Positions 1 through 38,513 of a stretch of 38,513 nt of DNA are shown here, one piece after another. The stretch lies in the NCBI GenBank assembly GCA_944329195.1, contig CALVHX010000007.1:1-38513 (forward strand), written 5' to 3'. The translations under genes were made by a program, and so were the position numbers. A model generated the notes under the pieces. The model was not told where the DNA came from and did not search any database. It saw only the letters and a list, made by a program, of their open reading frames with translations. Position 1 is the stretch's first letter; each line of letters starts with the position of its first letter. This DNA comes from an uncultured Bacilli bacterium. Its GTDB lineage: Bacteria > Bacillota_I > Bacilli_A > RF39 > UBA660.

Positions 1-51
1 AAGTTATTAAATACTAAAGACATTGCTAAATTGCTAGAAAAAAACACATGA
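1..51 (+). CDS. C-terminal end of an unidentified upstream gene (partial)
   Basis: The frame starting at base 1 is open for 16 codons, ends in TGA at 49-51 and reads KLLNTKDIAKLLEKNT, a charged helical tail. In many Firmicutes ribF (riboflavin kinase/FAD synthetase) lies just upstream of rpsO, so this could be its C-terminus, but the fragment is too short to show that. The separate promoter at 96-124 means the following rpsO need not depend on this gene. Confidence 0.35.
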   Translation, partial: KLLNTKDIAKLLEKNT

Positions 52-95
52 TTTTAAAATTTCATGCGTTTATCCTGTAAATGATTTTAAATCTA

Positions 96-124
96 TTTAC
101 AAAACATAAAATTTAGTGTATTAT
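96..124 (+). promoter_or_regulatory. sigma-A-type promoter for rpsO-pnp
   Basis: TTTACA (96-101) and TATTAT (119-124) are separated by 17 bp, placing the transcription start near 131, right at the beginning of the structured rpsO leader. Confidence 0.65.
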
Positions 125-130
125 TAATAT

Positions 131-182
131 GTTCCTTGGACTTTGTTATAGGTACCTCTTACCTACGGCTAGGTGCAAGGTG
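131..182 (+). promoter_or_regulatory. Structured rpsO leader, candidate S15 autoregulatory element
   Basis: An outer helix CCTTG (134-138)/CAAGG (176-180) encloses a hairpin TAGGT (149-153)/ACCTA (161-165). The segment AGGT (171-174) can pair with the same ACCT (161-164), so two exclusive folds or a pseudoknot are possible. S15 commonly represses its own mRNA through such leaders in several bacterial groups; that this leader does so is inference. Confidence 0.5.
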
Positions 183-206
183 AAATTGAGATAAGGAGGA
201 AAGATT

Positions 207-476
207 ATGGCTTTAAAAAAAGAAGTTAAAACTAAAATCATTAAAGAGTTTGCTAGGGATAGTAAAGATACAGGGTCTCCTGAGGTACAAATAGCGATTC
301 TTACGAATGAGATTAATGCTTTAACAGAACATTTGAAAAACAACAAACAAGATAAGTCTTCTAAAAGAGGATTACTTATTAAGGTTGGTAAGAGAAGAAG
401 TTTATTAAACTATCTTTTGAAGACTGATGTTAAGAGATACAGAGATGTAGTTAAAAAACTTGGATTAAGAAAATAA
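207..476 (+). CDS. rpsO: 30S ribosomal protein S15
   Basis: 89 residues, the normal length of S15, which binds 16S rRNA in the central domain and helps nucleate assembly of the platform of the 30S subunit. The family core is intact: [20 protein letters not shown] near residues 21-40, followed by [16 protein letters not shown], the rRNA-contacting loop with its conserved His, Lys, Asp and Ser. The start follows a good ribosome binding site (TAAGGAGGAAAG, 192-203). A promoter and a structured leader precede it, and a hairpin separates it from pnp. The rpsO-pnp gene pair is the classical arrangement in bacteria, linking a ribosomal protein to the RNA degradation enzyme. Confidence 0.97.
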
Positions 477-480
477 AGTA

Positions 481-508
481 GGCACTCTTTTTTGAGTGCC
501 TTTAATTT
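481..508 (+). terminator. Hairpin between rpsO and pnp
   Basis: GGCACTC (481-487), a T6 loop and GAGTGCC (494-500) form a perfect 7-bp stem followed by TTTAATTT. It can act as a partial terminator or an RNA processing site that tunes pnp relative to rpsO, since I see no clear promoter between the two genes. Confidence 0.7.
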
Positions 509-522
509 AGAAGGAAGGAATT

Positions 523-2661
523 ATGGAAAAGAAAGTATTTGAATTAGATTTTTATGGGAGAAAGGTTATTGTAGAGAATGGTGAGCTTGCTAAGCAGGCT
601 GATGGTGCTGTACTTATAAGGTATGGGGATACTGTTGTTTTAAGTACGGCTGTTGTTAGTAAAACGGCTAATTTGCTATCTGATTTTTTCCCTTTAATGG
701 TTTTATATCAGGAAAAGTTATATTCTGTTGGTAAAATACCTGGTGGTTTTATTAAGAGGGAAGGAAAACCTACTGATGCTGCTACTCTTGCTGCAAGAAT
801 GATAGATAGGCCTCTTAGACCACTATTTCCTGAAGATTTTAAAAATGAGGTACAAGTTGTTAATGAAGTATTATCTGTCGATCAAGATAATTCTCCTGAA
901 TTAGCAGCACTTTTTGGTTCATCTTTAGCTTTGTCGATTAGTAAAATACCTTTTAATGGTCCAGTAGCTGCTGTTAAAGTGGGAAGAATAGATGGCGAGT
1001 TTATTATTAATCCTACTGTTTCTCAAGATGAAAAGTCCGATATAAGTCTTACAGTAGCGGGAACTAAAGAGGCTATTAATATGGTCGAAGCAGGAGCTAA
1101 TGAAGTTTCTGAAGAAGATATGCTAGAGGCTTTGTTATTTGGGCACGAGGCTATAAAGAAACTTATCGACTTTGAAAATGAAATAATAAAATCGATTGGC
1201 CAAGAAAAAATGGATTATGATAAATTAGAAATAACCGATGCTTTAAGGGATGAAGTAAACTCTTTAGTTAGAAATAGGTTGGATGAAGCTCTTCGAATTA
1301 AAGATAAATTGGAAAAATATGCCGCTATTGATGCTTTAAAGGAAGAACTAGTTAGTAAATATAATGATGAGAATGAAGACGTTTTAAAACCAGATGAACT
1401 TAAGGAGCTTTTAACGAAAGTATCTTTAATATTTCACGAAATAGAATACGAACTATTTAGAAATATTGTCGTAAAAGAAAAAACACGAGCGGATGGTAGA
1501 GCAATGGATGAGATAAGACCTTTATCGACTGCTATTGACTTGCTTCCTAGAACGCATGGATCAGCTCTTTTTACAAGAGGACAAACACAGGCTTTAGCAA
1601 CAGTTACTTTGGGTGCTTTGGGAGAACATCAAATTCTTGATGGACTTGGAATAGAGGATGCTAAAAGATTTATGCTTCATTATAATTTTCCGGCATTTTC
1701 TGTCGGAGAAACGGGAAGATATGGTGCTCCTGGTAGAAGAGAAATTGGCCATGGTGCTTTAGGTGAGAGAGCCTTATCTTATGTTATACCTAATGAGGAA
1801 GAGTTTCCTTATACAATAAGAGTGGTATCGGAAATTTTAGAAAGTAATGGATCATCGTCGCAAGCTACAATTTGTGCTGGTACTATGGCTCTTATGGCTG
1901 CTGGGGTTCCAATTAGAAAACCAGTTGCGGGAATTGCTATGGGTCTTATTACGCACGAAGAAGATTATACTATTCTTACTGATATTCAAGGTATGGAGGA
2001 TCACTTGGGTGATATGGACTTTAAAGTGGCTGGAACAAGAGATGGTATTACTGCTTTACAGATGGACATAAAAATAAGTGGTATAAATAGGCAAATTCTA
2101 AAAGAGGCTTTGACTCAAGCTAAAAAAGCTAGAATGCAAATACTTGATGTGATTGAAAGACAGATATCAGAGCCTAGAAAAGAAGTATCTAAGTATGCAC
2201 CTAAAACAGAGACTTTTATGATTAATCCAGATAAAATTAAGGATGTAATTGGTCGTGGTGGCGAGATGATTACAAAGATTATTTTGGAGTGCAGTAATGT
2301 TAATACGGTCAACGATATAAAGGCTGTCAAGGTTGATTTAGAAGACGATGGAAGAGTAGTTATATATCATACAGATAGAGATATTATAAATAGAACTGCT
2401 GAAAGAATAAAAAATATTGCAAGAGAGGTAGAAATTGGTAAAGTTTATACTTGCAAAGTTGTTTCTGTTGAAGACTTTGGTTGCTTTGTCGAATTATGGC
2501 CGGGCTGTGAAGGACTTATTCATGTATCTCAACTAGACGTTAAACGTGTCAATAAACCTAGTGATATTGTCAAAGTCGGTGATGAGTTAATCGCTATTGC
2601 TACAGGTTATGATAAAAAAGGTAAACTAAATTTATCTAGAAAAGATTTACTTAAGAAATAG
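523..2661 (+). CDS. pnp: Polyribonucleotide nucleotidyltransferase (PNPase)
   Basis: 712 residues, full length for PNPase, the phosphorolytic 3'-5' exoribonuclease of the RNA degradosome. Two RNase PH-like domains are present; the second (about 315-540) carries the catalytic aspartates in [14 protein letters not shown] (D487 and D493, matching E. coli D486 and D492). The [10 protein letters not shown] and [13 protein letters not shown] segments typical of the active site are present. A KH domain follows, with its GRGG loop at about 576-579, and an S1 RNA-binding domain from about 639 with [20 protein letters not shown]. The ribosome binding site is AAGGAAGG. It probably shares the rpsO transcript, and a terminator follows immediately. 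Confidence 0.98.
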
Positions 2662-2669
2662 TATATTTG

Positions 2670-2706
2670 AAAGGGTTTGAAATTTTATTTGAATCCTTTT
2701 ATTTTT
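2670..2706 (+). terminator. Rho-independent terminator after pnp
   Basis: AAAGGGTTT (2670-2678) pairs with GAATCCTTT (2691-2699), with two G-U pairs, and a T-rich tail follows (TATTTTTT). Confidence 0.65.
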
Positions 2707-2830
2707 TAATATATAGAAAAAAGATACATATAGTAATTAAGGTGTGTATTTGTAAATAGTGTTTTTTTTGCTTTCCCATAGTTTGTTAAAGTATTTTTTA
2801 GTCTTAGTTATATGAAAAATATATATTTTA

Positions 2831-2839
2831 TGCTATACT
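2831..2839 (+). promoter_or_regulatory. Extended -10 promoter of the helicase gene
   Basis: TGCTATACT is an extended -10 element; I see no convincing -35. It lies 24 bp before the ATG of the helicase gene at 2863. Confidence 0.45.
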
Positions 2840-2862
2840 TAGTATAGTAGGAGTGACTGGCT

Positions 2863-5151
2863 ATGGTAAGTGAAGAGTTAGATATTAAGCTTCAGGAATT
2901 TGTATCAAAATTAAATAAAAGAGAGTATATATCTGTGTATTTATATCAAATTGTTCAAAAAAATAATAAATCTCTTATTCCATGTGATTTCGATCTAGAT
3001 GCGTACAATGATAATATTATTTTGCGAGAATATCAAAAATATAAAGATTACTTTGATAATATGTATAGAGGAGTTGATGATAAGATCCATCTTGATGTGG
3101 AACAAATAAAAGCTATCCTATCAGATGAAGATTACTCATTGATTATTGCAGGAGCGGGTACTGGTAAAACTACTACAATGGCTTCTAAAGTGAAATATTT
3201 AGTTGATATTAAAAAAGTAGATCCATCTAAAATTGTTGTCATGAGTTATACAAAGAAAGCTACAGAAGAATTGGAAAAGAGAATTACTATTGATTTTGGT
3301 ATTCCTGCTAAGGTTACTACTTTTCATTCACTTGGTTTGATGCATATAAGAGAAATATTTAAAAATAGAAAATGCTATGTTGTCGATGAAAATGTATGTA
3401 ATAAAATATTTTTTGATTATTTTAAAGAGTATATTTTTCCGTATAAAAATAAGGTAGCGGATTTAATTAATGTGTTTAATGCTACTACGGTTGCTCAAAA
3501 ATGGGTGTTTGGTAGATATTTTAAGGAAAATTATGATAAATATGAGAGATTTGATGATTATTTCGAGGCTTATAAAAAATATCGTCTATCGGAAATAGCA
3601 GACTTAAAGGGATGGATAAAACAGAAGATTGAAAGTGATTTGAATGATGAAACAGTTAGAACTATAAGAGGAGAGGTTGTTAAATCAAAGGGAGAGGGGA
3701 TGATTGCCAATTTTTTATATGAAAATGGTATAGATTATGAATATGAGAAAATATATGAGAAGTTGATGCCGGAGAAGAGGGTATATCGTCCAGATTTTAC
3801 TCTGAATATTGGTGGTGAGGAAGTATATGTTGAATATTTTGGTTTATCTACTTATAATGAAGACGAACTTGGTAGATATAATAAGATAAAAAAAATGAAA
3901 GAATACTACCATCAAGTGCGCCATACAAGATTTATAAAGATAGATTATTATAAGGGAGAAAACATAATACAAACGTTAAAAGATGGCTTGATAAAACTTG
4001 GATTTGTTCCTAATCCTAAATCAAATATAGATATATTTAATACTATAATGGATAATAACAAATTAGTGGAATTATATCCTTTTAAGAATTTTATGTTAAA
4101 AAATATTAATGTTATAAAATCATCTGTTAAGAGGAATAATTATGTTGAAGTAGTAAATACTTATATTTCTTCACTTTCTGATGATGAAAAGAAAATGGCT
4201 ACTACGCAATTTAAATATATTAATGATTTTTATAGATATTATCAGAATAGGTTATATGGTAGCGAAAATTATGGATTTGATTTTGCTGATATGATTTTTT
4301 ATGCGAATCTTTATATAAATAGAATTGGCAGAGATAATAATTTAAATTTTGAATATATAATTATCGATGAGTATCAAGATATTTCTGAAGACCGCTATTT
4401 GCTTACTAAAAGTATTGCTAGACGCAATACTGCTAAAGTAATAGCAGTAGGAGATGATTGGCAGTCTATATTTGCATTTGCGGGATCTAAAATAGATTAT
4501 ATTTATAACTTTTTAAACTATTTTCCAAGTGCTAAACTGCTTAAAATAACGAATACTTACCGGAATAGTAAGCAGTTAATTAATTATTCTGGAAATTTTA
4601 TTATGAGAAATGAAGAGCAAATAAAGAAGGATTTAAAATCGTCTAAAGATATAATAAATCCTATTAGATTTGTACTATTTAAAGAAGATTGCGAATATCA
4701 AACACTAAAGAAATTAATACTTCAAATACATATGTCTAATCCTAATCATAAGATAATGATATTGGCTAGAACTAATAAAATGATAGAAGCTTGTTATGAT
4801 GATCCTGAATTAAAAGATGCTATTGGAACTAAAATAGAGTATGTAGGTTACGAAGATATTAGCATAGATGGCATGACGATACACAAGGCAAAGGGGTTAG
4901 CATCTGATCAAGTGATAATAATTGGTCTAGATCCTTCCTTTCCTAATAATAATATATTTTTCTTTTGGCTAGAATATTTATTTAGATCTAAGCCTCAAAA
5001 AGAGAAAATACCTTTTGCAGAGGAAAGAAGATTATTTTATGTGGCACTGACTAGAACTAAGAATTATGTTCATCTTTTGGTAAATGAAAATCCTAATCTT
5101 CGAAGTCCTTTTATAAATGAAATATACGGTATAATAAAAGAAAATAATTAG
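2863..5151 (+). CDS. Helicase IV (HelD)/UvrD-like superfamily 1 DNA helicase with nuclease-like insertion
   Basis: 762 residues. Superfamily 1A motifs occur in order: Walker A AGAGTGKTT (residues 96-104), motif Ia MSYTKKATEELEKRI, Walker B IIIDEYQDIS (D502, E503), motif III VGDDWQSIFAFAGS, motif V TIHKAKGLASDQVIIIGLD and motif VI RRLFYVALTRTKNYV. Between the first two sits a block at about residues 265-350 with KGEGMIANFLYENGIDYEYE, then YRPDF (P310, D311) and VYVEYFG (E324). E. coli helicase IV carries a comparable insert resembling a PD-(D/E)xK nuclease. It is therefore likely an ATP-driven 3'-5' DNA helicase for repair or recombination. The gene stands alone, with its own promoter and a TAGGAG site before the ATG. 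I do not assign a gene symbol because UvrD-family members are hard to separate by eye. Confidence 0.88.
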   Translation: MVSEELDIKLQEFVSKLNKREYISVYLYQIVQKNNKSLIPCDFDLDAYNDNIILREYQKYKDYFDNMYRGVDDKIHLDVEQIKAILSDEDYSLIIAGAGTGKTTTMASKVKYLVDIKKVDPSKIVVMSYTKKATEELEKRITIDFGIPAKVTTFHSLGLMHIREIFKNRKCYVVDENVCNKIFFDYFKEYIFPYKNKVADLINVFNATTVAQKWVFGRYFKENYDKYERFDDYFEAYKKYRLSEIADLKGWIKQKIESDLNDETVRTIRGEVVKSKGEGMIANFLYENGIDYEYEKIYEKLMPEKRVYRPDFTLNIGGEEVYVEYFGLSTYNEDELGRYNKIKKMKEYYHQVRHTRFIKIDYYKGENIIQTLKDGLIKLGFVPNPKSNIDIFNTIMDNNKLVELYPFKNFMLKNINVIKSSVKRNNYVEVVNTYISSLSDDEKKMATTQFKYINDFYRYYQNRLYGSENYGFDFADMIFYANLYINRIGRDNNLNFEYIIIDEYQDISEDRYLLTKSIARRNTAKVIAVGDDWQSIFAFAGSKIDYIYNFLNYFPSAKLLKITNTYRNSKQLINYSGNFIMRNEEQIKKDLKSSKDIINPIRFVLFKEDCEYQTLKKLILQIHMSNPNHKIMILARTNKMIEACYDDPELKDAIGTKIEYVGYEDISIDGMTIHKAKGLASDQVIIIGLDPSFPNNNIFFFWLEYLFRSKPQKEKIPFAEERRLFYVALTRTKNYVHLLVNENPNLRSPFINEIYGIIKENN

Positions 5152-5239
5152 ATAAAATAGCTGAGATTGTTTGCTAAAAAATATTAATTTGGGTATGGAT
5201 TTAATACTTACAATTTGATAAAATAAAAAGTGATGTGTT

Positions 5240-6235
5240 ATGAAAAAGAAAGTGTATATAATTGTTTTGTCGATAATATTAATTTGTTTGATATTATTAT
5301 TTGTGGATAAGAATACTTATAAAGAGTATAGTAAAGATTTTTACTATATGGATACTTATATTAATGTGAAATTAAATTCTATTAAAAACAAAAGTGAAGT
5401 TGATGCTATTTTCGAAGATATTGATTATCTATATAGTAGCTATCACAAACTTACTGATAGATATACTAGTTATGATGGAATAATTAATGTTTACTATTTG
5501 AATGAGGTTCTTCCCGATGGACAAGAGGTAATTATTGATGAGAGACTAGCCGATATTATTTCTCTTGGGATTGAGTATTATAATAAGACAGATGGTTTAT
5601 TTAATATAGCTGCTGGTAATTTGATAGAGGTATGGAAAGAATTTATTGATGAGTGTAATTTTCTTCCTGATGATAGTGATTTGAATGTCAATATTGATAT
5701 TAATGATATTATCCTTGAGAAAGATACTTACGTTAAAAATAATAATATTAAACTTGATTTGGGAGCGGTTGCTAAAGGATATGTTACTGAACTTGTTGGA
5801 AATTATTTGGAAGATAGTGGTATTTATTCTTATGTAATAAATGCAGGTGGTAATGTTAAGGTTGGAAAAGCTTATGATAAAGAGAGTTTTGTTATTGGAA
5901 TAACTGATCCTAGTAATCCTAGTACTATTTTTACTAAAGTAAACGTTAATAACAAATCTGTTGTAACTTCGGGTAATTATCAAAGATATTGTGTATTAGA
6001 TAATATTAATTACAACCATATTATTAACCCCAAAACTAGATATCCTGTCAGTGATAAAATGGCTGTTACTGTGGTGGGAAATAGTTCTACTATTTCGGAT
6101 ATTTATAGCACGTATTTATATATTTTACCGGTGGAAGATGGGCTTGAACTAGTTAACTCTAATCCTGATATTGAGGCTATTTGGTATATTGATGAAAAAA
6201 CTATAGTAAGAAGTGATAATTTTAATTATGAATAA
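5240..6235 (+). CDS. apbE: FAD:protein FMN transferase (ApbE family)
   Basis: 331 residues, typical for ApbE, which transfers FMN from FAD to a Ser/Thr of target proteins outside the membrane. Family landmarks are MDTYINVKL, DGLFNIAAGNLIEVW, LDLGAVAKGYVTELV, YVINAGGNVKVGK, SVVTSGNYQRY, HIINPKTRYPVSDKMAVTVV and STISDIYST, whose Asp is the usual Mg ligand. The N-terminus is one hydrophobic segment (about 5-22). It has a Cys, but ILIC is a poor lipobox, so an anchor is more likely than a lipoprotein. It overlaps the NusG-II gene and is followed by a Gx-type membrane gene, a common Firmicutes trio linked to extracytoplasmic flavin redox chemistry. A candidate substrate is the FMN-binding lipoprotein at 12193-12645. 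Confidence 0.93.
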   Translation: MKKKVYIIVLSIILICLILLFVDKNTYKEYSKDFYYMDTYINVKLNSIKNKSEVDAIFEDIDYLYSSYHKLTDRYTSYDGIINVYYLNEVLPDGQEVIIDERLADIISLGIEYYNKTDGLFNIAAGNLIEVWKEFIDECNFLPDDSDLNVNIDINDIILEKDTYVKNNNIKLDLGAVAKGYVTELVGNYLEDSGIYSYVINAGGNVKVGKAYDKESFVIGITDPSNPSTIFTKVNVNNKSVVTSGNYQRYCVLDNINYNHIINPKTRYPVSDKMAVTVVGNSSTISDIYSTYLYILPVEDGLELVNSNPDIEAIWYIDEKTIVRSDNFNYE

Positions 6236-6584
6236 AAGTGATGTAAAAATTGTTGTTATTATTATATTGCTAGCGGGTTTTTCTTATATTATATTTAATT
6301 TAGTGAAAGAAAATGGAAATACTGCTTTTGTATATTATGAAGATAAAATAATACTAACTATAGATTTAAATATTAATAAAGAGTATGTGGTTCAGGGATT
6401 ACTTGGAGATGTGGTTATAGAAGTTAAAGATAAAAATATAAGAGTAAAGGAGGAAAGCTCTCCTAAACATTTATGTAGTCTTCAGGGATATACAGATAGT
6501 AGTTCTAAACCAATAATTTGTCTTCCTAATAAAATAGTCATTAAAGTTGGAGGCGGTGACGATATTGATGGGGTGGTGTACTAG
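6228..6584 (+). CDS. NusG domain II-containing membrane-anchored protein
   Basis: About 118 residues from the ATG at 6228. A GTG at 6213 in the same frame is possible but has no ribosome binding site, whereas AAGAAGTGA lies ahead of the ATG. One N-terminal membrane segment (about 6-23) is followed by a small extracytoplasmic beta domain. The paired Cys residues in KHLCSLQGY and KPIICLPNKIVIKV match the NusG domain II family found beside ApbE and Gx genes; the real NusG is unrelated in function. The gene overlaps apbE by 8 bp and abuts the next ATG, so the three are co-translated. The exact role is unknown; the family is associated with Rnf-like or flavin-based electron transfer loci. Confidence 0.8.
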   Translation: MNKSDVKIVVIIILLAGFSYIIFNLVKENGNTAFVYYEDKIILTIDLNINKEYVVQGLLGDVVIEVKDKNIRVKEESSPKHLCSLQGYTDSSSKPIICLPNKIVIKVGGGDDIDGVVY

Positions 6585-7097
6585 ATGAAAACTAAGAGAA
6601 TAACGACTATATCAATGCTTACTGCTATTTCTGTTGTTATAGCTATTATTGAAAGTTATTTTACTTTTTTAAATGGTATTGTTCCTGGACTGAAATTAGG
6701 GCTTGCCAATATTATTATAGTTTTTGCACTATACAATTATGATTTTAAGACTTCTCTGTTGATATCTGTGATGAGAGTCATTATTGTATCTTTGGTTAGG
6801 ACTGGTTTTGGACTTAACTTTTTCTTCTCTTTGGGAGGAGCAATTTTTAGTATTGTAGCAATGTCTTTAGTTAAGAAGACTAAACTTTCGATAGTGGGAG
6901 TATCTGTAGTTGGTAGTGTATTTCATGGCATTGGGCAAGTATTAGTGGGAAGTATTATTTTGAATAATCATTATGTTATCTACTATTTACCATATTTGCT
7001 ATTGTTATCTATTCCAACTGGTGTATTGATAGGTATAATTGCCAAAAGAATATTAAGTTATGATATATTAAAATTAATGAATAATGAAAAAAAATAA
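6585..7097 (+). CDS. Gx transporter / heptaprenyl diphosphate synthase component I-family membrane protein
   Basis: 170 residues with about five hydrophobic spans. The N-terminus TISMLTAISVVIAIIESYF and the following GIVPGLKLGLANIIIVFAL are characteristic of the Gx/Hpre_diP_synt_I family, which resembles the substrate-binding S subunits of ECF vitamin transporters. The ATG immediately follows the stop of the NusG-II gene (TAGATG). The old name 'heptaprenyl diphosphate synthase component I' is historical. Beside apbE and NusG-II the more likely role is in flavin or quinone supply to a membrane redox system; that is inference from context. Confidence 0.82.
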   Translation: MKTKRITTISMLTAISVVIAIIESYFTFLNGIVPGLKLGLANIIIVFALYNYDFKTSLLISVMRVIIVSLVRTGFGLNFFFSLGGAIFSIVAMSLVKKTKLSIVGVSVVGSVFHGIGQVLVGSIILNNHYVIYYLPYLLLLSIPTGVLIGIIAKRILSYDILKLMNNEKK

Positions 7098-7115
7098 AAA
7101 AATGTGAAAAGATAG

Positions 7116-7144
7116 TTGACATATCTTTTTCTTTTTAATATAAT
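7116..7144 (+). promoter_or_regulatory. Consensus promoter of the NAD salvage cluster
   Basis: TTGACA (7116-7121) and TATAAT (7139-7144) are perfect consensus boxes with 17-bp spacing, one of the strongest promoters in the window. A promoter this strong is usually restrained by a repressor; see the inverted repeat at 7147-7175. Confidence 0.85.
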
Positions 7145-7146
7145 AT

Positions 7147-7175
7147 TAATAACAGAAGCGATGAGTCTGTTATTA
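7147..7175 (+). promoter_or_regulatory. 10-bp inverted repeat at the transcription start: candidate NrtR operator
   Basis: TAATAACAGA (7147-7156) and TCTGTTATTA (7166-7175) are exact inverse complements separated by 9 bp. The repeat starts 3 bp after the -10 box and covers the expected start site, an ideal repressor position. The cluster it controls ends in a gene for the NAD-cycle repressor NrtR. As RNA it would also form a hairpin, so a 5'-UTR role cannot be excluded. There is no T-tract, so it is not a terminator. Confidence 0.6.
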
Positions 7176-7219
7176 TTTTAAAGAATGATATTAACATTAT
7201 GTTAATAAGAGGAGGAAAG

Positions 7220-7825
7220 ATGAAAAATAAATTAAATGAGATAAGGGAGCTACTTATTGTAGTCGATATGGTAAATGGTTTTATAAGAGAAGGAGCACTT
7301 GCTGATTGTGGTCTTACTCAGATTGTTCCAGAAATTGTTAAAATGGTTGTAGAGTATCAGAAGAGAGGGCAAGGAATTTTGTTTGTTAAAGATGAGCATA
7401 CGGATAGAAGTGCAGAGTTTAAAAATTTTCCTGTTCATTGTTTGAAGGGAGCAAGTGAATGTGAATTAATAGAAGAACTTAAAAAGTATGAGAAAGACAA
7501 TATGTCGATCGTGAAAAATTCTACTAGTGCTATCTTTGCGCATGGTTTTCTTAAACTTATTGATTTAATGCCGAATTTGAAGAGAGTAGTTGGATGTGGT
7601 GTGGAAGCAGATATTTGTGTTCTCAATTTGTTTATTCCTTTAAAAAATTATTTTGATCAAAATAACAGATATGTGGATGTCTTTGTTGTTGAAGATGCCA
7701 TAGACACTTTTAATACACCTTGTCATCCTAGAGATGTGTATTTGAATGCTAGTAAATTACTAATGCGACAATCTGGTATTAAATTGGTTAAGAAATATAA
7801 ATTTGATAGAGAAGGAGATTTATGA
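7220..7825 (+). CDS. pncA: Nicotinamidase (isochorismatase-like cysteine hydrolase)
   Basis: 201 residues from the ATG at 7220, chosen because GGAGGA (7211-7216) sits just upstream; an ATG at 7199 lies before that site. Nicotinamidase deamidates nicotinamide to nicotinate, the first step of NAD salvage. The catalytic triad is visible as Asp in LLIVVDMVNGF, Lys in MSIVKNSTSA and Cys in GCGVEADICVLN. The metal site follows the usual D-x-H...H pattern in FVKDEHTDRSAEF and FPVHCLKG. The stop overlaps the start of pncB (ATGA), so translation is coupled. It is the first gene after the consensus promoter and putative operator. Confidence 0.93.
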   Translation: MKNKLNEIRELLIVVDMVNGFIREGALADCGLTQIVPEIVKMVVEYQKRGQGILFVKDEHTDRSAEFKNFPVHCLKGASECELIEELKKYEKDNMSIVKNSTSAIFAHGFLKLIDLMPNLKRVVGCGVEADICVLNLFIPLKNYFDQNNRYVDVFVVEDAIDTFNTPCHPRDVYLNASKLLMRQSGIKLVKKYKFDREGDL

Positions 7826-9306
7826 TTATGGATATTAATGTGAATTATAAAAGATTGGCTAGGAATTATACTTTAATGACGGATAGTTATGAATATAAAA
7901 TGGCAAGTGGTTATTTGAAGAGTAAAAAGGAAGATGATATTGCTGTTTTTGATGTTTTCTTTCGAAAGATTCCTAATGGTGGTGGATATGCTATTATGGC
8001 TGGTTTGGATAAGGTTATTTCTTTTATTCAAAATTTAAAATTTGAAGAAAGCGATCTTTGGTATTTTAGAAGATATGGGTATGATGATGAATTTATTAAT
8101 TATCTTAAAAACTTTAAGTTTACAGGAGATATTTATGCTATTAGTGATGGAACTCCGGTGTTTCCAAATGAACCGCTTATTACTGTTAAAGCTCCTATTA
8201 TAGAAGCACAGATTATTGAGACTGCCCTACTTTCTATTATAAATGGTGCGATGGAACATGCTACTGGTGCTAGAAGGATTGTTGAAGCATCTAGAGGAGC
8301 TGGTGTTATGGAGTTTGGTTCTAGACGTGCAGATGGACCTGAGGCAGCGCTTGATGCTTCTATGTATGCTATTATGGCGGGGTGCGTTGGTACTAGTAAT
8401 GTATTAGCGGCAAATATGCTCGGCATGGAGGCTTTAGGTACGATGGCTCACAGTTGGATTGAATCTTTTAATAGCGAATATGATGCGTTTTTAAGTTATG
8501 CTAAAATTTATCCTGATAATTGTATTTTGCTTGTCGATACTATTGATACTTTGAGAAGTGGTGTTCCTAATGCCATTAGGGTATTTAATTATATGAAAGA
8601 ACACAAATTGAATACAGACAATATTGGTATCAGAATTGATTCTGGCGATCTTTCATATTTGTCGAAAGAAGCTTATAAAATGCTTGTTCAAGCAGGGTTT
8701 GGAAATGCTAAAATAGTATTAAGTAATGGTCTTAATGCGGAAACGATAGAATCTTTAATTGTTCAAGGCGCTAAATTTGATATGTTAGGGGTAGGTGATA
8801 ATATTTCTAAACCAGAAGGAAGGATGGGATGTGTTTATAAACTAGTTGCTATTACTGAAAATAATAAACTTATACCTAAAATTAAACTTAGTAATGATCG
8901 AATTAAAATTGTAAATCCTGACTTTAAAAAGTTATACCGAATTTATGACAAAAAGTCTGGATATGCCCTAGCGGATGTCATGTGTAGATGGAGTGAGAAA
9001 ATTGATAGGGAAGAACTAGTAATTGTCAGTTTAAACGATCCTACTAAAAGAGCATTAGTTAGTGATTTTGAACTTGTAGAGTTGCAGAAGCCTATCTTTG
9101 TAAATGGACAACTAGTTTATGATGATTTAAATATTTTGCAAAAACAAAGATATTGTGACGAGCAGATGAAATTACTATATGATGAAATTAAGAGAAGCAA
9201 AATGCCTCATCAATATTATGTCGATGGAACGGAATCTTATGTTGAATTTAGAAATAATATGATCGAGGAGACGAGATGTAAAGTTAGAAAAATAGTTAGT
9301 AAATAA
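7822..9306 (+). CDS. pncB: Nicotinate phosphoribosyltransferase
   Basis: 494 residues, normal for the family. It converts nicotinate, PRPP and ATP into nicotinate mononucleotide, the step after PncA. Landmarks are LMTDSYEYKMASGYL at the N-terminus, FGSRRADGPEAALDASMYA, GTMAHSWIESF with the His that is phosphorylated in this family, IRIDSGDLSYLSKEA, and the phosphate-binding region DMLGVGDNISKPEG. The ATG at 7822 overlaps pncA; an in-frame ATG at 7828 is spaced better from AAGGAG (7812-7817), so the protein may be two residues shorter. Its co-substrate PRPP is made by the next gene. Confidence 0.96.
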   Translation: MIMDINVNYKRLARNYTLMTDSYEYKMASGYLKSKKEDDIAVFDVFFRKIPNGGGYAIMAGLDKVISFIQNLKFEESDLWYFRRYGYDDEFINYLKNFKFTGDIYAISDGTPVFPNEPLITVKAPIIEAQIIETALLSIINGAMEHATGARRIVEASRGAGVMEFGSRRADGPEAALDASMYAIMAGCVGTSNVLAANMLGMEALGTMAHSWIESFNSEYDAFLSYAKIYPDNCILLVDTIDTLRSGVPNAIRVFNYMKEHKLNTDNIGIRIDSGDLSYLSKEAYKMLVQAGFGNAKIVLSNGLNAETIESLIVQGAKFDMLGVGDNISKPEGRMGCVYKLVAITENNKLIPKIKLSNDRIKIVNPDFKKLYRIYDKKSGYALADVMCRWSEKIDREELVIVSLNDPTKRALVSDFELVELQKPIFVNGQLVYDDLNILQKQRYCDEQMKLLYDEIKRSKMPHQYYVDGTESYVEFRNNMIEETRCKVRKIVSK

Positions 9307-9408
9307 TTTTTTTGAAAAATGTTTATAATTATGGTAGACATGAGAACTTTATTGATGATATACTTGTTGTAGATATAAAATATTAGAAGATTGAGAGGTA
9401 AACTTATT

Positions 9409-10440
9409 GTGAATAATGATTTGCGATTAATTGTTATGGATAATATATCGGAATTAGGAGATAAGGTAAAGAAACATTTAAATGATATGAATAACAATAA
9501 TGAGGATTATATTATTAAAATTATTAATGATAGATTTAATAATGGGGAAGGGAAGGTTACTATAAAGGGTTCCGTCAGAGAAAAGGATTTATACATAATA
9601 TCTGATGTTGGTAATTATAGTATTACTTATAAACTTCATGGTCACGATACTTATATGTCTCCTGATGAGCATTTTCAGGATATAAAGCGTGTTATATCCG
9701 CTACTAGTGGGCATGCTTATAAGATTACTGTTATTATGCCGCTTTTATATCAATCAAGACAGCATAAAAGAAAGGGAAGGGAGAGCTTAGATTGTGCTCT
9801 TGCTCTTCAAGAACTTGAAAGATTAGGAGTAAATAATATTATTACGGTCGATGCTCACGATCCTAATATTGTCAATGCGATACCTAATATTGCCTTCGAT
9901 AATTTTTATCCAACAAGTTTTATTTTGGATGATTTGCTAGAGGAAATGGATGATGATAATTTAATTGTTATTAGTCCAGACATAGGTGCAATGGAAAGGG
10001 CTAGATATTATGCAGATAGGTTAAAATGTGATGTTGGCCTTTTTTATAAGAGAAGGGATTTAACTAAGGTTATTAATGGTAAAAATCCAATTGTCGAGCA
10101 TGCATATATGGGAAGTAGTATCGACGGAAGAGATGCTATCGTTGTCGATGACATGATTTCTTCTGGTGCATCGATGCTTGAAGTAGCTAAACTTCTCAAA
10201 GAGAAAGGGGCAAGAAATGTCTATTTGGTTTCTTCTTTTGCTCTTTTTACGGAAGGTGTAGAGTGCTTTGCTAAGGCGTATAAAGAAGGGCATTTCGTTA
10301 AACTGTTTACAACTAATTTATCATTTGTTCCCGAAAATATAAAAAAGGAGCCGTGGTATCACGAAGTTGATTTGTCGATATTAATTGCTCAAATTATTAA
10401 TACTTTGAATAAAAAGGAGTCTTTAGAAAAATATTTTTAA
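9409..10440 (+). CDS. prs: Ribose-phosphate pyrophosphokinase (PRPP synthetase), diverged form
   Basis: About 343 residues from GTG at 9409, preferred because GAGAGGT lies 9 bp upstream; an in-frame TTG at 9391 would add six residues with no site. It makes PRPP from ribose 5-phosphate and ATP. Seen motifs: ITVDAHDPNI, which replaces the usual metal-binding DLHAxQ loop, VISPDIGAMERARYYADRL, and the PRPP loop DAIVVDDMISSGASM (D247, D248). It is longer and more diverged than classical Prs (about 315), with an extended N-terminus. A weak TTGATG-N16-TATAAA promoter may lie in the 100-bp gap before it. Within this cluster it probably supplies PRPP to PncB; another prs elsewhere in the genome is possible. 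Confidence 0.87.
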   Translation: MNNDLRLIVMDNISELGDKVKKHLNDMNNNNEDYIIKIINDRFNNGEGKVTIKGSVREKDLYIISDVGNYSITYKLHGHDTYMSPDEHFQDIKRVISATSGHAYKITVIMPLLYQSRQHKRKGRESLDCALALQELERLGVNNIITVDAHDPNIVNAIPNIAFDNFYPTSFILDDLLEEMDDDNLIVISPDIGAMERARYYADRLKCDVGLFYKRRDLTKVINGKNPIVEHAYMGSSIDGRDAIVVDDMISSGASMLEVAKLLKEKGARNVYLVSSFALFTEGVECFAKAYKEGHFVKLFTTNLSFVPENIKKEPWYHEVDLSILIAQIINTLNKKESLEKYF

Positions 10441-10451
10441 GGGGGGGTCTT

Positions 10452-11249
10452 ATGATAAAAAATATTAAGATATTTGTCAATAACAATTCAAAATCGAACG
10501 AGATTTTTAACGAGTTAAAAGAAAAGCTGATACTTGCAGGTTTTACGATTTCTGAAGATGCTTTTGATTTGGGAATAGCTATTGGTGGTGATGGTGCTTT
10601 TTTGAGGATGATTAAATCTTCAAATTTTGATGGTAATTGTCTATATGTTGGGATTAATACTGGTACGCTTGGCTTTGCACAAGAAATCTCTGCCGATAGT
10701 ATAGATGAATTTATTTGCAAACTGAAAAAACAAGAATATAAGCTTGAAAGTATTGGTGTTCAGGAAAATAAAGTGGTGACGAGGGATAATAATTTAGAAT
10801 GTTTTTATTCATTAAATGAGATTGTGATACGTGAAAAGGATTTAAATACTGTAGTGTTAAATACTTATGTTGATAATGTTCATTTAGAGGAGTTTGTCGG
10901 TGATGGTCTTCTTATTGCTACTTCCTTTGGATCTACTGCTTATAATTTAAGTTTTGGTGGTTCAATTGTATTTAATGATTTTCATACTCTTCAGATTACA
11001 CCAATTGCTCCTCTAAATAATAAGGCTTATAAATCACTTTTAAATTCGATTATTATTCCTACTAAAAAAAGGCTCAAGTTTGTACCTAGAGAGGATAAAA
11101 GTAATTTACTTATTACTGTGGATGGGGTAAATAAAGTTTTTGACAATGTCGTATGTGTAGAGACATATGTTGATGATAAAAGAATTAGATGTTTGAGAAG
11201 TGCTGACTATGATTTTGTAAAGAAAGTTAATGATAAATTTTTGAAATAG
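10452..11249 (+). CDS. nadK: NAD kinase
   Basis: 265 residues, normal for bacterial NAD kinase, which phosphorylates NAD to NADP. The GGDG motif appears as IAIGGDGAFLRMIK (Ala where many have Thr), followed by GINTGTLGFAQEI, GDGLLIATSFGSTAYNLSFGG and ITPIAPLNNKAYKSL, all hallmarks of the ATP-NAD kinase fold. The ribosome binding site is an unusual run of seven G (10441-10447). The gene sits 11 bp after prs, and its stop codon lies before the ribosome binding site of nrtR, so the cluster runs from nicotinamide to NADP, lacking only the nadD and nadE steps. Confidence 0.95.
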   Translation: MIKNIKIFVNNNSKSNEIFNELKEKLILAGFTISEDAFDLGIAIGGDGAFLRMIKSSNFDGNCLYVGINTGTLGFAQEISADSIDEFICKLKKQEYKLESIGVQENKVVTRDNNLECFYSLNEIVIREKDLNTVVLNTYVDNVHLEEFVGDGLLIATSFGSTAYNLSFGGSIVFNDFHTLQITPIAPLNNKAYKSLLNSIIIPTKKRLKFVPREDKSNLLITVDGVNKVFDNVVCVETYVDDKRIRCLRSADYDFVKKVNDKFLK

Positions 11250-11281
11250 TGATATATAATATTTTACGGGAGGTAATTAGT

Positions 11282-12112
11282 ATGAGATATGATTCTGAGG
11301 AAGAGTTTTTAAGAAATTACGATTCTAGTAAATTTGATAAATTGTCTATGACAGTTGATGTATTAATTTTTAGTGTATCTGATGAAGTTGTTTCTAATTA
11401 TAGAAAACTTAGTAATAAAAAATTTAGTGTTTTATTAGTTAAAAGAAATGATTATCCTTTTAAAGATAAATGGTGTTTACCAGGTGGATTTATAGGTATT
11501 GATGAAGAGTTAGAAGATGCCGCTAGGAGAGTACTAAAAAAAGAGACTAATTTGGAAAATATTTATCTTGAGCAACTTTATACATTTGGTGAGGTTGATC
11601 GTGATCCTAGAATGCGCATTGTATCTACATCATATTTGGCATTGATCGACAAAAATAAACTGAACAGTAAAGTATCTGCCAATGTTTCTTGGTTTGATAT
11701 TTCTATTTCGGAAACTGATAAAGAAATAGAAATTTACTTAGATAATGGAGAAGAAAGGATAAGATTTGTTGTATCTAAGAAACTAAGGGATATGACCACT
11801 GATAGATATGATTTTGTAACTACTTTTAATGATAAATTGGCTTTTGATCATCCTAAAGTTATTGTAAGCGGTATTTTTAGGTTGAAAAACAAAATTGAAT
11901 ATACTGATATTGTTTTTAATATGATGCCAGAATATTTTACTTTGGGAGAACTTCAGCAGGTTTATGAAGTTATTTTGGGAAAGAAACTTCTTGCTCCTGC
12001 TTTTAGAAGAATTATTGCAGATAAGGTTTATAAAACTGATAAAGTGAAAACGGGAGGAGGGCATCGTCCTTCGGCAATGTATAAATATAGAGCGAAGAAT
12101 TCACATTTGTAA
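11282..12112 (+). CDS. nrtR: NrtR-type Nudix-related transcriptional regulator of NAD metabolism
   Basis: 276 residues from ATG at 11282, preceded by GGGAGGT at 7-bp spacing. The N-terminal Nudix fold (about 15-150) has KWCLPGGFIGIDEELEDAAR, but the Nudix box then reads RVLKKETNL where active enzymes have REUxEExGU, so two key Glu residues are lost (V and K). The C-terminal part has the winged-helix signature of the NrtR family: MMPEYFTLGELQQVYEVIL, then FRRIIADKV and GGGHRPSAMYKY. NrtR proteins repress NAD biosynthesis genes and release DNA on binding ADP-ribose or related ligands. Lost catalytic residues and a place at the end of an NAD cluster fit a regulator rather than a hydrolase. Confidence 0.9.
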   Translation: MRYDSEEEFLRNYDSSKFDKLSMTVDVLIFSVSDEVVSNYRKLSNKKFSVLLVKRNDYPFKDKWCLPGGFIGIDEELEDAARRVLKKETNLENIYLEQLYTFGEVDRDPRMRIVSTSYLALIDKNKLNSKVSANVSWFDISISETDKEIEIYLDNGEERIRFVVSKKLRDMTTDRYDFVTTFNDKLAFDHPKVIVSGIFRLKNKIEYTDIVFNMMPEYFTLGELQQVYEVILGKKLLAPAFRRIIADKVYKTDKVKTGGGHRPSAMYKYRAKNSHL

Positions 12113-12192
12113 TTATAATGTTTAAAGGTGATTTTAGGTCTAGAAAAAAATATAAAAATAATTTATAATTATAGCATAGGAGGATATGAGAG

Positions 12193-12645
12193 ATGAGTAA
12201 AAATAAAAAGCTTTGTTTATTAGGAGTAGTAGGATTGACTTTGTTATCTGGTTGTACTAAAGGTTATAAGGAAGGAATATACACTGGCACTGCAACTGAC
12301 ACTTATGGTGGTCAAAATAATACTGCCACTGCGATAGTGACAATTGATGTCGATGGGAAAATAACTGATGTTGATTTGGATACAACATACACTAAAGATG
12401 GGGTTCAAACTACTAAAAAGACACTTGGTGATGAATATGGTATGTTTGGTCATGAATATGGTTCTACGGTTGGAGAATGGTATCAACAGGTTGAAGCTTT
12501 AGAAAAATATGTTGTAGATAATCAGGGTATAGATAAATTAGAACTAGATGATGAGGGTAAAACCGATGCAGTAAGTGGATGTACTATTAAGATTGATGCT
12601 TTATATAGTGCAATAGATTCGGCTTTACAGCAAGCAAAAAAATAG
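12193..12645 (+). CDS. FMN-binding domain lipoprotein, candidate ApbE substrate
   Basis: 150 residues. A signal peptide ends in a clear lipobox, LTLLSGC (Cys 21). The mature part is an FMN-binding domain with the repeating ATAIVTIDVDGKITDVDLDT strands, and near the C-terminus DAVSGCTIK (D125 to K133). This matches the D-x-x-S-G-A-T flavinylation motif, with Cys in place of Ala, where ApbE attaches FMN to the Thr (here T131). Such proteins carry electrons on the outer face of the membrane in Rnf-, Nqr- or PplA-like systems. It has its own TATAAT (12164-12169), a strong AGGAGG site and its own terminator, so it is monocistronic. ApbE is encoded 6 kb upstream. Confidence 0.9.
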   Translation: MSKNKKLCLLGVVGLTLLSGCTKGYKEGIYTGTATDTYGGQNNTATAIVTIDVDGKITDVDLDTTYTKDGVQTTKKTLGDEYGMFGHEYGSTVGEWYQQVEALEKYVVDNQGIDKLELDDEGKTDAVSGCTIKIDALYSAIDSALQQAKK

Positions 12646-12652
12646 TCTTATT

Positions 12653-12688
12653 AAGTACTATCTTGTGATAGTACTTTTAATATTTATT
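12653..12688 (+). terminator. Terminator after the FMN-binding lipoprotein
   Basis: AAGTACTATC (12653-12662), loop TTGT and GATAGTACTT (12667-12676) form a perfect 10-bp stem followed by a T-rich tail. Confidence 0.8.
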
Positions 12689-12715
12689 GATACATATATT
12701 TAATTAGGTGATGTA

Positions 12716-13513
12716 ATGAAGAAAATTATAAGATATTTTTCACTACTATTACTAGTTTGTTTTAGTTTTTTTTATACTGATAGGGTGATTAATTTGATAA
12801 ATAAGAATGATCCTTTAATGAAACAGTTAAGCAGTGTTAGTGAAGAATATCGTGTGAATCCAGTGTCCGCTATTATAGAGGATAATACAATTATACCGGG
12901 TATAAAAGGAAGAGAAATTGATATTGAAAAGAGTTATGATAAAATGAAGGTAGCGGGTGTTTTTAGAGAGAGTGCTCTGGTATATAAGGATATAAATCCA
13001 AGTAGTAGTCTATCTAATAATAAAGATAAGTTTGTTATAAAAGGTAATAGTATTAAAAACGAAGTTTCTATAGTATTAATAGTGGATAGTAGCAATGATA
13101 TTGATGATTTGAAGGGCTTTAATAATTTATCCTTGTTTTTAAATAGTAGCTACATAAATAGTACTAATATAGATAAGTTAAAAGAAAATGAGATATATAC
13201 TTATGGAAAGAATGGTTTATATACAGATGAATCTTTAACTAGTGATAGTGCTATTATAAATAATTTATCAAATAATAAATCTTTATATTGTCTATCTAAA
13301 GAAAAAAATCGCGAAACTCTTAAGGTATGTAATGAAAGGAATATGTATGTAGTTATACCTAATATAGTTGGAGATTACTCTGCTATTAAAAAAAGCTTAT
13401 CAAAAGGTAGTATAATTCTTCTTAACAGCATAAACAATATTGATTTGGTAATGAAATATATAAATGGTAAGGGATATGAAGTTGTAACTTTAAGCAAATT
13501 GCTAGAAGAATAG
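12716..13513 (+). CDS. Signal-anchored protein with degenerate polysaccharide-deacetylase (NodB-like) C-terminal half
   Basis: 265 residues. An N-terminal hydrophobic segment (about 6-22) is a signal peptide or anchor, so the rest lies outside the membrane. The end of the protein, SKGSIILLNSINNIDLVMKY then GKGYEVVTLSKLLEE, resembles the last strands and helix of NodB deacetylases (GSIILLH...KGYxFVTLSEL), but the conserved His is Asn. SIVLIVDSS stands where the first metal-binding Asp pair would be. Metal ligands appear absent, so I read it as a pseudoenzyme of that fold, possibly binding glycan. The deacetylase link rests on pattern recognition of one end and is tentative. The ribosome binding site is AGGTGATG. 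Confidence 0.55.
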   Translation: MKKIIRYFSLLLLVCFSFFYTDRVINLINKNDPLMKQLSSVSEEYRVNPVSAIIEDNTIIPGIKGREIDIEKSYDKMKVAGVFRESALVYKDINPSSSLSNNKDKFVIKGNSIKNEVSIVLIVDSSNDIDDLKGFNNLSLFLNSSYINSTNIDKLKENEIYTYGKNGLYTDESLTSDSAIINNLSNNKSLYCLSKEKNRETLKVCNERNMYVVIPNIVGDYSAIKKSLSKGSIILLNSINNIDLVMKYINGKGYEVVTLSKLLEE

Positions 13514-13566
13514 GTTTGTTATTTTTCTTGTAGTAATCTTTTACTTTAAGTTTTTTCTTCTTTTTG

Positions 13567-13575
13567 TGTTATAAT
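13567..13575 (+). promoter_or_regulatory. Extended -10 promoter of the 13609 gene
   Basis: TGTTATAAT, with the TG one base ahead of TATAAT (13570-13575); no good -35 box. It lies 34 bp before the start codon. Confidence 0.55.
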
Positions 13576-13608
13576 GTAATTGTTAATTGAATAGGAGCTA
13601 TTGAAAAC

Positions 13609-14337
13609 ATGAATAATAATAAATTTTTAACTACTTTAGTAGTTATTGCTTTGATATTTATTTTGGTATTAGCAGTTTATATTGGGGCAGGTGTTATCTC
13701 ATCTGATAGTAATTTAGATAGAAAATTTAATAAAGATAAAGAAATTGAGTTTCTTAATGATAATCTTTCTGAAGTTGGCAGTTCTCTTGGTGTATTAGTA
13801 TTAATGACTGGAATAGATAATTCTAATAGTAATAGGAGTTTTAAATTGGAAAAAAATATTGATTTGTTAGAAAATGAAGAAAATAGGCAGTTATTTGTTA
13901 TGGAATATATTTTAACTTATCAAAATAATTATGATAAATTTATTGTTTTAGATAGTGATGAAAAGGTGGTTTTGAGTAACGCTGTTCCTACTGACAGTAA
14001 TACTATTGCTTATTTAAAATATGAAGATTTTAATTTTTATTATAATAAGTTATTTGGGAATGATTTTAATTTATCTGATTCTATAAAAGGTAATACTTTA
14101 TATGATGCTAAATATGTTTATTATCCTAATAAAAGAAATTTGTTAGATGGGTTATATGTACCTATGATAAGTGCTTTAAATATTAAATATGAAGATAATT
14201 ATTTTGTAGCGGATGTAAAGGTTTATTATAGTGAGATGATTCGCAAAATAATTGGATATGAATACGATATGGCAACTTTAATATACAGTAAAAATGGTAA
14301 TGGTGATATGCTGTTAAATTCTTTTGTTTTGAACTAA
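13609..14337 (+). CDS. Membrane-anchored protein of unknown function
   Basis: 242 residues; I do not recognise a family. One strong N-terminal membrane span (about 9-30, LVVIALIFILVLAVYIGAGV) is followed by a soluble, Asn/Asp/Tyr-rich domain, which by the positive-inside rule (NNNK ahead of the span) should face outside. There are no Cys pairs and no obvious catalytic motif. The last third has an alternating hydrophobic pattern (LYVPMISALNIKYEDNYFVA then DVKVYYSEMIRK) suggesting beta structure. It has its own extended -10 promoter and an AGGAG site 11 bp before the ATG. It is transcribed toward rpsD and shares a bidirectional terminator with it. Confidence 0.75.
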   Translation: MNNNKFLTTLVVIALIFILVLAVYIGAGVISSDSNLDRKFNKDKEIEFLNDNLSEVGSSLGVLVLMTGIDNSNSNRSFKLEKNIDLLENEENRQLFVMEYILTYQNNYDKFIVLDSDEKVVLSNAVPTDSNTIAYLKYEDFNFYYNKLFGNDFNLSDSIKGNTLYDAKYVYYPNKRNLLDGLYVPMISALNIKYEDNYFVADVKVYYSEMIRKIIGYEYDMATLIYSKNGNGDMLLNSFVLN

Positions 14338-14350
14338 ATTTTTAATTAAA

Positions 14351-14378
14351 AAAATAGGTAAGCAAAATTACCTATTTT
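14351..14378. terminator. Bidirectional terminator between convergent genes
   Basis: AAAATAGGTAA (14351-14361) and TTACCTATTTT (14368-14378) are a perfect 11-bp inverted repeat with loop GCAAAA. The A/T-rich ends give a U-tract in either direction, serving both the + strand gene at 13609 and rpsD. Confidence 0.85.
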
Positions 14379-14405
14379 AGTTTCTAATAATATTAAGTTA
14401 TGATG

Positions 14406-15011
14406 TTATACTCTACTATAGAATTCTACTATTAGTGATTCATTGATTTCAGCATTAAGTTCGCTTCTTTCAGGGTATCTGACATAAGTAGCAGTTCTTT
14501 TTGATTCATCATAGTTAATAAAATCAGGTCTTTTAATTTTATTTGCAAGTGCAATTTCAATTCCTTTATGGTCTTTAGAGTTTTCTTTGATAGCAATGAC
14601 ATCTCCTGGTTTTACTCGGTAGGAAGGAATATCTACTTTCTTATTATTCACAGTGATATGACCATGATTAACTATTTGCCTTGCGGCTCTTCTAGTAGTG
14701 GCAAATCCAATTCTGTAAACTAGATTATCTAATCTACTTTCTAGTAAAATTAGTAGATTTTCACCGTGAACTCCGGGCATTTTAGCGGAGTCATTTACTA
14801 ATTTTTTGAATTGTTTTTCAGAAATACCATACATGAATCTAACTTTTTGCTTTTCTGTTAATTGTACTGAGTAGTTAGATGGTTTCCTTTTCCTATCTTT
14901 ACCATGTTGTCCTGGACCATAAGGTCTTTTTGAAATGTCTTTGCCATTTTCTAATATAGAAAATGAAACTCTTCTTGCTTTTTTGTTATTTGGGCCTGTG
15001 TATCTAGCCAT
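14406..15011 (-). CDS. rpsD: 30S ribosomal protein S4
   Basis: 201 residues from the ATG at 15011, the family length, starting MARYTGPNNKKARR. A longer frame to 15038 exists, but a perfect AAGGAGG site sits between, so the inner start is correct. S4 binds the 5' domain of 16S rRNA and starts 30S assembly. Visible landmarks are RPYGPGQHGKDRKRKPSNY, EKQKVRFMYGISEKQF, the S4 RNA-binding domain ESRLDNLVYRIGFATTRRAA and RQIVNHGHITVNNKKVDIPS. It is the only minus-strand gene in the window and is a stand-alone transcription unit, as in Bacillus, with a structured leader that may be the S4 autoregulatory site. Confidence 0.97.
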   Translation of the reverse strand: MARYTGPNNKKARRVSFSILENGKDISKRPYGPGQHGKDRKRKPSNYSVQLTEKQKVRFMYGISEKQFKKLVNDSAKMPGVHGENLLILLESRLDNLVYRIGFATTRRAARQIVNHGHITVNNKKVDIPSYRVKPGDVIAIKENSKDHKGIEIALANKIKRPDFINYDESKRTATYVRYPERSELNAEINESLIVEFYSRV

Positions 15012-15029
15012 TTTTTCCTCCTTCTTCTT

Positions 15030-15140
15030 AGAAGGCATATTTTATATTTAATAGGGTGTCTTAAACATATTTTCACTAAGCAGCTTTTAGTTACTTATAA
15101 ATGACACATTACTAAATAATAAAATATCCGCTGCTAAGCA
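15030..15140 (-). promoter_or_regulatory. Structured rpsD leader, candidate S4 autoregulatory element
   Basis: The transcript between the promoter and the ribosome binding site is about 120 nt and can form GTGTC/GACAC (15056-15060 with 15103-15107) and a longer-range helix GCTGCT/AGCAGC (15130-15135 with 15079-15084). Crossing or nested helices of this kind fit the S4-binding pseudoknot leaders known ahead of rpsD in Bacilli; identity is inferred from position and pairing only. Confidence 0.5.
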
Positions 15141-15145
15141 CTAAT

Positions 15146-15174
15146 ATTATATAATTAATAATATTTTAAGTCAA
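15146..15174 (-). promoter_or_regulatory. Promoter of rpsD
   Basis: Read on the minus strand, TTGACT (15174-15169) and TATAAT (15151-15146) are spaced by 17 bp. Confidence 0.8.
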
Positions 15175-15284
15175 TTAAAAAAAGACAATATTTATTTTCT
15201 TTTTCTTTTTTCTGTATTGTAAATTGAAAAAAAATCAAAAAAATGTCAAAAAAGTGTAAACTGGAGTGATTTTGTTCTAATGTG

Positions 15285-15293
15285 TGCTATAAT
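15285..15293 (+). promoter_or_regulatory. Extended -10 promoter of the large surface-protein gene
   Basis: TGCTATAAT with TG one base ahead of the -10 (15288-15293); the -35 region is poor. Confidence 0.55.
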
Positions 15294-15409
15294 TATTTTG
15301 ATGATGGTAGAAGGAAGAGTACCATTTTAGGAGGTGTTGTATCGGGGGTATTAGTTAAATAAAATAACAATAAATGATAATATAAAACATATATGAAAGG
15401 AAGAAAAAA

Positions 15410-17863
15410 ATGAAAAAAATTACGAAACTATGTAAGATATTTTTAGTTTTGATAACTGTTTTTTCTAATTTATCTTCAACTGTTAAAGTTCTTGCGGATG
15501 AAATTATTTCTAAACCGCTAATTCTTACTTTAGAACAAGTTTTTGATGAGGAAAATGGTTGCGTCGATAAATATAATTTATCTTATATAAGTGAAAGAAA
15601 TGACTATGAAGAATATGAAGAAGTAGATGGTGAAACAATAGAAAAAACTTATGATATTAAGCTTTCTTCAACATTTACTTATTTGAATAATGAAACTACT
15701 TTAGAAAAAGTGGATGTAATTGAAGATGTTACTGGTAGGACTTTAAATACTGTAAGAAGTACTTATGAATTAGATCCTATCTCAAAATACTTTGATGGTG
15801 TGTTTAATTTAGTTGTCACAGTATTAGATGATGAGACAACTATCTATGAAAGGGAAATATCTTATAATGTCAATAATAATTATAAGGGAATAACAAGTTT
15901 TTTAAATGAAGGTGAAATCCTTCCCTACGATGAAGTTGTAAATTATAATTCTATTGGAAATTTTGAGGTGTCGGAAGGTAAGGAATATACTAGTTACTTT
16001 AAAATTATGATTGGCGAGTTAAATCCTACTTCTAGCTATAAAATAGTATTAAATGATGGAACTATGACTGATAGTATGTCAGCATTAGAATTAAGGGAAG
16101 AAATATTAGTAGGTAGTAGTATTGATTTAACTGGAAAGCTATATGGTGATTATTCGGATGAAAGGGAAATTACTTTTGTAGAAGTTAGTGGAGAAGATAT
16201 TACCAATACATATACTTATAGTTACAGTACTAATATAGAGTATGATGGAGATAATGATTACTTACTAAATACTATCTTTAGTGATAAAAATTTAATTTTT
16301 GCTGATGGTTACGCTATCATGCTTACTCCTGAGCTTTCTGATCGTCCAATTCTTTTAGTAGGGCAAGTATTAGAGGCTATAAAAAATTATAATAACGATA
16401 TTCTTGTCGAAGTTACTGATGATAGTGGAAATGTACTTGATTTAACTTTGGAAGAAAATCTTTTAAGTGAAGTTAAGAACAATTATGTATTAAAATTAAC
16501 TAATGGAGTAGATGTTTGCTATACAACTGTAGTAGTTGGTGATACAGATGGTGATAATCATTTGACTAAAGATGATCTAATTACCGCTATGAAGGGATAT
16601 TTGGAAGATGAGTTAATTTTATCTATGGATATGCTTGGCGAAGATGAAGAACTTGGTGTAATTGGTTTTGATGATGTTATGTTCTTTAACGAAATACTAA
16701 AAAATAGTGAAGAACAGGTTGAAGATATTCCTTTGGATAATCAAAACTTTAGTTTGCAGTTTAGTGATATTACAGATGAGATTTATGTAGGCGATTATTT
16801 TGATTTGTCTTTAGTTGTTAAAACAGATAATGTTGCCGATTATATAGATGGTATTACTGGTTTGGTTAGTACTAATAGTAACTTAAAATTAGTCGATATT
16901 AAATTTAATAATAAATTAATTGGAATTTTTAATGATAATGGTAAGTTTATTGCTTCTGGTGATAATGTGACTGGTGATGATACGTTAGTTGTTACTCTTT
17001 CATTTATGGCTATAAGTGAAGGAGTCGGTACAGTTAGTTTAACAGGAAGTACTTCTAAATATTTAAATATTAAAGAATTTGAAGAATTATATAAAGAGAT
17101 AGAAATTAAGAGAAATATCAGTACTAATAATAATTTAGCTTCTTTGCAAGCTAGTGTCGGCACTTTTGATATTCCATTTGATAGTGATGTAACTGTTTAT
17201 ACTTTGACAGTTCCATCCGATACAAAAACTGTTATTCTTTCTGGTTCGCTTGCAGATATCTATGCTAGTGTCGAGGGATTGGTAGAATACGAGCTAACTG
17301 GAGATACTACTACAATTAATGTTACTGTTACTGCTGAAGATGGCAGTAAGAAGGTCTACACTATTTATGTTGTCAAAGAAAAGGAAACAGTAATAGAACC
17401 TGTTACTTACTATTATTCTTCAAATAATTATTTGAAATTATTGGAAATTAGTGGTTATGAAATTGACTTTGAAAGAAATACTTATGAGTACAAAATTAGT
17501 GTTGATAGTGATGTTACAGAACTTGATATTAGAGCAGTAGCGGAAGATACAGGTTCGAGAGTAGAGATAACAGGAAATGAGAATTTTAAAGTCGGAGAAA
17601 ATATTGTTACAATTACTGTGACGGCAGAAAATGGAGAAATTAGAGAATATAAATTAATTGTTGATAAAGAGGCTGAGGAAAAAGATGTTCTTACGGAAAT
17701 TCAAGGCGAATCTAATACAGCAGAAAAAGTTGTCATCATAATACTTATAATACTAGTGGTGTTAGGATTGCTATATCTTATCTTCAAAAAAGATGATGAA
17801 GAGAGCAGTACGTTGGAGGAAAAGAAGGAAAAAAGTAAAAATACTGCTGGTAAGAAGAAGTAA
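15410..17863 (+). CDS. Large membrane-anchored surface protein with dockerin-, cohesin- and cadherin-like domains
   Basis: 817 residues. A signal peptide (about 1-29, ending near VLADE) precedes a long acidic beta-rich region (30-370). At 378-389 is a calcium-binding EF-hand, DTDGDNHLTKDD, opening a dockerin-like module whose second half (to about 435) is diverged. Residues about 444-546 resemble a cohesin-type beta sandwich. Two cadherin-like beta domains follow (about 574-657 and 672-754), each ending in the VTVTAEDGSKKVYTIYVVKE type of strand. A C-terminal membrane span (about 774-793) and a Lys/Glu-rich tail, KKEKSKNTAGKKK, anchor it; there is no LPxTG motif. It lies just upstream of a Tad-like operon and may be its surface partner or an adhesin. 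Domain names are from pattern recognition. Confidence 0.8.
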   Translation: MKKITKLCKIFLVLITVFSNLSSTVKVLADEIISKPLILTLEQVFDEENGCVDKYNLSYISERNDYEEYEEVDGETIEKTYDIKLSSTFTYLNNETTLEKVDVIEDVTGRTLNTVRSTYELDPISKYFDGVFNLVVTVLDDETTIYEREISYNVNNNYKGITSFLNEGEILPYDEVVNYNSIGNFEVSEGKEYTSYFKIMIGELNPTSSYKIVLNDGTMTDSMSALELREEILVGSSIDLTGKLYGDYSDEREITFVEVSGEDITNTYTYSYSTNIEYDGDNDYLLNTIFSDKNLIFADGYAIMLTPELSDRPILLVGQVLEAIKNYNNDILVEVTDDSGNVLDLTLEENLLSEVKNNYVLKLTNGVDVCYTTVVVGDTDGDNHLTKDDLITAMKGYLEDELILSMDMLGEDEELGVIGFDDVMFFNEILKNSEEQVEDIPLDNQNFSLQFSDITDEIYVGDYFDLSLVVKTDNVADYIDGITGLVSTNSNLKLVDIKFNNKLIGIFNDNGKFIASGDNVTGDDTLVVTLSFMAISEGVGTVSLTGSTSKYLNIKEFEELYKEIEIKRNISTNNNLASLQASVGTFDIPFDSDVTVYTLTVPSDTKTVILSGSLADIYASVEGLVEYELTGDTTTINVTVTAEDGSKKVYTIYVVKEKETVIEPVTYYYSSNNYLKLLEISGYEIDFERNTYEYKISVDSDVTELDIRAVAEDTGSRVEITGNENFKVGENIVTITVTAENGEIREYKLIVDKEAEEKDVLTEIQGESNTAEKVVIIILIILVVLGLLYLIFKKDDEESSTLEEKKEKSKNTAGKKK

Positions 17864-17869
17864 TTTTGA

Positions 17870-17899
17870 AAAGATTGACTATAGGGTCTTTCTTTTTTT
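17870..17899 (+). terminator. Terminator after the surface-protein gene
   Basis: AAAGATT (17870-17876) pairs with GGTCTTT (17885-17891), using two G-U pairs, followed by C and seven T. Confidence 0.65.
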
Positions 17900-17908
17900 A
17901 TGTTTCTT

Positions 17909-17917
17909 TGTTATAAT
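17909..17917 (+). promoter_or_regulatory. Extended -10 promoter of the Tad-like operon
   Basis: TGTTATAAT, with TATAAT at 17912-17917, about 30 bp before the first tadE-like ATG; no clear -35. Confidence 0.55.
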
Positions 17918-17947
17918 TGTATTGATAATAGAGAGAGTGTGATTTCT

Positions 17948-18280
17948 ATGAATAGGAAAGGTCAAGCATTAGTGGAATTTGTTCTTATACTGCCTATATT
18001 TATATTTATATTATTTGCAATAGTAGATTTTGGAATGATTCTAAATATGAAAAGTGAGCTTGAAAATACTAGTGTCGATATTGTCAATAGGTTTAAGAAT
18101 AGTGATTCTTTGGAGAGTATAAAGAGTTTTTATCCTGATTTATCTATAAATTTTACTAGTGATGATGAATACACAGTTATTACTATTTCTAAAGATGTAG
18201 ATATTATGACTCCTGGTCTTAATTTAGTATTAGGAGAATCACATATGGTTACTGTCGAAAGGACTATTCCTAATGTTTAA
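17948..18280 (+). CDS. TadE-like pseudopilin
   Basis: 110 residues from the ATG at 17948; an in-frame upstream ATG at 17900 lies within or ahead of the promoter and is unlikely. The N-terminus MNRKGQALVEFVLILPIFIF is a textbook TadE start: a short basic stretch, G then QALVEF with the conserved Glu, then a hydrophobic helix to about residue 30. TadE proteins are cleaved by a prepilin peptidase and act as minor pilins in Tad (tight adherence) machines. The C-terminal 75 residues form a small extracellular domain. It overlaps the next gene by 8 bp and is the first gene of a six-gene operon. Confidence 0.85.
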   Translation: MNRKGQALVEFVLILPIFIFILFAIVDFGMILNMKSELENTSVDIVNRFKNSDSLESIKSFYPDLSINFTSDDEYTVITISKDVDIMTPGLNLVLGESHMVTVERTIPNV

Positions 18281-18662
18281 TCTTAATAATAAAGGGCAAA
18301 GTTTGGTTTTATTTGTTATTTTATTTCCTATATTTATTCTCGTTATGGCAATGGTATATGATATTGGAAACTTTTATTATGAAAAGGAAAGATTGGATAA
18401 TGTCAATTATATGACAATAGAATATGGATTAGATGAGATTGAAAATATTAATGAAAGTGATCTAATTGATTTAATAGTAAGAAATACTTCTAATTTGAGT
18501 GATATATCGGTGCTAATAGATGATGATGTTATTACAATTAGATTAGGTATTAATGCTAAAGGAATTTTTAGTACTATTTTAAATTTTGATTCTATTAGTA
18601 TTTCTTCAGAATATAAAGGCAGTATTATAAATGATGAAAAAATAATTGAAAGGGTAAAGTGA
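18273..18662 (+). CDS. Second TadE/TadG-like pseudopilin
   Basis: 129 residues. The N-terminus MFNLNNKGQSLVLFVILFPI resembles TadE/TadG starts (NxxGQ...), but the conserved Glu of the QALVEF motif is Leu, which may affect processing or assembly. One membrane helix (about 9-30) is followed by an extracellular domain. There is no von Willebrand domain of the kind seen in full TadG. The 8-bp overlaps with its neighbours imply translational coupling. Probably a minor subunit working with the first TadE. Confidence 0.75.
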   Translation: MFNLNNKGQSLVLFVILFPIFILVMAMVYDIGNFYYEKERLDNVNYMTIEYGLDEIENINESDLIDLIVRNTSNLSDISVLIDDDVITIRLGINAKGIFSTILNFDSISISSEYKGSIINDEKIIERVK

Positions 18663-18667
18663 TACTT

Positions 18668-19435
18668 ATGGCAGGTAAGATAATTAGTGTGTCTTCTGTA
18701 AAAGGTGGGGTTGGAAAAACGACCATTTTGACTAATTTAGCGGGTATTTATTGTTCTTTAAATAAGAAGGTATTGATTGTCGATTTTGATTTATATTCTG
18801 GAGGCGTAGCAGTGTCTCTAAATGTTAAAAATGCAAAAGATATATACATGATGATAGATAGTATGCGTAATAATAGATTTACTGAACTTAAAAATTATAT
18901 TGCTACTTATAATAGTAATATAGATGTTTTGGCTTGCCCTAAGGATCCTAGGGAAGCTTCTAAAGTAGAAAGCAGATTTATTCCGACTATTTTTGATTTG
19001 GCAAAAAAAGAGTACGATGTTGTACTTGTAGATACGACTCATGTATTAGATGAAATCAATTTGACAATTTTAGATTATTCATATATGACCCTTTTTGTTA
19101 TTACGAATGATTTAGTAGATTTGAAGAATATGAAAAGCTTAGTAACTATCTTTAAAGATACTGGTAAAAAAAATTATCTTACTGTTCTTAATAATTCGAG
19201 GGATATTGGTAAGGATTATCTGAGTTTATTTGATATAAGAAATATTATTAAGACTAACATTGATTACACTATATCGAAAAATTATTATATAAAAAATATT
19301 GATAAGTACGTTATGAATGGTGAGATTTTAACTCTTAATAAAAAGATTAATATGTTTCATCAAAATGATGTTAGTAATATGAAAAAGATGGCTATGGATC
19401 TATTAGATGATAGACATAGTAAGGAGGAAAAATAG
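18668..19435 (+). CDS. TadZ/CpaE-like ParA/MinD-family ATPase
   Basis: About 255 residues from ATG at 18668; an in-frame GTG at 18659 overlaps the previous stop. It begins with a deviant Walker A, SSVKGGVGKTTILTNLAG, then VLIVDFDLYSGG and VVLVDTTHVLDEIN, typical of ParA/MinD-type ATPases. In Tad loci this member (TadZ/CpaE) positions the secretion machine at the membrane or pole. There is no N-terminal receiver-like domain of the kind found in longer CpaE. It is followed by tadA, whose ribosome binding site AAGGAGG lies inside the end of this gene. Confidence 0.85.
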   Translation: MAGKIISVSSVKGGVGKTTILTNLAGIYCSLNKKVLIVDFDLYSGGVAVSLNVKNAKDIYMMIDSMRNNRFTELKNYIATYNSNIDVLACPKDPREASKVESRFIPTIFDLAKKEYDVVLVDTTHVLDEINLTILDYSYMTLFVITNDLVDLKNMKSLVTIFKDTGKKNYLTVLNNSRDIGKDYLSLFDIRNIIKTNIDYTISKNYYIKNIDKYVMNGEILTLNKKINMFHQNDVSNMKKMAMDLLDDRHSKEEK

Positions 19436-19436
19436 G

Positions 19437-20765
19437 ATGGTAAAAAAGAGTTTGACTGAAGCTTTTGAAGTGAAACCAAGAAATTTTTCTTCGATAGAAA
19501 ATGTAAAAGATTATGAAATTTTTAGTGATAAAAATTTATTAGAAGAGTTAAGAATTAAAATTGTTCAGAATTTAATAGAGGAAAATATACCTGACGATAA
19601 GCTTTTAGATGATTACATAAATAATGAAATAGATAAGACGTTAGTGGGTTATGATCTTACCAGTTTGGAAAGAGGCCATGTTTTTAGTTTAATTCAAAAT
19701 GAAATTACTGGCTTTGGTCCAATTACTCCTCTACTGGAAGATGAGTCGATTACTGAGATAATGGTTAATTCTCCTGAAGAGATATATGTGGAAATAGATG
19801 GTAAAATTGTCAGAGATGAAACTGTTTCATTTATAAATGATAAACATATAGTCAGAACTATACAAAGAATTGTACAGCCTTTGGGAAGAACAATTGATGC
19901 TGCAAATCCTATGGTCGATGCTAGACTTAGAGATGGTTCAAGATTAAATGCTATTATTCCTCCTCTTAGTTTGAAAGGCCCTGTTTTGACGATTAGAAAG
20001 TTTAATAAAAATCTTGAGTCAATTGATGATCTACTTAGAAATGGGACTTTAACGGTAAATATGGCTAGATTTCTAGAGGCATCGGTCGAGGCCAAACTTA
20101 ATATACTTATATCTGGGGGAACTGGCAGTGGTAAAACGACGCTTCTTAATGTTTTGTCTAGCTTTCTTGGTTATGATGAAAGAATTATTACTATAGAGGA
20201 TGCTGCAGAGTTAAAACTTAATCAAAAACATGTTATTTCTTTGGAAACACGTGTTACTAATTATGAGGGGGAAGGGGAAGTCACTATAAGAGATCTAGTT
20301 AGAAATTCTCTTAGAATGAGACCTGATAGAATAATTGTTGGTGAAGTTAGAGGTAAAGAAGCTTTTGATATGATGCAGGCGATGAATACAGGACATGAAG
20401 GATCAATTACTACGCTTCATGCCAATACACCAGTCGATGCTATGAATCGTTTAGAGACCATGATATTGATGAATGAAATGGAAATACCCGTTTCGGCAGT
20501 AAGAGGATATATTGAAAATGCTATTGATATTGTTATTCAGATAGATAGATTATCTGATGGGAAAAGAAAAATTACTTCAATAAGTGAAGTTGTCGGTATA
20601 AAAAATGGTGATATTGAAATAAAAGAAATATTTTCGTTTAAGCAAAAAGGACTTATGGATGATGGTTCTGTTATTGGGGAGTTTGGGTTATATAAGAGAA
20701 AACCAAATGTTTATGATAAGATAATAAAAAAGGGATTTACGAATATTAGTGATATATTTGAATAA
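19437..20765 (+). CDS. tadA: TadA/CpaF secretion ATPase
   Basis: 442 residues from ATG at 19437, preceded by AAGGAGG (19421-19427). It is the hexameric ATPase that powers Tad pilus assembly. The N-terminal domain has [20 protein letters not shown], characteristic of CpaF. The ATPase core shows Walker [15 protein letters not shown], the ITIEDAAEL Asp box, and Walker [21 protein letters not shown] followed by the His box [15 protein letters not shown]. No key residue is missing, so the motor should be active. It sits directly after the TadZ gene and before the tadB/tadC-like membrane proteins. Confidence 0.95.
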
Positions 20766-20784
20766 TTAGGAAAGGAATGATGAT

Positions 20785-21780
20785 ATGAATACTATTGTTT
20801 TACTACAAATTATATTTACAGTTGTCTTATTTGTTATTATCATTCTAATATTTAGGCAGAATGTGTCTTTAAAAAAGGAAAAAAGAATAGGTTATTATTC
20901 ATTAGAACCAATTGTAGATAATAGTTTATCTTTGAGTGATAAATTTATAAAAAAATATCTTGATTTTGTTAAGAGACAGAGAAAATTAATTGGGAAGTCT
21001 AAAATATTGAGAAGGAAGTCTAAAAAGTACGAGAAATATATAAAATATAAACATAGAGAGACATTTGAGCCTATTGATTTTATTACAAATAAATTAATTA
21101 TCAGTTTTAACTTTTTGTTACTTACTATTATTTCACAAGTATTTACGATAAGGGTTTTGAGTATTTATGAACTTATTATTAATTATTTTATTGGGTACTA
21201 CTTATTAGATATATATCTATATTTTGATTACAAAAGACAAACTAAACTGATCGAAAATGAACTACTTAGGGCTATTATTATCATGAATAATGCTTTTAAA
21301 GCAGGTAAAAGTACTCTTCAGGCTGTTGAGATTGCTTCTTTAGAACTTCCCGAGCCTATATGCGATGAGTTTAAAAAAATGTATTTGGATATGAAATATG
21401 GATTATCAGTCGATACTGCCTTTGAAAGGTTTGCTAAACGTGTTAATTTAGAGGAGGCTGTCTATTTGTCTTCTTCTCTTACTATTCTTAATAAAACTGG
21501 TGGAAATATTGTCGAAGTATTTTCTTCGATCGAAAGAACTTTATTTGATAAGAAAAAGTTAAGAGAGGAGCTTAAGAACATTACTGCTAGTGCTAATATG
21601 ATTGTTAAGATTTTATTTGTAGTACCTTTTGTCTTTATTGGTATTATATATGTTCTTAATCCAAGTTATTTTGATCCTTTGTTTAGTTCACCTCTAGGGT
21701 ATATGATAATATTTATTATAATTATTATGCTAATTATTTATCTTTTGATTCTTAAGAAGATAATGAAAGTTGAGGTGTGA
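20785..21780 (+). CDS. TadB-like inner-membrane platform protein
   Basis: 331 residues with an N-terminal membrane span (about 5-22), two central spans (about 105-145) and two C-terminal spans (about 270-325). Between them lies the type II secretion F domain: AIIIMNNAFKAGKSTLQAVE, then AVYLSSSLTILNKTGGNIVE. TadB and TadC together form the platform on which the TadA motor acts. The gene is 20 bp after tadA, with an AGGAAAGGA site. The next gene's ribosome binding site overlaps its end. Confidence 0.85.
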   Translation: MNTIVLLQIIFTVVLFVIIILIFRQNVSLKKEKRIGYYSLEPIVDNSLSLSDKFIKKYLDFVKRQRKLIGKSKILRRKSKKYEKYIKYKHRETFEPIDFITNKLIISFNFLLLTIISQVFTIRVLSIYELIINYFIGYYLLDIYLYFDYKRQTKLIENELLRAIIIMNNAFKAGKSTLQAVEIASLELPEPICDEFKKMYLDMKYGLSVDTAFERFAKRVNLEEAVYLSSSLTILNKTGGNIVEVFSSIERTLFDKKKLREELKNITASANMIVKILFVVPFVFIGIIYVLNPSYFDPLFSSPLGYMIIFIIIIMLIIYLLILKKIMKVEV

Positions 21781-21784
21781 GATT

Positions 21785-22486
21785 GTGAAGTATAAGGGTA
21801 ATTTGTCTTTAAAGTTATACAATAAAAAAACAGTTAACAAAATTCAAAATAAAATTAATTTGCTTGGTGTCTCTTGTAAATATGATGCTATAACTTTTCT
21901 CAATGCTAGATTATTTACTTCAATAATTGTTTTCTTTGTAGTGCTTATTTTTTCTTCGTATGGCTATATATTGTCGATAGTATTTGTAATTTTATATTAT
22001 TATTTATTTGAGAGAATATTACTTGATGAAAAAATAAAAAAGAGGGTAACCAAACTCAATAATGAGTCTATCTATTTTTTTGAGGTTCTTACTTTGTCTT
22101 TACAAACTGGTAGAAATCTAATAGAAGCTGTTTCAATTACGGTAAATAGTGTCGATTCAGAAATCTCTAGAGAATTTAAGGAGGCTATTAGGCAAACAAG
22201 ATTTGGTAAAAGTTTAACAGAGAGTTTAAATGATATGCAAAAAAAGATTCCTTCGGATAGTATCAATAATATCATTTTGACTTTGACACAAGCTAATATG
22301 TATGGTAGTAGTATTATTGATATGATGTATAATCAAGTTGATTATTTAAGGGAAAGAAGGAAATTGGAAGTTAAAGCTACTATTTCAAAAATTCCAACAA
22401 AAATAAGTATTATTTCGGTATTTTTCTTTATTCCACTTATTTTACTTATTATACTTGCTCCTGCTCTTCTTTCTTACATTGGATAG
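21785..22486 (+). CDS. TadC-like inner-membrane platform protein
   Basis: 233 residues from GTG at 21785, favoured because AGGTG (21773-21777) lies 7 bp upstream; a TTG at 21770 would overlap tadB. A membrane pair (about 39-76) is followed by a T2SS F domain with NESIYFFEVLTLSLQTGRNL and IILTLTQANMYGSSIIDMMY, and a C-terminal span (about 208-232). It is the last gene of the Tad-like operon: a yebC promoter follows directly. No gene for a Flp pilin, TadV prepilin peptidase or CpaB appears in the window. Confidence 0.85.
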   Translation: MKYKGNLSLKLYNKKTVNKIQNKINLLGVSCKYDAITFLNARLFTSIIVFFVVLIFSSYGYILSIVFVILYYYLFERILLDEKIKKRVTKLNNESIYFFEVLTLSLQTGRNLIEAVSITVNSVDSEISREFKEAIRQTRFGKSLTESLNDMQKKIPSDSINNIILTLTQANMYGSSIIDMMYNQVDYLRERRKLEVKATISKIPTKISIISVFFFIPLILLIILAPALLSYIG

Positions 22487-22492
22487 TAGCCC

Positions 22493-22521
22493 TTGACTAA
22501 ACTAATTATTAATAGTATGAT
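22493..22521 (+). promoter_or_regulatory. Promoter of yebC
   Basis: TTGACT (22493-22498) and TATGAT (22516-22521) with 17-bp spacing. Confidence 0.75.
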
Positions 22522-22553
22522 AATAAACGATAAGATGTAAAGGAGGAAATTAT

Positions 22554-23273
22554 ATGTCAGGACATAGTAAATGGTCTACAATAAAAAGAAAAAAGGGTGC
22601 TATTGATGCTGAGAGAAGTAAGGTTTTTCAAAAACTAGCAAAAGAGCTTTACGTAGCCGCTAAATCAGGTGATAGTAATCCAGAGAATAATCCTACTCTT
22701 AGGATGGTTGTGGAGAAAGCTAAAGCTGAAAATATGCCGAAAGCTAATATTGAGTCCGCTATTAACAAGGCAAAGAATAAAGCTAATGATGAAAATTATG
22801 AATCAGTTAGATATGAGGGATATGGTCCTAATGGAATTGCTATTATGATAGATTGTCTTACAGATAACAAAAACAGAACTGCTGGTTTTGTAAGGAGCAC
22901 TTTAACTAAAAGAGGAGGTAATTTAGGTACTGATGGTTCTGTCAGTTATTTGTTTCAAAGAAAAGGTGTTATTGTATTAGAAAAAATTTATGATGAAAAT
23001 AAGATGATGGAAGATATTCTTAATTTAAATGTACTTGATTTTATAGTGGATGATGATAGTTATGTTATTTATACTGATCCTAATAATTTTATAGATGTTA
23101 AGGATAATTTGATTTCTTTGGGGTATGATAGATTTATAGTTAGTGAAGTTACTTTTGTCCCTAATAGTTACATCTCTTTGGAAAAAGAAGATATGGAAAA
23201 AGTGTGTAATCTAATAGATGCTTTAAACGATCTTGATGATGTTCAAGCTGTTTATCATAATTTAGAAATGTAA
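22554..23273 (+). CDS. yebC: YebC/PmpR-family protein
   Basis: 239 residues, full length. The N-terminus MSGHSKWSTIKRKKGAIDAE and the motif YEGYGPNGIAIMIDCLTDN are diagnostic. YebC proteins are DUF28-family factors first described as transcription regulators; more recent work implicates some members in translation at difficult sequences such as proline stretches. The ribosome binding site is AAAGGAGGAAAT. It has its own promoter and is followed by an unusual long hairpin rather than a classical terminator. Confidence 0.95.
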   Translation: MSGHSKWSTIKRKKGAIDAERSKVFQKLAKELYVAAKSGDSNPENNPTLRMVVEKAKAENMPKANIESAINKAKNKANDENYESVRYEGYGPNGIAIMIDCLTDNKNRTAGFVRSTLTKRGGNLGTDGSVSYLFQRKGVIVLEKIYDENKMMEDILNLNVLDFIVDDDSYVIYTDPNNFIDVKDNLISLGYDRFIVSEVTFVPNSYISLEKEDMEKVCNLIDALNDLDDVQAVYHNLEM

Positions 23274-23283
23274 GATAAATAAG

Positions 23284-23328
23284 ATAAGAAACTTTTCGTG
23301 AGTATTCAAGAGAGTGATAATTTCTTAT
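23284..23328 (+). repeat. Long imperfect hairpin downstream of yebC
   Basis: ATAAGAAA (23284-23291) is inverse-complementary to TTTCTTAT (23321-23328). Inside, bases around ACTTTT can pair with GAGAGT (with G-U pairs) around a loop CGTGAGTATTCAA. No T-tract follows, so it is not a standard terminator; it could be an mRNA 3'-end or processing structure. Confidence 0.45.
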
Positions 23329-23358
23329 GATGAGCACGTTGTGAATTAAATTATGCCC

Positions 23359-23390
23359 TTGATATTATTTTGATTATATGGTATTATAAT
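23359..23390 (+). promoter_or_regulatory. Promoter of the TasA-like gene pair
   Basis: TTGATA (23359-23364) followed after 17 bp by TATTAT (23382-23387), overlapping TATAAT (23385-23390). The same GGTATTATAAT core recurs at 28121-28131. Confidence 0.65.
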
Positions 23391-23416
23391 ATTGTAAAAA
23401 TAGTAGAGGTGATGAA

Positions 23417-24022
23417 ATGGAATTTAAAAAATTAATTTTAGTTTTAGTTGTCACAACTACTATTATTTTTGGGTGTTTATGGGGGAGTACATATGCTTAT
23501 TATACGTATAACAACGGTACTTCTGTTAACGTGACTACTGGTAGTGTTAATACTGGTGTTGCTGTTGTTTTTAGTCAGAGCGAGTATATGAACATTCAAA
23601 CGGGGGTTCCAATTACTGAAGATGACGTCGATACATATGCAAGCAAAACAGTTTTTACGTTGACCCCCGATAGTAATATTTTAAGTGGATATGATGTCGC
23701 AGTGACTGTAAATTTGATTAATTTTACTATTGATCCTGAACTTCTAGTAGCGGATTTTAGGTATAATCTTTCCTGTAGTGATGGAACTAATACGAATTTG
23801 ATTACGAGTTCTTCCGGTAACGTTATTCATGACGATTATATTAATAATAAGGTATTACCACTTGGGACGCTTAGTACTTCTAATGGTACTTTTGATGTGG
23901 ATAAGACTTACACTTGCACAATTAGAGTATGGCTTCATGAAACTGGATCAAATCAGAATAACTTGATGGACAGAAGTTTTTCGGGTTTAGTCAAAGTTAA
24001 TTCTGTGTTTAGAAAGCAGTGA
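23417..24022 (+). CDS. TasA/camelysin-like secreted protein with SipW-type signal peptide
   Basis: 201 residues. A hydrophobic N-terminus ends GCLWGSTYAYYTYNNGT, the STYAYY...G pattern of signal peptides cleaved by SipW-type signal peptidases. The mature part is predicted beta-rich, with Thr/Ser/Asn/Val bias and an acidic character, as in TasA/CalY matrix fibre proteins. Two Cys residues (LSCSDG and YTCTI) might form a disulfide. The ribosome binding site is AGAGGTGATG. It overlaps the next, related gene and probably arose with it by duplication. The family assignment rests mainly on the signal region. Confidence 0.65.
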   Translation: MEFKKLILVLVVTTTIIFGCLWGSTYAYYTYNNGTSVNVTTGSVNTGVAVVFSQSEYMNIQTGVPITEDDVDTYASKTVFTLTPDSNILSGYDVAVTVNLINFTIDPELLVADFRYNLSCSDGTNTNLITSSSGNVIHDDYINNKVLPLGTLSTSNGTFDVDKTYTCTIRVWLHETGSNQNNLMDRSFSGLVKVNSVFRKQ

Positions 24023-24030
24023 GGTTTATA

Positions 24031-24579
24031 ATGATAAAATATAAAAAAACAATATTTATAATTTTAGGTGTTATAGTTTTTTCAGCTTTAGTTACGTCAG
24101 TGACTTATGCTTATATTGTTACGATGACTAATCAGGGAAATGTTCATACAAATACAGGAACGTTAGATGTAGATTATACTATTTCTGAAAATATTACTGG
24201 AGAGCTTTTGCCATCTTCTTCTAAGGATGATGGTTTAAAGGCCACCGCTACTGCAAAAATTACTAGTAATAGTATTCCTGCTGCGTTTAATTTATATATT
24301 AATCCAGAAGTATTAGATGGTCTTGCTGTCGATGCTTTAAAATGGGAAGTGTATGGTTATATAGGTAATAATCTTTCTTATTCAAATACTGGTAATTTTA
24401 GTAATGCAAGTGTTGGCAATGCAATTAAAATTGTCAATGGTTATGAATTGACTACTGATATTACTACTTTTAATATCTATATTTGGATTGATGGTAGTTT
24501 GATGACAGAGTCGGTAATTGGTAAAAGATTTAAGGCTAATATAACAGCGGATTCTGTTCCTATTACAGGTGAATTTTAA
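24031..24579 (+). CDS. Second TasA/camelysin-like secreted protein
   Basis: 182 residues from ATG at 24031; AGGT (24022-24025) precedes it, and an in-frame GTG at 24019 overlaps the previous stop. The signal region SALVTSVTYAYIVTMTNQGN has the same TYAY motif as its neighbour. The mature domain, for example NTGTLDVDYTISENITGEL, is beta-strand-like. No Cys occurs in the mature part. It is likely co-secreted with the preceding protein as a matrix or fibre component. No sipW-like peptidase gene is in the window. Confidence 0.65.
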   Translation: MIKYKKTIFIILGVIVFSALVTSVTYAYIVTMTNQGNVHTNTGTLDVDYTISENITGELLPSSSKDDGLKATATAKITSNSIPAAFNLYINPEVLDGLAVDALKWEVYGYIGNNLSYSNTGNFSNASVGNAIKIVNGYELTTDITTFNIYIWIDGSLMTESVIGKRFKANITADSVPITGEF

Positions 24580-24629
24580 AAGAAAAAATTGTAAACTTGT
24601 CGTTTATTTGCTTTTCTTTTTTTTTATAG
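24578..24629 (+). terminator. Terminator after the TasA-like pair
   Basis: TAAAC (24592-24596), loop TTGTC and GTTTA (24602-24606) extend outward through A-rich and T-rich flanks to AAAAG/CTTTT (24578-24582 with 24611-24615), followed by a run of nine or more T. Confidence 0.65.
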
Positions 24630-24655
24630 TATAGTATACTTATAATGGTGATAAT

Positions 24656-25699
24656 ATGAATAATAAAGAAGTTATTATTGATATAAATAGAAGGGAAGAT
24701 ATATCAAAAATTACTAGTAAAACGAAATATATTGCTATTTCAATAGATAATTTTGATGATGAAACAATTAATTACTTTTTTGATAACGGATATAATTATT
24801 CATACACCGATATTGTAAATAATAAAAGCAGCTATATTTATGCTAGTTACGATATCTTTAGAGAAGGAGAAGGGATAATAGATGATATTATAAGTGGAAT
24901 TGATAAATCTTTTAGTACACTTGAAAAAGCTAGATATATTTATATTACTCTGGGCAAGAGAATAAGTACGGATATTAATGTTTCCGATGAAAAAAATAAT
25001 ATTGTTTCTTTTGAAAACTTTGCCTTGATTAATAATATATGGGGAGCTATTGTTAAAGGGAAGGCTACTGATTTTTCTCTTGCCAAACTTTTTATGTATA
25101 TATGTAGAAAGGTTGGTATCAAATGTGATACTGTATGTGGTAATGTGGGTGGTAAGTATGTTAATAGAGTTTATATAGATAATCTATTTATTATTGTAGA
25201 TTTATTTAATGATTTATGTAATATTCAAGGAAACTTTATAACTTCTTACTTTGGTAAGTACAATGATGATAAAAAACTAGATAGAAAAATAGGTTATATT
25301 AAAGATGAATACAACAATTATTATATTGATAAAATACTAAATAAAATTGATTATACAAAAGAAGACGTAGTATACAAAGTCCTTTCTTTAACTGAAAAAA
25401 TTATTCCCATTTCTAAAATAGGTGCTTTTGAACTGGGAAATATATACACTAAAATATTTAAAAAATACTGTCCAAATTATGATATTAAGATTAACAATTT
25501 ATATATGTGTAACAATATTAGAAATAAAGAGCATTTTATTGTGATTAGTTATAATGATAAAATATATGGATTTAATTATAGTAAAAGAGAATTTACTGAG
25601 TTAAATAAAATAAATTTGTTAGATAGTTTACGAAGTGCTCAAATTGGTATTTATGAAAATGAAGACTTTAATATCAGTGAAAGGGAAGTAATTATATGA
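24656..25699 (+). CDS. Protein with degenerate transglutaminase-like fold
   Basis: 347 residues, no signal peptide. The middle segment AIVKGKATDFSLAKLFMYIC, then NRVYIDNLFIIVDLFND, follows the layout of transglutaminase-core proteins (GxC...A..LF..L....G......HxWN.VxIxxxWxxVDxT). The Cys position is occupied by Ala/Thr (A137/T138), the His by Asn (N170), and only the Asp remains (D182). Catalysis is therefore not expected; a binding or scaffolding role is more plausible. Overlapping TATACT/TATAAT boxes lie just upstream, giving a very short leader. Its end overlaps the start of the CNNM gene by 4 bp, so the two may work together. The fold call is inferred by eye. Confidence 0.55.
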   Translation: MNNKEVIIDINRREDISKITSKTKYIAISIDNFDDETINYFFDNGYNYSYTDIVNNKSSYIYASYDIFREGEGIIDDIISGIDKSFSTLEKARYIYITLGKRISTDINVSDEKNNIVSFENFALINNIWGAIVKGKATDFSLAKLFMYICRKVGIKCDTVCGNVGGKYVNRVYIDNLFIIVDLFNDLCNIQGNFITSYFGKYNDDKKLDRKIGYIKDEYNNYYIDKILNKIDYTKEDVVYKVLSLTEKIIPISKIGAFELGNIYTKIFKKYCPNYDIKINNLYMCNNIRNKEHFIVISYNDKIYGFNYSKREFTELNKINLLDSLRSAQIGIYENEDFNISEREVII

Positions 25700-26631
25700 T
25701 GATTATAATTATTTTAATTTTAATTTTGACGCTTATTTTGTGCTCTCTTTGGGAAGTTTCTTTTTCTGGTCTTAATATAATTAGAATTAAGAAAATGGCA
25801 GAAAATAACGATAAAAGGGCGATTATTGTATATGATCTTAGTAATAAATATTCAGAGACAATAACAACGATTTTAGTAATTAATTGTATTTGTAGCATAT
25901 CTGTATCTTCTGTTGCTACTTATTATTTTTCTAAAATATATGGAGATAGTTGTGTTTGGCTTGTAACACTAATTCTTACTTTAGTAATTTTGATATTTAG
26001 CGAAATTATTCCTAAAATATTAGGAAGAGAGTATTCTGAATATTTTGCTTTAAAGTTTTGTAAACCTTTGAGATTTTTAGTTATATTACTTTCTCCAGTT
26101 AGTAAAATTGTTGACATATTTGAAAAAAAGATAAAAAATACGCATAGAGTAACCGCTACTAAAGAGGAGTTAGTTGAAATCGTTAAAACAATTAAAGATG
26201 AAGGAGTTATTGAAGAGAGTGAAAGTATATTTATTCAAAAGGCAGTATTGCTTAAAAAATTAAGAGTACAAAATGTTATGGTAAATAGAGAGTCCGTCTC
26301 TTACCTTTATGATACTGATTCATCTTTAAAAGTAAGAGAATATGTCTTTAGGGATAAACATGACAGAATTCCTATTATTACTAAAGATAAAAAGGCTGTT
26401 GGTATTTTGTATGAAGTTGATTTGTTAGATGAAATATTGACGGATGGTTCTATTAGTATTAAAAAGAATATGAAAGAACCAATATGTGTCAGTAGAGGAA
26501 TGAGTTTAGCCTCTTGTTTAGAAATATTAAACAAATCTAAAGCTCATATGGCTTTGGTTGTCGACAGAGATAATACGTTTTTAGGAATTGTCACTATTGA
26601 AGATATAGTTAATGAACTTATGAGATCTTAA
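25696..26631 (+). CDS. CNNM/CorC-family membrane protein with CBS domain pair
   Basis: 311 residues. An N-terminal membrane domain (DUF21/CNNM, about 1-130) has ILTLILCSLWEVSFSGLNII and ILIFSEIIPKILGREYSEYF; the SEIIPK motif is characteristic. A CBS pair follows, ending in KAHMALVVDRDNTFLGIVTI then EDIVNELM. It lacks the C-terminal CorC_HlyC domain of longer members, so it is a short form. Such proteins are linked to Mg2+ or other cation export. It overlaps the preceding gene by 4 bp (ATGA), indicating a two-gene operon. Confidence 0.88.
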   Translation: MMIIIILILILTLILCSLWEVSFSGLNIIRIKKMAENNDKRAIIVYDLSNKYSETITTILVINCICSISVSSVATYYFSKIYGDSCVWLVTLILTLVILIFSEIIPKILGREYSEYFALKFCKPLRFLVILLSPVSKIVDIFEKKIKNTHRVTATKEELVEIVKTIKDEGVIEESESIFIQKAVLLKKLRVQNVMVNRESVSYLYDTDSSLKVREYVFRDKHDRIPIITKDKKAVGILYEVDLLDEILTDGSISIKKNMKEPICVSRGMSLASCLEILNKSKAHMALVVDRDNTFLGIVTIEDIVNELMRS

Positions 26632-26644
26632 TGAAACAACTATA

Positions 26645-26673
26645 TTGTTTGTTATTTATTTTTATGCTATTAT
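26645..26673 (+). promoter_or_regulatory. Promoter of the rRNA methyltransferase gene
   Basis: TTGTTT (26645-26650), 17 bp, then TATTAT (26668-26673) with an extended TGC before it. Confidence 0.55.
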
Positions 26674-26689
26674 ATATTTGTGATGATTT

Positions 26690-27874
26690 ATGAGAGTTAA
26701 GATTGATAAAATATCTCATGATTTTAAAGGTATATGTAATGTGGATAATAAGGTCATTTTTGTTCCTGGTACTTTTCCCGGTGAAATCGTGGATATTAAG
26801 ATTGTTAAAAATACGAAAAAGTATTCGGAAGGTAAAGTCATATCTTTTGTTGAGGTGAGTGAAAAGAGAGAAGAGTCTAAATGTCCATACTCTAGGATAT
26901 GCGGTGGGTGTAGCATTTCACATATTGAGTATATAATGTCTTTACAGTACAAAAAAGATATAGTGGTTGATATTATAAAAAGGTATGCTGATATTAATAT
27001 TGATCCTAGTATTATTTCTAATGGTGAGGTATATGGATATCGTAATAAGGTGTCTTTTAAGATACTAGAGGGACATCTTGCTTTAACAGAAGAAAAATCT
27101 AATAAACTTGTAAAAGTTAATCAATGCTTGTTAGCTAATGGTAATATTAATAAAGTTGTTAGGTTAATTAATGATATTAATCTTAAATATGTTACCGATG
27201 TAATTATCAGAGGCTCTCAAGATATAATGGTTATTTTTAATGGTAGAATTGATAAGGATAGTGTTATTAGTATTCTTTCTGGGTATGTTTCTAGTATAAT
27301 TTTAAATGGAGAAACTATATATGGCCGTAATCATATAACTACTAATGTAAATGGATATGAGTTTGCTATTTTTCCTACTTCTTTTTTTCAAGTTAATACT
27401 AATATGATAAAAAGTTTATATGATAGGATACTTAAGTACGCTAAAGGTGGAAGGTCGTTACTTGATTTATATTGTGGCGCTGGAACGATAGGTATTTATT
27501 TAGCTAATAGTTTTGAGTTAGTTAGAGGTATTGAGATTAATAAGGATGCTATTCGTGGAGCTAATTTGAATAAGCAGATAAATAACATAAATAATATTAC
27601 TTTTGAGTGTAAAAATGTTGATGATATGGGCGAAATATCGGAAGATGTCGTAGTGGTCGATCCTCCTAGGAGTGGTCTTGATAGAAATGTCATTGATAAA
27701 TTATTGAGTAGTGAAGTAGAAAAGATAATATATGTTTCTTGTAATCCTATTACCTTTGCGAGAGATTTAAATATATTGAAAGTAAAGTACAAATTAGAAG
27801 ATATTGTTTTATTTGATATGTTTCCTAATACTAGACATGTGGAATGCGTAACTTTACTACAAAGAAAAGATTGA
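26690..27874 (+). CDS. 23S rRNA (uracil-5-)-methyltransferase, RlmD/RlmCD (RumA) family
   Basis: 394 residues. An N-terminal TRAM-like domain (about 1-55, FVPGTFPGEIVDIKIVKNTK) precedes iron-sulfur cluster ligands C65, C71 and C74 in CPYSRICGGC, with the fourth probably the Cys of VNQCLLA. The SAM-binding domain has SLLDLYCGAGTIGIYLA and VVVDPPRSGLD, and the catalytic Cys lies in IIYVSCNPITFARDL. It methylates U at C5 in 23S rRNA; Firmicutes members may modify two sites (RlmCD). The leader is short and the ribosome binding site weak (GTGATG). The accessory segment starts right after it, so this gene marks the left boundary of conserved sequence. Confidence 0.93.
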   Translation: MRVKIDKISHDFKGICNVDNKVIFVPGTFPGEIVDIKIVKNTKKYSEGKVISFVEVSEKREESKCPYSRICGGCSISHIEYIMSLQYKKDIVVDIIKRYADINIDPSIISNGEVYGYRNKVSFKILEGHLALTEEKSNKLVKVNQCLLANGNINKVVRLINDINLKYVTDVIIRGSQDIMVIFNGRIDKDSVISILSGYVSSIILNGETIYGRNHITTNVNGYEFAIFPTSFFQVNTNMIKSLYDRILKYAKGGRSLLDLYCGAGTIGIYLANSFELVRGIEINKDAIRGANLNKQINNINNITFECKNVDDMGEISEDVVVVDPPRSGLDRNVIDKLLSSEVEKIIYVSCNPITFARDLNILKVKYKLEDIVLFDMFPNTRHVECVTLLQRKD

Positions 27875-28099
27875 TAGAAATGTTTGTTTTTCAAGTGTTT
27901 GGGGACTATTATAGATTTCCAAAAGTAGATGAAAATAGTCACTTAAAAGTACTAGAAAATAAAATTTTAGTAAGTATATGTACGATATTAGAATTAGGAA
28001 ATACATGACTAAATCACTAATAAATATAAGTAAAAAAGAAATTTAATGATGTGTTACTAGAACTAATAGTATTTTTCTTGTAAAATTTTTTGAAATATA

Positions 28100-28131
28100 T
28101 TGATTTAAATGGAAATTAATGGTATTATAAT
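28100..28131 (+). promoter_or_regulatory. Promoter of the DUF2797-HIT-TIM barrel operon
   Basis: TTGATT (28100-28105), 17 bp, then TATTAT (28123-28128) overlapping TATAAT (28126-28131). Transcription should start near 28137, almost at the first base of the 5' stem of the leader. Confidence 0.6.
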
Positions 28132-28137
28132 GAAAAT

Positions 28138-28228
28138 TTATTTAAATTCCAATTAAATTAATTAGTTTTGGAGGAGGAGGGCCTTATTTTAGGCCCGTTT
28201 TTTTGGAATTTAAATTGTAAAGGAGGTA
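28138..28228 (+). promoter_or_regulatory. Attenuator-like 5' leader
   Basis: An 11-bp perfect helix ATTTAAATTCC (28140-28150)/GGAATTTAAAT (28205-28215) encloses a polypurine GGAGGAGGAGG (28170-28180) and a terminator hairpin GGGCCT (28179-28184)/AGGCCC (28191-28196) with a T-tract to 28204. The true ribosome binding site AAAGGAGGT (28219-28227) follows. The GGA repeat overlaps the first bases of the terminator stem, so anything binding the repeat could open the terminator. No T-box consensus is visible. Confidence 0.6.
28179..28204 (+). terminator. Terminator hairpin inside the leader
   Basis: GGGCCT/AGGCCC stem with a 6-nt loop, then G and seven T. It lies upstream of the coding sequence, as in attenuators, and would release an RNA of about 67 nt. 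Confidence 0.75.
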
Positions 28229-28231
28229 AAA

Positions 28232-29164
28232 ATGAAAAAATATTTTGTAGGATTATGTTGGAATGAAGAATATAAACCATATTTTCATTTAAAAGATTAT
28301 GAATCTGGTCTTGATGAATTTATCGATATTCCACAAGAGTTATTGATTGAACGAATTAATCAAAAAATATGTATTGGAACAATAAATCCATATACTAGCG
28401 AATATATAAGCTGTAATAATATTATTGAAGATAGTAGTTCACAATGTAATCATTGTAAATATATGTTTGATTTTTATAAATGTGTTAGATGTCATGGAGA
28501 TGATTGTTATGTAAAAAACGGAGATGTACTTAAATATTGTAATACACCTCATTATGTTTATTTAGCATATTTTCCAAATGGAAAAATCAAAGTTGGGACA
28601 GCTTCTGAAATAAAAAAATATAATAGACTATTAGAACAAGGTGCCATTTTTTCTATATTTATTGCTAAAACTCCAACTGGTAAAATTGCTAGGCAAATTG
28701 AAAAAAATGTAATTGATAATGGTATAACTGGTGCAGTGACAACAACTTATAAAATGAAAAATATTGTTTTTGATAGTGAAGAAAAATTAATAAGAAAAGA
28801 ACTTATAGAAAAATATAAAGATATTTTAAAATTATTTGCTGGAGATAATAAAAAATATTTAATAGAACCGGAATTTAATTCATTTAATGAAATAAAAGAT
28901 AAAATTGACAATAATATGTTATTGTCAAACATACAAGTTAATTTGTTTGATGAAGAAAATAAACAGATTAAACCATATATAATAAAAAAAGAATTTGATA
29001 GAATTTTTGGCGTATATTTGTTTTGTGTTGGTAAAGTATTGGCTGTCAAAAACAATGGAATTATAGAATTAATAGATACAAAAAAAATGGAGGGATATTT
29101 GTTTGAATTTAAAAATATTAAAAATTTAAATACAGATAGAGTAATAAAATTTTTAGGGGGGTAG
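28232..29164 (+). CDS. DUF2797-family protein with Cys-rich cluster
   Basis: 310 residues. A cysteine cluster, CNHC then CVRC and CYVKN...YC (about residues 72-108), looks like a metal-binding module. It is followed by HYVYLAYFPNGKIKVGTASE and then RLLEQGA, which match the conserved core of DUF2797, a family of unknown function whose core (VYLA...KVG....R...QGA) recalls the GIY-YIG nuclease fold. ARQIEKNVID, with its conserved Glu, fits the same domain. The C-terminal 100 residues are a separate beta-rich region. It is the first gene after the attenuator and abuts the HIT gene with no gap. GIY-YIG-like activity is a hypothesis; no function is established. Confidence 0.75.
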   Translation: MKKYFVGLCWNEEYKPYFHLKDYESGLDEFIDIPQELLIERINQKICIGTINPYTSEYISCNNIIEDSSSQCNHCKYMFDFYKCVRCHGDDCYVKNGDVLKYCNTPHYVYLAYFPNGKIKVGTASEIKKYNRLLEQGAIFSIFIAKTPTGKIARQIEKNVIDNGITGAVTTTYKMKNIVFDSEEKLIRKELIEKYKDILKLFAGDNKKYLIEPEFNSFNEIKDKIDNNMLLSNIQVNLFDEENKQIKPYIIKKEFDRIFGVYLFCVGKVLAVKNNGIIELIDTKKMEGYLFEFKNIKNLNTDRVIKFLGG

Positions 29165-29827
29165 ATGAGTATGCAAAAAAGTATGTGTCCTTTTTGCGAA
29201 GAACAAAAGAATAGAAATATTAGTATAGTTAATAAAAGTAGAATACTCGCTGAAACTGATAATTTTGTAGTTTTTCCAACAACTGGAGGATTTGTTGAAA
29301 ATTATCAACTAATAGTTCCTAAAAAACATATTAACTGTTTTGGTGAATTATTAAAAGAACAATTAATAGAATTAAAAAGTATTATTTTATGGCAAAAACA
29401 AATAAATAGAAAATATTTTAATTCAAATAGTTCTATGTTTGAACACGGTTCATTACATCCTACTAATGAAAGCGGTAAAAGTATAGTTCATGCACATTTA
29501 CATATCTTTCCCAACAATATTTCATTGTTAGATGAAATTAAGAAATATAATTTTAATATCCAATCAATTGAAGGCATAGAACAATTAAGTGCATTGTGTC
29601 AAAAATATGATAATTATTTATATTATAGCGATATAGATGGCAGAGATTATTTTATTACACATGAAGGAATACCATCACAATTCTTAAGGATGCTACTTGC
29701 AAAAACACAAGGTATAGAAACTTGGAATTGGAGGAATTATCCTCTTATTGAAGCAATAGAAAATAATTTAGAATTTTATGAAGAAAATTCATTGATTTAT
29801 ACAAAAAAGAAAGTAGGTGTAAAATAA
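29165..29827 (+). CDS. HIT-superfamily protein (GalT/HIT-like nucleotide hydrolase or transferase)
   Basis: 220 residues. An N-terminal CPFCEEQ zinc-type knuckle is followed by a HIT domain with YQLIVPKKHINCFGEL and the triad HAHLHIF (H109, H111, H113), which forms a nucleotidyl-His intermediate in HIT enzymes. The C-terminal extension (about 125-220) has FITHEGIPSQFLRMLLAKTQ and ends in WNWRNYPLIEAIENN, larger than a simple HINT protein and reminiscent of GalT/Ap4A phosphorylase-type members. The substrate is probably a nucleotide or nucleotide-linked metabolite. It shares one base with the next gene (TAATG), so translation is coupled. Confidence 0.82.
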   Translation: MSMQKSMCPFCEEQKNRNISIVNKSRILAETDNFVVFPTTGGFVENYQLIVPKKHINCFGELLKEQLIELKSIILWQKQINRKYFNSNSSMFEHGSLHPTNESGKSIVHAHLHIFPNNISLLDEIKKYNFNIQSIEGIEQLSALCQKYDNYLYYSDIDGRDYFITHEGIPSQFLRMLLAKTQGIETWNWRNYPLIEAIENNLEFYEENSLIYTKKKVGVK

Positions 29828-30612
29828 TGATTATATTGCCTAGTGAAGAATATAATAATCCAAATAACGAAAAAATAACAACATATCAATTTTTATCTAA
29901 TGTAGGATGTCCTGTTTTTGATAGTGTGTTATTTGATGAAAGCGAACCAATTACCAAAGAAAAACTAATAACATTAAAAGAAGTTTTACAATCTGAGTAT
30001 TGTACTATAAGGTATCAATATGTTAGGCCAAGTATTAATCCGATTAGAGGAGGTAATAAGTCTAAAATTGATTTAGACGAATTAAAAAGTAAGCAAGTAG
30101 ATGGAACACAAATGTGGTTGTTACAGCCAATTGATAGAACAAAAAATATATATGGAATTAACATGTATGTAAATAAAAAAATGGAGTCACTTATAATTGA
30201 AAGTGTAGGAAAAGGATTTGATGTATCTGATTTAAATAGAGGTGACATGTCTCCCCAAGAAAGTATCTATTTAAATTATCCTATTGTATATGGTTGGCAA
30301 AAAGAATGGTGGAAATATATTAAATTAAATTTTGTAAATCAAGAACAATTTAATCAAGACAAATTAATAAGATTAAATAAATTAAGAAAATTTGGTCTAA
30401 ATCCTAGTGAGGATATATTTGATAAGCAGTTTGTTCCAATGGATTATGGTCTAATTGAAAAATTACTTAGTCATATTCAATCAATTGATAAAAATTGGAA
30501 TAAATCAGATGAATATACTGTATCAATATCTATGAATTCAAATGGAAAATTAGTGTTCTGGGATATTCAAACTCCAGTAGGAAAATCAAAAATATTAAGG
30601 AGGACAAAATGA
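29827..30612 (+). CDS. Unrecognised protein, possibly ATP-grasp-like
   Basis: 261 residues, no signal or membrane segment. I do not recognise a family with certainty. Features include a start resembling an ATP-grasp lobe (TTYQFLSNVGCPVFDSVLFD), a charged strand TIRYQYVRPSINPIRGGNKS with paired Gly, and a conserved-looking block LIIESVGKGFDVSDLNRGD ahead of Ser-Pro-Gln-Glu. The C-terminal SISMNSNGKLVFWDIQTPVG has the alternating pattern of a final sheet. ATP-grasp enzymes ligate carboxylates to amines or thiols. The gene overlaps both neighbours, so it is an integral part of the operon. Confidence 0.6.
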   Translation: MIILPSEEYNNPNNEKITTYQFLSNVGCPVFDSVLFDESEPITKEKLITLKEVLQSEYCTIRYQYVRPSINPIRGGNKSKIDLDELKSKQVDGTQMWLLQPIDRTKNIYGINMYVNKKMESLIIESVGKGFDVSDLNRGDMSPQESIYLNYPIVYGWQKEWWKYIKLNFVNQEQFNQDKLIRLNKLRKFGLNPSEDIFDKQFVPMDYGLIEKLLSHIQSIDKNWNKSDEYTVSISMNSNGKLVFWDIQTPVGKSKILRRTK

Positions 30613-31496
30613 ATTTAATACCAATAACATATCATTCTAAAAAATATCCGGTAGGTGTAATTAGTACTATAGATGAAATAGCAGGGAATTTTGATAAAGA
30701 TTCAATTAATCCTCAACGCCGATATTCATTGCATACAGAATATTCTCATATGAAAAGAAAATTAGATAATCAATTAATTAATAAATTTCCTGAATTAAAA
30801 GCATCAGAAAGAGATAATGTGCCTCAATTATGGAAAAATAAGGAATGGGCAAAAGAGTTTGCAAATTTTATAATTGAACTAATAGATAATAATATATCTC
30901 CTGAAATAATAGAAATTCATCCACCATTTAATGATTACTGTAAAGATTTTTCTGATTTTTTTGATATATATGAAGAGTTTGAAAAATTGATATTAAAAAA
31001 ATTCCCAAATGTTAAAATTTTTATTGAGAATAGATGTGGCACATTTTATAGGGGAGGGAAATTTATAATTTCAAATGGCAAGTCAATAATTCAATTTTTA
31101 CAAGAATTACAAAAGAGAAATTTAAATTTAAAACTAGTTCTTGATTATCCACAAGTTTTTAGTGCAGAAGCCATAAAAATGGATGATATTAAATTAAAAA
31201 AAATAATTGATTTTAATAATAATATTAAGCAATATATTTTATATATTGGTGGATTTCATCTATGGGGAAAAAGAAAAAGTCAAACCGGAAGATGGACTTC
31301 ACATACTGGTGATTTAAATACTTTTTTTAGTAATAATGATTTATTGAAAGATGAATTTATAAATTCTGTAATTGATACTTTTGATGATAATATGGTAAGA
31401 TATTTTGTACCTGAGGTTAATAGTAGCGAAGAGGATTTACAATCAATTATTAATGATTTATTAAAATATGATGTTAAATTTGAGTTAGGGGATTAA
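30609..31496 (+). CDS. Endonuclease IV / xylose isomerase-like TIM-barrel protein
   Basis: 295 residues, starting with ATGA overlapping the previous stop. Barrel strands carry likely metal ligands in order: EIIEIHPPF, VKIFIENRC, LKLVLDYPQVF, LYIGGFHLWGK, WTSHTGDLNTFF and VRYFVPEVNS. This follows the spacing of the AP-endonuclease 2/sugar isomerase superfamily (Glu, Asp, His, His, Glu around a di- or trinuclear site), although the second His of the LDxxH motif is absent. Members act as sugar epimerases or isomerases, AP endonucleases or, in the MNIO branch, peptide-modifying oxidases. Substrate unknown. Last gene of the coupled set; the next gene has its own promoter. Confidence 0.75.
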   Translation: MNLIPITYHSKKYPVGVISTIDEIAGNFDKDSINPQRRYSLHTEYSHMKRKLDNQLINKFPELKASERDNVPQLWKNKEWAKEFANFIIELIDNNISPEIIEIHPPFNDYCKDFSDFFDIYEEFEKLILKKFPNVKIFIENRCGTFYRGGKFIISNGKSIIQFLQELQKRNLNLKLVLDYPQVFSAEAIKMDDIKLKKIIDFNNNIKQYILYIGGFHLWGKRKSQTGRWTSHTGDLNTFFSNNDLLKDEFINSVIDTFDDNMVRYFVPEVNSSEEDLQSIINDLLKYDVKFELGD

Positions 31497-31512
31497 AAAA
31501 AGGTATTAATTA

Positions 31513-31521
31513 TGCTATAAT
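31513..31521 (+). promoter_or_regulatory. Extended -10 promoter of the second HIT gene
   Basis: TGCTATAAT, with TATAAT at 31516-31521, 24 bp before the ATG and followed by a strong AGGAGG ribosome binding site. Confidence 0.55.
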
Positions 31522-31544
31522 GATTATTGTAGGAGGTAATCGTT

Positions 31545-31922
31545 ATGAAAAAATGTGTTTTTTGCGGACAATTTATACCAAATAGAAAACCTTTATTTGA
31601 AAATAAATTAGCTGTTGCATATTTTGATGAATTTCCGGTTAGTAAAGGGCATACACTAATTATTACAAAAAGACACGCTGAAACCTTTTTTGATATAACT
31701 GATGAAGAGCAAATTGCAATAATTGAATTATTAAATAAGTGCAAAAAATATATAGATAAAAAATATAATCCAGATGGATATAACGTTGGATTAAATTGTG
31801 GTGAATCAGCAGGACAAAGTGTTATGCATATACATATGCATTTAATCCCTAGATATAAAGGTGATGTTGAAAATCCACGTGGTGGTGTTAGAGGAGTAAT
31901 ACCAAATAAAAAAAATTATTAA
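31545..31922 (+). CDS. HIT family protein (HINT-type)
   Basis: 125 residues, the usual size of HINT-type proteins. CVFCGQFIP at the N-terminus is a half zinc knuckle; FPVSKGHTLIITKRHAETFF and the triad HIHMHLIPRYKGD (H95, H97, H99) are diagnostic. HINT proteins hydrolyse nucleoside phosphoramidates and adenylated side products. It is much more canonical than the HIT protein in the upstream operon. It has its own promoter and an AGGAGG site and lies 12 bp ahead of the MazG-like gene. Confidence 0.93.
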   Translation: MKKCVFCGQFIPNRKPLFENKLAVAYFDEFPVSKGHTLIITKRHAETFFDITDEEQIAIIELLNKCKKYIDKKYNPDGYNVGLNCGESAGQSVMHIHMHLIPRYKGDVENPRGGVRGVIPNKKNY

Positions 31923-31934
31923 GGAGAATTAAAG

Positions 31935-32264
31935 ATGGAGAGAATATATAATAAATTAGTAAGAGATAAAATTCCAAATATAATAAAAGAAAAAGGAGAA
32001 ACCCCAGTTGTAAGAATATTAGATGAAATTGAATATAAAAATGAATTGGAAAAAAAATTATATGAAGAGTATAAAGAAGTAATTGAATCAACGGGTGATG
32101 ATCGTGTAGAAGAATTAGCCGATATGTTAGAAATAATTAGAACGTTAGCTAATTTAGAAAATAGACATTTAAATGATGTCATAGCAATTGCTGATAAAAA
32201 AAATGAAAAACGTGGTGCTTTTGATGAAAAAATTTTTCTTGAAAAAGTCATTGAATCAGAATAA
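31935..32264 (+). CDS. MazG-like nucleotide pyrophosphohydrolase (PRA-PH-like)
   Basis: 109 residues. The start YNKLVRDKIPNIIKEKGETP is typical of the phosphoribosyl-ATP pyrophosphohydrolase-like branch of all-alpha NTP pyrophosphatases. The metal-binding pattern ExxE...ExxD is visible as LYEEYKEVIE and VEELADMLE. No histidine biosynthesis genes are nearby, so a housekeeping role, removing non-canonical nucleotides, is more likely than a his-pathway role. The preceding HIT gene likewise acts on nucleotide by-products; both share a transcript. Confidence 0.88.
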   Translation: MERIYNKLVRDKIPNIIKEKGETPVVRILDEIEYKNELEKKLYEEYKEVIESTGDDRVEELADMLEIIRTLANLENRHLNDVIAIADKKNEKRGAFDEKIFLEKVIESE

Positions 32265-32386
32265 AAAACATACTATATTATGAAAATCTGGTTCAAAATC
32301 AATTCTTTAAAAAATTAAATGTGTTAGATATTAAAGTATCTGAAAAAATCTAAAATTTATCAAAATAAGAAGGTGATAACGATAAA

Positions 32387-33502
32387 ATGAAGAAATTAAT
32401 ATTACCAAATTATGAAAATAGTATTGTAAACGTAGTGTGCAGTATAAGAAAGCACTTTTAACTGAATTATAATCATAATACGATAGTAAGATAGATAAAA
32501 TCTTAGAAGAAAAAGGACCTAAAAATGTTGTAATAATGCTTTTTGATGGTATGGGAGCAAAACTACTAAAAGAAAAATTATCAAAGGATAGTTTTTTACT
32601 AAAATATCTAGCTAGTGAAATATCATCAGTAGTCCCTTCTACAACAACAGCTTCCACGACATCTATGCTATCGGGCTTGACGCCTATAGAACATGGTTGG
32701 ATTGGATGGGACTTGTATGTAAAAGAAGAGGATAAAATAATTACAATGTTAACTAATAAATTAAAGGATACTAAAATAGGAGCTTCGGATTATAATGTTT
32801 CTAAAAAATATTTTCCGTATGATTCAATAACAAATTCTATAAACAAAATAGGAAAATACTATTCAAAAATACTTTTTCCATTTGGTGAAGATGGCTATAA
32901 AGATATTGATGATATGTTAATAAAAGTAAAACAAAATATAAACAAGAAAAGAAGAAATTATATTTATGCATATTATGAGGATCTAGATGGAATAATGCAC
33001 GATACTGGAACGATAGTAAAAGTACATTAGAATGTTTTAAAATGATAAATAAAAAAGTAGAAGAATTTTCGTAAGATATAGAAGACACACTTGTCATAGC
33101 ATTAGCGGATCATGATCATATAAACTGTGAGGAAATAATTTTATCAGATTATGAAGATTTATTTAACACATTAGATGGTGATGTATTGGTAGAAGGTAGA
33201 ATGTGTGCATTTAAAATTAAGGAAGAAAGAAAAAAGAAATTTGAAGAATTATTTAATAAATGTTTTATGGAGGATTTTATATTAAAGACAAAGGATGAAG
33301 TAATCTGTGAAAAAATATTTGGAGATGGTATAAAAATAAATATTTCGATTCATCACTAGGGGATTATTTTGCTCTGGCGATAGGAAATAAATATTTCAAA
33401 TATACAAAAGAAGGGAACTATTTTAAATCAGCACATGCTGGATTTACGATAGATGAAATGAAAATACCTTTAATTATTATTAATAAAAAAAGTATGCTAT
33501 AG
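32387..33502 (+). pseudogene. Decayed type I phosphodiesterase/nucleotide pyrophosphatase (alkaline phosphatase superfamily)
   Basis: An intact start (AAGGTGATAACG then ATG at 32387, MKKLILPNYENSIVNV) hits TAA at 32459. The catalytic metal/nucleophile block, VVIMLFDGMGAKLL and SSVVPSTTTASTTSMLSGLT, continues in another frame (32521-33030). The next part, STLECFKMINKKVEEF then DTLVIALADHDH, with the second metal site, lies in a third register with an internal TAA at 33071. After a further shift near 33330 the end YFKSAHAGFTIDEMKIPLII is readable to 33502. At least two frameshifts and two stops make it non-functional. The intact form would hydrolyse phosphodiesters or nucleotides. Confidence 0.85.
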
Positions 33503-33864
33503 TCCGAGTTTATCAGCTGTTAAACGTAAAAATCACTATGATTTCTTTGTTTTATAGAGTATTATAGTGCTTTTATTATTGTCATTTCTGTCATAATCTA
33601 AAGAGGATAATTCAATTGGATATAGTAGTGCAATAGAAAATAAGTTTTGATATATGAATTAGATGATGATATTAAAGTTGAGGTTATTTTGAAATAAGAA
33701 AAATTTTGGCTCATTCAAGAACAAATAGGTAAATTGTGTAATAAAACTAAATATACAGTTAATGAATATATAAAAATATATTTGATTAGTTTTTTGATAA
33801 AGTAAGTGACATAAAGTGAAAAATCCTTTAGGGAAGGTATTATATTTTAAATTGAGGTGGTAAT
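33503..33864 (+). other. Gene-free region with remnants
   Basis: 362 bp. It starts after the dead phosphodiesterase. CACTAT (33534-33539)/ATAGTG (33564-33569) is a weak hairpin followed by CTTTTATTATT. A RhuM-like remnant occupies about 33644-33832. Just before the VOC gene come TATTAT and an AGGTGG ribosome binding site. I see no intact gene. Confidence 0.6.
33644..33832 (+). pseudogene. RhuM-family remnant
   Basis: The frame from 33644 reads LIYELDDDIKVEVILK, a stop (TAA at 33695), then EKFWLIQEQIGKLCNKTKYT and VNEYIKI before further stops. This matches the start of RhuM/virulence-associated proteins (IY...DG.IKVEV.L...TVWLTQ.QIAELF....STVNEHIKNI), whose N-terminus is a DNA-binding-like helical motif. 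Only the first third remains. RhuM genes are typical cargo of mobile or restriction-type accessory regions, which suits the surroundings. Confidence 0.65.
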
Positions 33865-34251
33865 ATGGAATTTAACAGTCTTATACCTGAACTTAGTGTT
33901 TCTAATATTGATAATAGTATTAAATTTTATAAGGATATTGGTTTTGAGATTATATATGAAAGAAAAGAAGATAAATTTTGTTTTTTACAGTTGGAAAAAA
34001 ATCAGATAATGATTGAGCAAGTAAATGATAACTGGAATACTGGTGTTCTCGAATATCCATTTGGTAGGGGAATAAATATAAGTATGTCAGTAGGTAATGT
34101 TGATTTGTATTATGATAAAATAGTTAAAAGTGGTGTCAAAATATTTCGAGATATGAAAATTAGTAAGTATCGTGTCGATAATACTATCTATGAAGATAAG
34201 GAGTTTTTAATTCAAGACCCAGATGGATACTTACTGCGATTCAATAATTGA
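33865..34251 (+). CDS. VOC-superfamily (glyoxalase/bleomycin-resistance-like) protein
   Basis: 128 residues, the normal length of a single two-repeat VOC unit. It opens with LIPELSVSNIDNSIKFYKDI then GFEIIYE, and ends with FLIQDPDGYLLRFNN, both characteristic of bleomycin-resistance-type VOC proteins. Metal ligands are not obvious: the final Glu of DPDGxLxE is replaced by Arg-Phe. A binding rather than enzymatic role is likely. Its codon style, including a GTCGAT near 34173, resembles the first 28 kb rather than the segment before it. The ribosome binding site is AGGTGG. Confidence 0.85.
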   Translation: MEFNSLIPELSVSNIDNSIKFYKDIGFEIIYERKEDKFCFLQLEKNQIMIEQVNDNWNTGVLEYPFGRGINISMSVGNVDLYYDKIVKSGVKIFRDMKISKYRVDNTIYEDKEFLIQDPDGYLLRFNN

Positions 34252-34442
34252 AGTGGGAGTACTGAGTTATGGACACTGATGTGAGAGAAGATGTTTATTT
34301 TAATGTTGATGAAGTAAGTATATTTAGGGAATTACTTATTTCTTTTTTATAGTATTTAGGTAGTTATTTAATACATTACTATTTAAGTACAGTAATAAAA
34401 AGAGAGTAGTTTTATTTATTGTAAGCTATTAAACTAAAAACA

Positions 34443-34451
34443 TGATATAAT
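34443..34451 (+). promoter_or_regulatory. Extended -10 promoter of the bceRS-like genes
   Basis: TGATATAAT, with TATAAT at 34446-34451; no good -35. It lies about 25 bp before the start codon. Confidence 0.5.
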
Positions 34452-34475
34452 TAGTAGTGAAATGTGGTGATTAGT

Positions 34476-35138
34476 TTGAAAACAATAATGATTGTTGAAG
34501 ATGATAGAACAATACGTGAGGAGTTAATACATCTTTTGGAAACTTCTGGATACAAAGCAGTGACATTAACAACATTTGATAATATATTAGGAGATATCTT
34601 AAGTAATAAGTTTGATTTATTACTTTTAGATATAAACTTACCAAATGTAAATGGAGAACTTATCTTACGTGAGTTTAGAAAAAAATCTAATACCCCAGTA
34701 ATTATGGTAACTAGTAGAGTTAAAGAAACAGATGAGGTTTTATCTATGTCCTATGGTGCAGACGATTATATTACAAAACCATATAATCCAACTATATTAC
34801 TTTTAAGAATTGCTAATATCTTTAAAAGAATGGAAAATAATACAAGTACATCATATTATGATGGTGTATTAGTATATCAAAACAAAGGAATGCTCGTAAA
34901 AGATGATAAAGAGTTAGATCTAACTAAAAACGAAATGATTATATTCTCCTGTTTACTTTCTAACAGAGGAAATATTGTAACACGTGATGAGTTAATGACA
35001 GAACTATGGAATAACGAAGAATACGTAAATGAAAATGCCCTAACAGTAAATATTAGTAGATTAAGAGCTAAATTAGAAGAATTTGGGATAGAAAACGCAA
35101 TAGAAACAAGAAAAGGACAAGGTTATAAATTATTATGA
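34476..35138 (+). CDS. bceR: BceR-like response regulator (OmpR/PhoB family)
   Basis: About 220 residues from TTG at 34476, giving the usual MKTIMIVEDD start with TGGTGA just ahead; two in-frame GTG codons at 34464/34467 are alternatives. The receiver domain has the acidic pair in VEDD, the phosphoacceptor D52 in LLLLDINLPNVNG and the Lys in DDYITKPYNP. The C-terminal winged helix carries LTKNEMIIFSCLLSNRGNIV and ENALTVNISRLRAKLEEF. The sequence and the following BceS/BceAB genes identify it as a peptide-antibiotic response regulator. It overlaps bceS by 4 bp. Confidence 0.9.
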   Translation: MKTIMIVEDDRTIREELIHLLETSGYKAVTLTTFDNILGDILSNKFDLLLLDINLPNVNGELILREFRKKSNTPVIMVTSRVKETDEVLSMSYGADDYITKPYNPTILLLRIANIFKRMENNTSTSYYDGVLVYQNKGMLVKDDKELDLTKNEMIIFSCLLSNRGNIVTRDELMTELWNNEEYVNENALTVNISRLRAKLEEFGIENAIETRKGQGYKLL

Positions 35139-36154
35139 AATTCAGTAAATATCTTACCGATAAATATATCGAAATATTATTAGTTATTTTTGGTTATATA
35201 ATAGTTCTTATGATGCTTTTGGCTTTTAAAGTTTCTAGTGAGGTTATTATTGGTATAACAATAGTATTTGTTATTATCAGTTTTGGAGTAATAATAACAG
35301 GCTATTTTAAAAGAAGAAGATTTTATGATTATTTAATAAGTAATGTAGATAAATTAGATAAAAAATATTTAGTATTAGAAATGTTAAATAAACCATCTTT
35401 TTATGATGGAGAAATACTTTATGAAGTTTTATATGAAATTAATAAATCTATGAATGAAAACGTTAAAAAATATGAAATTAGTTTGACTGATTTTAAAGAA
35501 TATATTGAACTTTGGATTCATGAAATAAAATTACCAATTGCAAGTTTAACTTTAATGAATCATAATCAAAAGAGTAAAGTTGATAAAAGGTATGTTGAAC
35601 AAATAAGAAGAATAGATGATTATGTTGATCAAATACTTTATTTTGTAAGGAGTGAAAATGCCGAGAAAGATTATTTAATTAAAGAGGCTAATTTAAAGAA
35701 AATTATCAATAATGTTGCAATGAAGAATAAAGATGATTTACTTGAAAACAATATAAGTTTCATTGTTGAAGCTAAAGATGAAATGGTACTTACTGATTCT
35801 AAATGGCTTGAATTTATTATTAATCAAATTGTTAGTAATAGCATTAAATATAAACGTGATGATGTAGATAGTGTTATCAAGTTAAAGGTAGAAGAACAAT
35901 CAAAACAAATTGATTTACATATCTACGATAATGGTATTGGAATACCTAAAAAAGATATAAAGAGAGTTTTTGAAAAAACTTTTACTGGAGAAAATGGTAG
36001 AAGTAGATCAAAATCTACTGGAATGGGACTTTATATTGTTAAGAGATTATGCGAAAAATTAGGACATAAAATTGCTGTTAAATCAGTTCCGAATGAATAT
36101 ACAGATGTTGTTATATCGTTTTCTAAAAATGATTTTTACAAAATAAAGGATTAA
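35135..36154 (+). CDS. bceS: BceS-like intramembrane-sensing histidine kinase
   Basis: 339 residues. Two membrane spans (about 12-31 and 36-55) are joined by only a few residues, so there is almost no extracellular sensor; kinases of this type sense through their partner ABC transporter. The phosphoacceptor is H129 in ELWIHEIKLPIASL. The ATP-binding domain has the N box ISNQIVSNSIKYK-like region (FIINQIVSNSIKY), DNGIGIPKKDIKRVFEKTFT and GMGLYIVKRLC. Its start overlaps bceR. After it comes the intergenic region with the BceR box controlling bceAB. Confidence 0.92.
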   Translation: MKFSKYLTDKYIEILLVIFGYIIVLMMLLAFKVSSEVIIGITIVFVIISFGVIITGYFKRRRFYDYLISNVDKLDKKYLVLEMLNKPSFYDGEILYEVLYEINKSMNENVKKYEISLTDFKEYIELWIHEIKLPIASLTLMNHNQKSKVDKRYVEQIRRIDDYVDQILYFVRSENAEKDYLIKEANLKKIINNVAMKNKDDLLENNISFIVEAKDEMVLTDSKWLEFIINQIVSNSIKYKRDDVDSVIKLKVEEQSKQIDLHIYDNGIGIPKKDIKRVFEKTFTGENGRSRSKSTGMGLYIVKRLCEKLGHKIAVKSVPNEYTDVVISFSKNDFYKIKD

Positions 36155-36166
36155 CGGTTTTCAGTA

Positions 36167-36180
36167 TTACAAAATTGTAA
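36167..36180 (+). promoter_or_regulatory. BceR-type binding site upstream of bceAB
   Basis: TTACA-AAAT-TGTAA exactly fits the TNACA-N4-TGTAA consensus described for BceR-like regulators. It lies about 44 bp upstream of a TAAAAT -10 box (36224-36229) that has no recognisable -35, as expected for an activator-dependent promoter. Confidence 0.75.
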
Positions 36181-36252
36181 TGTACTGTAATATTAAAATA
36201 ACGATTAATTTCTTTTTTTATCGTAAAATGTAAGCATGAAAGGAGAAATTTT

Positions 36253-37020
36253 ATGGAAAGTATTTTAAAAATTAACAATGTTGAAAAATATTATGGTAGC
36301 AGATCAAGCCTTACAAAAGCTATAGATAACATATCTTTTGAAGTAGATAAGGGAGAATTTGTCGCTATCATGGGAGCGAGTGGCTCTGGTAAAACAACTC
36401 TTCTAAATTGCATTTCTACAATTGATAGAGTAACATCTGGACATATTTTTGTGGATGGAGAAGATATTACTAAATTAAAAGGTAATAATCTTAATAAATT
36501 CAGAAGAGAAGAATTAGGTTTTATCTTTCAAGATTTTAATTTGCTCGATACCTTAACTGCTTATGAGAATATTGCTTTAGCACTTTCAATTCAAAATATT
36601 TCAGCAAGTGAAATTGCTAGAAGAGTAGATAAAGTAGCTAAAGAACTCGATATTAAAGATGTTTTAAAAAAATATCCATATCAAATGAGCGGAGGACAAA
36701 AGCAAAGAGTTGCATCAGCTAGGGCAATTATTACTAATCCAAAACTTGTTTTAGCAGATGAGCCTACAGGAGCTTTGGATTCTAAATCTGCAAAAATGCT
36801 CTTAGAAAGATTCGATTATTTAAATAAAGAACTAGAAGCAACAATTCTTATGGTTACGCATGATGCTTTCACAGCAAGTTATGCAACACGTGTAATTTTT
36901 ATCAAGGATGGTAAAATTTTTAATGAATTACACAAAGGTGATGATTCAAGAAAAGAATTTTTTGATAAGATTATTGATGTTGTAACACTTCTAGGTGGAG
37001 ATCTAAACGATGCTCTTTAA
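36253..37020 (+). CDS. bceA: BceA-like ABC transporter ATP-binding protein
   Basis: 255 residues. Walker [15 protein letters not shown] loop FIFQDFNLLD, signature MSGGQKQR, Walker B LVLADEPTGALD and the switch His in MVTHD are all intact. BceAB transporters remove peptide antibiotics that target cell wall lipid intermediates (bacitracin, lantibiotics) and also signal flux to BceS. A GAAAGGAGAAA site precedes the ATG, and the regulator box lies in the gap after bceS. The end overlaps the bceB start by 11 bp. Confidence 0.95.
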   Translation: MESILKINNVEKYYGSRSSLTKAIDNISFEVDKGEFVAIMGASGSGKTTLLNCISTIDRVTSGHIFVDGEDITKLKGNNLNKFRREELGFIFQDFNLLDTLTAYENIALALSIQNISASEIARRVDKVAKELDIKDVLKKYPYQMSGGQKQRVASARAIITNPKLVLADEPTGALDSKSAKMLLERFDYLNKELEATILMVTHDAFTASYATRVIFIKDGKIFNELHKGDDSRKEFFDKIIDVVTLLGGDLNDAL

Positions 37021-38513
37021 GTTATCAATAAAAAATATTGCTAGAGGTATCAAAGATTATGCCATCTACTTTTTTACTTTAATACTAGGTGTGGCAATAT
37101 TTTATATATTTAATGCGATTGAAAGTCAAACAGTTATGATGAATGTATCATCATCTACCTATGAAATTATTGATCTAATGAATAGTATGTTATCTGGTGT
37201 AAGTGTCTTTGTAGCGTTTGTACTAGGGTTTCTTATTATTTATGCCAATAGATTCTTGATGAAAAGAAGAAACAAAGAATTTGGTATTTATCTAACTTTA
37301 GGTATGGGAAAAAGAAAAATATCATTAATATTATTCTTTGAAACATTAATCGTTGGATTTATATCATTAGTAGTTGGCTTGGTACTGGGAACTCTTTTAT
37401 CACAATTGATGAGTTTATTTGTTGCCAATATGTTTGAAGCCAATATGACCGAATTTGAATTTGTCTTCTCATCATCAGCTTGTATTAAAACACTTATATA
37501 TTTTAGTGTAATGTATATCTTAGTTATGATTTTTAACACCTATAATGTAAGCCTTAGTAAGTTAATTGACTTATTAAACGCAAACAAGAAATCAGAAAAA
37601 ATTAAATTAAAAAATCCATGGCTATGTGTGATTGTATTTATTCTTTCTGCTTGTGCATTAGGTTATGCCTACTATTGTGTAACTGCTGGTGTGACAGACA
37701 TGCAAACTGCCGATAAAATATTAATTCCGATTGCTTTAGGAGCAGTATCGACATTCTTTATCTTTTGGTCTTTATCTGGACTTTTACTCAAGATATTCAT
37801 GAGTATGAAGAATGTTTATTATAAAGACTTAAATAGTTTTACTTTAAGACAGTTTAGTAGCAAGATTAACACTACAGTATTTTCAATGACTATTATATGT
37901 CTAATGTTATTCTTTACCATTTGTGTATTATCAAGTGCAATTTCTATAAGAAACTCCATGACAAGTAATTTAACAACTATGGTACCTGCTGATATACAAC
38001 TTGATAAAACATTAGATTTAAAAGCTGATTCTGGTTATTCACAAGGAATTATTGATGATTCAAGAATTTCTATAAGGCAAACACTAGAAAGATTAGGCTT
38101 TGATGTAGATAGATATTTTAAAGATGTAATTGAATTTGACTTATATGCCAGTAATGAATTTTTAGTTAGAAATACTTTAGGATCATCGTATGATGAGATA
38201 GCACAGCAATTTCCATATTTAGACTACGATATGGCTGAAACTTTTATAAAGGAAAGTGATTATAATAAACTTGCCCAGTTATATGGATTAGAAGAGGTTC
38301 ATTTAAATGATAACGAATATGTTGTTGTAGCGGACTTTGATTCTTGGATTAATATAAGAAATGAAGGATTAAAAAATGATGTTCCACTTGTCATAGATGG
38401 TGTTACATTAACTCCAAAATATGATGAATGTGTAAATGGATTTATTTATATGACAAGTAGCCATATAAATACTGGGATATTTGTTGTACCAGATGAGGTT
38501 TTAAATAATATGC
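37010..38513 (+). CDS. bceB: BceB-like ABC transporter permease (partial, runs off the end)
   Basis: The frame from ATG 37010 (MLFKLSIKNIARGIKDYAIY) stays open to the last base, about 501 codons; BceB proteins are usually about 620-660 residues, so the C-terminus is missing. The first span (about 18-36) is followed by an FtsX-like block with NKEFGIYLTLGMGKRKISLI and FFETLIVGFISLVVGLVLG. More spans lie at about 155-175, 205-225, 230-255 and 290-315. After residue 315 begins the large extracellular domain (VPADIQLDKTLDLKADSGYS), the feature that distinguishes BceB and determines peptide specificity. It is translated from within the end of bceA. Confidence 0.93.
   Translation, partial: MLFKLSIKNIARGIKDYAIYFFTLILGVAIFYIFNAIESQTVMMNVSSSTYEIIDLMNSMLSGVSVFVAFVLGFLIIYANRFLMKRRNKEFGIYLTLGMGKRKISLILFFETLIVGFISLVVGLVLGTLLSQLMSLFVANMFEANMTEFEFVFSSSACIKTLIYFSVMYILVMIFNTYNVSLSKLIDLLNANKKSEKIKLKNPWLCVIVFILSACALGYAYYCVTAGVTDMQTADKILIPIALGAVSTFFIFWSLSGLLLKIFMSMKNVYYKDLNSFTLRQFSSKINTTVFSMTIICLMLFFTICVLSSAISIRNSMTSNLTTMVPADIQLDKTLDLKADSGYSQGIIDDSRISIRQTLERLGFDVDRYFKDVIEFDLYASNEFLVRNTLGSSYDEIAQQFPYLDYDMAETFIKESDYNKLAQLYGLEEVHLNDNEYVVVADFDSWINIRNEGLKNDVPLVIDGVTLTPKYDECVNGFIYMTSSHINTGIFVVPDEVLNNM

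What the first reader, a model, noticed from the sequence alone, without database searches (positions are those of the whole stretch)
28138..31496. Four-gene operon of unknown function: DUF2797 + HIT/GalT-like + possible ATP-grasp + EndoIV-like TIM barrel
The genes overlap or abut (29164/29165, 29827, 30609), so they are translationally coupled, yet none fits a named pathway. The mix of a Cys-cluster/GIY-YIG-like protein, a nucleotidyl-His enzyme, a possible ligase and a metal-dependent TIM barrel could make or repair a nucleotide-linked compound, or act in defence or RNA/DNA damage processing. It lies in an accessory segment with decayed genes and foreign-looking codon use. This is the best candidate here for an undescribed system.
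Basis: partly seen in the sequence, partly recalled or inferred. Interest (0 to 1): 0.72.

Follow-up and report, generated by a model that had tools for sequence, protein, structure and literature searches.

The report
Mobile two-pair nucleotide-enzyme operon
A rare gene cassette that recently jumped between uncultured gut bacteria carries two pairs of enzymes with no known pathway (one pair is fused into a single protein in a related bacterium), probably to process nucleotides, perhaps in defence against phages or rival mobile elements.

Summary
The four ORFs are real, abutting, intact and under purifying selection (omega 0.11-0.27). They belong to a six-gene block (28232-32264; the last two are HinT-like and MazG-like) that is 92-94% identical in three uncultured Bacilli MAGs. 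The adjacent rlmD/rumA gene is only 39-42% identical in two of these genomes, so the block moved recently. In the window and in G425 it sits directly behind rumA, a known target of serine-integrase elements.

DUF2797 and HIT are confirmed. The HIT protein is a ~220-aa subfamily resembling human CWF19L1 over most of its length. 'ATP-grasp' (gene 3) and 'EndoIV' (gene 4) are not supported by any profile.

The set resolves into two pairs. Gene 4 + DUF2797 is one 585-aa fusion protein in another genus (G654). HIT + gene 3 are neighbours in Streptomyces phage-plasmids, beside a cysteine desulfurase. The full four-gene set was seen only in recent copies of this cassette. Distant gene-4 relatives lie beside Gabija, Wadjet and a candidate defence system.

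Best reading: an undescribed, mobile nucleotide- or nucleic-acid-processing operon, plausibly a conflict system. The chemistry is inferred, not shown.

The parts
27840..28095 (+). Probable left end of the integrated element: 3' end of rlmD/rumA plus the non-coding stretch behind it (exact att point not resolved)
   Evidence: 88.8% nt identity with G425 from 27720 to 28450 although the rumA proteins are 42% identical; the stretch after the rumA stop also follows rumA in G427 before diverging near 28095
28104..28131 (+). Candidate promoter (TTTAAA-16-TATAAT)
   Evidence: Consensus scan only, and hits are no more frequent than in shuffles
28179..28203 (+). Hairpin with T-run about 30 nt upstream of the DUF2797 start: terminator or leader attenuator
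   Evidence: GGGCCTTATTTTAGGCCC-GTTTTTTT; G425 has GGACC...GGTCC, one compensatory pair change. One terminator-like site is also the chance expectation
28232..29164 (+). Gene 1, DUF2797 protein with Cys-rich N-terminal part and K-V-G-T motif
   Evidence: Pfam PF10977, 5.4e-13; fused to gene 4 in G654
29165..29827 (+). Gene 2, ~220-aa HIT subfamily with CWF19/CwfJ-like C-terminal extension; motifs EHG and HAHLH
   Evidence: Profile-profile 98.7% to ordinary HIT proteins; best PDB match CWF19L1 over profile positions 26-202, E 2.5e-10
29827..30612 (+). Gene 3, no known family; paired with the HIT gene in Streptomyces
   Evidence: BLASTP E 3e-9 to L012:6636-7574; no profile match
30609..31496 (+). 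Gene 4, predicted metal-dependent alpha/beta (TIM-barrel-like) enzyme of no known family
   Evidence: 40% identical to a Thermococcus plasmid protein, 63% to the G654 fusion; invariant H42, E44, H104, E140, D179, H217, H232, E269
31545..31922 (+). HinT-like HIT protein, part of the same mobile block
   Evidence: Pfam HIT 4e-25; conserved in L004-L006
31935..32264 (+). MazG-like / PRA-PH-like nucleotide pyrophosphohydrolase, last gene of the block
   Evidence: Weak PRA-PH match; conserved in L004-L006; homologs near the HIT gene in Streptomyces and in the gene two downstream of it in Caulobacter
32286..32327 (.). Right limit of DNA shared with L004, L005 and L006
   Evidence: blastn ends at 32286, 32318 and 32327

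Best explanation
A mobile, rare accessory operon behind rumA made of two enzyme pairs. Pair A: DUF2797 with gene 4, a predicted metal-dependent alpha/beta (probably TIM-barrel) hydrolase or lyase; they act together, as their fusion in G654 shows. Pair B: an active-looking HIT nucleotidyl-His enzyme (CWF19-like architecture) with gene 3. HinT and the MazG-like pyrophosphohydrolase are probably house-cleaning enzymes that destroy aberrant nucleotides or nucleotidyl adducts. Most likely mechanism (inferred): the operon processes an unusual nucleotide or nucleotide-capped nucleic acid. The HIT enzyme transfers or releases an NMP group through a nucleotidyl-histidine intermediate, gene 3 supplies or accepts the partner group, and the gene 4/DUF2797 pair cuts or converts the product with bound metal. 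The purpose is probably conflict with phages or other mobile elements. Shown here: gene structure, selection, recent transfer, the two pairings, the HIT motif, conserved metal-type residues, the defence neighbourhoods of gene-4 relatives. Not shown: any activity, substrate, or defence phenotype.
For: Recent transfer: block 92-94% nt identical vs rumA 42%/39% aa. Same rumA site in G425; large serine recombinase about 1 kb after the block in L005; rumA is a known serine-integrase target (PMC4701971). Purifying selection on all six genes, omega 0.09-0.27. Fusion of gene 4 (63% id, E 1e-122) with DUF2797 (27%, E 3e-15) in G654. HIT + gene 3 side by side in two Streptomyces plasmids. HIT triad HAHLH intact. 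Eight His/Asp/Glu invariant from gut Bacilli to Thermococcus. Nucleotide theme: MazG/PRA-PH genes near the HIT gene in Streptomyces, Parabacteroides, Caulobacter, a dCTP-deaminase-like gene in Streptomyces, DUF2797 next to QueD/QueE/FolE/thymidylate kinase. Defence context of gene-4 relatives: Gabija GajA/GajB (E 4e-221, 8e-183) and Wadjet JetA/JetB, PDC-M26A.
Against: The full four-gene set occurs only in recent copies of one cassette, so pair A and pair B may be unrelated cargo. The G654 fusion lies among housekeeping genes without pair B. The Cohnella gene-4 relatives keep only part of the metal-type residues. HIT homologs in Rhizobium and Lactococcus sit with a cysteine desulfurase in what looks like metabolism, not defence. 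No PADLOC hit for the window proteins.
Confidence: 0.38

Rival explanations
1. Passenger cargo: two unrelated two-gene modules (gene 4 + DUF2797; HIT + gene 3) plus house-cleaning hydrolases stacked at the left end of an integrative element; the operon is not one system.
For: Each pair occurs without the other: G654 fusion without HIT/gene 3; Streptomyces HIT/gene 3 without gene 4 or DUF2797. The four-gene set is seen only in near-identical copies.
Against: Tight, conserved spacing with overlapping starts across all copies and similar purifying selection on all six genes.
Confidence: 0.27
2. Small-molecule pathway: the cassette makes or modifies a nucleotide-linked, perhaps sulfur-containing, metabolite; HIT and gene 3 are biosynthetic, HinT and MazG give self-protection.
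For: A class V aminotransferase/cysteine desulfurase gene is beside the HIT gene in Lactococcus, Rhizobium and Streptomyces. The Rhizobium cluster adds PfkB kinase, Glycos_transf_3 (nucleoside phosphorylase/TrpD type), methyltransferase and a PhyH-like ORF.
Against: No cysteine desulfurase, transporter or carrier gene in the window cassette; gene-4 relatives are in defence regions.
Confidence: 0.2
3. RNA or DNA damage processing: nuclease-like DUF2797, EndoIV-like gene 4, CWF19-like HIT acting on modified nucleic-acid ends.
For: HIT protein resembles CWF19L1, a spliceosome/lariat-associated protein family, beyond the HIT domain. The best, non-significant DUF2797-GIY-YIG segment puts the two motifs in register.
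Against: No profile support for GIY-YIG (0.3%) or EndoIV (1%). The GIY-YIG-type Arg position is not kept in the G654 DUF2797 domain (alignment). The host already has a normal Nfo.
Confidence: 0.15

Closest known systems
Human CWF19L1 / CwfJ family (HIT-like CwfJ_C_1 plus C-terminal extension)
   Same: Gene 2 aligns over both the HIT domain and the C-terminal 'QF.R..lA...dWR' region; 7 of 9 family members hit CwfJ_C_1 weakly
   Different: Gene 2 has an intact HAHLH triad and EHG motif where CWF19L1 reads HHLQLQ; no N-terminal metallophosphoesterase-like domain; the window protein itself is not among those listed for CwfJ_C_1
DUF2797 (PF10977)
   Same: Gene 1 is a member (49.7 bits)
   Different: Only one of 295 Bacillota genomes sampled has it (the window's own); here it is tied to gene 4, a link not found in the papers searched
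Endonuclease IV / AP_endonuc_2 TIM barrels
   Same: His/Glu/Asp residues at predicted strand ends (H104, E140, D179, H217, H232, E269), the kind of set used for metal binding in that superfamily
   Different: No detectable profile similarity to EndoIV
rumA-specific serine-integrase elements (ICE/IME) of streptococci and clostridia
   Same: Cargo joined to the 3' end of rumA; a large serine recombinase in a related copy (L005)
   Different: No integrase left in the window; conjugation genes were not looked for; cargo is not one described
Thermococcus barophilus pTBMP1 TERMP_RS11025
   Same: Full-length homolog of gene 4, 40% identical
   Different: Stands at the end of a DUF2357-PDDEXK / AAA operon, without DUF2797, HIT or gene 3

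Membership tests
HIT superfamily | H-x-H-x-H-hydrophobic motif and HIT fold | tested here: met
   HAHLHI, three His invariant in nine members; hhalign 98.7% to ordinary HIT proteins
CWF19/CwfJ family | CwfJ-type C-terminal extension after the HIT-like domain | tested here: met
   hmmsearch to CWF19L1 covers profile 26-202, E 2.5e-10, beyond the HIT domain
CWF19/CwfJ family | Eukaryotic spliceosomal role | not testable with these tools
   Bacterial host; no experiment possible
DUF2797 (PF10977) | Curated profile score of at least 25 bits | tested here: met
   49.7 bits, residues 43-206
GIY-YIG nucleases | Profile similarity and the catalytic Tyr/Arg/Glu set | tested here: not met
   hhalign 0.3% against 16 sequences, mostly UvrC N-terminal domains; Arg position lost in G654
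Endonuclease IV (AP_endonuc_2) | Profile similarity to AP_endonuc_2 | tested here: not met
   1%; not among Pfam matches
Endonuclease IV (AP_endonuc_2) | TIM-barrel fold with a three-metal site | tested here: inconclusive
   AlphaFold model too poor (pLDDT 44); alternating strands and helices and eight invariant His/Asp/Glu fit but do not prove it
ATP-grasp | Profile similarity or ATP-grasp fold | tested here: not met
   No Pfam or PDB match; 0.1% to PPDK_N. Other ATP-grasp subfamilies were tested only through Pfam scanning; fold not modelled (pLDDT 34)
Known anti-phage systems (PADLOC 2.0.0) | Match to a system's proteins | tested here: not met
   No hit for the four proteins
rumA-site integrative element | Cargo joined to the 3' end of rumA | tested here: met
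   Window and G425 (L048), shared sequence across the rumA 3' end
rumA-site integrative element | Serine integrase and flanking direct repeats | tested here: inconclusive
   Recombinase present in L005, none in the window; no second att copy found in the window

The most novel reading that the evidence does not exclude
A new kind of mobile immunity operon in which a CWF19-like HIT enzyme and gene 3 handle a modified nucleotide or nucleotidyl adduct, and a DUF2797-guided metallo-enzyme (gene 4) is the effector; HinT and MazG limit self-toxicity. Gene 4 would found a new family of defence-associated metal enzymes shared by archaea and bacteria.
Probability: 0.17. Interest if true: 0.8.

Novelty: new variant of a known kind. 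Interest (0 to 1): 0.5.

Why it matters
It gives the first functional partner, found here as a protein fusion, for DUF2797, a domain of unknown function in archaea and bacteria. It defines a metal-enzyme family absent from Pfam that spans gut Bacilli and hyperthermophilic archaea and keeps turning up near defence systems. It also shows a bacterial HIT subfamily with the CWF19 layout and an intact catalytic triad. If it is a conflict system, it is small enough to test directly in laboratory strains.

Tried and rejected
1) Structure: AlphaFold on genes 3 and 4 with only near-identical homologs gave pLDDT 34 and 44; a Foldseek search with the better model had no hit at E <= 0.001 and was discarded. 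2) EndoIV, GIY-YIG and PPDK_N assignments by profile-profile comparison: negative while the HIT control was positive. A first GIY-YIG run used only one template because my motif filter was too strict and was redone with 16. 3) Viral collections: eight scans gave no relative; two DNA-pattern matches (L075, L076) were inspected and are chance matches in unrelated phage genes. 4) Phage genomes (INPHARED): none for gene 4, the HIT gene or the gene-3 homolog. 5) The HIT profile matched 269 of 392 Bacillota genomes, but these are ordinary ~140-aa HIT proteins (at most 46 bits versus more than 200 for the subfamily), so they do not count as co-occurrence. 6) I considered gene 3 related to the ATP-grasp-like part of a Caulobacter protein because of look-alike motifs; hhalign gave 0.15%, so I dropped it. 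7) A search for a second copy of the rumA-end sequence (attR) in the window found none, nor did a search for displaced rumA ends. 8) No Rfam family in 26000-34500. 9) Weak single Pfam hits (DUF2671, SUKH_6, DUF7674) are below their cut-offs and were not used.
Full report
Observation. The four ORFs exist exactly as described: 28232-29164, 29165-29827, 29827-30612 and 30609-31496, abutting or overlapping by a few bases. The window is contig 7 of a 1.12-Mb draft genome. Two further genes on the same strand, a HinT-like HIT protein (31545-31922) and a MazG-like protein (31935-32264), belong to the same conserved block.

Copies elsewhere. A scan of about 85,000 prokaryote genomes for gene 4 found three further records, all uncultured Bacilli MAGs. 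DNA comparison shows one unbroken match from the first codons of DUF2797 to 32286-32327, 92-94% identical, carrying all six genes where the contig reaches that far (L005 begins inside gene 3). In an order-wide sample of 365 genomes, gene 4 occurs in three: the window's own, G619 (match coordinates and contig number equal to those of L004, so probably the same genome) and G654. In 392 genomes of the phylum, gene 3 occurs only in the window's own genome; DUF2797 occurs in one of 295.

Recent transfer behind rumA. The gene just upstream is rlmD/rumA (26690-27874). Its product is 55-63% identical in genomes of the same genus but only 42% and 39% in G425 and G427, two of the genomes that share the cassette at 92-94% nt identity. 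In G425 the contig with rumA runs straight into DUF2797 and overlaps L004 by 77 identical bases, so the cassette is again directly behind rumA. G427 has the same stretch after its rumA but different DNA beyond about 28095. L005 has a large serine recombinase (Resolvase + Recombinase + zinc ribbon) about 1 kb after the MazG-like gene. Integration of serine-integrase elements into the 3' end of rumA is documented (PMC4701971). The window itself has no integrase match, and the stretch 32331-33860 looks decayed. All six genes are intact in all copies as far as the contigs reach and have dN/dS 0.09-0.27.

Gene 2. The HIT motif is intact (HAHLHI). Nine relatives from Bacillota, Bacteroidota, Actinomycetota and Pseudomonadota form a subfamily of about 210-225 aa with 15 invariant residues, including E93-H94-G95 and the His triad. 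The subfamily profile scores members above 200 bits and ordinary HIT proteins below 46. Its best PDB match is human CWF19L1 over profile positions 26-202, beyond the HIT domain.

Gene 3. No family was found. Its only relatives outside the cassette lie directly downstream of the HIT relative in two Streptomyces plasmids, followed by a cysteine desulfurase. This pairing in another phylum is the best evidence that genes 2 and 3 work together. The ATP-grasp reading rests on appearance only.

Gene 4. No family was found. A Thermococcus barophilus plasmid protein is 40% identical over the full length; two Cohnella plasmid proteins are distant relatives (66.6 and 62.0 bits for the best domain). Eight His/Asp/Glu (H42, E44, H104, E140, D179, H217, H232, E269) are invariant in gut Bacilli, G654 and Thermococcus. 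The pattern suits a metal-dependent barrel enzyme, but similarity to EndoIV is undetectable, and the predicted model is too poor to decide.

The fusion. In G654, a genome of the same family but another genus, one 585-aa protein carries gene 4 (63% identical) followed by a DUF2797-like domain (27% identical, E 3e-15). Fusion of two genes that are separate elsewhere is strong evidence for a shared function. No HIT, gene-3, HinT or MazG homolog lies near it. The operon therefore resolves into two pairs: gene 1 + gene 4, and gene 2 + gene 3.

Neighbourhoods. The Thermococcus gene follows a DUF2357-PDDEXK / AAA pair whose AAA protein matches the candidate defence family PDC-M26A. The two Cohnella relatives are each followed by a ~352-aa protein; one unit lies near Gabija and the other near Wadjet. 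Around the HIT subfamily, MazG/PRA-PH genes recur (window, Streptomyces, Parabacteroides, Caulobacter), as do cysteine-desulfurase-like genes (Lactococcus, Rhizobium, Streptomyces). DUF2797 in Streptomyces plasmids lies in a block with QueD, QueE, FolE and thymidylate kinase. MazG-like genes are common in general, so that link is suggestive only.

Interpretation. Shown: a real, selected, recently mobile operon, and two independent pairings. Inferred: a nucleotide-centred chemistry, with a nucleotidyl-His enzyme, house-cleaning pyrophosphohydrolase and phosphoramidase, and a metallo-enzyme tied to DUF2797. More weakly inferred: a role in conflict with phages or mobile elements, from the defence neighbourhoods of gene-4 relatives and the element-borne location. 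The main rival is that pair A and pair B are independent cargo. I put the nucleotide/conflict reading at 0.38 and the passenger reading at 0.27.

Novelty. No member of the four-gene set matches a catalogued defence family, and the few papers that mention DUF2797 assign it no function relevant here. The enzyme classes are partly known, so I call it a new variant of a known kind rather than categorically new.

Noticed in passing
L008:7152-9859 and L144:5005-7716 (Cohnella herbarum plasmid): A repeated two-gene unit (549 aa with a C-terminal gene-4-like half, plus ~352 aa) occurs twice on one plasmid, once near Gabija and once near Wadjet: a candidate defence unit of its own.
   Followed up: partly
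window 28179-28203: Hairpin plus T-run just upstream of the DUF2797 ribosome-binding site, with a compensatory pair change in G425: possible transcription attenuator of the operon.
   Followed up: partly
window 32331-33860: Decayed stretch with a truncated type I phosphodiesterase/nucleotide pyrophosphatase ORF (32536-33030).
   Followed up: no
window 33865-34251: Glyoxalase/bleomycin-resistance-like (VOC) protein right after the decayed stretch.
   Followed up: no
L016:1504-8310 and L113:1-6136 (Streptomyces plasmids): Conserved block of 7-deazaguanine genes (QueE and FolE in both, QueD in L016), two proteins without Pfam match, thymidylate kinase, DUF2797, methyltransferase and NUDIX; in L016 it lies next to phage portal genes: possible DNA hypermodification cassette.
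   Followed up: partly
L013:2792-9344 (Rhizobium leguminosarum pRL1): Unannotated cluster with ORFs resembling SDR and RidA, then PfkB kinase, cysteine desulfurase-like, HIT-220, Glycos_transf_3, methyltransferase and PhyH: looks like a nucleoside-type biosynthetic cluster.
   Followed up: no
L014:7204-9651 (Caulobacter rhizosphaerae plasmid): 815-aa protein with an unassigned N-terminal part and a C-terminal MazG-like domain, encoded two genes after the HIT-220 homolog.
   Followed up: partly
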